In this document: one piece after another, positions 1 to 64,000 of the stretch
Position numbering within the stretch: the first letter of the stretch is position 1
Layout: each line of letters starts with the position of its first letter
DNA from: Haloplanus salinus
GTDB taxonomy: Archaea > Halobacteriota > Halobacteria > Halobacteriales > Haloferacaceae
Assembly: GCF_003336245.1 (NCBI RefSeq)
Contig: NZ_QPHM01000001.1
Coordinates: 124,001-188,000, forward strand
Direction of reading: 5' to 3'
Length of the DNA stretch: 64,000 nt
Notes under the pieces: model-generated
Databases searched by the model: none
Told to the model about the DNA's origin: nothing
The model's input: the letters and a program-made list of their open reading frames with translations, nothing else
Made by a program: the position numbers and the translations under genes

Positions 1-185
1 CACGGCACCGCCCAGTCGACGAGGACGGCCTCCGTTCCCTCGTCGAGGTCCGCGTCGGGGTCGAGTCCCTGCAACAGCCGGCCGATTTCGCGGATCGTGT
101 ACATCTGGTCCGGATCGAGCAGTTCCGCGGGGGTGTAGAAGTCACAGGGGTAGATCCCCTCGAACGCGTCCTTTGATCGAGGCAT
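1..185 (-). CDS. Conserved haloarchaeal protein, DUF5827-like (C-terminus outside window)
   Basis: Reading from the ATG at 185 leftwards gives MPRSKDAFEGIYPCDFYTPA, then a segment with LLDPDQMYTIREIGRLLQGL, still open at the window edge, so only the first 61 residues or so are visible. The DPDQMYTIREI segment is one I associate with a small haloarchaeal family of unknown function (DUF5827), but this is from memory. It is too short for the ORF threshold and is recognised by its acidic composition and clean frame. It lies downstream of and on the same strand as sod, separated by about 97 bases that include a T-run on the transcribed strand. Confidence 0.6.
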   Translation of the reverse strand, partial: MPRSKDAFEGIYPCDFYTPAELLDPDQMYTIREIGRLLQGLDPDADLDEGTEAVLVDWAVP

Positions 186-252
186 GAGGGATGGTAGATG
201 GGCGCCCCCGTAAACGGTGTCGACCGGCGGCGTCGCTATCGGGACGAGCGCG

Positions 253-259
253 AAAAAAA
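253..259 (-). terminator. T-rich terminator after sod
   Basis: Seven consecutive A on the plus strand give a T7 tract on the coding strand about 24 bases past the sod stop codon. Archaeal intrinsic termination commonly uses such U-tracts without a hairpin, so this is a plausible end of the sod transcript. It could be incidental. Confidence 0.4.
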
Positions 260-282
260 CGTCGGATCGGCCGAGTCGTCGC

Positions 283-882
283 TTACTCGAAGAGTTCGAC
301 GGCTTGCTCGTAGCGAGTGCTCGGCTCGGACCAGTCGACGACCTGGAAGAAGTTGTCGACGAAGTCGCCGCGGGCCGGACCGTAGTCGTGGTAGTACGAG
401 TGCTCCCAGACGTCGAGCGCGAGGACGGGGTGACTGCCCCAGAGCGCGCCCTGGTCGTGCTCGTCGACGACGACGTTGCGAAGCTGGTTCGAGAAGCTGT
501 CGTACACCAGGAGCGCCCAGCCGCTGGCGTCGCCGGCAGCGGCTTCGAACTCGCCCTTCCAAGCCTCGTAGGAGCCGAAGTCCTCCGCGATGCGGTCGGC
601 GAGGTCACCGCTCGGCTCGTCGCCGCCCTCCGGCGACATACAGTTCCAGAACAGGTCGTGAAGGATGTGTCCACAGCCGTTGTGGGTGACGTTCCGGATG
701 GCGCCGGCGGAGGAGCCGAAGTCGTCCTCCCCGCGGTTGGCTTCGAGCGTCTCTTCGGCGCTGTTCCAGCCGTTCACGTAGCCCTGGTGGTGGGTGTCGT
801 GATGCCAGGTCAGCACCTGCTCCGAGATGTGCGGCTCCAGTGCGTCGTAATCGTACGGTAGGGGATCGAGTTCGTAGCTCAT
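283..882 (-). CDS. sod: Superoxide dismutase (Mn/Fe type)
   Basis: The 199-residue product matches Mn/Fe superoxide dismutase, which converts superoxide to hydrogen peroxide and oxygen in the cytoplasm. The N-terminal half has the helical hairpin with metal ligands in the HISEQVLTWHHDTHHQGYV segment and in NGCGHILHDLFW. The C-terminal half carries the other ligands in the signature LDVWEHSYYHDYG. The length is typical of the family. I chose the ATG at 882 (MSYELDPLPYDYDALEP) because homologous enzymes begin there; an upstream in-frame ATG at 909 would add nine residues without family support. Haloarchaeal enzymes of this type normally use manganese, which is inference here. Confidence 0.96.
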   Translation of the reverse strand: MSYELDPLPYDYDALEPHISEQVLTWHHDTHHQGYVNGWNSAEETLEANRGEDDFGSSAGAIRNVTHNGCGHILHDLFWNCMSPEGGDEPSGDLADRIAEDFGSYEAWKGEFEAAAGDASGWALLVYDSFSNQLRNVVVDEHDQGALWGSHPVLALDVWEHSYYHDYGPARGDFVDNFFQVVDWSEPSTRYEQAVELFE

Positions 883-1010
883 GGTGTAACCTCCATACGT
901 AGGATGCATCGGGACGCTGTTAAGCTTTGAGGAACCGTACGATAACGCCTGTCACACCGAGACGAGCGGATAGATAGGGACTTACGTCTCGGCGGGGGAC
1001 TGCTGGGCGA

Positions 1011-2180
1011 ATGCGCGGCTGGCGCGGCGTCGGACTGGTGACGGGGTGGCAGGCGGTCGCCAGCCTCTCGTTTTACGCCATCTTCGCCGCGACGGCGTTT
1101 CTCCGGTCGGATTTCGGCCTCTCGCGCACCCTCGTCGGCGCCACCATCACCGTGACGATGCTCGGCTACACGCTCTTCCTGTTCGTCATGGGTGCGGCCG
1201 TCGACGGCTACGGCGAACGGCCGGTGATGGTCGGCGGCCTCCTCGCCCTCGGCCTCGGCGCCGCCGGCGTCGCCGTCGCCCCCTCCTACGCCGTCCTCCT
1301 CGTCACCCTTCTCGTCCTCGGCGGAGCGTACGCGACGGCCATGCCCGCCACCAACCGGGCCATCCTCGCCGTCGCCCCGGCCGGCCGGCGCAACCTCACC
1401 ATGAGCATCAAACAGGTGGGCGTCACCGTCGGGAGCGGCCTCGGCGCCCTCCTCGTGACGTGGACGGCGGCCACGCGTCTCGGGTGGCGTGCCGGCTTTC
1501 TCGTCGTCGCCGTCGTCGCCGTCGGCGTCGCCGCCGCTTTCGGCTACTGGTACCGGGGGGACGGCGGCTCCGGGTCCATGGGCCTCCCTGACGTCCGGGA
1601 ACTGCTCTCCCGCCCCGACTACCGCCTGCTCGTCGCCGCCGGCTTCTTCTACGGCGCCGCCATCTTCACCACCACGGCCTACGTCGTCCTCTATCTCACC
1701 GAGTCGGTGGGCGCCGCCGCGGGCGTCGCGGGGGCGGTGCTCGCGCTCGTGCAACTCACCGGGAGCGGGGGTCGAATCGGCGGCGGCGCCCTCGCCGACC
1801 GCCTCCCCTTCGGCGACGGGCGGGCGAGCGCGTTCGTCCTCGTCGGCCAGTCGGCGGTCGGTGCCGCCTGTATCGTCGCCGTCACTGCCGTCGACACCGG
1901 ACTCGCGGCCGCTGCGGGCTTCGCGGCGCTCGGGCTCTTCGTCTTCGGCGTCCCCGCCACCTACTACGCCTGCATGACGGCGCTGGTTCCCTCGGACCGC
2001 GTGGGCGAGGCGACTGCCGGCGGGCAACTCACCATCAACGCCGGCGGCCTCCTCGCGCCGCCGGCGTTCGGCTACCTCGTCGACACCGTGGGCTACACCG
2101 CCGGATGGTTCGCCCTCGCCGCCGGCGTCGGCGTCGCGGCGCTGCTGACTGGATGGCTGACCGTGCTGACACGCCCTTGA
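1011..2180 (+). CDS. MFS transporter
   Basis: This 389-residue, very hydrophobic protein has about twelve membrane segments in two halves separated by a short hydrophilic linker near residues 185-200, the layout of the major facilitator superfamily. The loop between helices 2 and 3 carries a degenerate form of the MFS signature (VDGYGERPVM). The SIKQVGVTVGSGLGALL stretch in helix 5 resembles the NNP/CynX-like anion or drug transporter branches, but the substrate cannot be named. It converges on the DJ-1/PfpI gene with only one base between the stops. Confidence 0.85.
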   Translation: MRGWRGVGLVTGWQAVASLSFYAIFAATAFLRSDFGLSRTLVGATITVTMLGYTLFLFVMGAAVDGYGERPVMVGGLLALGLGAAGVAVAPSYAVLLVTLLVLGGAYATAMPATNRAILAVAPAGRRNLTMSIKQVGVTVGSGLGALLVTWTAATRLGWRAGFLVVAVVAVGVAAAFGYWYRGDGGSGSMGLPDVRELLSRPDYRLLVAAGFFYGAAIFTTTAYVVLYLTESVGAAAGVAGAVLALVQLTGSGGRIGGGALADRLPFGDGRASAFVLVGQSAVGAACIVAVTAVDTGLAAAAGFAALGLFVFGVPATYYACMTALVPSDRVGEATAGGQLTINAGGLLAPPAFGYLVDTVGYTAGWFALAAGVGVAALLTGWLTVLTRP

Positions 2181-2181
2181 T

Positions 2182-2775
2182 CTACGCCCGCCGCTCGTAC
2201 TCCATATGCGTGGCCACGGCGTCGGCCGTCTCGGCGTCGGCCAGTCGCTCGATCAGGCGAAGCGCCAGGTCCAGCCCTGCGGTGATGCCGCCGGCGGTCA
2301 ACACGTCGCCGTCGTCGACGTACCGGGCGTCGACCACCTCGGCACCCGCTTCCCGGAGGTCGTCGAGGGCACCGGCGTGGGTGACCGCCGGCCGGCCGTC
2401 GAGCACTCCCGCCCGCGCCAGCAGCATACCGCCGGTACAGACGGCCGCGAGCGTCGTCCCGGCGTCGTGGAGGCCGGCCAGCGCGTCGGGGACGGCGCCG
2501 CGTTCGGCCTCCGCCCACGCTCCCGCCGAACCGCGGTCGTTCCACCCGCCGCCGGGAACGACGACGACGTCAGGGGGAGCAGCCACGGAGAGGACGCCGT
2601 CGGGGTCGATCCGGAGGCCGTTGGCAGCCGTCACGCGGTCACGCGCCTCGAGGGTCACCAGCGACACGTCGAGTGAGACGCCGCGCGAGGCTGCGACCTG
2701 CAACACCTCGTACGGCCCGATGGCGTCTAGTTCCTCGAACCCGTCGAAACAGAGAATCTCGATAGTCGTCACCAT
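2182..2775 (-). CDS. DJ-1/PfpI family protein (glutamine amidotransferase-like)
   Basis: The 197-residue protein has the DJ-1/PfpI fold. An acidic segment FDGFEELDAIGPYEVL (about residues 10-25) contributes the conserved Glu/Asp. A PGGGW loop follows, and the nucleophile elbow AVCTGGMLLA has Cys near 113 with a His near 133. Relatives include isonitrile hydratase-like enzymes and transcriptional-regulator-associated ThiJ domains; no helix-turn-helix is attached here. The exact reaction is unknown. The gene is monocistronic and convergent with the MFS gene. Confidence 0.85.
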   Translation of the reverse strand: MVTTIEILCFDGFEELDAIGPYEVLQVAASRGVSLDVSLVTLEARDRVTAANGLRIDPDGVLSVAAPPDVVVVPGGGWNDRGSAGAWAEAERGAVPDALAGLHDAGTTLAAVCTGGMLLARAGVLDGRPAVTHAGALDDLREAGAEVVDARYVDDGDVLTAGGITAGLDLALRLIERLADAETADAVATHMEYERRA

Positions 2776-2817
2776 ATCTCACGCTCGGAGCGGACGGTAT
2801 TCAACCCACGGCCGGAG

Positions 2818-2824
2818 CTATAAG
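2818..2824 (+). promoter_or_regulatory. TATA box of the HD-domain gene
   Basis: CTATAAG lies 25-31 bases upstream of the ATG at 2849, the spacing expected for a leaderless archaeal transcript. This also supports 2849 as the real start over the longer open frame upstream. Confidence 0.55.
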
Positions 2825-2848
2825 CCGGATGCCGCCGATACTGTCGCC

Positions 2849-4072
2849 ATGGCGACGATCAAGGACAGCGTCCACGACCACATCGAGGTGACGGGCGTCG
2901 CCGAGGACCTACTCGACACGCCGGCGATGCAGCGGCTCCGTCGGATCCGCCAGTTGGGAACGGTCTCGCTGGTCTATCCGTCGGCGAACCACACCCGCTT
3001 CGAGCACAGCCTCGGCGTCTACCACCTCGCGAGCGAGACGCTCGATCACCTCGGCGTGGCCGGGCGGACGGCCGAACGGGTCCGCGCCGCCGCCCTCCTG
3101 CACGACGTCGGCCACCCCCCGTTCAGCCACAACGTCGAGGACCTCCTCTACCGCCACACGGGGAAGTACCACGACGACGTGGCCGACCTCCTCGCGAGCG
3201 GGCGGGTGGGCGCCGTCCTCCGCGACCACGACGTCGACCCCGCGGCCGTCGCTGACCTCGTCGCCGGCGGCGGGCGCTACGGCCAACTCGTCTCCGGCGA
3301 ACTCGACGTGGATCGGATGGACTACCTCGTCCGCGACGCCCACCACACCGGCGTCCCCTACGGCACCATCGACCACGGGCGCTTGGTTCGCGAACTGACC
3401 TTCGTCGACGGCGAACTCGTCCTCGCGGAGGGGAACGTCCAGACGGCCGAGAGCCTCCTGCTCGCCCGCGCGCTGATGAACCCGACGGTCTACCAGCACC
3501 ACGTCGCCCGCATCGGGAAGGCGATGCTCAGGCGGGCCACCGAACGCCTGATCCGCGAGGCGGGCTACGACGCCGAGACGGTGCGCCGGTGGGACGACGC
3601 GGATCTGCTGGCGACGCTCCGACGCTCCGACGCCACCGTCGACTTCGCCGACCGGCTCTCGACGCGCGACCTGTTCAAGCGCGCGGTGTGGGCCGAACTC
3701 CCCGACGTGCCCGACGATCTGCTGGACGCCGACCACGAGCGCGTCCGCGAACTCGAACGCGACGTGGCCGCCGCGGCCGATATCGATCCGGACGCGGTGA
3801 TCCTCGACGTGCCGCCGCCGCCGGAGATCCGGGAGTCGTCGTCGCGGGTGGTCGTCAACGGCGAGATCAGGCGTCTGGATCGGCAGTCGCCGCTCGTGAG
3901 CGCGCTCCGGGTCGCCGGCCGCAACCAGTGGCGACTCGGCGTCTACGCCCCCGCGGGTGCCGTCGAGCGCGTGGGTCGGGAAGCCGTCCGGACGCTCGGC
4001 CTCGACGTCGACGGCGCGCCCATCTCGGAGGTCCGTGGCGGCCTCGACGCCACCCTCGACGAGTTCGGATAG
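2849..4072 (+). CDS. HD-domain phosphohydrolase (dGTPase/SAMHD1-like)
   Basis: The 407-residue protein begins MATIKDSVHDHIEVTGVAED. It shows the metal-binding HD signature: His near 53 in TRFEHSLGVYHLA, the HD pair near 85-86 in ALLHDVGHPPFSH, and an Asp in LDVDRMDYLVRDAHH. This arrangement is typical of dNTP triphosphohydrolase-like HD proteins (COG1078). Members hydrolyse nucleotides or other phosphoesters; the haloarchaeal substrate is not established. The frame is open for about 250 codons upstream, but the TATA box at 2818 and family alignment place the start here. Confidence 0.9.
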   Translation: MATIKDSVHDHIEVTGVAEDLLDTPAMQRLRRIRQLGTVSLVYPSANHTRFEHSLGVYHLASETLDHLGVAGRTAERVRAAALLHDVGHPPFSHNVEDLLYRHTGKYHDDVADLLASGRVGAVLRDHDVDPAAVADLVAGGGRYGQLVSGELDVDRMDYLVRDAHHTGVPYGTIDHGRLVRELTFVDGELVLAEGNVQTAESLLLARALMNPTVYQHHVARIGKAMLRRATERLIREAGYDAETVRRWDDADLLATLRRSDATVDFADRLSTRDLFKRAVWAELPDVPDDLLDADHERVRELERDVAAAADIDPDAVILDVPPPPEIRESSSRVVVNGEIRRLDRQSPLVSALRVAGRNQWRLGVYAPAGAVERVGREAVRTLGLDVDGAPISEVRGGLDATLDEFG

Positions 4073-4102
4073 GTTGACAAAGCGGGCGCCCCCCGCAGGG
4101 GT

Positions 4103-4699
4103 ATGCACGTCGAGGGGACGATGACGGACTCGGACGCCACCGTCCGTCCGGCGTTCGCCAACGCCCACACGCACATCGGTGACTCCGTCGCCAAGGAGGC
4201 CGGCGCGGGGTTGTCGCTCGACGACCTCGTCGCGCCGCCGGACGGCCTCGGCACCAGCGGCGCCCGCGACGACGACTTCGCCGAGCGTCGCCGTGCGACC
4301 CGCGAGGCGGGCAAACCGTTCGGCAGCCACGCCGGCGAGCGCGACCCCCACGACCACACCCCCGCGCTCGGCCTCGATCCGACCGTCCTCGTCCACGTCG
4401 TCCACCCCGAGCCCGAACGTCTCGATCGAATCGAACGCGATGCCGTCCCCGTCGTCGTCTGCCCCCGGTCGAACCTCGTCACCGGCGTCGGGACGCCACC
4501 AATCGCCGACCTGCTGGAGCGGACGACGGTGGCGCTTGACACCGGCAACGTCATGCTCGACAGCCCCTCGATGTCCCGCGAGATGGAGTCCGTGGCGAAG
4601 GTGGGCGGGCGTCGACGGCGTCGAGCAGGTGCTCCTCCGGGACGGGGCGTCGGGAGCGTGGCCCGGCGACGCGCCGAGACGGGACGACGAACCGCATGA
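4103..4699 (+). pseudogene. Eroded amidohydrolase-family gene (internal deletions and frameshift)
   Basis: The frame keeps pieces of a metal-dependent amidohydrolase in order: NAHTHIGDS (first metal His pair), GLSLDDLVAPPDGL, GKPFGSHAGERD, LVHVVHPEPE, VPVVVCPRSNLVTGVG and NVMLDSPSMSREME. Segments between them are missing: the usual N-terminal strand after MHVEGT and a block of roughly 60-80 residues after PPDGL. The last metal-ligand motif, normally like GTDN, reads DTGN. Near 4600-4605 the frame shifts; the continuing homologous-looking tail AGVDGVEQVLLRDG is in another frame from 4605. Together these make a functional enzyme unlikely. Family lengths are recalled from memory, so the sizes of the deletions are estimates. 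Confidence 0.75.
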
Positions 4700-4703
4700 A
4701 GAG

Positions 4704-4710
4704 TTATATT
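4704..4710 (+). promoter_or_regulatory. TATA box of uspA-like gene
   Basis: TTATATT is 23-29 bases before the ATG at 4733, matching a leaderless archaeal promoter. Confidence 0.55.
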
Positions 4711-4732
4711 CTGACACGAGTTACCAGTACAC

Positions 4733-5185
4733 ATGGGCACGTACGACCGGATTCTCGTCCCGACCGACGGCTCCGAGGGCGTAGAGCGGGCCATCGAACA
4801 CGCCGTCGGGGTGGCCGCGCGCAACGGCGCCACGCTCCACGGCCTCTACGTCCTCAGCACGGACGCCTACGCGGGGCTGGCGATGGAGTCGTCGTGGGAG
4901 AGCGTCGACCGCCTCCTCCGCGAGGACGCCAGGACGGCGGTCGAACGGGTCCGGGAGATAGCCGAGCGGCTAGACGCCGGCGTCCCCGTCGAGACGGCGG
5001 TGGTGGAGGGCAACCCCAGCCGCGAAATCGTGCGCTACGCGGAAGACGAGGGCTGTGACCTCGTGGTGATGGGCACCCACGGCCGCGGCGGCATCGACCG
5101 CCTGTTGCTGGGAAGCGTCGCGGAGTCCGTCATCCGTGCGTCGTCGATTCCGGTGACGGCCGTCCCGGTCGGCGCCGAGGGTTAG
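4733..5185 (+). CDS. Universal stress protein UspA family
   Basis: The 150-residue single-domain Usp protein starts with the typical strand and loop ILVPTDGSEGVERA. It carries the ATP-binding motif G-x2-G-x9-G-S as GTHGRGGIDRLLLGS at about residues 114-129. This motif class binds ATP and usually dimerises; the physiological partner is unknown. Its stop codon overlaps by 4 bases the stop codon of the convergent birA gene. Confidence 0.93.
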   Translation: MGTYDRILVPTDGSEGVERAIEHAVGVAARNGATLHGLYVLSTDAYAGLAMESSWESVDRLLREDARTAVERVREIAERLDAGVPVETAVVEGNPSREIVRYAEDEGCDLVVMGTHGRGGIDRLLLGSVAESVIRASSIPVTAVPVGAEG

Positions 5186-6114
5186 GCCGGCCGCAGGTGT
5201 TCGCAGTCGCCGGCGTGGACGGTCCGCTCCCCGTCGTCGGTGCGGACGACGAGTGCGCCGGGGAATTCGACGTCGACGGCCTCCCCCTCGACGACGCCGC
5301 CGGGCGTCTCGACGCGCACTTCGCGGCCGAGGGTGGCGGCGTACTCGCGCCACGCGGCGAGCACGTCGTCGGGGTCGAGAGCGTGGAACGTCTCGACGAC
5401 ACGCTGACAGAACCGTCGGCGGTCGGCGTCGCCTCCTTCGACCCGAACGCTCGTCGCCGTCGCCGGCAACTCCCCGCCGCTCACGTCGACGTTCACGCCG
5501 ACGCCGACGATCAGCCACGAGATTCGGTCGGCCTCGCCTTCCATCTCGGTCAAAACGCCGGCGAGTTTCCGCTCCGACTCCGCCATCAACACGTCGTTGG
5601 GCCACTTGATCACCGCGTCGACGCCCGCCTCGCGACAGGCGCGGGCGACGGCGACGGCCGCCGCGAGCGTATAGACCGGCGCGTGCGCCGGTGGTCGGTC
5701 CGGGCGGCGGAGGAGGCTGGCGTAAACGCCCCCGGGTGGCGAGTTCCAAGTGCGGTCGAGACGCCCCCGACCGCCGGTCTGTGTCCCCGCGACGACGAGG
5801 ACGTCCGTCGCCCCCTCGACCGCCAGGTTCCGCGCTCGGTCGTTCGTGCTGGGGAGGCGGTCGTGGTACTCGACGACGTCGGGCGCGTCGAGGCCGTAGG
5901 CGATGGCGTCGCCGCCATACTCGGGGACCGACCGGACGGCGTAACCGTCGGCGCCGCTTTCGATTCCGAAGCCCGCTTCCCGGAGCGTCTCGACGTGTTT
6001 CCAGACGGCCGCGCGGGAGACGCCGAGGTCGTCCGCGAGCGCCGGTCCCGGAACTGGGCCGCCGGCGTCGGCGAGCGCCCGAAGGAGCGAGCGGCGGGTG
6101 TCGCTCCCGTTCAT
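5182..6114 (-). CDS. birA: Bifunctional-type biotin--protein ligase BirA
   Basis: The 310-residue protein has an N-terminal winged helix ([20 protein letters not shown], residues about 26-45). The biotinyl-AMP synthetase domain follows, with [11 protein letters not shown] (about 113-123) and the catalytic-lysine motif IKWPNDV (Lys near 170), then a C-terminal SH3-like domain. It attaches biotin to the carboxylase subunit encoded immediately upstream and, given the winged helix, may also repress transcription as E. coli BirA does; that role is inference. Its ATG overlaps the stop of the carboxylase gene by 4 bases (ATGA), so the enzyme and its substrate are translationally coupled. Confidence 0.95.
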
Positions 6115-7907
6115 TCGAGGACGATCAACGGATCGCCCATGTCGACGCTCTCGCCCTCGCTCACGAGTACCTCGCTGACCGTGCCGCCGCCCTCGGCGAC
6201 GATGTCGTTTTCCATCTTCATGGCTTCGAGGACGAGCACCACGTCGCCGGGCGCCACCTCGTCGCCGGGCGCTACGTCGACCGAGAGGATGGTCCCCTGC
6301 ATCTCGGCGGTGATCCGTTCGCCCTCGCCGGCGGCGACGGCGCCGTCGTCGTCCGCGTCGTTCGTCGCGACGTCCGGGCGCTGCATGCCACCACCGGCGC
6401 CACTGCCACCGCCGCCCGACGGAATCGGGGGTGCGCCGCGCTCTTCGAGGTTCACCTCGAAGCGCTTCCCGTTCACCTCGACGGTGAACTCGCGTTCGGT
6501 CACGTCCTCCTCCTCGTCGCCGTCCGTCTCCTCGGGCCCCCACCGTTCGACCGCCCGCTCGATGCGTTCGGGGTCGAGTTCCTCGTCGAGGTAGTTCGTC
6601 GTGTGGGTCCCCTCGGTGAACCGCTCGTCGGTCACCATCAGCCGGTGGAAGGGGATGACGGTGTGGAAACCCTGGATGTCGAACTCGCGGAGGGCGCGTT
6701 CGGCGCGCGCGAGGCACTCCTCGCGGTCGCTCGCGTCGACGATCAGTTTCGCGATCATCGAGTCGTAGTCGCCGCCGATATCGTCACCCTGCCGCACCGC
6801 GTCGTCGACGCGGACCCCGATACCGCCGGCGGGGTCGTACGTCGTGAGCGTGCCCGTCGCGGGCGCGAAGTCACGGGCGGCGTTCTCGGCGTTGATCCGG
6901 AACTCCATGGCGTGGCCCTCGATCACCACGTCGTCTTGGGCGAAGCTGATCTCGTTGCCCGCCGCCACCTTGATCTGCTCTTTCACGATGTCGATGCCCG
7001 TGATCTCCTCGGTGACAGGGTGTTCGACTTGGATGCGCGTGTTGACCTCGAGGAAGTAGAACTCGCCGTCTTCCACCAGGAACTCGACGGTACCGGCGTT
7101 GGTGTAGTTCGTCTCGCCGACGCCCCGGCGCGCGGCCTGCCCGATGCGTTCGCGCAGGTCGTCGGAGAGCGCGGGGCTCGGCCCCTCCTCGATCACCTTC
7201 TGGTGGCGGCGCTGGAGCGAACAGTCACGCTCGCCGAGGTGGCGGACGTGTCCGTGTCCGTCCGCGACGATCTGTACCTCGATGTGCCGGGGCGCCTCGA
7301 GGAAGCGTTCGAGGTAGACCGAGTCGTTGTCGAAGTACGCCTCGCCCTCCCGCTTGGCGGCCGCCAACTGGTCCTCGACCTCCTCGGGACTCTCGACGAT
7401 CTTCATGCCACGGCCGCCGCCGCCGCCCTCGGCCTTGATCGCGATCGGGTAGCCGTTCTCCTCGCCGAACGCCTCGACCTCCGACGGGTCCTCGACGGGG
7501 TCGGTCGTCCCCGGGACGACCGGGACGCCGGCCGACTGCATCACTTTCCGTGCCTTGGTCTTCTCGCCGAGGCGCTCCATCGCGTCCGAGGGCGGGCCGA
7601 TCCACGTACACTCGCTGTCCTCGACGCGCGCCGCGAACTCGGCGTTCTCGGCCATGAACCCGTAGCCGGGGTGGATGGCGTCGGCGTTCGCCTTCCGTGC
7701 CGCTTCGAGCACCGCCTCCTGGTCGAGATAGGAGTCCGCCGCCCGCGCCGGGCCGACGTTGTACGCCTCGTCGGCGTAGCGGACGTGTCCCGCGTGTTTG
7801 TCGGCCTCGCTGTAGATCGCGACGGTTCGAACCCCCAGTTCCTCGCAGGCGCGCATGACACGCACCGCGATCTCGCCCCGGTTGGCGACGAGGACCTTCC
7901 TGAACAT
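6111..7907 (-). CDS. Acetyl/propionyl-CoA carboxylase, biotin carboxylase and biotin carrier subunit
   Basis: The 598-residue protein fuses a biotin carboxylase (start [23 protein letters not shown]-grasp loop [12 protein letters not shown], catalytic [10 protein letters not shown]) to a C-terminal biotin carrier domain with EAMKMEN. The biotinylated lysine is near residue 564. A Gly/Asp-rich flexible linker separates them (about 500-540). It carboxylates biotin with bicarbonate and ATP; the carboxyltransferase subunit, which sets acetyl- versus propionyl-CoA specificity, is not in this window. In haloarchaea such enzymes feed propionyl-CoA metabolism and polyhydroxyalkanoate pathways. birA follows with a 4-base overlap. 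Confidence 0.95.
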
Positions 7908-8104
7908 GTCCCCTTGTACGACCAATTCCCCCGTTAGTGTATCGGTCGGGTGGGTGGACCGGCCCGTCGGGCACCGTTTCGTGACGATCCGACCCCGACC
8001 CGCGCGAGCGGCGATCGAACGCGACGGAGTGGCCCGTATTCCGGCGATAACTGCTCGTTCGGGCAGTTTTTTGCGCGGCGGGTGTCCCGACGAATCCAAA
8101 CGGC

Positions 8105-8110
8105 CTTATG
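8105..8110 (+). promoter_or_regulatory. TATA-like box of asd
   Basis: CTTATG lies 24-29 bases upstream of the ATG at 8134, consistent with a leaderless transcript. The rest of the 226-base divergent region between the carboxylase and asd holds no gene I can support. Confidence 0.4.
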
Positions 8111-8133
8111 CGAGAGAACCGCACGGCTATGTA

Positions 8134-9168
8134 ATGACAGTACGAGTCGGCATCCTCGGTGCGACCGGTGCGGTCGGACAGCGTTTCATCCAACTTCTCG
8201 ACGACCACCCCACGTTCGAACTCGCAGCGCTCACCGCGAGCGAGGACAGCGCGGGGTCGCCGTACCGCGAGTCGGCGAAGTGGCGGGTCGACTCCCCGAT
8301 CCCGGTCGACGTGGCGGAGATGACGGTCCGCCGCACCGAACCGGACGCCGTCCCCGACGACGTGGATCTGCTCTTCTCGTCGCTCCCCTCCAGCGTCGCC
8401 GTCGACGTCGAGGAGGATTTCGCCCGTGCGGGCTACGTCATCTCCTCGAACTCCTCGAACGATCGGCTCGCGGAGGACGTGCCCCTGACCATCCCGGAGA
8501 TCAACCCCGACCACCTCGACCTGATCGAGGTCCAACGCGACGAGCGCGGGTGGGACGGGGCCTTGGTGAAGAATCCGAACTGTTCGACGATCACGATCAT
8601 CCCGCCGCTGGCGGCGCTGGACGAGTTCGGCCTCGACCGCGTCAACGTCTCCACCCTACAGGCCGTCTCCGGCGCCGGCTACTCCGGCGTCACCTCCATG
8701 GAGATCATCGACAACGCGCTCCCGCATATCGGCGGCGAGGAGGACAAGATGGAGACCGAATCCCGCAAGCTGCTGGGCGAGTTCGACGGCGCCGAGGTGT
8801 CGTGGCACGACATGGACGTCGCCGCCTCGTGTAACCGCATTCCGACCCTCGACGGCCACCTAGAGAACGCCTTCGTGGACGTGGCCGACGACCCCGACCC
8901 CAGCGAAATCGAGGACGCGATGCGGGAGTTCCCCGGCATCGACCTGCCGAGCGCACCAAACCAGCTGATCCACGTCTTCGACGACCCCGAACGGCCGCAG
9001 CCCCGGATGGACCGGATGCGCGGCGGCGGGATGCAGATCTGTGTCGGCGGCATCCAAGAAACGCCACAGGGCGTCAAGTTCAACTGCCTCGCTCACAACA
9101 CCGTCCGCGGTGCGGCGGGTGCCAGCCTGCTCAACGGCGAGCTACTCCACGAGAACGGCTACCTGTAG
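8134..9168 (+). CDS. asd: Aspartate-semialdehyde dehydrogenase
   Basis: The 344-residue enzyme reduces L-aspartyl-4-phosphate to aspartate semialdehyde, the branch point to threonine, methionine and lysine. It has the N-terminal NADP-binding motif GILGATGAVGQRF, the active-site cysteine in VKNPNCSTI (Cys150), and AVSGAGYSGV. The later WHDMDVAASCNRIPTLDGH segment contains the conserved catalytic region of the archaeal/fungal subgroup. The length fits that subgroup. I chose the ATG at 8134 from the motif spacing and the TATA position; the frame is open well upstream. Confidence 0.95.
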   Translation: MTVRVGILGATGAVGQRFIQLLDDHPTFELAALTASEDSAGSPYRESAKWRVDSPIPVDVAEMTVRRTEPDAVPDDVDLLFSSLPSSVAVDVEEDFARAGYVISSNSSNDRLAEDVPLTIPEINPDHLDLIEVQRDERGWDGALVKNPNCSTITIIPPLAALDEFGLDRVNVSTLQAVSGAGYSGVTSMEIIDNALPHIGGEEDKMETESRKLLGEFDGAEVSWHDMDVAASCNRIPTLDGHLENAFVDVADDPDPSEIEDAMREFPGIDLPSAPNQLIHVFDDPERPQPRMDRMRGGGMQICVGGIQETPQGVKFNCLAHNTVRGAAGASLLNGELLHENGYL

Positions 9169-9196
9169 ACGGGGCCGTCGGCGCCCGCCAGCCGGC

Positions 9197-9376
9197 TCAG
9201 TCCAACAGCCGCGCTTCGGTGAAGGAGATGTAGGCGAGAAACGAGAGCGCGAGCAACAACATCCCGGCCATCATGAACACGCCCTCGTAGATGTATTTCA
9301 CGACGAGGAGGACGGCGCCGACGAGGATCGTCCGAAAGAGGAGGGCGCTCAGAAAGACGGTGATGGATTCTGACAC
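9197..9376 (-). CDS. Small membrane protein, 59 residues, two helices
   Basis: A GTG start at 9376 opens a short frame beginning (M)SESITVFLSALLFRTILVG and ending SFLAYISFTEARLLD, preceded in frame by a stop. Two hydrophobic stretches (about residues 5-26 and 33-50) flank KYIYEG, so it is probably a two-helix membrane hairpin. No family is recognised. A T-rich TATA-like stretch (TTTTACTT) sits about 25-35 bases upstream. It is convergent with asd. Confidence 0.6.
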   Translation of the reverse strand: MSESITVFLSALLFRTILVGAVLLVVKYIYEGVFMMAGMLLLALSFLAYISFTEARLLD

Positions 9377-9468
9377 TGTCGTCTATCGTTAGTGTCGGAG
9401 AAGTAAAAGCTCGCCGCCGGTCGGAACGAACCCAATGGCTCATTACCCCACCGACTCGTGTGGGAGCT

Positions 9469-10098
9469 ATGAGCACCGACGAGACGCCCGAGACGGAGGC
9501 CGGGGGCGGGACGGATCGCCCCCTGTCGGAAACCGGCGTCGGCGACTCCCGCGAGAAACATCTGGTCGTCGTGACCGAGAGCGGCGAACGGATCGACCGC
9601 GGTGAGGTGTACGTCCGCCACACCGAATCGGCGTATCTCGTCTCGCCCGACGTCGAGTTTCCCGCGGCCGAGACGACGCGCTACCGGAAGGAGAACCTCG
9701 ACCGCGTGGAGATCAGCCAGCACCACTCGAACTGCTTCATCACGACCGCCGCCGCGGGCGAGGGGCCGACCCTCGACTCGCTTCGTGACTTCCGTGCCGA
9801 GGTGATGCGACCCACCCGTTCCGGGCGCGTACTCCTGTGGGTCTACGAGGCCATCAGTCCGCCCGTCGCGGCGACGCTCGACCGACATCCGCGGTCGACG
9901 ACGACCCGTCTCGTCCGACGACTCGTCGACCGCTGTGGCGCGCTCGCCGACTGCAGGCGGGCGGCGACGGGGGCGGCCGAACGGGCGGCCCTCTCGGTCA
10001 CGCTGATCTGCCTGTACGTCGTCGGCGTCGCCTTCGCGGCGCTCGGCCACGGGTGGCTCCGGGGTCGCGAACTCGCGGGTGGCCGCGGGATCAACTGA
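9469..10098 (+). CDS. CFI-box domain membrane protein
   Basis: The 209-residue protein has an acidic N-terminus and a segment beginning HHSNCFITTAAAG. It continues through LRDFRAEVMRPTRSGRVLLW and YEAISPPVAATL, which is the pattern of the CFI-box domain (Cys-Phe-Ile, then an R-x-F-R helix, then S-P-P). A hydrophobic helix near the C-terminus (about residues 170-195) probably anchors it. The function of CFI-box proteins is not known to me. ATG 9469 is preferred over the in-frame GTG at 9460. Its 3' end overlaps the convergent gene by 8 bases. Confidence 0.65.
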   Translation: MSTDETPETEAGGGTDRPLSETGVGDSREKHLVVVTESGERIDRGEVYVRHTESAYLVSPDVEFPAAETTRYRKENLDRVEISQHHSNCFITTAAAGEGPTLDSLRDFRAEVMRPTRSGRVLLWVYEAISPPVAATLDRHPRSTTTRLVRRLVDRCGALADCRRAATGAAERAALSVTLICLYVVGVAFAALGHGWLRGRELAGGRGIN

Positions 10099-10630
10099 AG
10101 AAGCGCTCGACGTTCTCGCGCGGCGCGAAGCCGGAGCCGGTGTCGACGACGACCTCGAAGGGACGCCCGGCCGCGACGTCTCGTAACGCGGCGGCGAGGG
10201 CGTCCGGGTCGTCGGCCTCGTGAATCCGGAAGGCGTGTGACCGGGCCGACTCGTCGGTCGGGTAGATCGTGATCTTCGGACGGCCGAAGTAGCCGCCGCG
10301 GTGGAGGACGACCCGATCGATCGCTTCGTAGTTCAGCCAGTGGACGGTGTCGGCCTGCAACAACACCTCGTCGAGGCCGTGGACGTCGTACACCTCCTGC
10401 ATCGCGCTCGCCTCACGGCGGTGTTTCTTGGTTCCCAGCCCGAACATGGGGGTGATGTAGCTGTACTCGGCGATGTGGAAACCGTCGCTCGCGAAGAACA
10501 GGTCGGCGATCCGAAGCGGGAACGATCCGGCCATGCCGAAGTGAACGTGTAGCTCGGTCTCGATGTCGGTCGACGGGAGGTCCTCGAACTCCTCGACGTC
10601 GACTTCGAGCTCCTCGGCATCAGACGCCAT
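10091..10630 (-). CDS. Conserved haloarchaeal protein of unknown function
   Basis: A 179-residue soluble protein with an acidic N-terminus (MASDAEELEVDVEEFEDLPS) followed by alternating strands such as HVHFGMAGSFPLRIADLFFA and RPKITIYPTDESARSHAFRI. The strand pattern resembles a PH/GRAM-like domain, but no signature motif proves it. The start at 10630 overlaps the end of the upstream membrane-protein gene by 11 bases, so the two are probably co-translated and may act together at the membrane. Confidence 0.65.
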   Translation of the reverse strand: MASDAEELEVDVEEFEDLPSTDIETELHVHFGMAGSFPLRIADLFFASDGFHIAEYSYITPMFGLGTKKHRREASAMQEVYDVHGLDEVLLQADTVHWLNYEAIDRVVLHRGGYFGRPKITIYPTDESARSHAFRIHEADDPDALAAALRDVAAGRPFEVVVDTGSGFAPRENVERFFS

Positions 10631-11057
10631 CGGAGTCGCCCCCCTCGGTGCGGTACCCCATGAAGGCAAAGAGGGCAGCCCCGACGATAAACAGGGCACC
10701 CGTGAAGGCGTTCACTTCCATGACGACGTAGATACCGATGGCTAACCCCACGATTGCGGTGGCGACGGAGGCCCGCAGTCGGAGCGAGTACGACTCCATC
10801 GACGCCCCGGTTCGGGAGTCGATGTGCTCCCGTCCGACCCGCCGTTCGCCGATGTACGTCACGATCATGAGTCCGAGGCTTACGACCACGATGGCCGTGC
10901 GGGCGCCCGGTGAGAGCTCGGTGCCGTACGCCCGCTGTAACACGAGCGGGATACCGATAGCGATCAGCCCACCCAGATAGACGAGCAGTCGATATGTGAC
11001 CAGAAACCGTAACAGCGTCCCGAACGCACGGTTTCCGGACTGTGCTTCGGATGCCAT
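10620..11057 (-). CDS. Four-helix membrane protein
   Basis: The 145-residue protein has about four hydrophobic segments (around residues 22-42, 52-68, 95-113 and 117-133) with basic loops between, and an acidic C-terminus. No catalytic motif is visible and I do not recognise the family. It is the first gene of a two-gene unit with the downstream soluble protein and has its own TATA box. Confidence 0.65.
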   Translation of the reverse strand: MASEAQSGNRAFGTLLRFLVTYRLLVYLGGLIAIGIPLVLQRAYGTELSPGARTAIVVVSLGLMIVTYIGERRVGREHIDSRTGASMESYSLRLRASVATAIVGLAIGIYVVMEVNAFTGALFIVGAALFAFMGYRTEGGDSDGV

Positions 11058-11077
11058 GGGCTCACTTGACGATGCGC

Positions 11078-11089
11078 ATAAATAAATAC
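11078..11089 (-). promoter_or_regulatory. TATA box of the four-helix protein gene
   Basis: The coding strand reads GTATTTATTTATG here, 21-32 bases before the ATG at 11057. This is a strong AT-rich TATA box for a leaderless transcript in otherwise GC-rich DNA. Confidence 0.55.
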
Positions 11090-11108
11090 GATTGATCGGA
11101 ACGTGGCG

Positions 11109-12842
11109 TTACGACAGGAAGCCGCGTGCGGTGTCCGCCCCGTCGACGGTACCGGAGGCGTTCAGCTTCGCGGACGCCGAGCGGTACATCGTGTAGATCT
11201 GCACGACGAGCGCGAAGACCCACAGCGCGTAGCCACCCGGTGCGCTGCCGACGACGCCGACCGTCGTCTCGAACACCGGGAAGCTGAGCCCGTAGGCTTC
11301 CGGCGAGTTGAGTACGCCACCGATCAGCAGGATGGTGAAGTACCCGAAGAAGCCGGTCGCCCACCACATGGCCACGATGCGACCCCAACCGGGCTGGGTG
11401 TGCTCGGGCAGTCGCGTCGTGTTCAGGATGGTCGTCAAGGCGTTGTACGGCCACATCATCGCACCGGCGATTGCGGCGCCGATGACCAGCAGGATCCACG
11501 GCTGCTGGAACTGCGCGACGATGATGAGGATGCCCCACAGCGTGAAGCCGGTGAGCAGCCCGAGGAAGGTCCGCGGGAGGCTCCAGCCGGCGGCACGCCC
11601 GTAGCCCTCGAAGATGATGTCCACACTGTTGCGGACGAAGGATTCGAGGATCGCGTACTGCGTGCTGAACAGGGCGATGAAGATGACGACGTACATCAGC
11701 TGCTGCTGGAACGCGCCGAGCTGCGGGATGATGACGTCGAGCCACATGTTGATAGCCCCTTGGTCGGTCCCGCTGGCGTACTGCGCGGAGATGGTCATCG
11801 CGACCGTCGCGACGATGAGCAGACCGAGCACGAACGTCAGGAAGTGCTCCTGCTGGGTGACCTTCCACCACTGCTTCCAGCGGAGGAGGTTCTTCTCGTT
11901 CGGTTCGAAAGTGAAGCCGCCGTGAACCTCTTCAGGCTCGCTCCCACGAAGCGGATTCTTGACGCGGCCCTGGTAGGTCCCCATGCCGTACCCCTTCTCG
12001 CGGGCCCAGATACCCTGCGAGAGGTTGATATACCCGCCCGCACCGGCGTACGCGAGCCCGCCGAGGAAGGTCGCGATGTTCATGTCCTGCGGGAGCGCGC
12101 CGAAGTTGACGGCGCCGCCGGGCACGTTCGCCAGTTGACCGAAGGAGCCGGCGATGAACACCAGGATGACGGCGCCGAAGATGGCGACGAACATCAACAA
12201 CAGCTGCGCTTTCTCGATGGCGTTGTACAGGATCGGACCAGCCTGGTAGCTGAGCCAGATGAGGACCATCGTCGCGACGCCGATGATCGCCCAGTCCTGC
12301 CGCGGGACGACGCCCGTCCACACGGCGAACACTTCGGAGGCACCGGCTGCCCAGCCGGGCCAGCCGACGTGGAAGAAGCCGGCGACGAGGAAGAACCACG
12401 GCCAGATGCTGTTCATCCGTTCGTAGCCGCGGAAGATGCTCTCCCCGGTCGCGATCGTCCAGCGCTGCAGTTCGGTGTTGATGAAGAACTGGGTGATCAC
12501 CCCGACCCAGAAGGCCCAGTACAGGCCCCAGCCGTTCTGGGCGACCAAGGTCGGCCAGAACATCGTCTCGCCGCTCCCCAGGGACGCACCGAGCATGATG
12601 GCGCTCGGCCCGACGAGGTGAGACACCTTCGGGACCTTCGGCACGTCGTACTTCCGGAAGCCCCATTTGCCGTCGGTCGAGGGGAACTCACTCGTTTCGG
12701 GTGCGACTTCGAGCGACTCGTAGTCGACGTCACGGTACACTGTCGCACGATACTGTTCACCGACTTCGGCGGTCGTGTGGATATCGTCCTCCGTCAGCCC
12801 GCCGTCGGTTTCTACTTGTGGTTCGTCGTGGTCGTCTGTCAT
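11109..12842 (-). CDS. Nramp-like membrane transporter lacking the canonical metal motif
   Basis: The 577-residue protein has a soluble acidic N-terminus of about 65 residues and then about eleven to twelve membrane helices with the Nramp/LeuT-type pattern. Where classical Nramp proteins have DPGN in helix 1, this one has GASLGSGE within SAIMLGASLGSGETMFWP. Its helix 6 region reads GGLAYAGAGGYINLSQG instead of the classical MPH motif. It therefore belongs to the Nramp-related clade often annotated as divalent metal transporter but lacks the known metal ligands, so the substrate is open. A TATA-like stretch (ATAAATAATC) lies about 85-100 bases upstream. Confidence 0.75.
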   Translation of the reverse strand: MTDDHDEPQVETDGGLTEDDIHTTAEVGEQYRATVYRDVDYESLEVAPETSEFPSTDGKWGFRKYDVPKVPKVSHLVGPSAIMLGASLGSGETMFWPTLVAQNGWGLYWAFWVGVITQFFINTELQRWTIATGESIFRGYERMNSIWPWFFLVAGFFHVGWPGWAAGASEVFAVWTGVVPRQDWAIIGVATMVLIWLSYQAGPILYNAIEKAQLLLMFVAIFGAVILVFIAGSFGQLANVPGGAVNFGALPQDMNIATFLGGLAYAGAGGYINLSQGIWAREKGYGMGTYQGRVKNPLRGSEPEEVHGGFTFEPNEKNLLRWKQWWKVTQQEHFLTFVLGLLIVATVAMTISAQYASGTDQGAINMWLDVIIPQLGAFQQQLMYVVIFIALFSTQYAILESFVRNSVDIIFEGYGRAAGWSLPRTFLGLLTGFTLWGILIIVAQFQQPWILLVIGAAIAGAMMWPYNALTTILNTTRLPEHTQPGWGRIVAMWWATGFFGYFTILLIGGVLNSPEAYGLSFPVFETTVGVVGSAPGGYALWVFALVVQIYTMYRSASAKLNASGTVDGADTARGFLS

Positions 12843-13055
12843 AATCTCCCTTTGACTTGTGGGATCATACTTCGTGGGTCATGCTACTATCGTCCGTGCG
12901 ATCCGTGTTATTCAGGTTTGTCATATCATAAATAATCATCGATGTGTGACAGCCTTGTTACTATTTTGTGCGGGTAGAGCGACTAATGATCCTACAAACG
13001 GCGAATTCGGGGGGTTCGAACGCAGCAGGTAACGGGCGTTGGCCGCGTCGACGTA

Positions 13056-13442
13056 TCAGTTATCGACGATACGGACCATCGCACCGGTCCCCGCAGGGAG
13101 GTCCGACAGGGGAGCAGTGTGGTCGAGGCGGGCGACGACGTTCACCGGCGACGCCGCGCGCGGTTGGGCGTCCGTACTCGCCGGCGTCGGCCCCCAGAAC
13201 AGACACAGCGCGGGCCCCTGCGGCCAGTAGGCAATCGTCCCCGGGTCGACGTCGGCACGAGCGTTCGGTTCGAGGTCGACGGTTACGGGCACGTCGAAGT
13301 AGAGTTCGTCGCCCCAGCGGGCGGCCCGACCCTCGACCGGGAGGGCGTCGGCGAGCGCTCGGCGTGTCTTCGGGCTCTCGTCGACCCACGAGGCGGTAAT
13401 CTCGGTCCCATCGATCGTGACGACCACGTCTGACTCGGACAT
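13056..13442 (-). CDS. Cyclophilin-like fold protein
   Basis: The 128-residue protein matches the small cyclophilin-like family (Pfam Cyclophil_like) by the block ARWGDELYFDVPV, then VDPGTIAYWPQGPALCLFWG, PTPASTDAQPRAASPVNVVA and a short C-terminus. Family structures are beta barrels related to cyclophilin; no prolyl isomerase activity has been shown for them. It follows the FAD/FeS oxidoreductase gene on the same strand by about 60 bases, so they may share a transcript. Confidence 0.8.
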   Translation of the reverse strand: MSESDVVVTIDGTEITASWVDESPKTRRALADALPVEGRAARWGDELYFDVPVTVDLEPNARADVDPGTIAYWPQGPALCLFWGPTPASTDAQPRAASPVNVVARLDHTAPLSDLPAGTGAMVRIVDN

Positions 13443-13503
13443 GGCCGTGCAGTCGTCGCGGACCGAAATATACTCCGGGGAAAAACGACGTGTGGTCGGC
13501 CGC

Positions 13504-16500
13504 TCAGTGCAGCGCGTCCGCGAGCTTCTCGACCGGGTGCGGCGGGTGTTCGTCGTACTCGTCGCCGAGCTGCGAGCGACAGGAGGCGCCGGGAGCGGTC
13601 ACCTCGTCGCCCGGACTCTCCTCGACTTCCTCGAACAGGAGGCTCCCGATGGCCTGCGAGATGTCGTAATGCTCCTCGTGGTAGCCGAAGGAACCGGCCA
13701 TCCCACAGCAGGTGGTGTCGAGGGCGTCCACCTCGTAGCCCGCACCTTGGAGGGCGCCGACGGCGTGGTGGTCCTTGTTCGTCGCCTTCTGGTTGCAGTG
13801 CCCGTGGTAGGACAGCGACTGCTGCGGCGTACCGAAGTCGGCCACCTCGGTCAGCCCCGTCGCGTCCGCGTACTCCATGACCCCGTAGGCGGCGTCGGAG
13901 ACGGCCTCCGCGCCCGGCCCGGAGAGCAGGTCGCGGTACTCGTCCTGGAACATCACGGCGTCGGACGGCTCGACGAACACGACCGACCAGCCGTTCTCCA
14001 CGTCCTCGCGGAGCGCCGAGACGTTCGCCTCCGCGCGCTCCCGACAGAGGTCGAGCATCCCACACGAGAAGGCCGCGCGCCCCGACGGCGCCACGTCGTC
14101 GGGGATGCGGACGAACACGTCCGCAGCTTCGAGCACGCGGATGGCCGCTTTCCCCGCGTCGGGGTAGATGTAGTTGGTGTACGTGTCCGGGAACAGGAGC
14201 ACCTGATCACGGGCGTCGCTCGGGGCGACCTTGCAGCGACCGCGCCGCTCGAACCACGCTTCGAGGCTCTCGCCCGCGAAGGTGGGGAGTTCGCGCTCCC
14301 GCGAGATGCCGAGTGCCTCCTCCATCACCGCTCGCGCCCCCGGAATCTTGGGCGCGATGTTCGAGAGTGGAGCCGTCATCGATCCGATCTTCGACAGAGT
14401 GTCGATGTTGGCGAAGACGCGTTCGCGAAGGCTGACGCCCTCCTCCTGATGATACTGGTGTTTGACCTCCGTCTTCAGCTTCGCCATGTCGACGCCGGTC
14501 GGGCAGTCGCTCTTGCAGCCCTTACAGCCGACACAGAGGTCCATGACCTCCTCCTGGAAGCGGTCGGAGTAGATTTCGTCCTCGTCGAGTTCGCCGCTGA
14601 TGGCCGCCCGAAGCATGTTCGCGCGGCCGCGCGTCGTCTGGATCTCCTCCTCGGAGGCGCGGTAAGTCGGACACATCACTTCGGAGTCGGTCTGTCGGCA
14701 GGTCCCACAGCCGTTACACAGTTCGACGAGATGCGAGAAACCCCCCTCGTCCTCGAAGTCGAGGGTGGTCTGTGGTTCGATCGATTTGTAGGCGGTGCCG
14801 TACCGGAGGTTCGCGCGCATGTCGGCACCGACGCCGCGGTCCGAGTCCGGGCCGATGTCCTCGGGACCGTCGCGGTAGACGACGTTACCCGGGTGCATGT
14901 GCCAGTCGGGGTCGAAGGCCGTCTTCAACTCCTTGAACGCCGTCCACAGTTCTTCCCCGTACATTTTGGGGTTGAACTCCGTCCGGGCCATCCCGTCGCC
15001 GTGCTCGCCGGAGAACGACCCGTAGTGCTCGAGGACGAGGTCGGTCACGTCCTCGGTGATGGAGTGCATCTTCTCGATACCCTCCCCGTCCTTGAGGTTG
15101 AGGATGGGCCGGATGTGGAGCGTCCCGCTCCCGGCGTGGGCGAAGTATGCGGCGGAGGTGTCGTGATCCTCCAACACCTCCTCGAACTCGAAGACGTACT
15201 CGGAGAGTTCCTCCGGCGGCACCGTCGCGTCCTCGATGAACGGGTACGGCTTGGGATCGCCCTGCATCCCCATCAGCAGGGGGATGGCGGCCTTCCGGAG
15301 CTTCCAGATGTCGGCCTGATCCTCGTCGGTGTAGGCCTCGATGGCGTGGAACGCGTCGCCGTTCTCGACGAAGTGGTCGTTGGTTTCCGCGATGGCCGCC
15401 TCGAAGTCGTCGACGAGTTCGGAGTCGAACTCCAGCATGAGCGCCGCCGTCGTCCCCTCGGGGATCATCTCGACGTACTGGGCGTACTCCGTCGAGTCGG
15501 CGGCGAGGGCGAACACTTCGTCGTCCATCAACTCGACCGCGCCCACGTCGAACTGGAGCGCCTCGGGCACCGCCTGCATCGTCTCGACGAGGTCGTCGAA
15601 GCAGTAGAGGACGAGCGCCGTCTCCTCCGGTAGGGTGACCAGCGAGACTTCGGCTTCGACGATGACCCCGAGGGTCCCCTCCGCGCCGACGAAGAGCTTC
15701 GAGAGGTTGATGACCTCCTCGCCCGCGTCGTTCTCGTAGATCACCTTCTGGAGGTTGTAGCCCGACACCGAGCGCTTGAGGTCGGGGTACTTCTCGTCGA
15801 TTTCCGCCTCGTGGTCCTCGACGAGGCGGCGGGTCGTCTCGTAGATCTGCGCTTCGAGGCCGTCGCCGGACACCTTCTCGTCCCACTCGTCGCTATCGAG
15901 GACGATCTCCTCGGTGTGGATCAGCGACCCGTCCGAGAGCACCACGTCCAGTTCCTCGGTGTAGGCGTCGGTGATCCCGTAACGAACCGAGTGCGCCCCG
16001 GTGGAGTTGTTGCCGATGCCGCCGACGATGGTCGACCGATTCGAGGAGGCCGGGTCGGGGGCGAACTTCAGGCCGTGCCCTTCGAGGTGGTTGTCGAGGT
16101 GGTCCTGCACCACGCCGGGCTGGACGACCGCCCGCTGGTCGTCGGGGTCCACGTCGACGATGTCGTCCATGTAACGGGTGAAGTCGACGACGACACAGCC
16201 CGGGCCGACCGTCTGGCCGCCCAGCGACGACCCCGTCCCGCGCGGCAGGATCGGCACGCCGTGTTCGGCCGCCGTCTCGACCGTGTGTTGGACGTCCTCT
16301 ATCGTCTGCGGCAGGACGACGCCGGCCGGCTCCGCCTGGTAGATGCTCCCGTCGGTCGCGTACAACACTTGTGCGTACTCGTCGAAGGACACGTCGCCCC
16401 GGATCCCGGTCCGTAGGTCCTCGGCGAGTGCCCGATACTCCTCCGCATCGGGATGCTCGTGCCCCAGGGAGTCTGCTGAGGTCTCTAATCCCGTTGATCG

Positions 16501-16515
16501 TTCATCAATGGCCAT
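13504..16515 (-). CDS. FAD-linked oxidase with FeS and CCG domains (D-lactate/glycolate dehydrogenase type)
   Basis: The 1003-residue protein is a one-chain fusion. An FAD-binding PCMH-type domain (LPRGTGSSLGGQTVGPG, SNRSTIVGGIGNNSTGAHS, roughly 70-290) is followed by the FAD-oxidase C-terminal domain ending near GEHGDGMARTEFNP. Two 4Fe-4S clusters come next (CNGCGTCRQTDSEVMCP and CVGCKGCKSDCPTG), then CCG/heterodisulfide-reductase-like cysteine domains (CCGMAGSFGYH). This is the GlcD-GlcF type layout: a 2-hydroxyacid such as D-lactate or glycolate is oxidised and electrons pass to the quinone pool. The ATG at 16515 fits the family better than the frame's upstream extension. The acetamidase gene lies 247 bases upstream on the same strand. 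Confidence 0.9.
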   Translation of the reverse strand: MAIDERSTGLETSADSLGHEHPDAEEYRALAEDLRTGIRGDVSFDEYAQVLYATDGSIYQAEPAGVVLPQTIEDVQHTVETAAEHGVPILPRGTGSSLGGQTVGPGCVVVDFTRYMDDIVDVDPDDQRAVVQPGVVQDHLDNHLEGHGLKFAPDPASSNRSTIVGGIGNNSTGAHSVRYGITDAYTEELDVVLSDGSLIHTEEIVLDSDEWDEKVSGDGLEAQIYETTRRLVEDHEAEIDEKYPDLKRSVSGYNLQKVIYENDAGEEVINLSKLFVGAEGTLGVIVEAEVSLVTLPEETALVLYCFDDLVETMQAVPEALQFDVGAVELMDDEVFALAADSTEYAQYVEMIPEGTTAALMLEFDSELVDDFEAAIAETNDHFVENGDAFHAIEAYTDEDQADIWKLRKAAIPLLMGMQGDPKPYPFIEDATVPPEELSEYVFEFEEVLEDHDTSAAYFAHAGSGTLHIRPILNLKDGEGIEKMHSITEDVTDLVLEHYGSFSGEHGDGMARTEFNPKMYGEELWTAFKELKTAFDPDWHMHPGNVVYRDGPEDIGPDSDRGVGADMRANLRYGTAYKSIEPQTTLDFEDEGGFSHLVELCNGCGTCRQTDSEVMCPTYRASEEEIQTTRGRANMLRAAISGELDEDEIYSDRFQEEVMDLCVGCKGCKSDCPTGVDMAKLKTEVKHQYHQEEGVSLRERVFANIDTLSKIGSMTAPLSNIAPKIPGARAVMEEALGISRERELPTFAGESLEAWFERRGRCKVAPSDARDQVLLFPDTYTNYIYPDAGKAAIRVLEAADVFVRIPDDVAPSGRAAFSCGMLDLCRERAEANVSALREDVENGWSVVFVEPSDAVMFQDEYRDLLSGPGAEAVSDAAYGVMEYADATGLTEVADFGTPQQSLSYHGHCNQKATNKDHHAVGALQGAGYEVDALDTTCCGMAGSFGYHEEHYDISQAIGSLLFEEVEESPGDEVTAPGASCRSQLGDEYDEHPPHPVEKLADALH

Positions 16516-16762
16516 GAATCGCACACTAGACTCGCCGAATATAACTCCTACGTTGTCCCCGTCGATTCCCCCCTGCCGTCTCCCGATTGTCGTCAACGAT
16601 CGGATGTGATCGTCACCCGGTTCGACGGCAGGTCACACGGTCGACCGGCCGCGTCTCCGGCTGACCGGCCGATGGCATCGGGTTGGCTGGTGACACTCGT
16701 GGGAACGAGCATCGAGCGGTCGACGCGAACGGCGGGCGGATCCGCGTTCGCGTCGGTGGCGT

Positions 16763-17707
16763 CTATAGATACGACTTGTCGATGCCGGCGCCGACCGTGT
16801 AGTTCGGATCGACCATGTTGCCGAGGCGGACGTGGCCCACCTGCGTGAGGAGCATGTACGCTTCCATCTCGTCGAAGCCGTAGTCGTCGGCCATCCACGT
16901 CACGAGGTCGGCGTACGCGGCCCGCGCGGCGTCCTCCATCGGACGGGCGCTCCCGATGCTCATGACGAAGTCGTCGGATTCGAGCCGTGGCCACTCAAGT
17001 TCCCAGTCCTCGATCAAACCGACGGTGATGGTCGTGTTCGTGGGGTGCTCCAGAGCCACGCCGCAGAGTTCCCCGTCACCCTGTGCGGCATGGCAGTCAC
17101 CGAGGTAGACGTACCCGCCCTCGATCTCGACGGGCAGGTAGACGGTGTTGCCCGGCCGCACGTCGGGCAGGTCCATGTTGCCGCCGTGTTTGAACGGCGT
17201 CAGCGCGTTCACCGAGTCGATCTTCGGCGACGTACTGATCGTGCCGATGAAGGGTTCGTAGGGGATGGTGGTGTCCTCGTCCCAGACGGTGCCGTCCGTC
17301 GTGACTTCGAGTTTCTTGACGATCTCCGGCAGCGGCTCGTGGAGCATCGCCGTCCGGTCGGTCGTCGAAAGGCCGCCGAAGTTCGGAACCGTACACGTCG
17401 TCCCGCGAGGTTGTGGCCCACGGGGTTCGATCTCCTCGATAGTGACCGCCAGCGCGTCGCCCGGCTCCGCCCCCTCGACGTAGATGGGTCCGTTCTGCGG
17501 GTTGAGGTTGTCGCCGAGCGTCTCGCTCGGCAGATCCTCCTCCGTCTCGATGGCGCCCTCGAAGGCGTCTTCGGTCTCCACCTCGACGGTGTCGCCGGGT
17601 TCGATCTCCAGAACCGGGTCGAAGTACGGACCGACGGTGTAGTGGAAGCCGTCCTGCTTCTCTTCGGTAAGCTCGTGGGTCGTCACGATAATCGGATGTT
17701 TGTGCAT
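16763..17707 (-). CDS. Acetamidase/formamidase family amidohydrolase
   Basis: The 314-residue protein follows the FmdA/AmdA family throughout: GPYFDPVLEIEPGDTVEVET, then NPQNGPIYVEGAEPGDALAV, then the HGGNMDLPDVRPGNTVYLPV and YLGDCHAAQGDGELCG motifs that form the zinc-dependent active site. It hydrolyses short amides to ammonia and the carboxylate. It is divergent from a complete ABC importer of the urea/amide/branched-chain type, which suggests uptake and hydrolysis of the same compound class. Confidence 0.92.
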   Translation of the reverse strand: MHKHPIIVTTHELTEEKQDGFHYTVGPYFDPVLEIEPGDTVEVETEDAFEGAIETEEDLPSETLGDNLNPQNGPIYVEGAEPGDALAVTIEEIEPRGPQPRGTTCTVPNFGGLSTTDRTAMLHEPLPEIVKKLEVTTDGTVWDEDTTIPYEPFIGTISTSPKIDSVNALTPFKHGGNMDLPDVRPGNTVYLPVEIEGGYVYLGDCHAAQGDGELCGVALEHPTNTTITVGLIEDWELEWPRLESDDFVMSIGSARPMEDAARAAYADLVTWMADDYGFDEMEAYMLLTQVGHVRLGNMVDPNYTVGAGIDKSYL

Positions 17708-18022
17708 TCTCCATATATTTAAGACTTTTTGAAAATACGGAGACCGTAACCCGACAGATGGCGTTATTTTCTGTATTACTGCAAGAAGTACGCTGTATTC
17801 CGTCCGTTACGCAAATATTATCCGATAAAGTAGCCAGATTATTTTCGGTGTTCGTTTTTCTGGCCCACCGATACGCTAGAGTACGAACGTCCAGGGAGCG
17901 GTGAGTTCTCTAGACAATACACACTCAAAATCCAATTTGCAATTATCTTTTCACGGTAAGAACCCGCTCGAAAGCAGATATCCAAAGTAGTTATATAGGT
18001 GCGTATGAGCTAACGAAATGGA
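17708..18022 (+). other. AT-rich divergent control region of amidase and ABC importer
   Basis: No gene is visible. The region is markedly AT-rich compared with its surroundings. It contains ATATATTTAAG at 17713-17723 near the amidase start and a second AT-rich block around 17760-17850. A 7-base direct repeat CTGTATT occurs at 17771 and 17793 (22 bases apart), and the importer TATA lies at its right end. This looks like a shared operator/promoter region, but no regulator gene sits beside it. Confidence 0.5.
17990..17998 (+). promoter_or_regulatory. TATA box of the amide-type ABC operon
   Basis: GTTATATAG is centred about 29 bases before the ATG at 18023, fitting a promoter with a leader of only a few bases. 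Confidence 0.6.
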
Positions 18023-19327
18023 ATGAAACTGGACGAGTTTGGAACGAATCAGTCAGTATCCAATCAATCCGACTCCGGGCGCTCGACTCGGCGAACGTTT
18101 TTGAAATCCGCGGGAGCGGCCGGCGCCATCGCACTCACGGCCGGCTGCTCGGGAATCACTGGAAGCAGTGGTTCGGAGATGCTGAAGATGGGCGTTCTGG
18201 AGGATCAGTCGGGGAACCTAGCCCTCAACGGGATCCAGAAGTACCACGCACAGAAACTGGCCGTCGAGGAGATCAACGCCGACGGTGGCATCGACGGACA
18301 GGAAATCGAGATGATCGCCCCCGACACCCAGTCGGACAATCAGCGGTACCAGGAACTCGCACGGCGTCTCATCAACGAGGACGACGTCGACATCCTCTTC
18401 GGGGCACAGACGAGTGCGTCCCGCGAGGCGATCCGACCGATCATCGACGAGAACCAGCAGTTCTACATCTACACCAACCAGTACGAGGGCGGCGTCTGCG
18501 ACACCTACACGTGGTGTACGGGGGCGGTCCCCGAACAGCAGATTTCGCCGGTGCTGGAATCCCTCGTCGACGAGTACGGCGAGAACATCTACACCATCGC
18601 GGCGGATTACAATTTCGGACAGATCACGGCGTCGTGGTACCGGCAGATCGCCGACGAACTGGGCGCGAACATCATGAACGAGGAGTTCATTCCGCTCGAC
18701 GTCTCCCAGTTCGGATCGACGATCAACCGGATTCAGGAAGCCGACCCCGACCTGTTGGTGACGCTGTTGGTCGGCAACAACCACGCCTCGTTCTACAACC
18801 AGAAGAACGCCGCCGGCCTCGACGTGCCGATGAACACCACCGTCAACATGGCACAGGGCTACGAGCACCTCCGGTTCGATCCGCCGGCCCTGACGGACAT
18901 GTTCGTCGGCGTCAACTACATGCAGGAGATTCCCACCGAGCAAAACCGGGACTTCGTCGACCGGTTCTACGAGCGGTGGCCCGACGCCAACTACGTCGGC
19001 CAGATGGCCCAGAACTCCTACTTCTCGACGTACCTGTACAAGAACCTCGTCGAGAAGGTCGGCACGACGGATCAGGACGAACTCATGGCCGAACTCGACC
19101 GGGAACCGCTGACGGTCGAAGCGCCCGAAGGAACGGTGACGACGGATCCGGAGACGCACCACGTCACCCACCAGATCCGGCGCGCTCGGGCCGACGAGAA
19201 CCACGAGATCAGCTTCTCGGAGCCGACGGAGGTCGACCCGTACTGGCTCAGCGAGGGGCCGGGATGTGATCTGACCGAAACCATCGGCGCGAGCGAGGAC
19301 GAACCGATGACGCAGTACACGCCATAG
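18023..19327 (+). CDS. ABC importer substrate-binding lipoprotein (urea/amide/branched-chain type)
   Basis: The 434-residue protein has a Tat signal (TRRTFLK, Arg 23-24) and a lipobox (LTAGC, Cys 42), so it should be exported folded and lipid-anchored. The mature part is a periplasmic-binding-fold type I protein of the AmiC/UrtA/LivK group, starting KMGVLEDQSGNLALNGIQ. It delivers substrate to the permeases encoded just downstream. The adjacent acetamidase points to amides or urea; amino acids remain possible. Confidence 0.88.
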   Translation: MKLDEFGTNQSVSNQSDSGRSTRRTFLKSAGAAGAIALTAGCSGITGSSGSEMLKMGVLEDQSGNLALNGIQKYHAQKLAVEEINADGGIDGQEIEMIAPDTQSDNQRYQELARRLINEDDVDILFGAQTSASREAIRPIIDENQQFYIYTNQYEGGVCDTYTWCTGAVPEQQISPVLESLVDEYGENIYTIAADYNFGQITASWYRQIADELGANIMNEEFIPLDVSQFGSTINRIQEADPDLLVTLLVGNNHASFYNQKNAAGLDVPMNTTVNMAQGYEHLRFDPPALTDMFVGVNYMQEIPTEQNRDFVDRFYERWPDANYVGQMAQNSYFSTYLYKNLVEKVGTTDQDELMAELDREPLTVEAPEGTVTTDPETHHVTHQIRRARADENHEISFSEPTEVDPYWLSEGPGCDLTETIGASEDEPMTQYTP

Positions 19328-19343
19328 GATTTCGAGAGGGATC

Positions 19344-20225
19344 ATGGCTTCCGTACTTCCACAGGCGCTCAACCTAATTTTTCAGTTCCTCGATAGCTTC
19401 GCGTTTCTCGTGTTGTCGGCCATCGGGCTGGCGATCATCTTCGGGATGATGGGCGTCATCAACCTCGCACACGGGGAGTTCATCACCGTCGGTGCGTACG
19501 GCACCGCGCTCAGCTTCAACGCCGGTATCCCGCTCCCGCTGTCGATGCTGTTCGGCGTCGTGTTGACCACGGCCTTCGGAGTCATCGTCGAACTCACCGT
19601 CGTTCGTCGGCTCTACGGTCGTCTGCTCGACTCGATGGTCGCCACCTGGGGGATCAGCCTCATCATGATACAGGGGCTGCGCGTCGTCTTCGGGTCGTCG
19701 CTGGACAGCATCGGCACTCCCTTGGGTACGATCCAGTACGGTGGCTTCTCGTACTCGACGTACCGCGTTTCGCTCGCCGCAGCGAGCGTGGCGCTGCTCG
19801 GCGTGCTGTACTGGCTGTTCACCAGCACCCAGTTCGGCACGCGCGCTCGGGCGACCATCCAAGACGAGGAGATGAGCCGTGCGCTCGGCGTCGACACGAA
19901 CCGGATGTACCTGTTCACCTTCGGTATCGGCTCCGCACTCGCCGGGCTGACCGGCGCGCTGTACGCCCCGACGATAACGCTCGTCCCCGGTCTGGGGTCG
20001 TCGTTCCTCGTCGAGGCGTTCGTCGCCGTCGTCGTCGGCGGCGCGTCGGTGCTCGTCGGCACCGTCGGTGCCGGCGCCCTGCTCGGCGGCGTCAACGCCC
20101 TGTTCTCGAACCTCTTCGGCACGTTCTTCGGCCAGATTGCGATGCTGTTGACGACCATCCTCGTCATTCGAATCCTTCCGCAGGGTATCACTGGCCTCGT
20201 CGACCGCATCGGGGGGGAGGCCTGA
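19344..20225 (+). CDS. ABC importer permease, LivH/UrtB type
   Basis: The 293-residue integral membrane protein has about eight hydrophobic segments and the family pattern GMMGVINLAHGEFITVGAYG near the N-terminus. ALGVDTNRMYLFTFGIGSAL and GALYAPTITLVPGLGSSFLV follow in the second half. It forms one half of the channel with the next gene product. It starts 17 bases after the binding-protein gene, in the same operon. Confidence 0.9.
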   Translation: MASVLPQALNLIFQFLDSFAFLVLSAIGLAIIFGMMGVINLAHGEFITVGAYGTALSFNAGIPLPLSMLFGVVLTTAFGVIVELTVVRRLYGRLLDSMVATWGISLIMIQGLRVVFGSSLDSIGTPLGTIQYGGFSYSTYRVSLAAASVALLGVLYWLFTSTQFGTRARATIQDEEMSRALGVDTNRMYLFTFGIGSALAGLTGALYAPTITLVPGLGSSFLVEAFVAVVVGGASVLVGTVGAGALLGGVNALFSNLFGTFFGQIAMLLTTILVIRILPQGITGLVDRIGGEA

Positions 20226-20226
20226 G

Positions 20227-21330
20227 ATGGCCGGCGAAACCACGACCGGGGTCGATCGGTCGACCGCGGACGGCCGGCTCGCGGGGCTCCGTGACGCGCT
20301 CGAAGGCCCCAACACGCTCGGCAACAGCCGCGCGTTCTGGATCGGATTCGTCGCGGTCGTCGCCGTGCTGTTGGCGTACCCGATGATGCGGTCGACGTAC
20401 TACGTCTCCAACACGGCCTTCCTGCTGACGTCGGCGTTTCTCGGATTGAGCCTCTGTCTCATCTGGGGGTACGCCGGCATCTTCAGCTTCGGTCAGGTCG
20501 CGTTCTACGGCATCGCCGGCTACGCCTTCGGCGTCGTCGGTATCAACGTGGCCGGACCGCTCGGGACGATGCTCGGTCTGGTCATCAGCGTCGCGCTCGC
20601 TGCCGCGTTCGCCTTCGTTCTGGGCTATTTCATGTTCTACGGCGGCATCGACGACGTGTACGTCGCCATCATCACGCTGGCCGTCGCGCTCGTGTTGAAC
20701 ACCTTCTTCGGACAGACCTCCGGCGACGAGTGGTCCATCGGGGACGCGCCACTCGGCGGGTTCAACGGGATGACCGACATTCCGAACCTGGCCATCGGGG
20801 TCGGCGACGCGGCCGTCGTCGTCGAGGACGTGGCGTTCTACTACTTCATCGTACTGACGCTGTTGGTCACGTATCTCGGTCTGCGCGTCCTCGTCAACAG
20901 CGACATCGGTTACGTGCTGGTCGCCATCCGCGAGAACCAGGCGCGGACGGAGCTACTGGGGTACGACACCAAGCGCGTCAAACTCGGCGTGTTCACCCTC
21001 GGGGGTGCCCTCGCCGGCTTCGGCGGCGTGGTGTACGCCTCCTGGGGGAACTACATCGATCCCACGGTATTCGGGCTAGCCTTCGCCCCCCTGCCGATCA
21101 TCTGGGTGGCGACCGGTGGCCGCAAGTGGCTCAGCGGCGCCATCATCGGGACGTTCGTGATCACGTACGTCTCCCAACAGCTGTCCGTGATCGGGGGGCA
21201 GTTCTCGATGATCATCCTCGGGTCGATCCTGCTGATCGTCATCCTCGTGCTCCCGGAGGGGTTCGTCCCGCAGATCCACGCCCGGCTCCCCTGGCTACTG
21301 GACCGGCTTCCCGGGGGTGAGTCGCGGTGA
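20227..21330 (+). CDS. ABC importer permease, LivM/UrtC type
   Basis: The 367-residue protein has a hydrophilic N-terminus of about 35 residues and about ten membrane segments. It carries the LivM-type motif CLIWGYAGIFSFGQVAFYGI and, later, RENQARTELLGYDTKRVKLG, the coupling loop that contacts the ATPases. It pairs with the preceding permease. The gap to that gene is one base and its 3' end overlaps the next gene by 4 bases. Confidence 0.9.
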   Translation: MAGETTTGVDRSTADGRLAGLRDALEGPNTLGNSRAFWIGFVAVVAVLLAYPMMRSTYYVSNTAFLLTSAFLGLSLCLIWGYAGIFSFGQVAFYGIAGYAFGVVGINVAGPLGTMLGLVISVALAAAFAFVLGYFMFYGGIDDVYVAIITLAVALVLNTFFGQTSGDEWSIGDAPLGGFNGMTDIPNLAIGVGDAAVVVEDVAFYYFIVLTLLVTYLGLRVLVNSDIGYVLVAIRENQARTELLGYDTKRVKLGVFTLGGALAGFGGVVYASWGNYIDPTVFGLAFAPLPIIWVATGGRKWLSGAIIGTFVITYVSQQLSVIGGQFSMIILGSILLIVILVLPEGFVPQIHARLPWLLDRLPGGESR

Positions 21331-22082
21331 CCGCGAGCGAAGCCGCTGCCGACGCCGAACCGGACGGCGAGGCGGTCCTCCGGACCGACGGGCTGACCAA
21401 GCGCTTCGGCGGCCTCGTCGCCGTCGACGAGGTCGATCTTCGCATCGACCAAGGCGACATCCGGTGTCTCATCGGCCCGAACGGGGCCGGCAAGAGTACG
21501 CTCCTGAAACTGCTGATGGGTCGTCTCGATCCCTCGGAAGGCACGGTGTTTTACCGGGGCGAGGATGTCACCGACCTCTCACAGCACGACCGGGTCCGGC
21601 AGGGTATGAGCATGAAGTTTCAGGTGCCGGCGGTGTACGGCGACCTCAGCGTCCGACAGAATCTCCACATCTCGCTCCAGCAGCGGATCGAGAACGACAT
21701 CGACGCGAGGATAGACGAACGGCTGGAGTCGTTCGGCCTGTTCGAGGAGGCCGACACCCGTGCGGACGACCTCGCCCACGGCCAACAACAGTGGCTCGAA
21801 ATCGCGATGGCGTCGGCGCTCGATCCGGACCTCCTCCTCCTCGACGAGCCCGCGGCCGGGATGTCGACCCGGGAGACCGAACGGACCGCAGAGCTCGTCC
21901 ACCAGCTAAACGATCAGGGTATAACGCTTCTGGTCATCGAACACGACATCGACTTCGTGCGTTCGATCGCCCAGTCGGTGACGGTCCTGCACCAAGGCGA
22001 GGTGTTCGCCGAAGGAACCATCGAAGAGATCGAAGAGAACCCAGATGTCCGACGGATCTACCTCGGGGAGGGGTACGAGTGA
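21327..22082 (+). CDS. ABC importer ATPase, LivG/UrtD type
   Basis: The 251-residue ATPase uses a GTG start inside the GTGA overlap with the permease gene. It has Walker A GPNGAGKST, a signature region LAHGQQQWLEIAMA (a degenerate LSGGQ as is usual in this subgroup), Walker B LLLDEPAAGM and the switch His in VIEHDIDF. It powers uptake together with the next ATPase. Confidence 0.92.
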   Translation: MTASEAAADAEPDGEAVLRTDGLTKRFGGLVAVDEVDLRIDQGDIRCLIGPNGAGKSTLLKLLMGRLDPSEGTVFYRGEDVTDLSQHDRVRQGMSMKFQVPAVYGDLSVRQNLHISLQQRIENDIDARIDERLESFGLFEEADTRADDLAHGQQQWLEIAMASALDPDLLLLDEPAAGMSTRETERTAELVHQLNDQGITLLVIEHDIDFVRSIAQSVTVLHQGEVFAEGTIEEIEENPDVRRIYLGEGYE

Positions 22083-22786
22083 ACCACACCGTACTCGAAC
22101 TCGACGGTGTCGACGTCTCCTACGGCAACACGCCAATTCTTCGGGGGATCGACCTCTCGGTCGAGGCGGGTGAGACGGTCGGCATCATGGGCCGCAACGG
22201 CGTCGGCAAGACCACGCTGATGAAGACGATCATCGGCCTCCTCTCCCCGACCGACGGGACGATCACCTACCAGGGTGAGGAGGTGACCGGGCAGCCGGCC
22301 GACCAGCGAGCCAAGCTCGGCATGGGGTACATTCCCCAGGGTCGAGACGTGTTCCCCGATCTCACCGTCGAACAGAACGTTCGAATGGGAACGTCGATAA
22401 ACGAAGAGAAGACCGACATGATCCCGAAGGTGTACGAGTATTTCCCCCGTCTCGACGAGCGTCGCGGGCAGAAGGCGGGGACGATGAGCGGCGGGGAACA
22501 GCAGATGCTCGCCATCGGCCGGGCACTCGCCGGCAACCCAGATCTGCTCTTGCTTGACGAACCGTCGGAGGGCATCCAGCCCTCCATCGTCCAACAGATC
22601 ACCGACGACATCGAGCGGATGAGCGAGGAGCTCGGCGTGACGGTGCTTTTCGTCGAGCAGAACCTGCAGGTGATCCGGGCGCTCGCCGAACGGTGTTACG
22701 TCGTCGACAACGGCCGCATCACGACGGAACTCGGCCCGGCCGACCTCCGAGATCAAGACGCCGTCGCGGAGTACCTCGCGGTCTGA
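22079..22786 (+). CDS. ABC importer ATPase, LivF/UrtE type
   Basis: The 235-residue ATPase begins at GTG 22079 in a 4-base overlap with the preceding ATPase gene. It carries Walker A GRNGVGKTT, signature MSGGEQQMLAIGRAL, Walker B LLLDEPSEGIQ and FVEQNLQ. The SEGIQPSIV wording is typical of the UrtE branch, favouring urea or short amides as the transported substrate. It is the last gene of the importer operon. Confidence 0.92.
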   Translation: MNHTVLELDGVDVSYGNTPILRGIDLSVEAGETVGIMGRNGVGKTTLMKTIIGLLSPTDGTITYQGEEVTGQPADQRAKLGMGYIPQGRDVFPDLTVEQNVRMGTSINEEKTDMIPKVYEYFPRLDERRGQKAGTMSGGEQQMLAIGRALAGNPDLLLLDEPSEGIQPSIVQQITDDIERMSEELGVTVLFVEQNLQVIRALAERCYVVDNGRITTELGPADLRDQDAVAEYLAV

Positions 22787-22897
22787 AACGCGGACTCGCC
22801 GTTCCGTGTCGACCCCGGGGGACTGTGACGAACCGCTGACACCGGATCGGCTCGTTCAGCCATCTTTTTGTCGTCGCGCGGGCGAATGCGGGACGCA

Positions 22898-23266
22898 ATG
22901 AACCTGATTCACGTCTGTCTGAACGTCGCCGACGCCGACGAGTCCATCGCGTTCTACGAGCAGTTCGGCTTCGAGGAGTCCTGGTCGTTCGAGACGCCCG
23001 ACGGCGAGACGGAGAACCGCTACGTCGCGGACCCCGACGGCGTCGAGATTCAGCTCTCGGAGACCGACGGCGAGACGGAGTTCGACCAGGGCACCGCGTG
23101 GGACCACCTCGCCCTCGGCGTCGACGACGTGGACGCCACCTTCGAGGGGGTCGACCACTACGGCGTCGTCGAGGAGCCGGGCGACCAGCCCGCGGCCGGC
23201 GCCCGCACCGCGTTCGTGAAAGACCCCGACGGCCACGTCGTCGAACTCGTCGAACCGCTCGAATAG
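22898..23266 (+). CDS. VOC superfamily (glyoxalase/bleomycin-resistance fold) protein
   Basis: The 122-residue protein has two beta-alpha-beta-beta-beta modules typical of the vicinal oxygen chelate fold: MNLIHVCLNVADADESIAFY and then DHLALGVDDVDATFEGVDHY. Candidate metal ligands are His 5, Glu or Gln in the VEIQL strand, His in WDHLAL and Glu in HVVELVE, the glyoxalase I arrangement. The substrate cannot be told from sequence. A TCTTTTT stretch about 30 bases upstream of ATG 22898 may be its TATA element. Confidence 0.85.
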   Translation: MNLIHVCLNVADADESIAFYEQFGFEESWSFETPDGETENRYVADPDGVEIQLSETDGETEFDQGTAWDHLALGVDDVDATFEGVDHYGVVEEPGDQPAAGARTAFVKDPDGHVVELVEPLE

Positions 23267-23331
23267 CGGGTCGTGCGTCCGTCGCTCACACCCGGCGAAG
23301 CGTCTTTTCCCTCCCGGTGCCTCCCTTCGGT

Positions 23332-24045
23332 ATGACCGACGATCCGACCGGCCGGACGACGCGCCGTGCCCTCCTCGCCGGCGGTGTCTCGATGCTCGGT
23401 GCGGGATGTCTGGGGAGTGGCGGTGGCGGGAACGGGAACGGGAACGACGGCGGGGACGGAGGGAGCGGCGACACCCCCACCCTCGCCGATCACCCCGTCG
23501 CCGGGAACCTCGACACCCAGCCGCGCCTCGGCCCCGACCCCGCCACGGCGGCGGGCACCATCGTCGCCTTCGAGGACCCCTCCTGTCCCCGGTGTGCGGC
23601 TTTCGAGAAGCAGACGGTCCCGAAGATCAGGTCGGAACTCGTCGACCCCGGCGACGCATCCTACGTCGTCCGCACGGCGCCGCTCGTCTACCCGTGGGGC
23701 GAGCCGGCGATCCACGCGCTCGAAGCCACGTACGCCCGCGACGCCGACGCGTTCTGGGCGCTGCTCGCTCACTACTTCGACGAACAGGACGCCTTCGACA
23801 CCGGGAACGTGCTGGACCGAACCGAGTCCTTCTTGAGCGGAGAGACGGCCGTGGACGGCGCCGCCGTCGTCGCCGACGCCGAGAGCGGAGCGTCCGACGA
23901 CGCCGTTGGGGTGGACGTCGACGCCGCCGAGGCGGCGGACGTGAGCGGTACCCCAACCGTCTTCCTGTTCCGCGACGGCGAGTACCGAACGCGCGTGACG
24001 GGATCGGTGAGCTTCGACCTCGTCGAGCAGTCGCTCGGACTGTGA
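23332..24045 (+). CDS. Tat-exported thioredoxin-fold lipoprotein with CPRC (DsbA-like)
   Basis: The 237-residue protein has a twin-arginine signal (TTRRALLAGG), a lipobox cysteine (LGAGC, Cys 26) and a Gly/Asn/Asp-rich linker. The thioredoxin-like domain carries the redox motif CPRC (Cys 85 and 88) in FEDPSCPRCAAFEKQ, with the cis-Pro region VSGTPTVFLF. It probably catalyses thiol-disulfide exchange on the outer face of the membrane. Its stop codon overlaps the start of a membrane-protein gene by 4 bases, which suggests that protein is its redox partner. Confidence 0.88.
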   Translation: MTDDPTGRTTRRALLAGGVSMLGAGCLGSGGGGNGNGNDGGDGGSGDTPTLADHPVAGNLDTQPRLGPDPATAAGTIVAFEDPSCPRCAAFEKQTVPKIRSELVDPGDASYVVRTAPLVYPWGEPAIHALEATYARDADAFWALLAHYFDEQDAFDTGNVLDRTESFLSGETAVDGAAVVADAESGASDDAVGVDVDAAEAADVSGTPTVFLFRDGEYRTRVTGSVSFDLVEQSLGL

Positions 24046-24617
24046 TCTCGCTCCCCACCCGCGCCGCCGACTGGCGGCTGATGGGCCGCACGACGCGACT
24101 CGTTCTTGCCGGGCCGGCTTACGCCCTCGTCGCCGTCGTCGCCGGCGCCGTCGCCCTCACGGGCTTTGTCCTCTCGCAGAACCTGCCGTTCGCCGCCGCC
24201 GCCCTCGCCGGCCGCGTGCCGGCCGCGGCCCTCCTCGAACTCTACCCGTTCGTCGGCCTCTCGTACGGCCCGGTGACGGGGGCCGTGTTGCTCCTCGTCT
24301 CCCTCCTCGTCGGCGTCGACATCGCGCTCGTGACCTACCACGTCCGCGAACACCGCCTCTCGGCGGAGGGCGGCGGGGGGAGCCTCCTCGGCGTCCTCTT
24401 GGGGACGCTCGGCGCAGGCTGTGCGGCCTGCGGGTCGGCTATCCTCGCCGGCGTCCTCTCCCTGTTCGGCGCGGCGGGGCTGGTGACGCTCCTGCCGCTC
24501 GACGGCTTGGAGTTCGCGTTGCTGGCGCTGGTCGCGCTCGTCCTCTCCATCCACTGGCTGGCCGACGGGATGCGCGGGGGCGAGATCCGTGGCTGTCCGG
24601 TCGATCTGCAAAAATAG
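24042..24617 (+). CDS. Membrane protein with intramembrane CAAC motif, likely partner of the DsbA-like protein
   Basis: The 191-residue protein starts at GTG 24042 within a GTGA overlap. It has about five hydrophobic segments and a Cys pair in GTLGAGCAACGSAILAG (Cys 127 and 130) at the start of a membrane helix. The motif and pairing with the CPRC lipoprotein suggest a membrane thiol redox role, as DsbB, VKOR or CcdA proteins perform in other systems, but it does not match their signatures. I do not recognise an established family. Confidence 0.7.
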   Translation: MISLPTRAADWRLMGRTTRLVLAGPAYALVAVVAGAVALTGFVLSQNLPFAAAALAGRVPAAALLELYPFVGLSYGPVTGAVLLLVSLLVGVDIALVTYHVREHRLSAEGGGGSLLGVLLGTLGAGCAACGSAILAGVLSLFGAAGLVTLLPLDGLEFALLALVALVLSIHWLADGMRGGEIRGCPVDLQK

Positions 24618-24635
24618 GGAGAGCGAAGAGCCGAG

Positions 24636-25550
24636 TTACAGGATGCCGGCCGCGCGGGCCTTGGCGACGATGTCCTGGGCCATCTTGTTGGTGGCCTCGT
24701 CGACCATCTGGCCGTCGACGGAGACGGCGCCCTTGCCTTCCTCCATCGCCTCGGCGTAGGCGTCGACGATGCGCTCGGCGCGTTCGGCGACGTCGGGGTC
24801 CGGCGCGAACACTTCGTTGCCGATTTCGATCTGACTCGGGTGGATGGCCCACTTGCCGTCACAGCCGAGCATGTTGGCGTTCTCCGCGGACGTGCGGAAG
24901 CCGTCGGGATCGTCGATGTCGGCGTACGGGCCGTCCATGCAGGGCAGACCGGCGCTTTTCGCGGCGGAGTTACACTCCGAGAGCGCGTGGTGCCAGTAGT
25001 GGCCGGGGTATTCGGGGAACTGCCCGATGTCGAGGCCGGGCGTCCCCATCGCGGCGGAGTAGTCGCCGGGACCGAAGATGATCGAGGAGAGCCGGTCCGA
25101 GGCGTGAGCGATCTCGTAGACGTTGTGGATGCCGTCGCCGTCTTCGATCTGGGGTTCGAGGCCGATCCGCCCGACCTCCAGCCCGTTGTTCTCCTCGACC
25201 TGTTCGAGCAGGTTCTCGACGGTGTGGATGTCGCTCGGGCCGGCGACCTTCGGGACGATGATGTCGTCGATCTGTTCGCCGACGGCGCCGACGACTTCGA
25301 TGATGTCGTCGTACCACCACTGGGTGTCGATCCCGTTCATCCGGTACGACAGGATCTTGTCCGACCAGTCGTGTTCGTCGACGGCCTCGATGAGCGGCTG
25401 GCGGGCCTCCACCTTCGCGTTGGGCGCCACGGAGTCCTCCAGATCCAGGAAGACTTCGTCCGCATCGCTCCGCGAAGCACTCTCCATGAAGTCGGGGTCG
25501 CTGGCCGGCGTCGCGAGCTGTGTTCGCCGGAGTTCGACGTTTTCGGACAT
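24636..25550 (-). CDS. HpcH/HpaI-CitE family lyase, probably L-malyl-CoA/beta-methylmalyl-CoA lyase
   Basis: The 304-residue protein is a CitE-type lyase: the DEVFLDLEDSVAPNAKVEAR segment has the metal ligand and CoA-proximal residues. SYRMNGIDTQWW, DIIVPKVAGPSDIH, LEPQIEDGDGIHNVYEIA and SIIFGPGDYSAAMGTPG follow in the usual order. In haloarchaea this family includes the lyase that cleaves beta-methylmalyl-CoA in the methylaspartate cycle, so that is the most likely role. It is transcribed divergently from gatE with AT-rich stretches between them. Confidence 0.85.
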   Translation of the reverse strand: MSENVELRRTQLATPASDPDFMESASRSDADEVFLDLEDSVAPNAKVEARQPLIEAVDEHDWSDKILSYRMNGIDTQWWYDDIIEVVGAVGEQIDDIIVPKVAGPSDIHTVENLLEQVEENNGLEVGRIGLEPQIEDGDGIHNVYEIAHASDRLSSIIFGPGDYSAAMGTPGLDIGQFPEYPGHYWHHALSECNSAAKSAGLPCMDGPYADIDDPDGFRTSAENANMLGCDGKWAIHPSQIEIGNEVFAPDPDVAERAERIVDAYAEAMEEGKGAVSVDGQMVDEATNKMAQDIVAKARAAGIL

Positions 25551-25741
25551 AATTTCTACCACTAATAAAAGCTGCTCGCTAATGCATAAAGATTCCTTAG
25601 TATCCGTATTTTCGGGGGCTGACGTACGCAATTTCGTTCGTTGTCGACAACAGTCGAATCGAAGGCGGCGTGATCGGTGGCGACGCCCGATCCCGACCGC
25701 AGACTGAACGCTTTTAGGCTCGCCGGGTAGAGATACGTCCA

Positions 25742-27610
25742 ATGAGCGAGTACGACTACGAGGCGCTCGGCCTCGTCGCGGGGCTGGAGATCCACCAGCA
25801 ACTCGACACCGCGACGAAACTGTTCTGTGCGTGCCCGACGGAGCGTCGGGAGCCCGAGGAATCGAGTCGGACCTTCTCCCGATATCTCCATCCGACCAAG
25901 AGTGAACTCGGCGAACTCGACGACGCGGCGGTAGAGGAGAGCCGCGTCGACCGCGAGTTCGAGTATCTCGCCTTCGACACCACCTGTCTGGTCGAGGAGG
26001 ACGACGAACCGCCCCACCGGATCGACGGCGAGGCCCTCGACGTAGCGTTGCAGATCGCGGCCCTGCTCGACATGACCGCCGTCGATCAGGCCCACGTGAT
26101 GCGGAAGATCGTCGTCGACGGTTCGAACACCTCCGGCTTCCAGCGAACGGCGCTGGTGGGACAGGACGGCGAAATCGAGACGAGCGAGGGACCGGTCGGC
26201 ATCGAGGACCTCCTGTTGGAGGAGGAGAGCGCCGGCCGCGTCGAGGAGACCGATGACGGCGTCCGCTTCAGCCTCGACCGCCTCGGCATCCCGCTGGTCG
26301 AAATCGGCACGAAACCCGACATCTCCTCGCCCGCACAGGCCCGCGAGGCCGCCGAACGGATCGGCATGCTCCTGCGCTCGACCGGGTCGGTCAAGCGCGG
26401 CCTCGGTACCATCCGACAGGACGTGAACGTCTCCATCGCCGACGGCGCCCGCGTCGAAATCAAGGGCGTCCAAGCGCTCGACGAGATCGAGGAGATCGTC
26501 CGACTGGAGGTGGGCCGACAGGTCGAACTCCTCGACGTCGCCGCGGAACTCCGGCAGCGCGACGCGTCGGTCGGCGATACGCAGGACGTGACCGAGGTGT
26601 TCGAGGGTACCGACAGCGGGGTGATCCGAAGCGCCCTCGACGCCGGCGGCCGCGTCACGGCCGTCCCGCTCTACGGCTTCGACGGCCTCGTCGGCCGCGA
26701 GATCCAGCCCGACCGCCGCCTCGGGACCGAATGCTCCGACCACGCCAAGCGCCACGGCGCCGGCGGTATCTTCCACACGGACGAACTCCCGGCCTACGGC
26801 GTCGCCGAGTCGGAAGTCGACGCCCTCAGGGACGCCGTCGGCGCCGGTCCCGACGACGCCGTCGCCATCGTCGCCGACGACCCCGAAACCGCGGACCTGG
26901 CCGTCGAGGCCGTCGCGGAGCGCGCCGAGACGGCCATCGAGGGCGTCCCGGAGGAGACCCGCGACGCGACCCCCGAGGGGACCACCCGCTACCTGCGTCC
27001 CCTCCCCGGCGCGGCGCGGATGTACCCCGAGACGGACGTCCCCCCGGTCGAACTCGACCCCTCCGGCGTGGAGGCGCCCGAACTCCTGACCGAGAAAGTC
27101 GAGCGCTACCGGCAGGAGTACGACCTAGACGCCGGCCTCGCGGAGCAGGTAGCATACGGTCGTCGGATGCCCCTCTTCGAGTCCGTCGTTGCGGCGGGCG
27201 TCGACGCTACCTTCGCCGCCGGCGCGTTGGAGGGGACGCTGACCGAACTCCGGCGCGACGGCGTGCCGGTCGAACGCCTCACCGACGACCACCTGCGCGC
27301 GGTGCTCCTGCTCGTCGAGGACGGCGACCTCGCGAAGGAAGGAGTCGAGCAGGTCCTCACGACGCTCGCCGGGAACCCGGACCTCACCGCTGAAGCGGCC
27401 GTCGAGGAAGCCGGCCTCGCCGGCGTCTCCGAGGCCGAGGTTCGCGAAGCGGTGAGCGACGTCGTCGAACGCAACGCCGAGCAGGTCGAGAGCGAGGGAA
27501 TGGGTGCGTTCTCGGCGCTCATGGGCGAGTGCATGGGTGCGCTCCGCGGGAAGGCCGACGGCGAAGTCGTCAGCGACGTGCTCCGCGAGGAGATCCGGAA
27601 GCGAGCGTAG
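25742..27610 (+). CDS. gatE: Archaeal glutamyl-tRNA(Gln) amidotransferase subunit E
   Basis: The 622-residue protein begins with the GatB/GatE core (GLVAGLEIHQQLDTATKLFC, then VKRGLGTIRQDVNVSIADGA). It then has the inserted AspRS-like GAD domain that distinguishes GatE from GatB, and ends with a YqeY-like helical tail (MGECMGALRGKADGEVVSDV). With GatD, not in the window, it converts Glu-tRNA(Gln) to Gln-tRNA(Gln), the archaeal route to Gln-tRNA. A CTTTTAGG stretch about 25-32 bases upstream serves as a possible TATA box. Confidence 0.97.
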   Translation: MSEYDYEALGLVAGLEIHQQLDTATKLFCACPTERREPEESSRTFSRYLHPTKSELGELDDAAVEESRVDREFEYLAFDTTCLVEEDDEPPHRIDGEALDVALQIAALLDMTAVDQAHVMRKIVVDGSNTSGFQRTALVGQDGEIETSEGPVGIEDLLLEEESAGRVEETDDGVRFSLDRLGIPLVEIGTKPDISSPAQAREAAERIGMLLRSTGSVKRGLGTIRQDVNVSIADGARVEIKGVQALDEIEEIVRLEVGRQVELLDVAAELRQRDASVGDTQDVTEVFEGTDSGVIRSALDAGGRVTAVPLYGFDGLVGREIQPDRRLGTECSDHAKRHGAGGIFHTDELPAYGVAESEVDALRDAVGAGPDDAVAIVADDPETADLAVEAVAERAETAIEGVPEETRDATPEGTTRYLRPLPGAARMYPETDVPPVELDPSGVEAPELLTEKVERYRQEYDLDAGLAEQVAYGRRMPLFESVVAAGVDATFAAGALEGTLTELRRDGVPVERLTDDHLRAVLLLVEDGDLAKEGVEQVLTTLAGNPDLTAEAAVEEAGLAGVSEAEVREAVSDVVERNAEQVESEGMGAFSALMGECMGALRGKADGEVVSDVLREEIRKRA

Positions 27611-27715
27611 CGCGGCCGGCCGTGCTCCTCGACCGCGAGCTACCGGCTCGGGAACGGCGACTCCGCGGCGAGGGCAACACCTACACTTAACTGACTCGTG
27701 GGAGTAGTTCACAAT

Positions 27716-27793
27716 ATGTACCGGACAGCACGAACGATGCTCACGGGCTGGGCCCGCCGACGGCAGCCGGGTACGGCCGGCGGAGGTGACTGA
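27716..27793 (+). CDS. Possible 25-residue leader peptide upstream of SHOCT protein
   Basis: An ATG at 27716 opens a 25-codon basic frame ending (..)GTAGGGD two bases before the GTG start of the next gene. Its last codons contain GGAGGTGA, which is also a good ribosome binding site for that gene, 8 bases upstream of the GTG. It could be a real small protein or simply the leader. A TATA-like ACTTAACT lies about 27 bases before its ATG. Confidence 0.3.
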   Translation: MYRTARTMLTGWARRRQPGTAGGGD

Positions 27794-27795
27794 CC

Positions 27796-28167
27796 GTGGC
27801 TTCGGACGGCCTTGACGCGCGGACGCTCGTCCTGTTGCTCGTCGCCGCGGTGATCCTGTTGCCGCTGCTGACGGTGGGGCTGGGCGGCGGCACGATGGGC
27901 GGCGGGATGATGGGCGGCATGCGGGGAAGTCACATGTGGAGCGACGGTGGCGTTCCCGGCTGGTGGCTCCTCGCCAGTCTGTTGGGTCGTGCGCTCACCC
28001 TCCTCGTCGTCTTAGGCGTGGGCTATCTCGTCTATCGTGCCCTGACGGAGTCGGGCGCGGGGACCGACGCGGCGATGGACGAACTCCGGCTCGCGTACGC
28101 TCGCGGCGACATCGACGACGAGGAGTACGAACGCCGACGGCAGACGCTCGAGGCGAACGAGCACTGA
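27796..28167 (+). CDS. Small membrane protein with C-terminal SHOCT domain
   Basis: The 123-residue protein starts at GTG 27796, supported by the Shine-Dalgarno-like GGAGGTGA just upstream. It has two membrane helices (about residues 10-30 and 52-78) separated by a Gly/Met-rich loop (GGGTMGGGMMGGM). It ends in a SHOCT domain (ELRLAYARGDIDDEEYERRR). SHOCT modules are oligomerisation or membrane-association tails; the function is unknown. The Met-rich loop might bind metal, but that is speculative. Confidence 0.75.
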   Translation: MASDGLDARTLVLLLVAAVILLPLLTVGLGGGTMGGGMMGGMRGSHMWSDGGVPGWWLLASLLGRALTLLVVLGVGYLVYRALTESGAGTDAAMDELRLAYARGDIDDEEYERRRQTLEANEH

Positions 28168-28707
28168 TCAGTTCGGCGCGGGTGCCCGCGACTCGCGCTC
28201 GACGCCCGTGATGTCGAACCGGGTGCCCACCCGCCCCGCGCCCGGTGAGCGCGACCGACCAGCCGTGGGCGTCGACGATGTGCTGGACGATGACGAGGCC
28301 GATGCCCGTCCCCCGGTCGCGGTGGAGTACCCGCTGTCGAAGACGGCGTCCCGATCCATCTTGCGGATCCCGGGGCCGCCGTCGGCGACGTAGAAGCCGC
28401 CGTCGGTCGCGCCGACGCCGCCGTGTCGGAGCGCGCTGCCGAGGAGGTTCTCTAGCCGGTGGCGGAGCTGAGCCGGATCCGCTCGGATCGCGAGGTCGGC
28501 CGTCTCCACCTCGCTCACGCGTTCGCCCTCATGGACGAGCGTCGACAGGTCGAGACCCGTCCCGTCGAGGCGGGGTCACCCCTCCCCGACGCCGGTCGCC
28601 ACCGTCACGCCGAACCGGTCGTTCTCCCGTTCGATACCCGCCGCCGAGTCGGCGTCCACCTCCCCGACACACAGCACGCCGATCCGTTCGCCGGCCGCAT
28701 CGGACAT
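28168..28707 (-). pseudogene. Eroded sensor histidine kinase
   Basis: Starting at ATG 28707, the frame MSDAAGERIGVLCVGEVDAD resembles the N-terminus of haloarchaeal receiver/PAS kinases but stops after 43 codons (TGA). In another frame a kinase linker follows (TGLDLSTLVHEGERVSEVET) and then an HATPase domain: IRADPAQLRHRLENLLGSAL, then VADGGPGI. The N-box lacks its usual Asn (GSALRHG where NAVEHG-like is normal). The G2 region continues only in a shifted frame (GTGIGLVIVQHIVDAHGWSV), after which the frame returns to GTRFDITGVERE. The sensor and phosphoacceptor His regions are absent. This is a decayed gene, next to two intact signalling genes. Confidence 0.75.
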
Positions 28708-28772
28708 TGCTGTCGCTACACTCGGGGTAGAATGACCGTCTGGGAGGAATTAACAGTCGCGAAATTTGTGGG

Positions 28773-29435
28773 CTACCGGTCGGCGGCGGCGAGCGGTTCG
28801 AACGACAGCCACGACGACGAACCGCCGAGGAAGCCCCGAGAGCGGAGTTCGGGGCCGTCGTGGCTTTCCCGGACGTCGACGCGGCCGTCACAGAACTGCG
28901 AGATGGTGCGGAGTTCCCGTTCGTCGTGCATCGCCGGGTCGACGAGGAAGACGCCCAGTCCACCCACCTTACTCACCCGCCCGACGAGCGTATGGACGAA
29001 CCGGGAGACGGTCCGCAGTTCGGTCAGCGACAGCACGGTCGAGATGGAGAAGAGACCGGTGCGGATGGAGTCGACCCCCTCGCTGTGGAAGTCGCTGTAG
29101 AGCTTGGAGTAACGCATCCCGATGCCCGTCAGGTCCTGTGCGCTGGAGACGGTCAGGACACGGGCGGGAACGCCGCTGCTGTCGGCATCGAGGCAGTCGA
29201 CGATGCCCATCCGGTCGGAACTCACCTCGATACCCACCGTCTCGCACTCGGCGGCGACGTCGGCCGCCGTCGTGTTCGTCGTCAGAATGATCACCCCCTC
29301 GTCGGCGTCGCCCGCGAGCATCCGGTACGCCAGTTCCCGGGTCCCGGCGTGGGAGGGGCCGGCGACGAGGATGCTCGTCCCTCGACGGACCGGATCGATC
29401 GGTAGCCCGTCGAAGCCGTACGCGTCCTCATTCAT
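28773..29435 (-). CDS. RAD55/KaiC-like ATPase-fold protein (DUF7504-type)
   Basis: The 220-residue protein has a RecA-like layout: a degenerate Walker A AGPSHAGTRELAYRML, then GVIILTTNTTAADV, VGIVDC, TGIGMRYSKL, a strand RTGLFSISTVLSLTELR and the Walker B-like GLGVFLVDP. Haloarchaea have many such paralogues beside sensor genes, and I associate them with DUF7504. The loop lacks the Gly-Lys-Thr of a true P-loop, so ATP hydrolysis is doubtful. The start at 29435 overlaps the receiver/GAF gene by 8 bases, so they form an operon. Confidence 0.75.
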   Translation of the reverse strand: MNEDAYGFDGLPIDPVRRGTSILVAGPSHAGTRELAYRMLAGDADEGVIILTTNTTAADVAAECETVGIEVSSDRMGIVDCLDADSSGVPARVLTVSSAQDLTGIGMRYSKLYSDFHSEGVDSIRTGLFSISTVLSLTELRTVSRFVHTLVGRVSKVGGLGVFLVDPAMHDERELRTISQFCDGRVDVRESHDGPELRSRGFLGGSSSWLSFEPLAAADR

Positions 29436-30315
29436 CGTCGGCACCCTCCGTCGCCTCGCGGAGTCGCCGCCGCAGGTCGAGCCCGGTCATCACCTCGTCG
29501 GCGAGCAGCGAGAGGAGGGTGCGGTCGCGCTCCGGGAACGACCGGGGTTCGTCGCCGAACAGGCAGAAGACGCCGATCGCGTCGCCGTCCGGCGTCCGTA
29601 TCGGCGCCCCGGCGTAGAAGCGAATCCCCGCCGCCTCGATGGCTTCGCTGGAACTGAATCGCGGGTCCTCGCGCGTGTCGGTGATCACCGTTGGTCCCTC
29701 GTCGAGTATCGTGTGCGTGCAGATCGTCTCCTCGCGGTCCAAGCGGTCCACGTCCGTGCCCCGACACGCGAGGAACCGCTCGTGGTGAGCCTCGATGAAG
29801 CCGACGGTCGCCGCGTCCACGTCGAACAGCGCCCGGGCGATCCGCGTGAGTCGATCGAGGCTGTCGTGGAGGGCGTCGGCGTCGTCGACGTACGCTTCGA
29901 CGGCGTTCAGGCGGCGGTCCTCGTCGTCCGGGAGCGGGTACGACGTCTGGTTCCGGTTGTCGATGCCGAACGACAGGAGATCGACGAGTTCGTCGCGTGC
30001 GCCGGGGGCGCCCTTGTCGACGTACTCGACGACGGTCCCGGAGAACGAGTCGGAGTCGACCTCCTCGAAGCCGGCGTCGGTGAACAGGACGCCGGTGACG
30101 TCGGGATGGCGCTCGCGGGCGCGCTCGACGAGTTCCAACCCCGTCCCGTCCGGGAGGTCGTACTCGGTGATCACCCCCGCGACGGCCCCGGTCGCGAGGA
30201 CGTCGCGCGCCGCGTCGAGCGACCCGCAGGCCGTGGTGTCGAACCCGGCAGCGTCGAGGGCGGCCGACGTCTCCAGCCGTTCGTCTGCCGATGGGTCGAC
30301 ACAGAGCACGTTCAT
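29428..30315 (-). CDS. Receiver-GAF protein with Glu at the phosphoacceptor position
   Basis: The 295-residue protein has an N-terminal response-regulator receiver (MNVLCVDPSADERLETSAAL, about 1-115) and a GAF domain (about 150-285; ICTHTILDEGPTVITDTRED, then GIRFYAGAPIRTPDGDAIGV). There is no DNA-binding output. In the receiver the usual phosphoacceptor Asp is Glu 51 (GVITEYDLPDGTGLE), while Thr 79 and Lys 101 of the switch are kept, so it may be constitutively active or phosphorylation-independent. It is the first gene of an operon with the RAD55-like gene. Confidence 0.85.
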   Translation of the reverse strand: MNVLCVDPSADERLETSAALDAAGFDTTACGSLDAARDVLATGAVAGVITEYDLPDGTGLELVERARERHPDVTGVLFTDAGFEEVDSDSFSGTVVEYVDKGAPGARDELVDLLSFGIDNRNQTSYPLPDDEDRRLNAVEAYVDDADALHDSLDRLTRIARALFDVDAATVGFIEAHHERFLACRGTDVDRLDREETICTHTILDEGPTVITDTREDPRFSSSEAIEAAGIRFYAGAPIRTPDGDAIGVFCLFGDEPRSFPERDRTLLSLLADEVMTGLDLRRRLREATEGADDE

Positions 30316-30337
30316 GTCCGCTCCTAACCGGCTCGGA

Positions 30338-30344
30338 CTATAAA
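30338..30344 (-). promoter_or_regulatory. TATA box of the receiver-GAF operon
   Basis: On the coding strand TTTATAG lies 23-29 bases upstream of the ATG at 30315, implying a leaderless transcript and supporting that start. Confidence 0.6.
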
Positions 30345-30454
30345 TCCGGGCGTCATCTACGGGGGGAGTGCGCCGGAAACGAGGCACGCACTTCGCGGAT
30401 CGGGTCACATCCCGGACAGCAACGCACTTGACTCCCGAGCGTGATCCTCGACCG

Positions 30455-30892
30455 ATGACGGTCTTCCTCGACGACGTCCGGCGCTGGGACGGGCAGTCGT
30501 ACGGCACCTACGAAGCGACCGAGGCGGAGATCCTGGAGTTCGCGGAGCGATACGACCCGCAGTGGTTCCACACGGACCCCGACCGTGCGGCCGACTCCAT
30601 CTACGGCGACCTGATCGCTAGCGGCTGGCACACCGCCTCGATGTCGATGCGGCTGTTCGTCGACGGCTTCCTCGACGAGACGGCGACGCTCGGCGCGAAG
30701 GGACTGGATCGCCTCCGCTGGCCGACCCCCGTCGTCCCCGGCGACGAACTCACCGTTCACTCGACCATCGAGGGCATCGCGGAGGAAACCGACGACTACG
30801 GGGTGGTCCGTTGGGGGGTCGAGACGACCGCCAACGACGGCGAGAAGACGGTCCTCGCCATCGAGGCGCTCGTGTTGGTCGCGACTGCGTAA
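30455..30892 (+). CDS. MaoC-like (R)-specific enoyl-CoA hydratase
   Basis: The 145-residue hot-dog-fold protein has the hydratase 2 motif. The catalytic Asp and His lie in FAERYDPQWFHTDPDRA, followed by IYGDLIASGWHTASMSMRLF. It ends with VVPGDELTVHSTIEGIAEET, as MaoC-like proteins do. It likely hydrates a 2-enoyl-CoA to an (R)-3-hydroxyacyl-CoA; in haloarchaea this chemistry can supply polyhydroxyalkanoate synthesis, but no PHA genes lie nearby. Confidence 0.87.
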   Translation: MTVFLDDVRRWDGQSYGTYEATEAEILEFAERYDPQWFHTDPDRAADSIYGDLIASGWHTASMSMRLFVDGFLDETATLGAKGLDRLRWPTPVVPGDELTVHSTIEGIAEETDDYGVVRWGVETTANDGEKTVLAIEALVLVATA

Positions 30893-30997
30893 GCGATTCC
30901 CACGCACTGGGAACGGGCTTCGACGATTTCACGATACTCGGAATCGGCACGGAGCATACGTCACCGTCGCCTCAACCCTCGACCGGGGTGAACCAGA

Positions 30998-31156
30998 ATG
31001 AGCGTTCGTTCCATCGAAGGGGAGCTGTTCGGTGAACCGCTGACGATTTCGGACCGCGTCGCCGCCGGCATCGCGGCACTCGTGGGCGTGGCCGGCCACG
31101 TCGTGCTCGGACTGGCCGCACTGCTGTTTTTCGCCATCGTCCTCGGCGTCGTCTGA
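30998..31156 (+). CDS. Small membrane protein, 52 residues
   Basis: ATG 30998 opens a frame starting MSVRSIEGELFGEPLTISDR with one long C-terminal hydrophobic stretch (about residues 22-52), either a single long helix or a hairpin. It is too short to match a named family. The acidic N-terminus and TGA at a natural position next to the convergent trmJ make it credible. Confidence 0.5.
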   Translation: MSVRSIEGELFGEPLTISDRVAAGIAALVGVAGHVVLGLAALLFFAIVLGVV

Positions 31157-31193
31157 CGCCGCGGACGGGCCGCTTCGGGGTTCGTAGCGTGGC

Positions 31194-31967
31194 TCACCAC
31201 CGATCCGGCTCGTCGTACTCGGCGAGGAGTTCGGACCGGTGTTCGAGTTGGCCCGTCGCTCGCCGGAGGACGCCGAGCAGGGTGTGAATCTCGCGGTCAG
31301 TCGGGTGGGCGCGGCCGATCAGCCGCCGAACCAGCCGCCGGGTCTTGTCCCGCTTGATCGGCTTGTAACCGCTGGCGTCGAGCAACTCCGCCACGAAGTC
31401 GTGGAAACGCTCGACGTCCGCCTCGTCGGCGCGTTCCCGCTCCACGTCGGGCAGTTGCGTCTCCTCGACGGTCACGTCGCGGAGTTCGTAACAGAGGATG
31501 GTCGCCGCCTGTCCGAGGTTCAAAACGGGGTAGTCGGCGCTCGCGGGGATCGAACACACCTCGTCCAGCCGAGCGAGTTCCCCGTTGTCGAGGCCACGCC
31601 CTTCACGGCCGAAGACGAGTGCCGTCGGCGCCGACACCGTCCGTAGGCTCTCCGCCAACTCCCGCGGCGTTTTGAACGGGAAGCGGACGTGGCGGCGGCT
31701 GTCCTCGCCGGTGATGGCCGTGCAACCGACGGTGTGGTAGTTCGCGACCACCTCGTCGAACGTCACCTCCTCGGCGTTCGGAAGCACGTCCTCGCGGGCG
31801 TGGCCGGCGAAGCCGTACGCCTCGCCGTCGCGGTCGAGTTCCGGCGGGTTCACCAGTTTGAGGTCCGTCAGCCCGAAGTTCTTCATCGCGCGAGCGATCG
31901 TTCCCACGTTGCCCGGCGTCTCCGCGTCCACGACGACGACGGTCGGCAGGTCGCGTTCGTGGCTCAT
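31194..31967 (-). CDS. trmJ: tRNA (cytidine/uridine-2'-O-)-methyltransferase, TrmJ family
   Basis: The 257-residue SPOUT methyltransferase has the family signature VVVVDAETPGNVGTIARAMK at the N-terminus. The knot motifs ALVFGREGRGLDNGELARLD and SIPASADYPVLNLGQAATIL follow, then a C-terminal alpha-helical extension typical of TrmJ. It methylates the 2'-OH of nucleotide 32 in tRNAs, using SAM. Its start overlaps the upstream Cys-containing protein by 4 bases. Confidence 0.93.
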   Translation of the reverse strand: MSHERDLPTVVVVDAETPGNVGTIARAMKNFGLTDLKLVNPPELDRDGEAYGFAGHAREDVLPNAEEVTFDEVVANYHTVGCTAITGEDSRRHVRFPFKTPRELAESLRTVSAPTALVFGREGRGLDNGELARLDEVCSIPASADYPVLNLGQAATILCYELRDVTVEETQLPDVERERADEADVERFHDFVAELLDASGYKPIKRDKTRRLVRRLIGRAHPTDREIHTLLGVLRRATGQLEHRSELLAEYDEPDRW

Positions 31968-32536
31968 CGCGACGGGTAGTCGGTGCCGAGATCAACCTCG
32001 CCGAGGTCGAGGTCGGCCGGGTCCGCGTCCTCGTCGTCCCGCCTCTCGTGCAAGTCGATCTGCTGCCCCTCGAAGCCCTCGTTCAGGCGTCGGTGAAGCT
32101 CCTCGGGTGTCGGCGGCTCCGGAAGTTCCTCGGGGTCGGTATCGACGTGATCCAACCCCTCGTAGCCGTCCGGCGCGCGCCCACCGTCGGCGAACCACTC
32201 GTGGAACCGATCGCGGAAGGCCGGTTCGCCCCGGTGTGCTTTCCCGCCCTCCTCGCGGTACCAGTAGAGGAAGTCGGCCTCGTGGTCGTTACACAACAGG
32301 AGTTCGTCGCCCGGTTCGCCGTAGACGATGGCCGCCCGCGCACACCGCGCGACGTCTCCCTCGCCGTGGATCAGATAACAGGCGTCGCAGGGCTGTTCGA
32401 CGAGGTACGTGAGCCGGACGAGCCGTTCCCGAGGCTCCTCTGGAACCTCGTCGAGGGGTTTGAACTCACCCTCCTCGGTGAACACCGCGGACTCCTCGAA
32501 GCGCCAGCCACGAAGCCCGATGTTGACCTTAGCCAT
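31964..32536 (-). CDS. Conserved haloarchaeal Cys-containing protein coupled to trmJ
   Basis: The 190-residue acidic protein begins MAKVNIGLRGWRFEESAVFT and carries Cys and His residues in EQPCDACYLIHGEGDVARCA and LLLCNDHEADF, which could form a zinc site. The C-terminal half is very acidic and probably disordered. No family function is known to me. Its stop overlaps the trmJ start (ATGA), so a role in RNA modification or translation is a reasonable guess only. Confidence 0.7.
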   Translation of the reverse strand: MAKVNIGLRGWRFEESAVFTEEGEFKPLDEVPEEPRERLVRLTYLVEQPCDACYLIHGEGDVARCARAAIVYGEPGDELLLCNDHEADFLYWYREEGGKAHRGEPAFRDRFHEWFADGGRAPDGYEGLDHVDTDPEELPEPPTPEELHRRLNEGFEGQQIDLHERRDDEDADPADLDLGEVDLGTDYPSR

Positions 32537-32647
32537 TGCCCGCCGATAGCGGGCGGGCGGATAAAAAGAGCGCGTCTCGTCGCGGTCCGTGACGGCGTGG
32601 CGGGATCGGGGCCGACCCCTCGGCGGTGGATCGACACGCCGCGATCC

Positions 32648-33763
32648 TCAGTCTCCGGCGGCCCACGGACAGAGCGGATCGCTGCCGAAGAGGTTCCCGG
32701 TCGCGGCGTACGCGCGAGACCGGGAGCCGCCACACTCGTTCGTGAACCGACAGTCGCCACACGGCCCGACGAACGAGCCCCGGTCACGAAGCCGCTGCAT
32801 CAGCTCGGCGTTCCGGTAGATCTCGGGAAGCGGCGTCTCGCGGACGTTTCCGGCCGAAATCGGCAGAAATCCGGAGGGATACACCTCGCCGGTGTGACTG
32901 ACGAAAACGAAGCCGTTGCCCGCGCCGGTCGACCCGACTCGAGGGCGGTCGTCGCCCTCCTCGCGGGCCACCTGCGCCGCGACACGCCGGTAGAACGGTG
33001 CCTCGACGGTGATGACCCGGTAGGGCGCGTCCCGGCCGTGACGGTAGAGCCACGCCATGAGCTCGCGCGCGCGGTCGGGCGAGAGCTGTTCGAGTTCGGC
33101 GCCGCGGCCGGTCGGGACGAGAAAAAACACCTCCCACATCGCCGCGTCGAGCTCCGCGACGATCCGGCCGATCTCGGGGAGCTCCCCGGCTGTCGCGGCG
33201 GTCACGGTCGTGTTGATCTGGATCGAGAGATCGAGGTCACGGGCGATTTCGGCCGCGCGCATCGCCGCATCGTAGGTTCCCTCCTCGCCGCGGAACCGAT
33301 CGTGGCTAGCTGCCGTCGCCCCGTCGAGGCTCAGCGCCAGCCGACCGACGCCGACCTCCGCGAAGCGTTCGATCGTCTCCCGATCCAGACGTTCCGTCGT
33401 CGCCGGCGTGATCGACGGAGTCACGCCCACGTCGACCGCGGTGTCGAGGAGTTCGAACAAGTCCGGCCGCTTCAACGGATCGCCGCCCGAGAGGACGAGA
33501 AACGGCCGGGGCGAAAAGTCGGCAACGTCCTCGAACAGCGCCCGCGCCTCCCTGAGGTTCAGTTCGTCCGCACAGCGTTCGGGGGTGGCGTCCGCCCGAC
33601 AGTGGTCACAGGCGAGATCACAGGCCCGGGACACCTCCCAAGTGACCACGAGCGGGGCCTCGCGATACTCCCGGCCGCGAGGATGCCCGGTACCAGCCGC
33701 ACGGTCGGCCGGCTGCTCGTCCGACTCGCTGCCGTGTGGGTGGCCGTCCGTATTCGTGCTCAT
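32648..33763 (-). CDS. Radical SAM/SPASM protein related to AhbD/NirJ/PqqE
   Basis: The 371-residue protein has the radical SAM cluster motif CDLACDHC and the downstream GGDPLKRPDLFELLD. A shortened SPASM-type C-terminus has cysteines in PCGDCRFTNECGGSRSRAYA and DPLCPW for an auxiliary cluster. This matches the group named TIGR04053, related to haem-maturation enzymes (AhbD, NirJ) and peptide modifiers. No small precursor peptide or haem gene is adjacent, so the substrate is open. ATG 33763 (MSTNTDGHPHG) is chosen; an earlier start would add only nine residues. Confidence 0.85.
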   Translation of the reverse strand: MSTNTDGHPHGSESDEQPADRAAGTGHPRGREYREAPLVVTWEVSRACDLACDHCRADATPERCADELNLREARALFEDVADFSPRPFLVLSGGDPLKRPDLFELLDTAVDVGVTPSITPATTERLDRETIERFAEVGVGRLALSLDGATAASHDRFRGEEGTYDAAMRAAEIARDLDLSIQINTTVTAATAGELPEIGRIVAELDAAMWEVFFLVPTGRGAELEQLSPDRARELMAWLYRHGRDAPYRVITVEAPFYRRVAAQVAREEGDDRPRVGSTGAGNGFVFVSHTGEVYPSGFLPISAGNVRETPLPEIYRNAELMQRLRDRGSFVGPCGDCRFTNECGGSRSRAYAATGNLFGSDPLCPWAAGD

Positions 33764-33881
33764 CGTCGGACGGTCGGCCGACGCGGGCAAATGGTATTTG
33801 CACGAATAGATGGGGACTTTATCAGTTCACGGCGGCTTCACCGACCGGTCCGCATATGGTGATCGGGGACGGAATGGGTGC

Positions 33882-35021
33882 ATGCGCAACGTGGACGCTG
33901 CGGGCCTCGGCATCGGCGACGACTACCCACCACGGATCATGGGGGTGTTGAACGTCAGCGAGGAGTCTCCGTACTCGCCGAGCGTCTTCAACGATCCCGG
34001 CGAGGCCGCCGCCTACGTCGACGAGGACCTGATCGGCGAGGGCGCCGACATCGTAGACGTGGGGCTGGAGTCGGCGAACAAGCGCTTCGAGGTACTCTCC
34101 GCGGAGGGGGAACTCGACCGCCTCGACACCGCCGTCCAGACGATGGAGAGCGTCTCCGGCGACGCCGTCTTCTCCATCGAGACCCGGTACCACGAGGTAG
34201 CCGAGGCGGCACTCGACGCCGGCTTCGACATGGTCAACGACATCTGTGGCTTCGCCGATCCCGAGATGCCACGGGTCTGTGCCGAACGGGACGTGGCCGT
34301 GGCGAAGATGGCCAGCCCGCCCGACCTCGAACGCCCCGGAGCCGTCGAAGACGTGGACGACATCTACGAGGCGCTGCAACGCGAGGGACTCACCGACAAG
34401 ACCATCGTCGACCCCGCGTTCGGCGGGTGGAGCGAGGCCAAAACCCTCGACGACGACCGCGAGACCTTCCACCGGCTACGGGAGTTCCGTGCCCTCGATC
34501 GGCCGATCCTCGTCTCGATCAACCGCAAGAACTTCCTCCGTGACTTCGCGGGGCGGTCGACCGAGGAGGCGCTCCCGGTCAGCCTCGCGGCCACCGCGAT
34601 GGCCGTCGAGCGCGGCGCACACGTGATCCGCACCCACGACGTGGCGGAGACGCGGGACGCCGCCCTGATCGGCAAGGCGTTCGCACGGGAACGTATCCGA
34701 ACGACCGACGAGGTAGCCGTCGAGGAACTCGACGTGACGACCGTCGGGGAGCTACGTCGCCACCTGGCACGGGTCGGCGGCGAGGCGACGGCCGCCCGGC
34801 AGGGCGTCGTCCGCACGTTCGAACTCTCGGGACTGTCGCCGGCCGAACGCGAGGCGCTCGCCGACGCCGCCCGAGGAACGTCCGTGACCGTCGCCGGCGA
34901 GGGCGCGAGTCGACTTCTCGTCGGAACGCCCACCGATCTGACCGCTGTCGTGGAGGCGGCGGCTGGGCGGTCCGCCGCCCTCGACGCCGCCCTCGACGCC
35001 GTCGCCGAGGAACTCGCGTAA
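33882..35021 (+). CDS. Dihydropteroate synthase-like protein
   Basis: The 379-residue protein has a TIM-barrel pterin-binding domain: PPRIMGVLNVSEESPYSPSV (the usual motif is NVTPDSFSDGG), EGADIVDVGLESANKRFEVL, MVNDICGFADPE, and IVDPAFGGWSEAKTLDDD where DPGIGFGK is canonical. A C-terminal extension of about 110 residues follows. These differences from bacterial DHPS mean the p-aminobenzoate chemistry is not certain. The neighbouring mptE gene supports a role in folate or methanopterin-type pterin synthesis. ATG 33882 gives the family-like N-terminus MRNVDAAGLGIGDDYPPRIM. Confidence 0.85.
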   Translation: MRNVDAAGLGIGDDYPPRIMGVLNVSEESPYSPSVFNDPGEAAAYVDEDLIGEGADIVDVGLESANKRFEVLSAEGELDRLDTAVQTMESVSGDAVFSIETRYHEVAEAALDAGFDMVNDICGFADPEMPRVCAERDVAVAKMASPPDLERPGAVEDVDDIYEALQREGLTDKTIVDPAFGGWSEAKTLDDDRETFHRLREFRALDRPILVSINRKNFLRDFAGRSTEEALPVSLAATAMAVERGAHVIRTHDVAETRDAALIGKAFARERIRTTDEVAVEELDVTTVGELRRHLARVGGEATAARQGVVRTFELSGLSPAEREALADAARGTSVTVAGEGASRLLVGTPTDLTAVVEAAAGRSAALDAALDAVAEELA

Positions 35022-35194
35022 CGCGTCGAAACCGCCCGACCGCAGCCGCGTGCTCGGGCACTATCGAACCACGATGGACCGTGGAGTAAGAGAAAGTTTA
35101 TGCCGGACGATTCAAAATATCCGGCGTGGAAGCCGGCTCGGCACACGGGTAGGGGTACTTGGTGCCGTTCCGGCTACTGTGGCCTTATTACCTG

Positions 35195-35872
35195 ATGAAC
35201 TACCAGATGTGGCCCCCGGTGTACGAACGCATCCTCGACGACTTCGGGTACGGGCGGGCGGGCGACGAACGCGCCCGCGACCGTCTCGCGGCGCTCGTGA
35301 CCGCCTTCGACGAGTCACGACTCGACTCGCTCGCCGGTGCGACCGTCGCCGTCGCCGGCGCCGGTCCGTCGCTCGAAGCGGAGGCGGCCGTCGCCGCCGA
35401 CGCCGACGTCGTGATCGGCGCCTCGGACGCGGCGGATCGGCTCCGCGAGGTCGGTGTCGCCGTCGACCTGATGGTCACCGATCTGGACAAGACGCCGGCC
35501 ACCGCCCGCGACCTGACCCACGAGGGCGTCCCCGTCGCGGTTCACGCCCACGGGGACAACGTGCCCGCCGTGGAGCGGTGGGTCCCGCGACTCGACGGCG
35601 AATACGTCCTGCCGACGACGCAGACCGAGCCAACGGGGCCGGTGCGCAACTACGGCGGCTTCACCGACGGCGATCGGGCCGCCTTCCTCGCGGACGCGTT
35701 CGGCGCCGCCGCCCTTCGGTTCCCCGGCTGGGACTTCGACGATCCGAGCGTCGGTCCCGAGAAACGGAAAAAGCTCGCGTGGGCCGAACGGCTGCTCCAC
35801 TGGCTCGAACGCCGACGCGACGAACGGTTCGCCGTCCTCGACGGTCGGCGTAACAACGTCGATCCGATCTGA
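35195..35872 (+). CDS. mptE: 6-hydroxymethyl-7,8-dihydropterin pyrophosphokinase, MptE type
   Basis: The 225-residue protein is of the DUF115/MptE type, the archaeal replacement for FolK: VAVAGAGPSLEAEAAVAADA, VDLMVTDLDKTPATARDLTH, VAVHAHGDNVPAVERWVPRL and AALRFPGWDFDDPS. It transfers pyrophosphate from ATP to 6-hydroxymethyl-dihydropterin. I chose ATG 35195 (MNYQMWPPVYERILDDFGYG) because the family starts there; the frame also offers TTG 35159 and GTG 35162. It follows the DHPS-like gene, the next step of the pathway, by 173 bases. Confidence 0.88.
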   Translation: MNYQMWPPVYERILDDFGYGRAGDERARDRLAALVTAFDESRLDSLAGATVAVAGAGPSLEAEAAVAADADVVIGASDAADRLREVGVAVDLMVTDLDKTPATARDLTHEGVPVAVHAHGDNVPAVERWVPRLDGEYVLPTTQTEPTGPVRNYGGFTDGDRAAFLADAFGAAALRFPGWDFDDPSVGPEKRKKLAWAERLLHWLERRRDERFAVLDGRRNNVDPI

Positions 35873-35929
35873 TCCGCCCGTCGGCCGTCGGTCCGAGCAG
35901 GTAGCCACGTGTCGGTACCGACGGAGAGA

Positions 35930-36907
35930 TCACTCTGCGCTCGTGTCGCCGCCGCTCGAACTCCCACCTCCGGAGTCACCGCCGCTCGAACTCCCACCTC
36001 CGGCGTCGCCGCCGCTCGAACCTCCGCCGTCCGAACTCTCGGAGCCACCGTCGCTCGAACTCCCACTTCCGGAGCCACCGTCGCTCGAACTCCCACTTCC
36101 GGAGCCACCGTCGCTCGAACTCCCACTTCCGGAGCCACCGTCGCTCGAACTCCCACTTCCGGAGCCACCGTCGCTCGAACTCCCACTTCCGGCGTCGCCG
36201 CCGCTCGAACCTCCGCTGTCGGAGCCACCGTCACTTCCACTTCCACCGTCCGAGTCGCCGCCGCTCGAACCTCCGCCGTCCGAACTCTCGGGGCCACCGC
36301 CGCTCGAACTCCCGCCGTCCGAACTGCCGTCAACCGATCCGTCACCGGTCCCTGCCGACCCGTCGGTGCCGGAGTCGCTCGCGCCATCCGAGTCCTCGTT
36401 ACCGCCGCTGTTCGATCCGTCACTGCCCGAATCATCGGCCACAACGCCGCTTCCGGAATCGGCCTCCGACCTGCCGTCGTCGGATTTGCCGGCGTCCCCG
36501 CCCGATCCGGTGGCGTCCGAATCGTCGGGGGTCGCCCCGTCGCCGGTGTCGCTGCCGACGGAGTCAGTCCCGGCGGCGGGCGCGTCGGTCGGCGGCGTTG
36601 ACGCCTCATCGTTCGGCGTCGACGCCGGTCCGCCGCGGTCGCTCGACCTGCCCGAGACCGTCGCGGTCGGCTGGCTCGGCGCGTCGTCGGGGGCGCTCTC
36701 CGGCGCGGCCGCCCCGGTTACGGCTGGTGGTCCGGGTGGGACGACGACCGGCTCGATCACCGGCAGGCCGGACACGTCGACCGTGGCGTCGGCGCCGCCG
36801 GTGTCGCTGAACACCGCGACGGTAGAGGCGCCGCCGACGGCCGCCGCGAACGTCACCCAACAGACGACGACGATGGGGAGGACGGCGCGCCGCTCGGGCG
36901 TCGTCAC
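35930..36907 (-). CDS. Exported Ser/Gly/Asp-rich repeat protein with SipW-type signal
   Basis: The 325-residue protein (GTG start at 36907) has a basic start (MTTPERRAVLP), one hydrophobic helix and a SipW-like cleavage region ASTVAVFSDTGGADATVDVS. The rest is low-complexity, first Pro/Ala/Thr-rich, then nearly only Ser, Gly and Asp, with a 10-residue unit (GSGSSSDGGS) repeated. It has no fold signature and may act as a flexible surface-exposed spacer, linker or matrix component. Its start overlaps the signal peptidase gene by 4 bases, making it the last gene of the pilus/matrix-like operon. A long Pro/Leu/Glu-rich frame on the opposite strand is an artefact of the repeats. Confidence 0.8.
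   Translation of the reverse strand: MTTPERRAVLPIVVVCWVTFAAAVGGASTVAVFSDTGGADATVDVSGLPVIEPVVVPPGPPAVTGAAAPESAPDDAPSQPTATVSGRSSDRGGPASTPNDEASTPPTDAPAAGTDSVGSDTGDGATPDDSDATGSGGDAGKSDDGRSEADSGSGVVADDSGSDGSNSGGNEDSDGASDSGTDGSAGTGDGSVDGSSDGGSSSGGGPESSDGGGSSGGDSDGGSGSDGGSDSGGSSGGDAGSGSSSDGGSGSGSSSDGGSGSGSSSDGGSGSGSSSDGGSGSGSSSDGGSESSDGGGSSGGDAGGGSSSGGDSGGGSSSGGDTSAE
36041..36190 (+). repeat. Five identical 30-bp tandem repeats inside the Ser/Gly-rich gene
   Basis: The 30-bp unit (starts GGAGCCACCG, ends TCCCACTTCC on the plus strand) occurs five times without a mismatch, and degenerate copies flank it on both sides. It encodes 10 residues of the exported protein per unit. Perfect identity at the DNA level suggests recent duplication and likely copy-number variation between strains. 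Confidence 0.95.
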
Positions 36908-38055
36908 CGCGTCCCCCCCGACTCGGCGGGCGTCGACGTGAGCGACTCCGCCCCCGTCCGGGCGGCTGATTCGGGGTCCGTCGTCGGCCCGAGGTGTCGC
37001 TCGATGGCGGCGACCTCCGCGTCGACGTCGTCGGGACGTGCCGGCGCGTCGCAGGCGTACGTCACGACGCCGTCGAAGACGACGTACCGGTCGCTGTCGT
37101 CACGCAGGAGGGGCCGGCCGAGGGTGGTGGCGATGGCCGAGAGGTCGGCCGGCGACGCCACGTCGACGCTCGGGCCGGCCGGGCGACCGCCGTCGATGCG
37201 CACCGCCGGGGCGGCCGCCAGTTGGTCGGCGGCCGTCGCCGCGTCGAACGGCGCGAACAGTCGCAGCGCGACCGTGAGGGCGAACAGCGCCCCGGCGGCG
37301 ATGACGAGGGTCACGGAGACGGCCGTCGGCGTCCCGAAGGCGACGTAGCCCGCGTAGGCGGTGAAGGCACCGAGGACGACGCTCGACAGCGTCAGGTCCG
37401 CGGGCGTGAACACGACTTCGTCGGGCGCGGCCGCCGTGGTCGTCGCCGCGCCCACATCGGCCGTGGTGTCCGCCTCCGCAACGGTGGCGTCCGACGCCAC
37501 ATCCACGTCGCTCGCAGCCGCCGGCTCCGCCCGTCCCGCACGTAGTAGGTCAGCGACTTCCGAGACGACCAGCAGGCCGAGTGGAAGCACCACGAGCGCG
37601 ACGAAGCCGGCCGGCGTCCCGACGAACTGGATGACGTAGCCGATCAACGGGATGGAGAAGACGACCCGCCCGATCAGCCGGTCCGGCGTCACGGGGGATA
37701 GGTCGGCGTCCTCGTTCGCGTCACCCTTGGTTTGGAAGGCCGGCGGGGCGTCGGCAGATCGCTCCACGTCGACCACCCGGTGCGTGATCGGGACGGCGTC
37801 GCCGGTCCGTTGCTCGAACACGATCACGTCGCCGACGGCGACGTCTCGGGCCGGCACCGAGTCGACGATCACCACGTCGCCCGGCGCGATGGCGGGTGTC
37901 ATGCTGGCCGTCAGGACCACGTAACTCGCTTCGGCACCGACGGTCGCGGGGACCGCGTAGACGACGAAGGGGGCGATCAGGGCCAGGAGAACGACGACGA
38001 GTACCGCTCGTCCAGCCGTCGGGGGCCGCAGAGTCTGCCGAATAGTGTGATTCAT
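36904..38055 (-). CDS. SipW/Sec11-type signal peptidase with C-terminal extension
   Basis: The 383-residue membrane protein has an N-terminal helix and the type I signal peptidase domain with catalytic Ser 51 in VVLTASMTPAIAPGD. His 92 in ITHRVVDV takes the place of the bacterial Lys, as in SipW and eukaryotic/archaeal Sec11, and Asp 112 lies in TKGDANEDADLS. A second helix follows. About 200 residues then form an Ala/Thr-rich linker, two more hydrophobic segments and a soluble C-terminal domain (LGRPLLRDDSDRYVVFDG). It sits among genes whose products all carry SipW-type signals, so it is probably their dedicated peptidase. It overlaps both neighbours by 4 bases. Confidence 0.9.
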   Translation of the reverse strand: MNHTIRQTLRPPTAGRAVLVVVLLALIAPFVVYAVPATVGAEASYVVLTASMTPAIAPGDVVIVDSVPARDVAVGDVIVFEQRTGDAVPITHRVVDVERSADAPPAFQTKGDANEDADLSPVTPDRLIGRVVFSIPLIGYVIQFVGTPAGFVALVVLPLGLLVVSEVADLLRAGRAEPAAASDVDVASDATVAEADTTADVGAATTTAAAPDEVVFTPADLTLSSVVLGAFTAYAGYVAFGTPTAVSVTLVIAAGALFALTVALRLFAPFDAATAADQLAAAPAVRIDGGRPAGPSVDVASPADLSAIATTLGRPLLRDDSDRYVVFDGVVTYACDAPARPDDVDAEVAAIERHLGPTTDPESAARTGAESLTSTPAESGGTR

Positions 38056-39236
38056 TTCGTTGCTCCGTCCGCATCGCTCGGGTCGGAAGCGCCGCTCCCG
38101 GTGGATTCAGCCGGACCGACGGCGTTCGGGCCGGGCGGGCCGTTCGTCGGTGGGTCCCCACGGTCCTCCGCGTCGCCACACGAGAGCGCAACGACGTCGT
38201 CGAAGGTGCCCGTCGATTCGTTCCAGTCGTCGAGTTTGACGCCCTCACCCTCGCAGGCACACCGCGAGAAGTTCGCCGGTGCGCCGAGGAGCGTCCCGCC
38301 CGTCGCGGAGACGGTGACCGTCGTCGCGCCCCCGGCGTCGAACCGCCGGAACGCCGGGCCGGCCTTGACGACGGCGTACTGGATCGGAACCGGCGCCGTG
38401 ACCGTGACGGCGAACGCTTCGTCGACCGCTCCGGTGACGTCGGCGCCAGTCTCCGGATCGTTGACCGTCCACGTGACCGTGTCGGGGGTGAACGACGACG
38501 TGCACAGCGAGACGTTGCTGATGGCGTAGCCGCCGTCGCCGTCGTCGCCCGCTCCACCACCCGTGGGCGAGCACGGCGGGAAGGTGAACGACGGGTTCTC
38601 CCCCGTCACCGGCCGCCGCGGCGTCGGAACGTGTCGCGACTGTTCGGCGTAGGCGTCGATGGTGATGGGGAAGGGCGACGCGGCCTTCAGCTCCCGGACG
38701 GTACCGGGGTCGTCTGCGAGTGCCGTCGGGGCCCAGACGTCGACGGTGAGACACACCGCGCCGTCCGAACCGGGTGTCACCGGGTCGCCGCCGCCCGCGA
38801 GGGCGGTGAGGAGGACCCCACCCCCGTCGGGGGAGCCGAGGACGTCGAGGAGGCCACCGAGCGAGCCGGTGTAAACCGTCTCGCCGGCGACGCGCAGTCG
38901 GGCGCCCAGCGCGTCCGCGACGGGGTCGGTGGGGCAGGCGCGGATCCAGATCCATCCGGGGTTGGAGTCGTCGCCGAGGCCGACACAGACCGCCTCGGTG
39001 GCCCGGTGTTCGAAGCCGTAGTCGTCGACGGTGAAGGATAGGTCGACCCGCCGGGTGTCGACGCCGTCGAGGGCGAGCGTCACCGCCCCCGCAGTCATGC
39101 GGTTGTTGGCGAACGTCTCGCGGTCCGAAAGGAGCGCGGCGGCGCCGCGGCCGGTCAGTGCGCCGACGGCGCCGACCGTCGGGATGGCGGCCAACAGGCG
39201 CCGGCGGTTCAGCCGAACCTCGCCCCGGTCGGTCAT
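38052..39236 (-). CDS. SipW-dependent exported protein, camelysin/TasA-like
   Basis: The 394-residue protein has a signal with RRR at 11-13, a hydrophobic core and the SipW-type segment GRGAAALLSDRETFANNRMT, then TAGAVTLALDGVD as the first strand. The middle holds paired cysteines (VCVGLG, IRACPTDP, VCLTVDVWAP). A Gly/Asp linker near residue 230 precedes an immunoglobulin-like beta domain (YAISNVSLCTSSFTPDTVTW), and the C-terminus is low-complexity. It is probably a structural or assembly component. It overlaps the signal peptidase gene by 4 bases. Confidence 0.8.
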   Translation of the reverse strand: MTDRGEVRLNRRRLLAAIPTVGAVGALTGRGAAALLSDRETFANNRMTAGAVTLALDGVDTRRVDLSFTVDDYGFEHRATEAVCVGLGDDSNPGWIWIRACPTDPVADALGARLRVAGETVYTGSLGGLLDVLGSPDGGGVLLTALAGGGDPVTPGSDGAVCLTVDVWAPTALADDPGTVRELKAASPFPITIDAYAEQSRHVPTPRRPVTGENPSFTFPPCSPTGGGAGDDGDGGYAISNVSLCTSSFTPDTVTWTVNDPETGADVTGAVDEAFAVTVTAPVPIQYAVVKAGPAFRRFDAGGATTVTVSATGGTLLGAPANFSRCACEGEGVKLDDWNESTGTFDDVVALSCGDAEDRGDPPTNGPPGPNAVGPAESTGSGASDPSDADGATK

Positions 39237-40069
39237 TCGCCCCCTCCGAACGGGTTCGTCGTCTCGTCGCAGGCCGTCGCGGCGAAGGCGATGTCGAGGC
39301 GCGCGGAGTCGCTCTGGATGACGTTGGTCACCGAGGGATCGATGCGCCAGCGGAGCGCGAGACAGCGCTGCGTCCCCGCGTCGATGCAGGGATCGCCGAC
39401 GAGGCCGAACGTGAGCGGGACGCCGCCGGAGAGCGCGTCGCTCACCTCGGCAAGCGTCCCGGACGCGACGAATGCCTCCTCGCTGAAGTCCCGGCGCCCG
39501 TTACAGCTACCGACCCCGAGCCGACCGGTGTCGTACCAGCACTCCACGTCGACGTAGTCCTGGAGTTCGCCGGTGTCCGTGGCCGTCCCGTCGGTCGTGC
39601 CGTCGCCCTCGGTTCGTTCCGGTTCGGTGAGGGAGTTCTCCGCGAACTCGTAGGCCTCGATGCTGAGCCACGCGCGGGCGTCGGCGCCGTCGGCCCGGAG
39701 GCCGATCAGGAGGAGTCCGCCGTCCCCCGGCTGCGCGTTGGGGATGGAGAGGACCGGCCCCGCGGCGACGGCGTCGGGACCCGTCACGTCGACGAACCGG
39801 CCGTCGTCGCCCGACGCGTTGAACGAGTCCGAGTCGTTCGTCAGCGGCGCACCGTCGGTGAAGCGGTTGCTCTCCTCGGCGAGGGTACCGTTGTATCGCT
39901 CGTACCACGCCACGCGGAGGGTCGGGCCGGTCGACTGGGCGTACGTGTACTGCGTGAACGCCGGGTCGTGACCCAGAGCGCCGACGACTCGCGGCCCGAC
40001 CGCGAGGAGGCCGACGCCACCGATGGCGGCCAAGAGCTTCCGGCGTGTGAGTGGTGAACCGTATGTCAT
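39233..40069 (-). CDS. Exported TasA-like minor component
   Basis: The 278-residue protein has a twin-arginine start (MTYGSPLTRRKLLAAIGGVG) and a cleavage region VVGALGHDPAFTQYT where other family members have xYFSDxE. The beta-rich mature part ends SVTNVIQSDSARLDIAFAAT, matching the NRIQSDGVTFDVGFYAEQ block of its paralogues. It also shares the SLTEPERTEGD segment with the vWA protein. It is the most diverged paralogue, so the SipW label is less certain here. Its stop overlaps the next gene by 4 bases; I prefer ATG 40069 over 40093. Confidence 0.75.
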   Translation of the reverse strand: MTYGSPLTRRKLLAAIGGVGLLAVGPRVVGALGHDPAFTQYTYAQSTGPTLRVAWYERYNGTLAEESNRFTDGAPLTNDSDSFNASGDDGRFVDVTGPDAVAAGPVLSIPNAQPGDGGLLLIGLRADGADARAWLSIEAYEFAENSLTEPERTEGDGTTDGTATDTGELQDYVDVECWYDTGRLGVGSCNGRRDFSEEAFVASGTLAEVSDALSGGVPLTFGLVGDPCIDAGTQRCLALRWRIDPSVTNVIQSDSARLDIAFAATACDETTNPFGGGE

Positions 40070-40087
40070 TGGAATCCCCGAAGGGAA

Positions 40088-40131
40088 GCCCACCGGCGGA
40101 GTCGAACCGCCCGTTACCGTCCCGTGTGGGT
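40088..40131 (-). ncRNA. Structured leader upstream of the 278-residue subunit gene
   Basis: On the coding strand an outer pair ACCCAC/GTGGGC encloses an inner stem GGCGG/CCGCC with loop TTCGACT. The same architecture occurs in front of the 498-residue subunit gene (42545-42600). A TATA-like ATACCTAATC lies about 35-45 bases upstream, so a transcript could begin close to this element. The T-arm-like loop sequence recalls tRNA, but no tRNA is present. Confidence 0.4.
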
Positions 40132-40216
40132 CGTGTCGTTTCTGACGCTACTGCTGCGCGGCCGTCGGGATTAGGTATGCCCGTCGTACCCCGATTTCGC
40201 GGGATTCAGGGTGACC

Positions 40217-41002
40217 CTACCGCGTGGCCGTCTCGTTTGCAGGCGCCGCGGCGTCGCCGTCGGCGACCGGTTCGAACGGGTTCGAGCCGTCCGGGTCGTG
40301 TCGACACTGGATCGCCGCGAACCGACAGTCGAACGCGACCGAGTCGGTGATCGCGCGGTTGTGATCCGGACCGTCGAGGGGGAGACACCAATCGACCGTG
40401 ACGGTGAGCGTCCCGGCCTCGCAGGTCGGCCCGTCGTCGTCGCGGGTCAGGAGAAGCCCCGATCCGGCCGCCGTCGCCAGTCCGACGAGGGTCCCGTCGT
40501 AGAGGACGCGGTCGGTCCCGTCGGCGTCGGCATCGGCGTCGACCCGAACGGTCACGTCGACGAGGGCACCCAGTTCGCCCGCGTCGGGCGTCCCGTCGCC
40601 CGCCGCCACCTCCTCCGGGCGGCGGTCGTTCTCCGCCGACTCGGCGATGTCGACCGCCAGCCAGAGCCGCGACGGGTTACCACAGACGTACAGAGTCGTC
40701 GTCAGCGTTCCGCAGTCGCCGGGTTTCACGTCCGCGAGTTCGACCACGGGGACGCCGTCGCCGTCGACGAGGCCGGGCGTGTCGCAGTCGACCCCTTCGT
40801 CCTCGCCGGGCGCCGACGCCAGCGGTTCGCCGTTGTACGTCGACCGGTAACCGAGTTTCAGGTCGAGGGTACCGGCGGTCGTGACGTTGGGTGCGCGTTC
40901 CCGGTCGGTGAGATAGCCCACCGACCCGAACCCGGCGCCCGCGCTACAGGCGCCGATGGCGCCGAGGCCGAGCAGGAGTTGGCGGCGCGAAAGCGTCGTC
41001 AT
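40217..41002 (-). CDS. SipW/Tat-type exported TasA-like subunit
   Basis: The 261-residue protein starts MTTLSRRQLLLGLGAIGACS with the twin-arginine pair at 6-7. The cleavage region is FGSVGYLTDRERAP and the first mature strand TAGTLDLKLGYRSTYNG. The conserved ELADVKPGDCGTLTTTLYVC and SVAFDCRFAAIQCRHDP blocks match its paralogues. An in-frame GTG at 41038 overlaps the previous stop by 4 bases and could be an alternative start adding 12 residues; 41002 gives the more typical signal. Confidence 0.82.
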   Translation of the reverse strand: MTTLSRRQLLLGLGAIGACSAGAGFGSVGYLTDRERAPNVTTAGTLDLKLGYRSTYNGEPLASAPGEDEGVDCDTPGLVDGDGVPVVELADVKPGDCGTLTTTLYVCGNPSRLWLAVDIAESAENDRRPEEVAAGDGTPDAGELGALVDVTVRVDADADADGTDRVLYDGTLVGLATAAGSGLLLTRDDDGPTCEAGTLTVTVDWCLPLDGPDHNRAITDSVAFDCRFAAIQCRHDPDGSNPFEPVADGDAAAPANETATR

Positions 41003-41020
41003 GTGTGTCTCCGGACGGAT

Positions 41021-41040
41021 GGGTGACCACGCGGTCACCC
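41021..41040 (-). promoter_or_regulatory. 8-bp hairpin at the junction of two subunit genes
   Basis: GGGTGACC and GGTCACCC form a perfect 8-bp stem with a 4-base loop, centred on the stop codon of the 498-residue subunit gene. In the transcript it could reduce read-through or set reinitiation at the next gene 20-40 bases downstream. Confidence 0.45.
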
Positions 41041-42531
41041 GACGACCGTCACGACCTCCGTTCCAGTCGTGCCGCTCGTCTCCCCGCGGTAGGTGAGCGT
41101 GATCGTAACCGTCCGGCCGCTCACGTCGATGCCCGTGCCGCCCGCGTCGCGGAATCCGGTCAGCGTGACGTCGGCGACTCCGCCGGGTGTCAGGATCGGT
41201 TCCTGGTCCGCCCCGTCGTTGTAGCCGTCGCTCCCGAAGGCGATGGTGCCGGGAAGCCCGACCCCGCCGGCGACGTCCGTGTAGCCGGGCGTCGAGGCGT
41301 CGACGTACACCTCGTACCCGAACCGACTCCCCGGATCGGCCACGTCGTCGCTCAACAGCGTGAGCGACGGATCGGCGGGCGCGACGGTGACGCTCGTCAG
41401 CGAGACGGACTCGCCGAGACCGTTCTCCACGTCGAATCCGAGGGCACTGGGGGTCGATCCACCCGAATCCGACGCCGTCGAGCCGCCGAGCGGGATCGCC
41501 GCCGCGTTCCGGACCGTCAGCGCCGCGCCCATGCCGCTACCGTCGTTGTGGCGGCACTGCTCGGCGTAGAAGCCCACATCGAAGGTGACGCCGTCGGACT
41601 GGATCCGGTTCGCGTGGTCGACGGGGAGCTCCCACCGGAACCCGACGTAATACGTCGCCGAGTTCTCGAAGCAGGCGCGGCCAGCGGCGTCCGCCCCGGT
41701 GTCCGCGTCGCCGGCGAGCGGAATCCCGTTGCCCGTCGACAGGAGCGCGAGCAGCTGCCGGAGCGTCGGGTTCGCCGTCGGGTCGGCGTTGCCGCCGAGC
41801 AGGACGGGGTCGCCGGCGTCGATTTCGCCGTCGCCGTCGGTGTCGTACCAGACCGTGACCCGAATCTCGTCCAGGAGTTCCACGCCGTTGTCGAGGTTCG
41901 TCGTCACCTCGTCGGGGGCGCCCGTGGTGTCGGGGTCGCTCGCCTCGGGCTCGGTGTGACCGTTCTCGCGGGCCTCGACCAGCCCGCCGTTCAGCCAGAC
42001 GTACCCGGGGTTGTCGAACAGGTGGAGGCTGAAGGAGACGGCCCCGCTGTCGCCGGGCTTGACGTCGTCGAGGTCGAGGATCGGTCCGTCGAGGTCCTGT
42101 GGGACGTCCGCGAACTGCGAGCGGAATCGGGACTCGACCGTCGCCTGCCGGTCCGCGTCGAGTTCGTCGTAGTCGACGCCGTCGCGCATCGCCGAGAGTT
42201 CGTTCCGCGTGAATATCGGATCGCGAACGCCGTCGGAGTCCTCGACGAACGGGTTGAAGAAGTCCGGGTTCGCGGCCAGTTGCGTCGGGTCGTCGGGGTC
42301 GTTCCGATACTCGTCCGGCGACGCGGTGACGTACTCGAAGCCGTCCGGCCCGGTGTAAGTCACCTGCCAGTCGAGCACGAGGTCGAACTCGCCGGCGGTA
42401 AACCGATTGTTCTCGAACGTCTCCTGGTCGCTGAAGTACGCAGTCGTGCCGAGACCGGCGCCGGCGGAGGCGACGCCGACGGTGCCGAGACCGGCGAGCA
42501 GGCGTCGGCGGGTGAGTGTGAGTTTTGTCAT
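41035..42531 (-). CDS. Major SipW/Tat-type TasA-like subunit
   Basis: The 498-residue protein begins MTKLTLTRRRLLAGLGTVGV, with the cleavage region GTTAYFSDQETFENNRFTAG (cut expected after Ala 31) and mature strand FDLVLDWQVTYTG. Conserved blocks follow: LDLDDVKPGDSGAVSFSLHL, NPGYVWLNGG, VELLDEIRVTVWYDTDGDGE and IQSDGVTFDVGFYAEQCRHN. About 150 C-terminal residues form an added beta-sandwich-like domain. TasA-family proteins form fibres by strand exchange in Bacillus and in archaeal bundling pili; that role here is inference from signal, fold pattern and operon. Confidence 0.85.
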   Translation of the reverse strand: MTKLTLTRRRLLAGLGTVGVASAGAGLGTTAYFSDQETFENNRFTAGEFDLVLDWQVTYTGPDGFEYVTASPDEYRNDPDDPTQLAANPDFFNPFVEDSDGVRDPIFTRNELSAMRDGVDYDELDADRQATVESRFRSQFADVPQDLDGPILDLDDVKPGDSGAVSFSLHLFDNPGYVWLNGGLVEARENGHTEPEASDPDTTGAPDEVTTNLDNGVELLDEIRVTVWYDTDGDGEIDAGDPVLLGGNADPTANPTLRQLLALLSTGNGIPLAGDADTGADAAGRACFENSATYYVGFRWELPVDHANRIQSDGVTFDVGFYAEQCRHNDGSGMGAALTVRNAAAIPLGGSTASDSGGSTPSALGFDVENGLGESVSLTSVTVAPADPSLTLLSDDVADPGSRFGYEVYVDASTPGYTDVAGGVGLPGTIAFGSDGYNDGADQEPILTPGGVADVTLTGFRDAGGTGIDVSGRTVTITLTYRGETSGTTGTEVVTVVG

Positions 42532-42544
42532 GGTATGGGGGGAA

Positions 42545-42600
42545 ACCCACCGGCGGGATCGAACCGCCGGACGGCCGCGCACGGAGCGCTCCGCGTGGGT
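42545..42600 (-). ncRNA. Structured leader upstream of the 498-residue subunit gene
   Basis: The coding strand has an outer 6-bp stem ACCCAC/GTGGGT and an inner perfect 7-bp stem CCGGCGG/CCGCCGG around loop TTCGATC, ending about 13 bases before the ATG at 42531. It shares its form and much of its sequence with the element at 40088-40131. It is 56 bases long, too short for a tRNA, and is better read as a leader that tunes translation or mRNA stability. Confidence 0.45.
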
Positions 42601-42620
42601 GGTGTCTCAGGACGAACGGG

Positions 42621-42638
42621 AGCCGTCGATCGACGGCT
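42621..42638 (-). promoter_or_regulatory. Hairpin downstream of the vWA gene
   Basis: AGCCGTCGATCGACGGCT is a perfect 18-bp palindrome that as RNA folds into a 7-bp stem with a GATC loop. It lies 23 bases after the vWA stop codon and before the next subunit gene. It could be a processing or attenuation site, or a protein-binding palindrome. Confidence 0.4.
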
Positions 42639-42661
42639 TCCGGCCGTCGATCAGGGTCGGA

Positions 42662-44476
42662 TCAGCCCCCTGCGTCGACCGACTCGTCCTCGGGGATCAT
42701 CCCGGAGCCGGTGTTGTGCCGGGACTGCTCGGCGTAGAAGCCGATGTCGAAGCCGACCGTGTCGCCCTGGATCTGGTTCGCGTGGTTGACCGGAAGCCAC
42801 CACTGGAAGCCGACACAGTGGGTGACGCCCGCGCCCGTGAACGGATCGCGGTCTGGATCGCTCTCCGGGTCGGCCAGCTCGTCGAAGGTCGTCGAGCGGT
42901 CGCCGTCGAGGGGCACGCCGCGACCCTCGTTGCCGGCGAGTGCGGTCAGCGCCACCCGGAGGCTGTCGTTGAGGAAGACCTCCTCCTGGACGACGACCTC
43001 GGCGGCGATGTCGTCGGCCACGTCGACGAAGTTGCTGATGGGCGTCTCGTTGTAGAAGCCCGCGCTCGCGATCTCGTCCTCGAGGTAGACGCTCAGGTCC
43101 GTGCCGTCACCGAGGTCGGCGTTCGGATTGTCGCCGACGTTCAGGACCGCGATCCGGGAGCCGTCCGCCCCGGCCTTGATAAGGTCCGCGACCGCGGCGG
43201 TCTCGTCCTGCTCGGCGGCGTCGACCGCCGAGTTGGTGGTGCCGCTGTCGTAGCCGGCCGTGTTGTCGTCGGCCGAGAAGCCCGGGTCCGTCCGCGGGGC
43301 CGTGTAGTCGACGCCGCCCACGCTGGCCTCGTAGGTCTTTGTCGTGTCGCCCTCGTAGTTGGGGCCGCCGTCGGAGATCACCACGACGACGGGCAGCGCG
43401 TCGGCGCGACCCTGGTCGTCGAGCACCTGGTCCGCGATGTCGAGGCCCGCAGGCAGGGGTGTGTTGCCGCCGTAGCTGATGCTCGGGAGGCTGAAGTTCC
43501 CGGGGTCGACCAGCCCGGAGAGACCGGTCACGCTGCCGCCGCCGAAGCCGACGGCGCCAACCCGCGCGGAGCCACCCGTCGGGAGGGCGTCGACGAACGC
43601 GGCGATACCGTCCTCGAGGTCGGTCTGCTCGTCGCCCGTGATCGAGCCCGAGGTGTCGATGGCGAGCATGATGTCGACCTCGCCACGGCGCTCGACCTGG
43701 TTGTCACAGTCCGGGTCGTACCAGATCCGGACCTGCATCTCGTCGAGCAGTTCGACGACGCCCTCCGTCTCGTCGGGGTCGTTGCGCTCGGGTTCGGTGA
43801 GCACGCCCTCGCCCGTGAACTCCTCGTTCAGCGCGCCGTTCAGCCAGACGTAGCCGGGGTTGTCACAGAGGTGGAACGAGAACGTCACCTCGCCGAAGTC
43901 GCCGGGCTTGACGTCGTCGAGGTTGATCAGCGGGTCGCCCGGACTGGTCACGTCGTTGCTCGTCCGGTTAGGTGCGTAGAGGCCTTCCTCGCGGGTTTCG
44001 GCGTCCGCGTTGCCCACGTTGGTCAGGCCGGCCTCGCCGCTGCAGACCTGCGAGTCGTCGAACTCGTCCTGAAGCCCGTCGCCGTCCGAGTCCGGAAGCG
44101 CCTCGATGGCGGTGGCGTCCCAGAAGGCGTCCTTGTTCTCCTGGAAGGTGCCCTCGCCCAGGAACCGGACCGCCACCGCGCGGGCGTCGGGGTTGTCGAC
44201 CGCGGGGAGGATGTACTGGCTATCGTCGAGGATGTCGATCTCGTCCTCGGGGACGAGTTCGACGAGGTCACGACCCGCCGAGCCGTCGTAGTAGTGTTCC
44301 TCCCAGTCGACGAGCACGTCGAGCGTGCCGGCGGTCAGCTGGTTGTTCTGGAACGTCTCCTGGTCCGAGAAGTACGCAGTCGTGCCGAGGCCCGCCCCCG
44401 CGGAGGCGACGCCGATGGTTCCGAGTCCGGCGAGTACCTTTCGCCGCGAGATGCTAAATTGTCGGTCGTTGGTCAT
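42662..44476 (-). CDS. SipW/Tat-type exported protein with von Willebrand A domain inserted in a TasA-like fold
   Basis: The 604-residue protein starts MTNDRQFSISRRKVLAGLGT (Arg 11-12) with cleavage region GTTAYFSDQETFQNNQLTAG (expected after Ala 34). TasA-like blocks (LDDVKPGDFGEVTFSFHL, NPGYVWLNGALN, VELLDEMQVRIWYDPDCDN) are interrupted by a vWA domain at about 267-497. They resume with FLNDSLRVALTALAGNEGRG and GDTVGFDIGFYAEQSRHN. The vWA MIDAS residues are complete: DTSGS (274-278), GGNTP (336-340) and SDGG (368-371). A plausible role is an adhesive tip or cap of the fibre. It is the first gene of the cluster. Confidence 0.9.
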   Translation of the reverse strand: MTNDRQFSISRRKVLAGLGTIGVASAGAGLGTTAYFSDQETFQNNQLTAGTLDVLVDWEEHYYDGSAGRDLVELVPEDEIDILDDSQYILPAVDNPDARAVAVRFLGEGTFQENKDAFWDATAIEALPDSDGDGLQDEFDDSQVCSGEAGLTNVGNADAETREEGLYAPNRTSNDVTSPGDPLINLDDVKPGDFGEVTFSFHLCDNPGYVWLNGALNEEFTGEGVLTEPERNDPDETEGVVELLDEMQVRIWYDPDCDNQVERRGEVDIMLAIDTSGSITGDEQTDLEDGIAAFVDALPTGGSARVGAVGFGGGSVTGLSGLVDPGNFSLPSISYGGNTPLPAGLDIADQVLDDQGRADALPVVVVISDGGPNYEGDTTKTYEASVGGVDYTAPRTDPGFSADDNTAGYDSGTTNSAVDAAEQDETAAVADLIKAGADGSRIAVLNVGDNPNADLGDGTDLSVYLEDEIASAGFYNETPISNFVDVADDIAAEVVVQEEVFLNDSLRVALTALAGNEGRGVPLDGDRSTTFDELADPESDPDRDPFTGAGVTHCVGFQWWLPVNHANQIQGDTVGFDIGFYAEQSRHNTGSGMIPEDESVDAGG

Positions 44477-44546
44477 GGTGGTGTGTGCCCGCCGTGGTCG
44501 ACGGAGGTCGTACCCCGGTTCGGGTCAGCCAACCCTGGGTGGCCAG

Positions 44547-44556
44547 GGGATATAGG
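44547..44556 (-). promoter_or_regulatory. TATA box of the TasA-like cluster
   Basis: The coding strand reads CCTATATCCC, centred about 75 bases before the ATG at 44476. Transcription would start near 44525, giving a leader of about 48 bases, longer than at most genes here. Confidence 0.5.
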
Positions 44557-44586
44557 TAATCACCGACTCCCTGCGTCCGAACGACG

Positions 44587-44625
44587 CCATAGCGGTTTCT
44601 ACGGCCACCATAGCCGCATCTACGG
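44587..44625 (+). promoter_or_regulatory. Two 18-bp operator-like elements 21 bp apart
   Basis: CCATAGCGGTTTCTACGG (44587-44604) and CCATAGCCGCATCTACGG (44608-44625) match at 14 of 18 positions and are spaced 21 bp, two helical turns. Each is itself an imperfect inverted repeat (CCATAG against CTACGG). A further CGTAG half-site follows at 44630. They lie just upstream of the cluster TATA and between the cluster and the divergent winged-helix gene, an ideal place for a regulator bound side by side on one DNA face. Confidence 0.6.
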
Positions 44626-44733
44626 TCGTCGTAGGAGTCGTCAGGACGCCCCTGAACTCGACCGTCGCGGTGGATGGTTCGCCCGGAACTCGCCGAAGGG
44701 ATCGTTACACCGGACGCCGACCGTGGTTCGGAC

Positions 44734-44742
44734 CCTATACCT
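44734..44742 (+). promoter_or_regulatory. TATA-like box of the winged-helix gene
   Basis: CCTATACCT lies about 29-37 bases upstream of the ATG at 44771. It is part of the 14-base string ATACCTATGCCCGA that recurs at 45338-45351, upstream of the next gene. Confidence 0.45.
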
Positions 44743-44770
44743 ATGCCCGATTCCCGCCTCCAATCGGTAG

Positions 44771-45397
44771 ATGAGTCAGCAGGTTACGCGACGGTCGATG
44801 ACGGAGTGTCAGATTCACGGCCTGCTCGCCAACGAGCGCCGGCGGGCGGTGATCGAACGGCTCGACGCCTCGACCGGTACCGTCACCGTGCGCGACCTGT
44901 CGACGGCCATCGCGGAGACGGAGACGGGACGGTCGCCGCCGCCGGCGCGCGTCCGCGAGAGCGTCTACACCTCGCTCCACCAGACCCACCTCCCCAAGCT
45001 GCACGCGGTGGGCGTCGTCGAGTACGACCGCGAGCGAAGCTTGGTTCACATCCGCCCCGCCGTTCGACAGATCGACCGCCACATGGACGTGGTGAACGGC
45101 CTGGGGATCACCTGGGGCGAGTACTACCGGGGGCTCGGGGTGTTCGGTCTCACGCTGGTGATCGGCTCGCTGGCCGGCCTGCCGGTCTTCGGCGCCGTCG
45201 ATCCGCTGCTCCCTACGAGCGGCACGCTCGCACTCTTCGCCGTCTCCGGCGCCGTCCAACTCTGGGACGACCGCTGGCGCGTCCGTCGAACGGTCGGCCG
45301 GCTGCTCCGTCTGCGAATCGGAACCGGCAGGTGGGCCATACCTATGCCCGAATGGCGCGTCGAGAACGACCGGGACGCCGACCGACGGCGGCCGTAA
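44771..45397 (+). CDS. Membrane-anchored winged-helix regulator, DUF7344-like
   Basis: The 208-residue protein has an N-terminal winged helix: IHGLLANERRRAVIERLDAS, then TVTVRDLSTAIAETE, then VYTSLHQTHLPKLHAVGVVE, which is the DUF7344 pattern of haloarchaea. Two hydrophobic segments follow (about residues 121-140 and 145-163), then a basic tail. It is divergent from the TasA-like operon and shares its control region, so it is the best candidate for its regulator, perhaps sensing the membrane. Confidence 0.82.
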   Translation: MSQQVTRRSMTECQIHGLLANERRRAVIERLDASTGTVTVRDLSTAIAETETGRSPPPARVRESVYTSLHQTHLPKLHAVGVVEYDRERSLVHIRPAVRQIDRHMDVVNGLGITWGEYYRGLGVFGLTLVIGSLAGLPVFGAVDPLLPTSGTLALFAVSGAVQLWDDRWRVRRTVGRLLRLRIGTGRWAIPMPEWRVENDRDADRRRP

Positions 45398-45401
45398 CAC
45401 C

Positions 45402-46265
45402 ATGCCCGTCCTTCACCGATACCAGAACCCAGCCTACACCGGTTCGAACCGGTGTGTCCCGTGTACGATCACGAACGTCGCCATCGCGGCCCTCGGCTCG
45501 CTGGCGCTGGCAGCCCTCGCCCCACCGCTCGGCGTCGCGGCCTTCGCCGTTGCGATCCTGACCATCTACCTTCGGGGCTACCTCGTCCCGGGAACGCCGA
45601 CGTTCACCCGCCGATACTTCCCCGACTGGCTCCTCGCCGTCTTCGATAAGGCCGATCCGACCCCTGCGTCGGCCGACGTAGAGGCGACGCTCGTCGCCGC
45701 GGGCGTTCTGCACGACGAGGCGGTCGACCTCGTCCTCGATCCGCGGTTCGCGGCGGCGTGGGACGAGCGGATGGCCGACGTCGACGCCGAGCGCGACGGC
45801 CTGAGCGACGCCGCCGCCAACCGGCTCGACGCGGTCGAACTGGCCGCGCTGACCGACCTCGATCCCGACGGACTCGACGTCCAGCGCTACGGTGAGGCGG
45901 TGGTCGCCACCCTCGACGCCGAGCGGATCGGCCGCTGGGAGTCGCGGGCGGCGTTCGTCGCCGACGTGGCCGCCGCACACGAACTCGACGACTGGGTGCC
46001 GCGGTGGCGTTCCATCCCCGTCGCCGGGCGGAGCGAACTGCTCGGGGGGCTCAGGCTGTTCCTCGAACGCTGTCCGGCCTGCGGCGCCGTGTTGACGCTC
46101 GATCACGAAGTCGTGCGCTCCTGCTGTCGCGAGCGCGACGTGATCGCGATGTCGTGTTCCGGCTGTGGGTCGCGCCTGCTCGAAGCCGACTTCGACGTGA
46201 GCGCGTTGGACGCGGACGCGGACGCGGACGCGGGGATGACGGCGTCGCCGGTCGAAACCCACTAA
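45402..46265 (+). CDS. Conserved haloarchaeal membrane protein with zinc-ribbon-like C-terminus
   Basis: The 287-residue protein begins MPVLHRYQNPAYTGSNRCVP followed by CTITNVAIAALGSLALAALA, a hydrophobic pair of helices (about 24-60). The soluble part ends with RCPACGAVLTLDHEVVRSCC and SCSGCGSRLLEADF, whose CxxC pairs could bind zinc. The function is unknown. It follows the winged-helix gene by only 4 bases on the same strand, so it is probably co-transcribed and may work with that regulator. Confidence 0.75.
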   Translation: MPVLHRYQNPAYTGSNRCVPCTITNVAIAALGSLALAALAPPLGVAAFAVAILTIYLRGYLVPGTPTFTRRYFPDWLLAVFDKADPTPASADVEATLVAAGVLHDEAVDLVLDPRFAAAWDERMADVDAERDGLSDAAANRLDAVELAALTDLDPDGLDVQRYGEAVVATLDAERIGRWESRAAFVADVAAAHELDDWVPRWRSIPVAGRSELLGGLRLFLERCPACGAVLTLDHEVVRSCCRERDVIAMSCSGCGSRLLEADFDVSALDADADADAGMTASPVETH

Positions 46266-46289
46266 CCCTCCCCCCGCGAATCCCCGTCG

Positions 46290-47216
46290 ATGACTCCGCT
46301 GGAGCGGTACGAATCGCTCGTCGACGACCCCGACGCCTTCCGGGCAGCCTGTGACCGTCCCCTGCCGTCGGCCGTCCGCGTCAACACGATCAAATCGACC
46401 GTCGAGCGGGTGCACGCGGCCCTCGACGCCGAGGGCGTCGCCCACGAACCGACCGACTGGCATCCGGGCGTCCTCCGGCTGACCGACGATTCGCCCGGCC
46501 ACAACTGGCCCCACGCCCACGGCTGGCTGCACGGTCAGGAAGAGGTGTCGAACTTGCCCGCCCTGATTCTGGATCCCCGGCCCGACGACCGAGTGTGGGA
46601 CGCCTGCGCCGCGCCGGGCAGCAAGACCACCCAGCTCGCGGCGCTCATGCAGGATTCGGGGCTCCTGGTCGGCAACGACAACAACCTCGGTCGCCTCTCC
46701 GCGCTCCGGCACAACGCCGAGCGCCTCGGCGTGACGAACCTCGTCGTCACGAACCAGGACGCGCGCAACTTCTCGCTGAAGCCGCTGGGAGCGGGGCACG
46801 AGGGCGGCGTCAGTGCCTTCGACCGCGTCCTCGTCGACGCCCCGTGTTCCTGCGAAGGGACGATCCGCAAGAACCCCGACGCCTTCGACACGTGGAGCCT
46901 GGATCACGTCCACAGCGTCGCCGGCGTCCAGAAGGGAATCCTCCGGCGGGCGGTCCAGGCTACCCGTCCCGGTGGGGTCGTCGTCTACTCCACGTGTACC
47001 TTCGCGCCCGAGGAGAACGAGGCGGTGCTAGATCACGTCCTCGACGCGGAGGACTGTCGCCTCGTCGACTTCGACGCGCCCCTCGACGGCGTCCCCGGCG
47101 TCACCGAGTGGGAGGGCGAGGAGTTCGATCCGAGCGTCGAGAAGGCACTGCGGATCTACCCGCACCACAACGACACGGGCGGCTTCTTTTGTGCGAAGAT
47201 GGCGGTGGGCGGATGA
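46290..47216 (+). CDS. RsmB/NOP2-type RNA 5-methylcytosine methyltransferase
   Basis: The 308-residue SAM-dependent enzyme has the N-terminal RNA-binding part SAVRVNTIKSTVERV and motif I DACAAPGSKTTQLAAL. The catalytic cysteines lie in DAPCSCEGT (motif IV) and VVYSTCTFAPEENE (motif VI), with a C-terminus typical of the family (NDTGGFFCAKM). It methylates cytosine C5 in tRNA or rRNA; which RNA cannot be told. The PUA-like module often fused to such enzymes is missing, but the next gene, overlapping by 4 bases, may supply it. Confidence 0.93.
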   Translation: MTPLERYESLVDDPDAFRAACDRPLPSAVRVNTIKSTVERVHAALDAEGVAHEPTDWHPGVLRLTDDSPGHNWPHAHGWLHGQEEVSNLPALILDPRPDDRVWDACAAPGSKTTQLAALMQDSGLLVGNDNNLGRLSALRHNAERLGVTNLVVTNQDARNFSLKPLGAGHEGGVSAFDRVLVDAPCSCEGTIRKNPDAFDTWSLDHVHSVAGVQKGILRRAVQATRPGGVVVYSTCTFAPEENEAVLDHVLDAEDCRLVDFDAPLDGVPGVTEWEGEEFDPSVEKALRIYPHHNDTGGFFCAKMAVGG

Positions 47217-47728
47217 CCGGCAACGACGGCCAGCGATTCGACCGCCTGCCCGCCACCGCGGCCGACCGTGAGGTGACGGGGCGGGCGAGTCGCGCCGAGG
47301 TGATCGAGTGGTGGGTCGACCGCTTCGGCCTGCCGGCGGACGCCTTCGACGACTACACGTTCTGGGAGAAAGGCGCCGGCAAAATCTGGATCTTCGCCGC
47401 CGACCTCCCTTCTCCGACCGACGTGGAGGGGCTGGGCATGACGTTCCTGCGAACGCGACAGGAACACTGGAAGCCGACGACGAACGCCGTCCAGCGGTTC
47501 GGGCGCGCGGCGACGCGGAACGTGATCGAACTCGGCGAAGCCGATGCCCGACGGTTCCTCGCCGGCGAGGACCGCAAACCGGACTGGGACGGGGACTGGG
47601 GCTACCTGATCGTCGCCCACGAACTCGCGGGCGACGTCGAACCCATCGGCGTCGGCCTGTACGTCCACGGCGAGTTGCGGTCGGTGATTCCGAAAGGGCG
47701 GCGGGCGTCGCTGCCGGCGCGGGAGTGA
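47213..47728 (+). CDS. PUA-like RNA-binding partner of the methyltransferase (DUF7122-like)
   Basis: The 171-residue protein begins MTGNDGQRFDRLPATAADRE and contains FWEKGAGKIWIFAADLP, RTRQEHWKPTTNAVQRFG, and VAHELAGDVEPIGVGLYVHG near the end. The ending resembles the PUA domain that follows NOP2/RsmF catalytic domains. The gene starts within the stop of the methyltransferase gene (ATGA), so the two proteins are probably made together and form one enzyme. The PUA assignment is inference from pattern and context. Confidence 0.75.
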   Translation: MTGNDGQRFDRLPATAADREVTGRASRAEVIEWWVDRFGLPADAFDDYTFWEKGAGKIWIFAADLPSPTDVEGLGMTFLRTRQEHWKPTTNAVQRFGRAATRNVIELGEADARRFLAGEDRKPDWDGDWGYLIVAHELAGDVEPIGVGLYVHGELRSVIPKGRRASLPARE

Positions 47729-47741
47729 GCTGTCGGCGGGC

Positions 47742-48875
47742 TTACTTCTCCGGCGCGACGGGACCGTCGACGGAGCGGCCGTGTTCGGCCGCCCGCTCGA
47801 TCCGGGGACTCTCCGCGGTGACGCCATCGAAGAGATCGATCTTCTCGGGCGGGAGCCGAACGAGAAGGGAGTCACCCTGTTCGACCACGAGGTCGGGGTC
47901 GACTTCGGCGAGGAACTCGGCCCCGTCGAGGTCGATGTGGACGATCTGAACGTTACCCATCAACTCAACCACGTCGACTGTCGCCTCGAACGCGTAGTCG
48001 CCGGCCGAGTCGACGATCTGGACGCTCTCGGGCCGGATGCCGAGGGTGAGCGGGTCGGCGGTCGAGGCGTCCGCGAGGTCGCCGGGGACACGAACCGACA
48101 CGTCCACCGAGTCGGCACGGAAGGTACCGTCCGCGAGCGAGCCGGAGAGCAGGTTCATGCTCGGACTGCCGATGAACTCGGCGACGAACCGGTTGGCTGG
48201 CCGCCGGTACACCTCCTTCGGCGGGGCGAGTTGCTGAATCTGGCCCTCGTTCATCACCGCCACGCGGTCGCCCATCGTCATCGCCTCCTCTTGGTTGTGT
48301 GTGACGTGGACCATCGTCACGCCGAGGTTCTGCTGGAGTCGGACCACCTCCGTCCGCATCTCCTTCCGGAGTTTCGCGTCGAGGTTCGCCAGCGGCTCGT
48401 CCATGAGGAAGGCCTGCGGATCGCGGACGAGCGCGCGGCCGAGCGCGACGCGCTGCTGCTGGCCGCCCGAGAGGTTCGCCGGCTTCCGGTCGAGCAGTTC
48501 GGTGATGTCCAGCATGGCCGCCGCCTCCTCGACGCGGTCCGCCCGCTCCGTTTTGGGGACGTCTCGAGCCTCCAGCGGGAACGAGATGTTCCCCCGGACG
48601 GTTCGGTGCGGGTAGAGCGCGAACGACTGGAACACCATCGCGATGTCGCGGTTCTGCGGCTGGACGTCGTTGACGCGCAGGTCATCGATCAGGATGTCAC
48701 CGGCGGTCGGGGCTTCGAGCCCAGCGATCATCCGAAGCGTCGTCGACTTCCCGGACCCCGATGGACCGACGAGAACGACGAGTTCGCCGTCCTCAATGGT
48801 CAGGGAGACGTCTTCGACGGCGACGATGTCGTCGCCGAACTCCTTGCGTACCGTATCGAGTTCGATCGTAGTCAT
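47742..48875 (-). CDS. Sugar-type ABC importer ATPase (MalK/UgpC family)
   Basis: The 377-residue ATPase has Walker A VGPSGSGKST, Q-loop VFQSFALYPHRTV, signature LSGGQQQRVALGRAL, Walker B AFLMDEPLANLD and switch VTHNQEEAM. The C-terminal TOBE regulatory domain of the MalK class follows. It energises the two permeases encoded upstream on the same strand. Last gene of the importer operon. Confidence 0.93.
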   Translation of the reverse strand: MTTIELDTVRKEFGDDIVAVEDVSLTIEDGELVVLVGPSGSGKSTTLRMIAGLEAPTAGDILIDDLRVNDVQPQNRDIAMVFQSFALYPHRTVRGNISFPLEARDVPKTERADRVEEAAAMLDITELLDRKPANLSGGQQQRVALGRALVRDPQAFLMDEPLANLDAKLRKEMRTEVVRLQQNLGVTMVHVTHNQEEAMTMGDRVAVMNEGQIQQLAPPKEVYRRPANRFVAEFIGSPSMNLLSGSLADGTFRADSVDVSVRVPGDLADASTADPLTLGIRPESVQIVDSAGDYAFEATVDVVELMGNVQIVHIDLDGAEFLAEVDPDLVVEQGDSLLVRLPPEKIDLFDGVTAESPRIERAAEHGRSVDGPVAPEK

Positions 48876-48951
48876 GCGTTGTGGGTGTGAGAGGGTGTGT
48901 GGGTTCCACGCCGGCGCGGGCGAGAGCGAAAGCGAGGCGTCGGCGGGACGG

Positions 48952-49836
48952 TCATCCTTTCACCGCCCCGAGGGTGAGCCCACGCACGAGCCGCTTTTGC
49001 ATCAGTAGCGAGATGATGATGATCGGGATCATCGCCATGACCGACAGCGCCGCAACCTGGTTCCACAGGGTCGCGTGGCCGCCGACCAACGCCGGGATGA
49101 TCACCGGGTAGGTCTGGGCGGCGTTGCGGGTGAACACGAGCGCGAACTGGAATTCGTTCCACGAGAAGATCCAGACCAGCAGCGTCGTCGTCACGATGCC
49201 CGGCGAAACCAGCGGGAGCGACACCTTGAAGAACGCTTCGAGCCGCGAGTAGCCGTCCATGATCGCCGCTTCCTCGACGGCCTGGGGAATGTCTTGGAAG
49301 AAACTGCGCATCAGCCAAACGACGAGCGGGACGTTGAACGTCAGGTACAGCAGCATCATCGTCGGATACGTATCGATCATGCCGACCTGTCGGAACATGA
49401 AAAATAGGGGCAGGATCGGCGCAATGGGCGGGAACATCCGGAGCGAGAGGATCCAGAAAGCGAGGTGTTTCCCTCCGACCTTGCCCGGGTTGCGCGCGTA
49501 GGCGTATCCCGCGGGCACGCCGATGACCATCGCGAGCACCGTCGCCCCGACGCTGACGACGACGCTGTTGACGAGCACCGACGACCCCGCGCCGGTGAGG
49601 ATGTCGACGTAGGGCGAAATGGTGAACGTTTCGGGGGTGAACGTCGGTGGAAACGTCTGAGTCTCGGGGGCGGGCTTGAACGACGTGTTCACCGTCCAGT
49701 ACAGCGGGAAGAGCGTCGCGACGAGCATGACGCTGACGAACGAGGTGACGCCGATAGTACGGAAGGCGCCCCGCAACGACACGGGTTCGTCCGTCGTGCC
49801 CGTCAGGCGGTGGCGGGTCCATTCGACGACACTCAT
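48952..49836 (-). CDS. Sugar-type ABC importer permease, MalG type
   Basis: The 294-residue protein has six membrane segments and the EAA coupling loop in EEAAIMDGYSRLEAFFKVSL near residues 190-210. It is the second permease of a carbohydrate uptake-1 (CUT1) importer. Its start overlaps the MalF-type gene by 4 bases. Confidence 0.92.
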   Translation of the reverse strand: MSVVEWTRHRLTGTTDEPVSLRGAFRTIGVTSFVSVMLVATLFPLYWTVNTSFKPAPETQTFPPTFTPETFTISPYVDILTGAGSSVLVNSVVVSVGATVLAMVIGVPAGYAYARNPGKVGGKHLAFWILSLRMFPPIAPILPLFFMFRQVGMIDTYPTMMLLYLTFNVPLVVWLMRSFFQDIPQAVEEAAIMDGYSRLEAFFKVSLPLVSPGIVTTTLLVWIFSWNEFQFALVFTRNAAQTYPVIIPALVGGHATLWNQVAALSVMAMIPIIIISLLMQKRLVRGLTLGAVKG

Positions 49837-50777
49837 ACGACGCGGTCACCTCCTTCGCCCCGCTCGAGGACGGAGAGGAACACGTTCGCGAGGACGACGG
49901 CGAACAGCAGGAGCAGCCAACTCATCGCGGTGGCCTCGCCCATCGAGAAGGAGTCGAACCCGAGCAGGTAGTTGTAGTACGTGCCAAGCTCCGACGAGGT
50001 GCCGGGACCGCCGCCGGTCATGACGAACATCTTGTCGAAGAACTTGAACGCGTCCATCGCTCGAAGCAGGATGGCGATGGCGACGACACCCTTCATCTGC
50101 GGGAGCGTGACGTGCCGGAAGGTGAACCAGCGGTCGGCACCGTCGATTCTCGCGGCCTCGTAGAGGTCCTCGCTGATCGAGAGTCGGCCCGTATAGAGGA
50201 TGAGAATCATGAACGGCGTCCACTGCCAGACATCGGCGATGAGAACGCTGTTCAGGGACATCGCCGTCGAGGACAGCCACGCTGGCTGTCCGACGCCGAG
50301 CGACGCGAGCAGGTAGTTGATCGGACCGAACGACTCCTGAAAGAGGAGGCGCCAGATGAGACCGGCGACGATGGGGGCCATCATCATCGGCAGCAAGAGG
50401 AGCGTAAACAGCACTGTCGTCACTCGGCCGCGCGTGTAGTTAGCCATGAACAACGCGATGGCGAACCCGAGCGTGAACTCGATGGTGACACCGAGGCCGA
50501 CGTAGTAGGCCGTGTTCCGAATCGAGGTCCAGAACCGGTCGCTCGTCAGGAGAGTCTCGTAGTTCTCCAGACCCACGAACGCACCGTTGCTCGTCGCGAT
50601 CGTAAGGTTCAGATCGGTGAAACTGGTCCATAGCGACCAAACCATCGGGAAGATCACCAGCGCGAGCAGGATGAGTAGCGCCGGAATCGCGAACCAGTAC
50701 TCAAGATGTTCGTTGCGGACGTAGCTACTGAAACCCGTTGAACGGTGTGTTTGCGTGTCGTCGGTAGATGAGGCCAT
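49833..50777 (-). CDS. Sugar-type ABC importer permease, MalF type
   Basis: The 314-residue protein has six membrane segments and the EAA loop YEAARIDGADRWFTFRHVTL near residue 215. It pairs with the MalG-type protein to form the CUT1 channel. The binding-protein gene lies 94 bases upstream. Confidence 0.92.
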   Translation of the reverse strand: MASSTDDTQTHRSTGFSSYVRNEHLEYWFAIPALLILLALVIFPMVWSLWTSFTDLNLTIATSNGAFVGLENYETLLTSDRFWTSIRNTAYYVGLGVTIEFTLGFAIALFMANYTRGRVTTVLFTLLLLPMMMAPIVAGLIWRLLFQESFGPINYLLASLGVGQPAWLSSTAMSLNSVLIADVWQWTPFMILILYTGRLSISEDLYEAARIDGADRWFTFRHVTLPQMKGVVAIAILLRAMDAFKFFDKMFVMTGGGPGTSSELGTYYNYLLGFDSFSMGEATAMSWLLLLFAVVLANVFLSVLERGEGGDRVV

Positions 50778-50871
50778 CCTTTATCTCCGTCGTCCGTGTC
50801 CCCCACCGAGCCCGGAGGGAACCGACTGCTCGACCGTCAGTGGCGGTGCGTGACGAACCTCGGCCATCTCC

Positions 50872-52374
50872 TCACTCCCAGATACCCGCGTTCTTCCAGG
50901 CGTCGATGACGTTGGAGTAGTACTCCTGTTGCTGTTCACGACCCAGGTCCTCGACGATGCTCTCCCACTCGGTTTCGACGTTCTCGAGGGTTTCCTCGAC
51001 ACCGGTCTCGCCGCTAACGAACCGTGAGATTTCGATGTCGAGGGCGTTGATGTAGTCCTGCGACCCGGGCCAGTACGGCACTGGGTACCCCTGTTCGAGC
51101 GTCGCCTCCACGGCCGAAGTGTACTGCTCCGCGCTCTCCATGCCGTTGAACGCCACGGACTCCCCCGGGGCGTCGCGGAGCGGGTTCGGCTGGGTGAACG
51201 CCTCCGGGTTGGAGAGCTGGGAGGTACGGAACGGGTCCTCGCCACAGCCGGGGTCGGAGACCATGTGGGTGCTGAACTTCGGCAGCGTGAACGTCTGTGC
51301 GAACCGGTAGGCGGCGAGTTTCTGCTCGTCGCTGGAGCCGGACGGGACGCCGAGGACGCGGCCGACCGGCATCGCGCTGGCGGCACGGCCGTCCTCCCAC
51401 CCCGGAACCGGCGCACCACCCCACTTGCCTGCGGTGGCCTCCGAGGCGGCGGCCTTCTTGGGCACGTCGGTCCACTGGACGACCATCGCCGCGTTGCCGC
51501 CGGTGAACGAGTCCCGAAGTTCTGGGTAGCCGTAACTCGCTGTGTCGTCGGGCGCGTACTGGATCGTCTCCCGCCACGATTCCAGGGCGCGTCGCCCCGC
51601 TTCGGTGTTGATCTGCGGGTTCATCTCCTCGTCGAAGTACTTCCCGCCCAGGCCGCCGAAGCGGGTGAGGAACCACCCGTAGGAGAATCCGCGCTTCCCG
51701 TAGGTCGCGACGCCGTGTTCGATGTCGTCGGTCTCCTCGGTGAAGTACCGCGCGACTTCGTTGAACTCCGCCCAGGTCTCGGGGACCTCGATATCGTGTT
51801 GTTCGAAGAGGTCCCGTCGGTACACGAGCATCAACACGTCGCCGTCGATAGGGAGCGCGTACGTGTTGCCGCCCCACTGGGTGTACATCTGCCGGAACGG
51901 TTTGAGCATGTCGTCGAACTGGGGATCCCAGCCGTCGATCCCCATCATGTCGTCCAGGGGCTGGAGGTGCCCGTTGGCGGCGAAGGTGCCGAGATACTGC
52001 GGGTAGAAACTCACGAGGTCGAACGCGCCGGAGTTGCTCGTGAACTCCGTCATCAACTTGGAGAACAGGTTCGTAAACCCGAAGCCGTTGATCTCACCGA
52101 GTTCGACACCCGTGTCCTCCTGGATGGCGTCGCTGAACCACTTGAAGGGGTTCGTGTTGTGTCCCTCGTCGATGGCGAGCGTGATAGACGCCCCGTCGAC
52201 CACTGCGTCGGGATCGTCCGGAATGCTCATGCTAGCGTCGCCACCACCGCCGCCGCCCCCGCCCCCGCCGACACAACCGGACAGGCCGGCCGCCGCCGCG
52301 ACGCTTGCTGCACTCATCCCGTGGACGAACCGGCGACGGCTGATTCCGTCGGCTTGTTTGAGAGAATCACTCAT
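50872..52374 (-). CDS. Sugar-type ABC importer substrate-binding lipoprotein
   Basis: The 500-residue extracellular solute-binding protein (family 1) has a Tat signal (SRRRFVHGM, Arg 13-15) and a lipobox (LSGC, Cys 34) followed by a ten-Gly linker. It presents a carbohydrate or related solute to the permeases; the sugar is unknown. I chose ATG 52374 because the TATA box lies 29-39 bases upstream and the Tat motif falls at the usual distance; a start at 52395 would overlap the TATA region. Confidence 0.92.
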   Translation of the reverse strand: MSDSLKQADGISRRRFVHGMSAASVAAAAGLSGCVGGGGGGGGGGDASMSIPDDPDAVVDGASITLAIDEGHNTNPFKWFSDAIQEDTGVELGEINGFGFTNLFSKLMTEFTSNSGAFDLVSFYPQYLGTFAANGHLQPLDDMMGIDGWDPQFDDMLKPFRQMYTQWGGNTYALPIDGDVLMLVYRRDLFEQHDIEVPETWAEFNEVARYFTEETDDIEHGVATYGKRGFSYGWFLTRFGGLGGKYFDEEMNPQINTEAGRRALESWRETIQYAPDDTASYGYPELRDSFTGGNAAMVVQWTDVPKKAAASEATAGKWGGAPVPGWEDGRAASAMPVGRVLGVPSGSSDEQKLAAYRFAQTFTLPKFSTHMVSDPGCGEDPFRTSQLSNPEAFTQPNPLRDAPGESVAFNGMESAEQYTSAVEATLEQGYPVPYWPGSQDYINALDIEISRFVSGETGVEETLENVETEWESIVEDLGREQQQEYYSNVIDAWKNAGIWE

Positions 52375-52402
52375 AACGTTCGTTGACGAATACAACGTAC
52401 AC

Positions 52403-52413
52403 TATTAAAAATT
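52403..52413 (-). promoter_or_regulatory. TATA box of the sugar ABC operon
   Basis: The coding strand carries AATTTTTAATA, 29-39 bases before the ATG at 52374, overlapping the end of the dehydrogenase remnant. The spacing gives a leaderless or very short-leader transcript. Confidence 0.55.
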
Positions 52414-52888
52414 AATGGTGATCGGTGAGGCGGGCGTCGCCCGGGTTGGGTGGATCCGACCAGTGCATGACGATGCCGGCCGTGACGTTGAGGTCCTGCC
52501 CGGTCATGCGCCGGCTCCGCTCGGAACACAGCACGAGTACGGCGTCGGCGACGTCCTCGGCGGTGACGAACTCGTCCATCGGCGAGGCCGACCGGAACTC
52601 GGCCTCGATGTCCTCGACGGGTCGACCCTGAGAAGCGGCCCGTCCCTCGATGACGGCGTCGAGTCGCGAGCCGGCGACGCTCCCCGGACGGACCGCGGTG
52701 ACGTTGACGTCGTCGTCGGCACCGTCGAGTTCGCGCTCCGCCTCGGCGAGCGCGTCGTCGTCGATATCGTTTACCGCGACGTCGACACCGGCCTCGACGA
52801 GCGATGCGGCGATCCGTCGACCGATGCCCCGACCGGCTCCCGTCACGACTCCCGACTCCCCGACGGTGGAGAGAGCCGTGGGTGACAT
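52412..52888 (-). pseudogene. Short-chain dehydrogenase remnant lacking its catalytic core
   Basis: The 158-residue frame begins like an SDR (SGVVTGAGRGIGRRIAASLV, the NAD(P)-binding TGxxxGIG). It then reads AVNDIDDDALAEAERELDGA and jumps directly to the late block VNVTAVRPGSVAGSRLDAVI and ERSRRMTGQDLNVTAG at the C-terminus. The middle of an SDR (NNAG, catalytic Ser and YxxxK, about 90-100 residues) is missing, while the frame stays open across the junction near 52710. An SDR this short without Tyr/Lys cannot be a normal dehydrogenase. It reads as a deletion pseudogene. Confidence 0.8.
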
Positions 52889-53031
52889 AGCGAGTGATAA
52901 CCGTCCGTTCACGCCGATGCGATTCAACCCCTGTTATGAGTATCGGTTACACCCCTGTCACGGGGCGTACCGACCGCGAGTGAGCGGCCGTCGCGCCGGC
53001 GGGGAGCCGAGAGCGACGAACGTCCCCGTCT

Positions 53032-53040
53032 TTCATTATG
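53032..53040 (+). promoter_or_regulatory. TATA-like box of the LLM oxidoreductase gene
   Basis: TTCATTATG lies 23-31 bases before the ATG at 53063, fitting a leaderless transcript. Confidence 0.45.
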
Positions 53041-53062
53041 GACGGGTCCGTTACTGGGGACG

Positions 53063-54064
53063 ATGCAGTTCGACTGGATGGTCCAATGTTATCCGGGGGC
53101 GGGCGTTCACCGCGACGCACCGTTACTGGAGGACCTCGACAGAGAAACGACGATGGCCGGCGTCGACGCCGTCGAGGCGGCCGGCCTCGAAGGGCTGTGG
53201 GCACCCGATCACTTCATGCTCGGGCCGAAACACCAGGAGTACGAGGTCTGGACGCTGCTGTCGGCGCTCGCCGAACGGACGGACGACATGGAACTCGGCC
53301 CGCTGGTCGGCTCGGTTACCTACCGCAACCCTGCCCTACTGGCGAAGATGGCCACGACCGTCGACATCCTCTCCGAAGGCAACCTCCGACTCGGCCTCGG
53401 CGCTGGCTGGCACGACGAGGAACACCACGCCTACAACTTCGACTATCCGGACATCGAGGACCGCATCGAGATGCTCGACGAGAGCATCCACGTGTTGAAG
53501 ACGATGTTCACCGATGCGGAGCCGACGTTTCACGGCGAGTACTACCGGGTCGAGAACGCCTACAACGAGCCCAAACCAGTGCAGGACCCCCATCCGCCCA
53601 TCGTCGTCGGCGGGGCCGGACCGAAACTGCTCCGCGTGGCTGCCCGCCACGCCGACGAGTGGAACGTCGAGATCAGCGGTCGGGCCCGAGGGCCGCCGAT
53701 CGATTTCAAAGTCGAGAAGTTCGACGAGTATCTCGAGGAGGCCGGCCGTGACCCCGAGGACGTCGAACGGTCGTGGCTCGCCCACATCCTCGTCAGGGAG
53801 GACGAGAGGGAGCTCCAACGGCTCTGTGACGAGATATTCCCGCTCCCGTGGGGCGAGGAGGGCGATATCGACGAGCATCTCTCGAACGCACAGGAGGCCA
53901 GGGAGAAAGGCGACTTCCTCATCGGCACGCCCGCCGAGGTGATCGAACAGATCGAGGCGATCCGCGAACTCGGATTCGAGAAGCTCCAGCTCATGTTCCT
54001 CGATTTCCCCGACACGCGCGGCATCGAACTGTTCGGCGACGAGGTCCGGCCGGCACTCCAGTGA
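53063..54064 (+). CDS. F420-type LLM-class flavin/deazaflavin oxidoreductase
   Basis: The 333-residue TIM-barrel protein follows the luciferase-like (LLM) family: GLEGLWAPDHFML, TYRNPALLAKMATTVDILSE, GNLRLGLGAGWHDEEHHAYN, DRIEMLDESIHVLKTMFTDA and PPIVVGGAGPKLLRVAARHA. In archaea and actinobacteria such proteins usually use coenzyme F420; the substrate is unknown. The start at 53063 has a TATA box at the leaderless distance. Confidence 0.88.
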   Translation: MQFDWMVQCYPGAGVHRDAPLLEDLDRETTMAGVDAVEAAGLEGLWAPDHFMLGPKHQEYEVWTLLSALAERTDDMELGPLVGSVTYRNPALLAKMATTVDILSEGNLRLGLGAGWHDEEHHAYNFDYPDIEDRIEMLDESIHVLKTMFTDAEPTFHGEYYRVENAYNEPKPVQDPHPPIVVGGAGPKLLRVAARHADEWNVEISGRARGPPIDFKVEKFDEYLEEAGRDPEDVERSWLAHILVREDERELQRLCDEIFPLPWGEEGDIDEHLSNAQEAREKGDFLIGTPAEVIEQIEAIRELGFEKLQLMFLDFPDTRGIELFGDEVRPALQ

Positions 54065-54147
54065 TCCGCTGACCGGGTGCGGTTCGTCGCCGACACCAGC
54101 CCCCGCTCGCCCGAAAGTCTATGTGCCGACCGACCGCTCACACGGGT

Positions 54148-54813
54148 ATGAGCGAGTGGATCGATCTCACACAGACGCTCGCGGAGGACAGCCCCACGCT
54201 TCCACCCCTGCACCCCAAACCGGAGTTTGAGGACTACGCCACCCTCGAAGAAGACGCCTACAACTCCACGCTCTTGCATCTCGAAACCCACTGCGGGACG
54301 CACATGGACGCGCCGACTCACTTCCTCTCGAAAGAGGAGTACCGCACCATCGACGAGATCGGCGTCGACGAGATGGTCACCGAGGGCGTGCTCTGTGACT
54401 TCTCCCACAAGGAGCCGGGGAGCGGTGTCTCCCGCGAGGAACTCGCCGAACAGGCCGAGCGGTACGATCTCTCCGCGGGCGACTACCTCATCTTCGACTG
54501 CGGCATGGAGCCGGCTGCCACCGACCGATACCTCCGGAACTTCGTCTACCCAGAGGCGAGCGCCGCCGAGTACATGGTCGAACGGGACATCGCGTGTTTT
54601 GCCATCGACGCGCTGTCGGCCGACATGCCGGGTGCCGAACTCGACGAACACCACGTCCACTACACGCTTCTCCCGGAGGACATCCTGATCATCGAGGGCG
54701 TGGCCAACCTCGGGGCGGTGAGCGCCGGCCGGTACGACGTCATTGCGACGCCGATTCCCTACGAGAACCGCGACGGGTCACAGATCCGACTGCTGGTCCG
54801 ACCGCAGGACTGA
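54148..54813 (+). CDS. Cyclase-family metal hydrolase (kynurenine formamidase-like)
   Basis: The 221-residue protein has the cyclase family zinc motif HxGTHxDxPxHF as ETHCGTHMDAPTHFLSKEEY. FAIDALSADMPGAELDEHHVHYTL and EGVANLGAV follow, as in KynB-like hydrolases. Family members hydrolyse formamides or lactone-like bonds. ATG 54148 (MSEWIDLTQTLAEDSP) is preferred; GTCTATGTG about 28 bases upstream can serve as TATA box. Confidence 0.85.
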   Translation: MSEWIDLTQTLAEDSPTLPPLHPKPEFEDYATLEEDAYNSTLLHLETHCGTHMDAPTHFLSKEEYRTIDEIGVDEMVTEGVLCDFSHKEPGSGVSREELAEQAERYDLSAGDYLIFDCGMEPAATDRYLRNFVYPEASAAEYMVERDIACFAIDALSADMPGAELDEHHVHYTLLPEDILIIEGVANLGAVSAGRYDVIATPIPYENRDGSQIRLLVRPQD

Positions 54814-55074
54814 GGGCTACCTCCGGCGGGAACTGTCCTCGGCGACCACCGGTCGTCACCGTGAGTGCAGGGGAGTAGCCGCAGCGTCGGCGGCGTCGGT
54901 CACGGCCTTGGCACGGGGCCAGCCGCCTCTCGGCGTCGATGCCGGATCGTCGTCGTCGGTGACGCCCACGCAACTCGCGCCTTCGGGCCCCGCGTGACCC
55001 GGCTTCGGTATCGCGGCGAACGGTGTACGCGTGCGGCGAGCGACGCGCGCCGGACGTCGGGAGACGACACGGAG
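54814..55074 (+). other. 261-base gap between cyclase and Bax1 genes
   Basis: The cyclase and Bax1 genes converge here. No frame gives a recognisable protein, no T-tract or strong hairpin stands out, and the GC content is as high as in coding DNA. It may hold decayed sequence, but I cannot name a parent. Confidence 0.3.
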
Positions 55075-56577
55075 TCAGCTTTTCTCGCGGACCGTCCCGC
55101 CGCTCAGCCCCGCCCACTCGACGCGGAGGCCGAGCGCGGAGAGGACGGCGCTGGCGTCGTCGATGCCGTACCCGTCGAGAATCGCTTCGGCGTCGGCGAG
55201 CGACTGCCCGGGCTCGATCCGATCCCGCAACGCGTCGAGGACGGCGGGACGGACGAGCGTCCGGCCGACGCGTTCGTGTTCGGGAAAGGCGACCGAATCG
55301 AGGGCATCGGCGCTCACGCCGTGGTCGGCGGCGAGTTCGTCGAGACCGACGGCGTCCGCCGCGGGTCGGAGTTCGTCCGGCAGGTCGGCACGCGTCTCGG
55401 CGACCAACTCGTCCTCGTAGCGGCGGAGGGCGTCGACCACGTCCTTCACGCGCACCGACCCCGAGTAGGGGATGGCGCGACCGTCACGGGCCTCGATCTC
55501 CTCGCCGACGCCCAGGCTCTCGTCGACGGCGACGAGCAACTCGACGTCCTCGAGGTCGGCGAGCTGGCTGAGCTTCTTTTCGACGTACTCCGGCGTCCAG
55601 AAGCCCATGATCTCGAAGAAGACGGTGCAGTCGGCGAAGCGGTATTCGAAGGCGAAGTCGGGTATCATCACGCGCGCGCCCGAAGCGAGGGGTTCGGGCT
55701 CGCGAACGAGGTCCCAGTCGAGATCCAAGGAACCGAAGCGGGCGGCGAAGTCGGCCTCGACGCCGCTGTCGTAAGTGGGTTCGGCGATCGGTTCGACCCC
55801 CGGTACCGACACGTCGGCGTCGGTGAGGACGAGTTCACGCTCGGTCCCGCGGTCGTCGACGGTGGCTTCGAGGCGCCACTCCGAACCCTTCGCGACCGAG
55901 CGGAGCAGACGGGCGAAGGCGGTGCCGTAGCGGCGGGTACGCCGGAAGAGGTGGTCCGGCCCGGTGACGACCACCTCGCGCCCGTCGTCGGTCCGGCGTA
56001 CCTCGTACATGAGGCCGAGGCGTTTGACCGCCGATATCAGGGCCTTCGGGTCCGAACTCCGAACCCGTACCTCGACGGCATCGAAGAGCGCGGTCCCCGC
56101 GAGCGACAGGTCGTACTGGTCGAGAAGCGAATCCGGATCCCACCGCGGGTCGAAGTCGACGAGTACCTGCCGTGGGTCGCGGTCGGCGTACAGCGAGTCG
56201 GCGAGTTCCCGGCTTCCCACGCCGAGTCGATCGGCGGCGCGGGCGAGCGCCCGGTCACGATCCGCCTCGGTCACCACGCCAACGGCCTCGCCGGCTTCGA
56301 ACGCGGTACGGCGGGCGCGCTCCGGCGGCACTGCCGCCCGCGTCTCGAAGGTCGCGTCGCGTTCACAGAGCGCCGCGAACCCGCGGACGAGTTTGAAGTG
56401 GTCGGCCTCGGGCTCCAACTCCGAGAGTGTCGCCTCCAGTTCGGCCCGCGGCCGGTCGACGTGGGCCTCGAAGGTGCCGAGCACGCGCGCGGCGAGCGGG
56501 CGGTGGCTCCGGTCCGTGAACTGCGGGTGGTAGCCACCGCCCGCCCGCGACACCCGGAGGAGGTCCTTCGTGAGCAC
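55075..56577 (-). CDS. bax1: Bax1-type nuclease (DUF790), XPB partner
   Basis: The 500-residue protein begins MLTKDLLRVSRAGGGYHPQF and matches the archaeal Bax1/DUF790 family. Late in the protein is a PD-(D/E)xK-like nuclease region: MIPDFAFEYRFADCTVFFEI, GFWTPEYVEKKLSQLADLED, VELLVAVDESL. Bax1 binds the XPB helicase and cuts DNA at bubbles or junctions in archaeal excision repair. The XPB gene lies 2.4 kb upstream on the same strand, separated by three other genes, whereas XPB and Bax1 are often adjacent. Confidence 0.88.
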   Translation of the reverse strand: MLTKDLLRVSRAGGGYHPQFTDRSHRPLAARVLGTFEAHVDRPRAELEATLSELEPEADHFKLVRGFAALCERDATFETRAAVPPERARRTAFEAGEAVGVVTEADRDRALARAADRLGVGSRELADSLYADRDPRQVLVDFDPRWDPDSLLDQYDLSLAGTALFDAVEVRVRSSDPKALISAVKRLGLMYEVRRTDDGREVVVTGPDHLFRRTRRYGTAFARLLRSVAKGSEWRLEATVDDRGTERELVLTDADVSVPGVEPIAEPTYDSGVEADFAARFGSLDLDWDLVREPEPLASGARVMIPDFAFEYRFADCTVFFEIMGFWTPEYVEKKLSQLADLEDVELLVAVDESLGVGEEIEARDGRAIPYSGSVRVKDVVDALRRYEDELVAETRADLPDELRPAADAVGLDELAADHGVSADALDSVAFPEHERVGRTLVRPAVLDALRDRIEPGQSLADAEAILDGYGIDDASAVLSALGLRVEWAGLSGGTVREKS

Positions 56578-56732
56578 GGTCGGGTGTGGGGGCGACGCGC
56601 CTAAAGCCGCTCGGGAAACGGTCGGAGGGGCGAAACGCCACGAGTGGGACGGGCACCGACGGCGCCGGATCGACCCGCTCGCCCCCGGCGCGGTGGGAAA
56701 CGCTCTTGTCCGTCGCGGGGGAGCCGTCGGGT

Positions 56733-57113
56733 ATGAAGCGTCGTCGTCTCCTCGCGCTCACCGTGGCCCTCCTCGGCGGCTGTTCGGACCTTCCCGGCGC
56801 GACCGGCCCGCGCACCCCGCCGACGCCGAGTGAGCCGACCGCCGCGCCGACCCGGTCCCTTCGGGTGACGGACCTCGGCGTCGAGGAGGCCGACGGCGGC
56901 CACCTCCGCGTCATCGCCACGGTCCGCAACGGAACGGACGCCCAGCGGACGCGGACGCTCCGCATCCGGGTTAGGGCCGGCGAGGCCCGGACCGAACGGC
57001 GACGGGACGTGGCCGTCGCCGGCGGCGCCCAACGGGACATCGTCTTCGACTTTATCGACGTGCAGTACGGGGACTTCTCGGGGAACGGCTCGCTAAACTC
57101 GGGGTGGGTGTAG
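56733..57113 (+). CDS. Small lipoprotein
   Basis: The 126-residue protein has a short basic N-terminus, a hydrophobic stretch and a lipobox (LLALTVALLGGCSD). A Pro/Thr linker precedes a beta-rich domain (LRVTDLGVEEADGGHLRVIA) resembling the FxLyD/immunoglobulin-like modules of secreted haloarchaeal lipoproteins. No function can be assigned. It is inserted on the opposite strand between Bax1 and the DUF3006-like gene. Confidence 0.7.
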   Translation: MKRRRLLALTVALLGGCSDLPGATGPRTPPTPSEPTAAPTRSLRVTDLGVEEADGGHLRVIATVRNGTDAQRTRTLRIRVRAGEARTERRRDVAVAGGAQRDIVFDFIDVQYGDFSGNGSLNSGWV

Positions 57114-57187
57114 GGGCGCCCGCGGCTACGACTCGTAGGGGTCATCGTAACTGTCCGGAGGTTCTCGCCGGCCGGTCCGGGGAGAAC

Positions 57188-57505
57188 CTACGACGACTTC
57201 CGATGATCCCGATCACCGTCCGACGGCGGCCGTTCGGCTAGCCGATCGAACCGCTCCTGGGCCCGGTCGGCTCGGTCGGCCGTCCGTTCGGCGTCGTACT
57301 CGCTCCCGACCAGCGATCCATCGCGGACCGTGACCCGCAGGACCGCGTCGGCGCGTCGTGCTGCCTCGGGTAAGGCCGAGGCGTCGAGCACCGCGTCCCC
57401 GACCGCCTCGCCGTCGTCCTCGAAGAAGACGGTCGCGACGCCGTCCTCGACTGAATCGACGACCGCCGTGTAACAGCCGTCCGCCAGCGCGTCGATATCG
57501 GTCAT
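57188..57505 (-). CDS. DUF3006-like small protein coupled to the metallo-hydrolase
   Basis: The 105-residue acidic protein (MTDIDALADGCYTAVVDSVE, GVATVFFEDDG) looks like a DUF3006 domain, a small beta fold commonly encoded next to ComEC/Rec2-type metallo-hydrolases. Its start overlaps the stop of that gene by 4 bases, matching that association. The tail is highly charged and probably disordered. Confidence 0.75.
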   Translation of the reverse strand: MTDIDALADGCYTAVVDSVEDGVATVFFEDDGEAVGDAVLDASALPEAARRADAVLRVTVRDGSLVGSEYDAERTADRADRAQERFDRLAERPPSDGDRDHRKSS

Positions 57506-58914
57506 GGGTACGTCTCCCGAAGGACGGGGTCACCGTCACTGTTGCGGACGATCACCGTGTCGCCGTCGTTGTTCCAGACGGCCGCCCCCGACCCCCAGTA
57601 CAGGTCGGCGTCGGTGTCGGTTCCGGTGCCCGTCCGGAGCGTCACCGTCGCGCCGGCGTCGAGGACGTACCCGTCGGGGACGGTGTACGTCCGGCCGGCC
57701 GCGTCCGTGACCGTCCACCCGGAGAGATCCAGGGGTTCGTCGCCCGCGTTCTCGAAGACGACGTACTCGCCGTCGAGGCGGTCCCGGTCGGGACCGTCGG
57801 GATCGGGGTTGACCTCCGAGACGACCACCCGGCCGGTCGGGGTGCCGCCGTCGGTCGCCGTCGGCGCCGCCGTCCGGACCGTCACCTCGCCGCCGTCGAG
57901 GCGAGCGCGGTCGGCGACCGGGGTCTGGTTCCCGGGGTCGATACCGTCGGCGTCGCGGAGGGCGAGCGGATCGGTGGGTGCCGCCGCCTGCGTCCGAACG
58001 GTGATCCCGTTCCCGTCGCTGACGAAGACGACGTCGCCGTGAGTCGCCGTCCAGTATGTCGGCAGCGAGCGGTCGGCGAACCGGCCGAGTACCGCCTCTG
58101 TCGGGTGGCCGTACCGGGAGTCGTAGGCGCTCGACACGACGACGGCGTTCGGCCGGACCGCATCGAGCAGGACGTCGCTGGAGGAACTCGACGAGCCGTG
58201 GTGGCCGGCCTTCAGGACGGTCGACCGGAGTCGGTCGCCGTACCGATCGACGAGGTAGGCCTCCTGATCGTCCTCGGCGTCGCCGGTGAGGAGGACCCTC
58301 GTCTCGCCGTGTGTGAGTTCGAGGACGATGCTGTTCTCGTTGCGGGCGCCGTCTTCGAGGTAGGGATCGGGGGGACCGAGCACCGCCACGTCGACCCCCT
58401 CGAACCGAACCGCGTCGCCCTCGCGGGTCTCGTACAGCGTCACGCCGTGTTCGTCGACGGCGTCGAGGTAGCGACCGTACGTCCGGGTGCTCGCCGCGAT
58501 TCCCGGGTCGTAGACGGCGCCGACGCCGTCGGCCTCACGCTCGTAGTAGTCGATAATGGCCGCGTTGCCGCCGATGTGGTCCGCGTCGTTGTGCGAGACG
58601 ACGAGGTGATCGATGCGGTCGATCCCCCGGCGCTCCAGATACGTCAGCACGTACGCGCCGTCGTCGTTGTAGTGACCCGTGTCGATCAGCATCGTCTCGC
58701 CGGTCGGCCCGACGACGAGCGTGCTCACCGACTGTCCGACGTTGATGAAGTGGACTTCGAGCGTCCCGTCGGCGTCCGGGGCCGTCGGCATCGCCGTTGC
58801 CGTCGGCGTCGAAGTGTCATCGGGGTCGCCGGTCGGCCCGGCGCCGCCACCACATCCAGCGAGGACGAGGACGAGGACGAGGGCGACGAGGACGGTGCGG
58901 GCCGTTCGCGACAT
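57502..58914 (-). CDS. ComEC-like metallo-beta-lactamase-fold lipoprotein with lamin-tail domain
   Basis: The 470-residue protein has a lipobox (LVLAGC, Cys 21) and a metallo-beta-lactamase domain of the ComEC/Rec2 type: VHFINVGQSVSTLV, LIDTGHY, VVSHNDADHIGG, LLTGDAE and LKAGHHGSSSSS. A C-terminal lamin-tail (LTD) domain follows (VVVSEVNPDPDGPDRDRLDG, GWTVTDAAG). It lacks the membrane competence domain of true ComEC. An anchored extracellular nuclease or phosphodiesterase is likely. It forms an operon with the DUF3006-like gene. Confidence 0.85.
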   Translation of the reverse strand: MSRTARTVLVALVLVLVLAGCGGGAGPTGDPDDTSTPTATAMPTAPDADGTLEVHFINVGQSVSTLVVGPTGETMLIDTGHYNDDGAYVLTYLERRGIDRIDHLVVSHNDADHIGGNAAIIDYYEREADGVGAVYDPGIAASTRTYGRYLDAVDEHGVTLYETREGDAVRFEGVDVAVLGPPDPYLEDGARNENSIVLELTHGETRVLLTGDAEDDQEAYLVDRYGDRLRSTVLKAGHHGSSSSSSDVLLDAVRPNAVVVSSAYDSRYGHPTEAVLGRFADRSLPTYWTATHGDVVFVSDGNGITVRTQAAAPTDPLALRDADGIDPGNQTPVADRARLDGGEVTVRTAAPTATDGGTPTGRVVVSEVNPDPDGPDRDRLDGEYVVFENAGDEPLDLSGWTVTDAAGRTYTVPDGYVLDAGATVTLRTGTGTDTDADLYWGSGAAVWNNDGDTVIVRNSDGDPVLRETYP

Positions 58915-58977
58915 AGTGTGGGTACGGCTCGTCGGAGTAAAGATGATTCGACCGGCAGCACGGCGCGGCCGGCGGTC

Positions 58978-60324
58978 CTACCGCCGTCGCTCGGCAACCC
59001 GCTCTTCCGCCGTCTCGGCGCTCACGACCTCGTAGAGCAGCGCACGGCCGGCATCGGCTTTCGGGCGCAGAACCCGCCCCAGCCGTTGCGTGAACTCGCG
59101 TTCGCTCCCGCTCCCGGAGAGGACGACGGCGACGTTCGCGTCGGGCACGTCCACCCCCTCGTCTAAGACGTTCGCGGTCACGATCCGGCCGTACGTCCCC
59201 TCTCGGAACCGGTCGAGGATCGCCCGGCGTTCGCTCGCGCCCGTCTCGCCGGTGATAGCGGGGAGGAGGAACCGCTCGGAGAGGCGGTAGACGAGGTCGG
59301 TGTGGGCGGTGAAGACGATGACCCGGTCGTCGCGGTGGCGGTCCAGGAGTCGGGCCAGCGCCTCGACCTTCGCGTCCGCGTTCATCATGATCTCCCTGGC
59401 CTCCTGTTTGGCCAGCAAGGCTTCGCGTGCGCGCGGGTCCGAGCCCGAGCGCATCACGAGTTCTTGGTAGTCGCTGCCCGAGGAGAAAGAGAGGCCGGTG
59501 GTCTTCAGGTAGTCGACGAAGGTGCCCTGCGCCGCTTCGTAGGCCTCGCGCTCCGCGTCCGTCAGTTCGACCTCGATGCGCCGGAGTTCGTAGTCCGCGA
59601 GGTGTTCGCCCGCCAAGTCGTCGACCGCGAGGTCGTAGACGACGGGACCGACCAGCCCTTCGATCACCTCGTGGGCGCCGTCCGGACGCTCGAACGTCGC
59701 CGTGAGGCCGAGGCGGGCGGGGGCGGCCAGCAGGCGGGCCACGTCGCGGTAGCCCTCGCCGCCGAGATGATGGACCTCGTCGAAGACGACGAGGCCGAAG
59801 CGGTCACCGATGTCGTCGGCGCGGAGGTACGCCGAGTCGTAGGTGCTGACCGTGAGGGGTTCGAGCGTCTGCTCGCCGCCGCCGAGTTGCCCCACGTCGA
59901 CCCCAAACTCCGTCTCCAGTTCACGCCGCCACTGTGTCAGGAGGTCGACGGTGGGGACGACGACGAGCGTCGGCGTCCCGAGGACGGCGGTCGCGGCGAC
60001 GGCGATCACGGTCTTTCCGCTCCCGGTCGGGAGTTCGAGGACGCCACGGCGGTCGTTCGCCGCCCACGCGTCGAGCGCCTCGCGCTGATACTCCCGAAGG
60101 TCGTACTCGGTCGTCAGATCGAGCGTAGAGAGGTCGCCGACGCCGTCCTCGTAGCCGACGCCGGCGTCGTCGAGGGCGCGCCGCAGGGCAGCGTAGCGGT
60201 GGGCGGGGGCACGAAGCGTCCGGTCGCGCCCGTCCGGGGTGACGGGGAGGGCGTCACGAACGCCGTCCGGCACCGCACCCTCGACGACGATGGCGCCGTC
60301 GACGAACCGGAGGCGAAGCGTCAC
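58978..60324 (-). CDS. XPB/Rad25-type DNA repair helicase
   Basis: The 448-residue superfamily 2 helicase (GTG start at 60324) has Walker A ELPTGSGKT, motif II DEVHH, motif III LTATFER and the C-terminal RecA domain with VIVFTAHTDLVYRLSERFLL and QRLGRVLRPK. The N-terminal damage-recognition and linker part matches archaeal XPB. It opens DNA around lesions and works with Bax1. The Bax1 gene lies downstream on the same strand after the metallo-hydrolase pair. Confidence 0.92.
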   Translation of the reverse strand: MTLRLRFVDGAIVVEGAVPDGVRDALPVTPDGRDRTLRAPAHRYAALRRALDDAGVGYEDGVGDLSTLDLTTEYDLREYQREALDAWAANDRRGVLELPTGSGKTVIAVAATAVLGTPTLVVVPTVDLLTQWRRELETEFGVDVGQLGGGEQTLEPLTVSTYDSAYLRADDIGDRFGLVVFDEVHHLGGEGYRDVARLLAAPARLGLTATFERPDGAHEVIEGLVGPVVYDLAVDDLAGEHLADYELRRIEVELTDAEREAYEAAQGTFVDYLKTTGLSFSSGSDYQELVMRSGSDPRAREALLAKQEAREIMMNADAKVEALARLLDRHRDDRVIVFTAHTDLVYRLSERFLLPAITGETGASERRAILDRFREGTYGRIVTANVLDEGVDVPDANVAVVLSGSGSEREFTQRLGRVLRPKADAGRALLYEVVSAETAEERVAERRR

Positions 60325-60345
60325 GGCGCGGGCTTCGAGGGGTGG

Positions 60346-60353
60346 AAATATAT
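60346..60353 (+). promoter_or_regulatory. TATA box of the small protein/aminotransferase operon
   Basis: AAATATAT lies 24-31 bases before the ATG at 60377, implying a leaderless transcript for the two-gene unit. Confidence 0.55.
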
Positions 60354-60376
60354 GCCCTCCGCCCCGCCGATGGGGT

Positions 60377-60535
60377 ATGACCGACGACCTCGATACGGCC
60401 GTAGCGGACTTCCTCGACGCCGCCGAACGCGTCTACGACGAGTACGACGACGGGTATATCGACGCCGACGCCGCGCTTTCGCGACTCGGCGATCACGTCT
60501 CGACGCTGCGGGATACCCACGAGGGAGAAGAATGA
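60377..60535 (+). CDS. Small acidic protein coupled to the aminotransferase
   Basis: The 52-residue protein is very acidic and helical (DLDTAVADFLDAAERVYDEY, DAALSRLGDHVSTL). Its stop overlaps the aminotransferase start (ATGA), and it is preceded by a TATA box, so it is very likely translated. No family is recognised; it could be a regulatory or stabilising partner. Confidence 0.65.
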   Translation: MTDDLDTAVADFLDAAERVYDEYDDGYIDADAALSRLGDHVSTLRDTHEGEE

Positions 60536-61659
60536 GCGATGCGTTCGCCCGGCGCGTCGAAGCCATCTCCATCAGCGGCATCCGCGAGGTGTTCGAGGCC
60601 GCCGGCGAGGACGCGATCAACCTCGGCCTCGGCCAACCCGACTTCCCGACGCCGACCCACGCCCGGGAGGCGGCCGTCGAGGCCATCGAGGCCGGGAAGG
60701 CCGACGCCTACACCGGCAACAAGGGGATCGAACCCCTGCGTGAGGCCATCGCCGCGAAGTACGAACGCGATCAGGGCGTCGCCGTCGACCCCGGTGACGT
60801 CATCGCGACCGCGGGCGGGAGCGAAGCGCTTCACCTCGCCATGGAGGCCCACGTCGACGCCGGCGAGGAGGTGATCTTCCCCGATCCGGGCTTCGTCTCC
60901 TACGACGCCCTGACGAAAGTCGCGGGCGGGACGCCAAAGCCCGTCCCCCTGCGCGACGACCTGACGCTCGATCCGGCGGTCGTCGAGGAGGCCATCACCG
61001 ACGACACCGCGATGTTCGTCGTCAACAGCCCCGGCAACCCGACGGGCGCGGTGTCGCCCGAGGCGGACGTCCGCGAGTTCGCCCGCATCGCCGACGAACA
61101 CGACGTGGTCTGTCTCTCCGACGAGGTGTACGAACCGTTCGTCTTCGACGGGGAGCACCACTCGCCCGTCTCCTACGCCGACACCGACAGCGTCGTCGTC
61201 GTCAACGGCTGTTCGAAGTTCTACTCGATGACGGGGTGGCGGCTGGGGTGGGTCACGGCGTCGACCCGCCGGATCGAACGGATGCTTCGCGTCCACCAGT
61301 ACATCCAGGCTTGCGCGTCGGCGCCTGCGCAGTACGCCGCCGAGGCGGCCCTCACCGGCCCGCAGGGCGTCGTCGACGAGATGCGTGAGACGTTCGAAAA
61401 ACGCCGGAACCTCCTGCTGGATCGCTTCGCCGAGATGGGCGTCGAGGTGCCGACGCCGAAGGGCGCCTTCTACGCGATGCCGAAGGTGCCCGAAGGGTTC
61501 GTCGACGCCTGCATCGACCGAGGGGTGATCGTCGTCCCCGGCGAGGCGTTCGGCGACGGCGGCGCGGGCCACGCCCGCCTCTCCTACGCCAACGACACCG
61601 AGGCGCTCCGGGAGGCACTCGACGTGATGGAGGGCGTGGTGGCGGATCTGCGGGCGTGA
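60532..61659 (+). CDS. PLP-dependent class I/II aminotransferase (aspartate type)
   Basis: The 375-residue enzyme is of fold type I: INLGLGQPDFPTPTHAREAA at the N-terminus, NSPGNPTGA, SDEVYEPFVF, and the PLP-lysine in NGCSKFYSMTGWRLGW. Closest in pattern to archaeal aspartate/aromatic aminotransferases, which move amino groups between aspartate or aromatic amino acids and 2-oxoglutarate. Specificity is not determined. Confidence 0.92.
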   Translation: MSDAFARRVEAISISGIREVFEAAGEDAINLGLGQPDFPTPTHAREAAVEAIEAGKADAYTGNKGIEPLREAIAAKYERDQGVAVDPGDVIATAGGSEALHLAMEAHVDAGEEVIFPDPGFVSYDALTKVAGGTPKPVPLRDDLTLDPAVVEEAITDDTAMFVVNSPGNPTGAVSPEADVREFARIADEHDVVCLSDEVYEPFVFDGEHHSPVSYADTDSVVVVNGCSKFYSMTGWRLGWVTASTRRIERMLRVHQYIQACASAPAQYAAEAALTGPQGVVDEMRETFEKRRNLLLDRFAEMGVEVPTPKGAFYAMPKVPEGFVDACIDRGVIVVPGEAFGDGGAGHARLSYANDTEALREALDVMEGVVADLRA

Positions 61660-61746
61660 CTGCCGGCGCACCACCGACGATAGGGTCGGCGAGCGCGGTC
61701 GAGCGGCGGCGACAGATCTAATCCGATTCCGTCGGAAGGGGCGGAC

Positions 61747-62073
61747 ATGTCATCCGGAAACGACGATGGCGCCGGTGACATCCCGATGTGGGTCCGGGCC
61801 GTCGGCACGGAGTGGGTTCGACGGCACGGAATGACCGTATTCGGCTGGCTCTTTCCGCCCGGTGCGCTGTTGACCACGGGGTCGGTCGTCCTGTTCATGC
61901 TGGTCAACGAAGGGCGAGGAGGATCGGGTCCGCTGATACGCAGCCGAGCCGTCGCATCCGTGACCGGGGTCGACACGTCGCTGCTCGTCGGAGCCGGGAT
62001 GGTTCTCGGGCTGAGCTGTACCGCCGTCGGCTACAAGTTCGGACGGGCCGCCGACTCGCTCTCCGGCGGCTGA
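61747..62073 (+). CDS. Two-helix membrane protein next to the toxin-like gene
   Basis: The 108-residue protein has a charged N-terminus, one hydrophobic stretch around residues 30-53 and another around 77-97. No family is recognised. It converges on the toxin-like gene with a 28-base gap, so it is not in the usual downstream position of an immunity gene, but it is the nearest small membrane protein and could be one. Confidence 0.6.
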   Translation: MSSGNDDGAGDIPMWVRAVGTEWVRRHGMTVFGWLFPPGALLTTGSVVLFMLVNEGRGGSGPLIRSRAVASVTGVDTSLLVGAGMVLGLSCTAVGYKFGRAADSLSGG

Positions 62074-62101
62074 GTCGTCGTCACGACGGGGAACCCCCCG
62101 G

Positions 62102-64000
62102 CTACGGGGGAAGCGGTCGCGGATCCCGCAGCCACGCCGTTCCGTTCCACCGATACACGTCGGGGCCGGTCCGTGGGTAGCCGGTCAGCACGGCGTTGGT
62201 GTTCGTGCTGACGATGATTCGGGTCGAGTCGACGCCGAAGCGATTGGTCGGATACGACCGCGGTCCCGACGACCGGCCGTCGATGGCGGCCGTCAACACG
62301 AGTTCGAGCACCTGCGAGTCGGTCATCCGGTTCGGGAGCGGCTGTGCCGGGCGGAACCGGCCGGCTGGAACCGTGCGTCCGGTGGGATAGAACGGCGTCA
62401 CGTCGTCCGGCGTCAGCTGCCCCGTGACGTGACGGCCGCGCAACTGTTGCCACCGGACTCGCGTGATGAAGACGACCTTGTCGGTGGCTCGGGGTCCGGG
62501 TCGGGATTGGAACTTCGCCGCCCGAATCTCCTCGACTCGCACCTGCTCCGGGATCGACCGCATAATCTCGACGAACTCGGTGGGGCCACCGAGACGTTGC
62601 ACCTGGTTCCGTCCGAAGCCGGCGGCCCTGATGATAGCCTCGTTGAGCCGTGGCGAGACCGACGGGCCGACCACCCCCAGTTCCGCGAGGAGTCTGATCG
62701 TTCCCTCGCTGTAGCCGGTTTTGTCGGCGTATCTGGCCGCGAACGTCGAGATTTCGTCGGTCACTTTGAGCGCGTCGCCGACGGCGGGGACGAGCCCCGC
62801 GGCGGAGGCCGCGGCGGCGGCCGGCCGTCCGCGTGCGACGTTGCCGGCGAGGTCCCGGACGTCGCCGATGACGCCGACGTACGGGGCGCTCGCGACGAGT
62901 AACTGACCGAAGATGTAGTACGGCGACTGCCGCGGGGGGTCGCTGAGTACGTCCGCTGGGTCGGCGAGATCACCGATTACGGCGCCTTTGACGATGGATT
63001 TCGCCCGCTCTTGATCCGTGAGCCGGAGCACACGGCGCGGATCGGTCGGGTTGTAGTCACCGAGGTCGGCGAGCGCGTCGCCGTCCGTGTCGACTGCGAG
63101 CGGATTACTCCGAACCTGCCGCTCGTCGAAATCCGTCATGCCGTCCCCGTCGCTATCCGGTCGTGTCGGGAGGCTTTGGGAGACGTAGTACGCCTGGTTA
63201 CCCCGATCCAGGAACCGATTGACGCGGATTTCGGCGCCGTCTTCGAGGCCATCGCCGTCGGTGTCCGGGTCGTTCGGGTCCGTCGTGATCGTCCGGCCGT
63301 TGCCCAACGGGACCCCCTGCCGTTCGAGGCTGTCCGGCAGCTGGTCGCCGTCCGTATCCGTCGGGTTCTGTACGAAGATACTCGTCCCGATGTCGTCGAC
63401 GGTCAGCGTGGTCTCGCCCCGGGCGGTGAAGTCGCACTTGTCGTCGGTGTACGGTCGGTACACTTCGTCGGGTCGAACCTCGAACTGGAGGCTGACGTTC
63501 CCGTCGACGGTGGCCGAGGCGACGACGCTGCCGCTCGGCGGCCCGGTCGACTCCGGCACGTCCGTCCCCGATTCGAGCGTGTAGCCGACGGGGGTCCCGT
63601 CGACCAGAATCGAGAACGACGTGTCGTGAACCGCGTTCGGGAGGTTGCTCGGAGCGATGTCTCGCGTCCAGTTGAATCGGACCTGGAAGCTCCCGTCGTA
63701 CTCGCCGAGGTCCCTGGTCGCGGTGGTCCTGAAGCAGCCGAACGCCCCGACGTTCAGCCGTTGGTTGCCGGCGGAGATACCGCCGTTCTCGTCGATGGGA
63801 TCGAAACCGCCACCGAACCCGCCGCCACCGCCTGGATTGGGGTCCTTGTTCCGTCCTCGCACGTCCCAGTCGGCGACGTTCCGGTCCGAGAACGAGTCGA
63901 TGTACAGGGGGATGCGCCACCTGTCGTTGGACGCCGGTCGCGGTGGGTTCGACGAGACCTGGCGCTGCCAGGTCTGCCCGTTCATCACCGTGAACGTCGA
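62102..64000 (-). CDS. Large secreted protein with calcium-binding repeats and polymorphic-toxin-like C-terminus (N-terminus outside window)
   Basis: The frame is open to the window edge (upstream of the GTG/ATG pair at 63988 it reads STFT), so the visible 630 or so residues lack the N-terminus. A beta-rich part comes first. Thrombospondin type 3-like repeats follow with DTDGD, DPDTDGDGLEDG, DSDGDGMTDFDE and DTDGDALADLGD, at about 63050-63390. A small-residue segment then resembles pretoxin linkers (SAAGLVPAVGDALKVTDEIS, about 62750-62810). The last 130 residues have LRGRHVTGQLTPDDV and end with VLTGYPRTGPDVYRWNG, resembling BECR-type ribonuclease toxins. The toxin call is inference from layout; no catalytic family is proven. 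Confidence 0.6.
   Translation of the reverse strand, partial: STFTVMNGQTWQRQVSSNPPRPASNDRWRIPLYIDSFSDRNVADWDVRGRNKDPNPGGGGGFGGGFDPIDENGGISAGNQRLNVGAFGCFRTTATRDLGEYDGSFQVRFNWTRDIAPSNLPNAVHDTSFSILVDGTPVGYTLESGTDVPESTGPPSGSVVASATVDGNVSLQFEVRPDEVYRPYTDDKCDFTARGETTLTVDDIGTSIFVQNPTDTDGDQLPDSLERQGVPLGNGRTITTDPNDPDTDGDGLEDGAEIRVNRFLDRGNQAYYVSQSLPTRPDSDGDGMTDFDERQVRSNPLAVDTDGDALADLGDYNPTDPRRVLRLTDQERAKSIVKGAVIGDLADPADVLSDPPRQSPYYIFGQLLVASAPYVGVIGDVRDLAGNVARGRPAAAAASAAGLVPAVGDALKVTDEISTFAARYADKTGYSEGTIRLLAELGVVGPSVSPRLNEAIIRAAGFGRNQVQRLGGPTEFVEIMRSIPEQVRVEEIRAAKFQSRPGPRATDKVVFITRVRWQQLRGRHVTGQLTPDDVTPFYPTGRTVPAGRFRPAQPLPNRMTDSQVLELVLTAAIDGRSSGPRSYPTNRFGVDSTRIIVSTNTNAVLTGYPRTGPDVYRWNGTAWLRDPRPLPP

Follow-up and report, generated by a model that had tools for sequence, protein, structure and literature searches.

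A TasA-like subunit cluster with its own SipW-type signal peptidase in Haloplanus salinus, a candidate non-type-IV surface or matrix fibre of Halobacteria

Within a stretch of 64,000 nucleotides of the Haloplanus salinus genome (the window, to which all positions refer unless stated otherwise), seven genes run on the minus strand from position 44476 down to 35930 in the order A-B-C-D-E-peptidase-SG, and a DUF7344 winged-helix gene is divergent from them (Table 1). A previous sequence-only reading of this DNA had given the same genes, strand and coordinates, including the divergent winged-helix gene, and was correct in these respects. The gaps between A and B, B and C, and C and D measure 130, 32 and 147 bp respectively, and the D/E, E/peptidase and peptidase/SG junctions are 4-bp overlaps, so that the last four genes (D, E, peptidase and SG) look translationally coupled. 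The cluster is bordered at 33810-35872 by a gene for a protein resembling dihydropteroate synthase by its sequence and by an MptE-like gene, the latter recurring as a neighbour of the cluster in several genera. At 45402-46265 lies a gene found beside the cluster in many haloarchaea, whose product has an N-terminal membrane segment and C-terminal Cys motifs.

Table 1. Features of the cluster and of the adjoining divergent gene, with positions in the window.
Feature	Position	Strand	Description	Match
A	42662-44476	-	604 aa TasA-like subunit, Tat signal, donor motif FSDQETFQNNQLTAGTLD, vWA inserted	TIGR04088 3.2e-7; PF12389 1.5e-5; VWA_2 2.9e-8
vWA insertion in A	43148-43681	-	residues about 266-443	own vWA HMM 2e-43
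B	41035-42531	-	498 aa TasA-like subunit, extra low-confidence C-terminal domain	TIGR04088 1.3e-8
C	40217-41002	-	261 aa TasA-like subunit, weak SipW motif GYLTD	TIGR04088 0.055, below cut-off
D	39233-40069	-	278 aa TasA-like protein, Tat signal, without donor/SipW motif	Foldseek 8aur 7.9e-5
E	38052-39236	-	394 aa, TasA-like domain and Cys-containing C-terminal region, Tat signal, LSDRETF motif	
Peptidase	36904-38055	-	SipW/Sec11-type signal peptidase with C-terminal extension	TIGR02228 8.9e-30
SG	35930-36907	-	Sec-type N-terminus, AVFSD site, then Ser/Gly/Asp-rich disordered tail	
Candidate operator	44587-44625		two CCATAG-N6-CTACGG inverted repeats	
DUF7344 winged-helix protein	44771-45397	+		PF24035 9.9e-28

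Whichever of A-E was used to grow the profile HMM, the same 161-162 proteins were recovered (40 relative loci); the five are thus, as had been proposed, paralogous, with one domain in common, and form a single superfamily. A and B match the SipW-dependent signal model TIGR04088 above its cut-off and also PF12389; D and E had no match in the HMM family library. The AF2 model of B, built from 58 sequences, was confident in its core (blocks of pLDDT 85-95) and weak in its C-terminal domain and N-terminus, and its comparison with the PDB by Foldseek returned the TasA fibre 8aur first (5.9e-5), as the sole match below 1e-3. The D model (26 sequences) likewise had 8aur as its first match and the sole one below 1e-3, followed by the Pyrobaculum AbpA bundling pilus 7ueg (2.4e-3), which is absent among the 50 B-model matches listed. 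This structural comparison, on which the proposed TasA relationship had been said to stand or fall, was made with the models of B and D, both of which place the TasA fibre first. The TM-scores on TasA are modest (0.40-0.42) and part of both models is of low confidence; scores of about 0.4 indicate a relation at the level of the fold and not close kinship. Sequence searches of the PDB with B, A and the family profiles matched neither TasA nor AbpA; the only proteins retrieved by the B-family profile were vWA proteins, a consequence of the insertion being present in most of its rows. By their membership of the family, A, C and E would be expected to share the TasA-like fold, and B is a candidate shaft subunit. 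The Cys-containing C-terminal region of E (38052-38600) has a consensus among relatives that includes iHtSCS.

The von Willebrand A domain of A lies inside the TasA-like domain, not at an end, and the same arrangement is seen in relatives from 24 of 40 loci, 37 proteins in all. Its MIDAS-type DTSGS and the later T and D of the metal site (DxSxS...T...D) are readable, and D.SGS is kept in most vWA-bearing relatives. The vWA protein described earlier is present, as A, and its assigned role needs revision, since the domain lies within a fibre subunit. The vWA-bearing A is probably an adhesive or exposed subunit.

Twin-arginine signals are found on A-E, and the arginine pair occurs in 91% of the T relatives. 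FSD lies exactly 19 residues after RRxxL in 82 of 97 measured family members, and both elements are present together in just 3 of 614 other ORFs; these signals predict Tat export for all five proteins. The segment after the cleavage region has the family consensus FSDxExFxxNxLTAGxLDL. The donor strand of Bacillus subtilis TasA comprises residues 28-38, at the N-terminal end of the mature protein; fibres are impaired when this strand is removed (PMC9674648). A position-specific score for the donor/SipW motif was trained on half of the relatives' signals and evaluated against shuffled N-termini as the null; 99% of the held-out T proteins exceeded this null, compared with 76% of the E proteins and 0% of the strong D proteins. 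Among the window copies, A, B, C, E and SG scored above the shuffled N-termini and D fell inside the null, so that of the six proteins previously credited with SipW-type cleavage regions five retain them and D does not. The SipW-dependent signal and donor segment stand above the TIGR04088 cut-off in A and B and are weaker in C, E and SG.

For the peptidase, the match to the archaeal signal peptidase I model TIGR02228 lies above the cut-off, and that to the Bacillus SipW model (5.7e-23) is under the cut-off of the SipW model. The assignment as a SipW/Sec11-type enzyme with Ser 51, His 92 and Asp 112 agrees with this match and with the invariance of these residues, and of D118, in 25 homologues. 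The peptidase of the operon would process the subunits. Its C-terminal extension (36904-37560) contains two further hydrophobic segments, and in some relatives it also includes a small soluble domain that is conserved.

Of 194 genomes sampled from the class Halobacteria, 92 encode the peptidase and 73 the TasA-like family; all 73 also have the peptidase (Fisher 6e-36), and the full D-type operon is present in at least 44. All 53 strong (best) D matches, in these 44 genomes, have a peptidase gene on their own strand at a distance of 0.3-1.7 kb downstream. Each of 80 named-genome loci (Halorubrum, Halobellus, Halopenitus, Natronomonas, Halonotius, Natrialba, Haloglomus and others) has one or more TasA-like genes close to the peptidase gene, a count that is not fully independent because the loci were chosen by the peptidase and some species overlap the training loci; at least three such genes occur in 69 loci and D in 62. 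The TasA-like genes of these loci share the peptidase strand in 363 cases and are opposite in 6. The usual order is divergent winged-helix gene, two to four subunits, D, E and peptidase, E being the gene immediately before the peptidase in most loci; the conservation of gene order in other haloarchaea, suggested as a check by the sequence-only reading, was thus found. One congener lacks the system, which is therefore accessory, and outside Halobacteria just three short weak relatives were retrieved from 295 genomes of the phylum. Beyond what had been described before, these analyses add the twin-arginine signals of the paralogues, the vWA within the fibre domain and the class-wide conservation of the operon.

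Further members of the family were observed elsewhere. The genome contains another peptidase cluster (contig C1, 574000-592000), which encodes a 368-aa peptidase, a 328-aa TasA-like protein and a 674-aa protein with a Sec-type AVLSD site. Lone TasA-like genes with Tat/SipW signals lie on this contig at 475140, 1667731, 1800921, 1801971, 2084549, 2676699 and 190950, with no listed peptidase homologue nearby, and are possible extra subunits. Minimal versions, with a peptidase of about 180 aa and one to three TasA-like genes, occur in Haloferax and Haloarcula (loci L142, L145, L147, L150, L152 and L153).

The DUF7344 gene starts 294 bp from the operon, and in 57 of 68 clusters a divergent homologue is found no more than 1.5 kb from the gene of the first subunit. 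Between the DUF7344 gene and the operon lies a pair of CCATAG-N6-CTACGG palindromes with a spacing of 21 bp. Within the 3.55 Mb genome the exact site occurs nowhere else, which is modest evidence taken alone because a reversed-pattern control also has just 5 sites. A congener keeps the tandem-palindrome arrangement in a 110-bp spacer, and no single shared sequence emerged as a family-wide operator motif from the intergenic regions of relatives. In other genera the same spacer carries tandem repeats at 21-23, 31-32 and 41-44 bp (29 against about 2 in shuffles), spacings near multiples of the helical turn. Random, mostly coding segments contain as many repeats, at multiples of three; the signal is therefore the spacing and not the number. 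Control of the operon is probably exerted by the DUF7344 protein, with the tandem palindrome as its candidate operator.

D and SG differ from the other subunits in complementary ways. The strong D homologues keep the twin arginine and lack the FSD-type donor segment, the motif exceeding the shuffled null in 0 of 70. The SG homologues, placed directly after the peptidase gene and overlapping it, have neither twin arginine nor TasA-like domain; they keep FSDxExV and alternating hydrophobic residues, followed by a disordered acidic tail. The TapA N-terminus resembles the TasA donor strand (PMC9674648). Since SG is donor-like without the fold and D has the acceptor fold without the donor, SG can be read as a TapA-like starter, which may nucleate or anchor the fibre, and D as a candidate end subunit. 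The roles formerly assigned (tip, shaft, minor and flexible pieces) would change accordingly, SG being a TapA-like candidate rather than merely flexible and D donor-less. A competing view within the fibre interpretation, which we regard as a serious minority possibility, treats D and SG as minor subunits of the ordinary kind, or supposes that D uses an alternative short donor and does not end the chain. D indeed conserves a Tyr-rich N-terminal segment, YTxYTYAQ, that might act as another strand, and the SG copy of the window scores just slightly above the shuffled null, its donor resemblance being weak; set against this are the consistent lack of the donor motif among the D homologues and the positions shared by the SG homologues.

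From the predicted fold, the motifs, the conserved gene order, the co-occurrence and the DNA repeat, all computed directly, we infer an export route, cleavage, polymerisation, end roles, adhesion and regulation. The best-supported reading, with a probability of roughly 0.74, is that the subunits are exported, processed by the SipW-type peptidase and assembled into a TasA-like extracellular fibre held by donor-strand exchange. A-E would fold in the cytoplasm and leave via Tat, and the peptidase of the operon would cut before the FSDxExFxxN segment, freeing an N-terminal strand that would enter the neighbouring subunit, in the manner of Bacillus TasA. A, B, C and E would contribute both donor strand and acceptor fold, SG a donor strand only, and D would accept without being able to donate, thus ending the chain; the operon would be under the control of the DUF7344 protein. 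The complete scheme, a heteropolymer exported folded, with SG as donor-only initiator, D as acceptor-only terminator and vWA subunits for metal-dependent adhesion, is put forward tentatively, at somewhat less than even odds.

The subunits might instead be exported and SipW-processed and act as separate adhesins or S-layer-associated proteins that form no polymer. The extra domains (vWA and the C-terminal regions of B and E) and the single family genes scattered in the genome with no adjoining peptidase would suit such proteins, which we nevertheless consider unlikely, as the conserved donor segment sits where TasA uses one, the fold is that of the TasA fibre and several paralogues are present per operon, as in multi-subunit fibres. 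Camelysin-type (M73) proteases, suggested by the name that Pfam gives to the family best matched by the N-termini of A and B (PF12389, Camelysin metallo-endopeptidase), were rejected as very improbable, since this match spans just the signal and donor segment, HExxH occurs in 0 of 541 family members and the first structural match is a fibre subunit.

With the donor-strand fibre as the preferred reading, haloarchaea gain a strong candidate for a surface or matrix fibre that is not a type IV pilus and is tied to the Bacillus TasA matrix by fold and peptidase. The literature search found no paper on haloarchaeal TasA-SipW, which is weak evidence of absence as preprints were outside its coverage. 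The reading raises the question of how a strand-swapping subunit can be exported already folded, and the donor-only and acceptor-only proteins make the start and stop of the chain testable by deletions in culturable Halorubrum or Natronomonas species. If true, a heteropolymer with dedicated ends would represent a class-wide fibre of haloarchaea that is not a type IV pilus.

Archaeal type IV pili are also surface filaments of haloarchaea, but the peptidase of the cluster belongs to family S26 and is not PibD, and no type IV pilus family (PilB ATPase, PilC, PibD or type IV pilin) was detected among the cluster genes scanned. In Gram-positive pilus tip proteins, a vWA with a metal site is inserted in a pilin-type structural domain of one subunit, whereas the haloarchaeal host domain is TasA-like; the cluster genes scanned included no sortase gene. 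Pyrobaculum calidifontis AbpA, the second structural match of the D model, is archaeal and of a TasA-related fold, but belongs to another phylum and gave no sequence match. The threads of Sulfolobus acidocaldarius (Saci_0406, 7pnb) are a donor-strand archaeal fibre of loosely similar fold, with a weak structural match to B (E 0.13); they contain isopeptide bonds, and no SipW operon is reported for them (PMC9715654).

The system is of the same kind as TapA-SipW-TasA of Bacillus subtilis, with which it shares a SipW-type peptidase within the operon, an FSD/FND-type cleavage region, the TasA fold, a donor segment directly after the signal and one protein with a donor-like N-terminus and an otherwise disordered chain. 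It differs in that the haloarchaeal signals are Tat-type, and not Sec-type as on the Bacillus main subunit, in its greater number of paralogues (five), the subunits with a vWA insertion and the donor-less TasA-like member, as well as in the long C-terminal extension of the peptidase and the divergent DUF7344 putative regulator.
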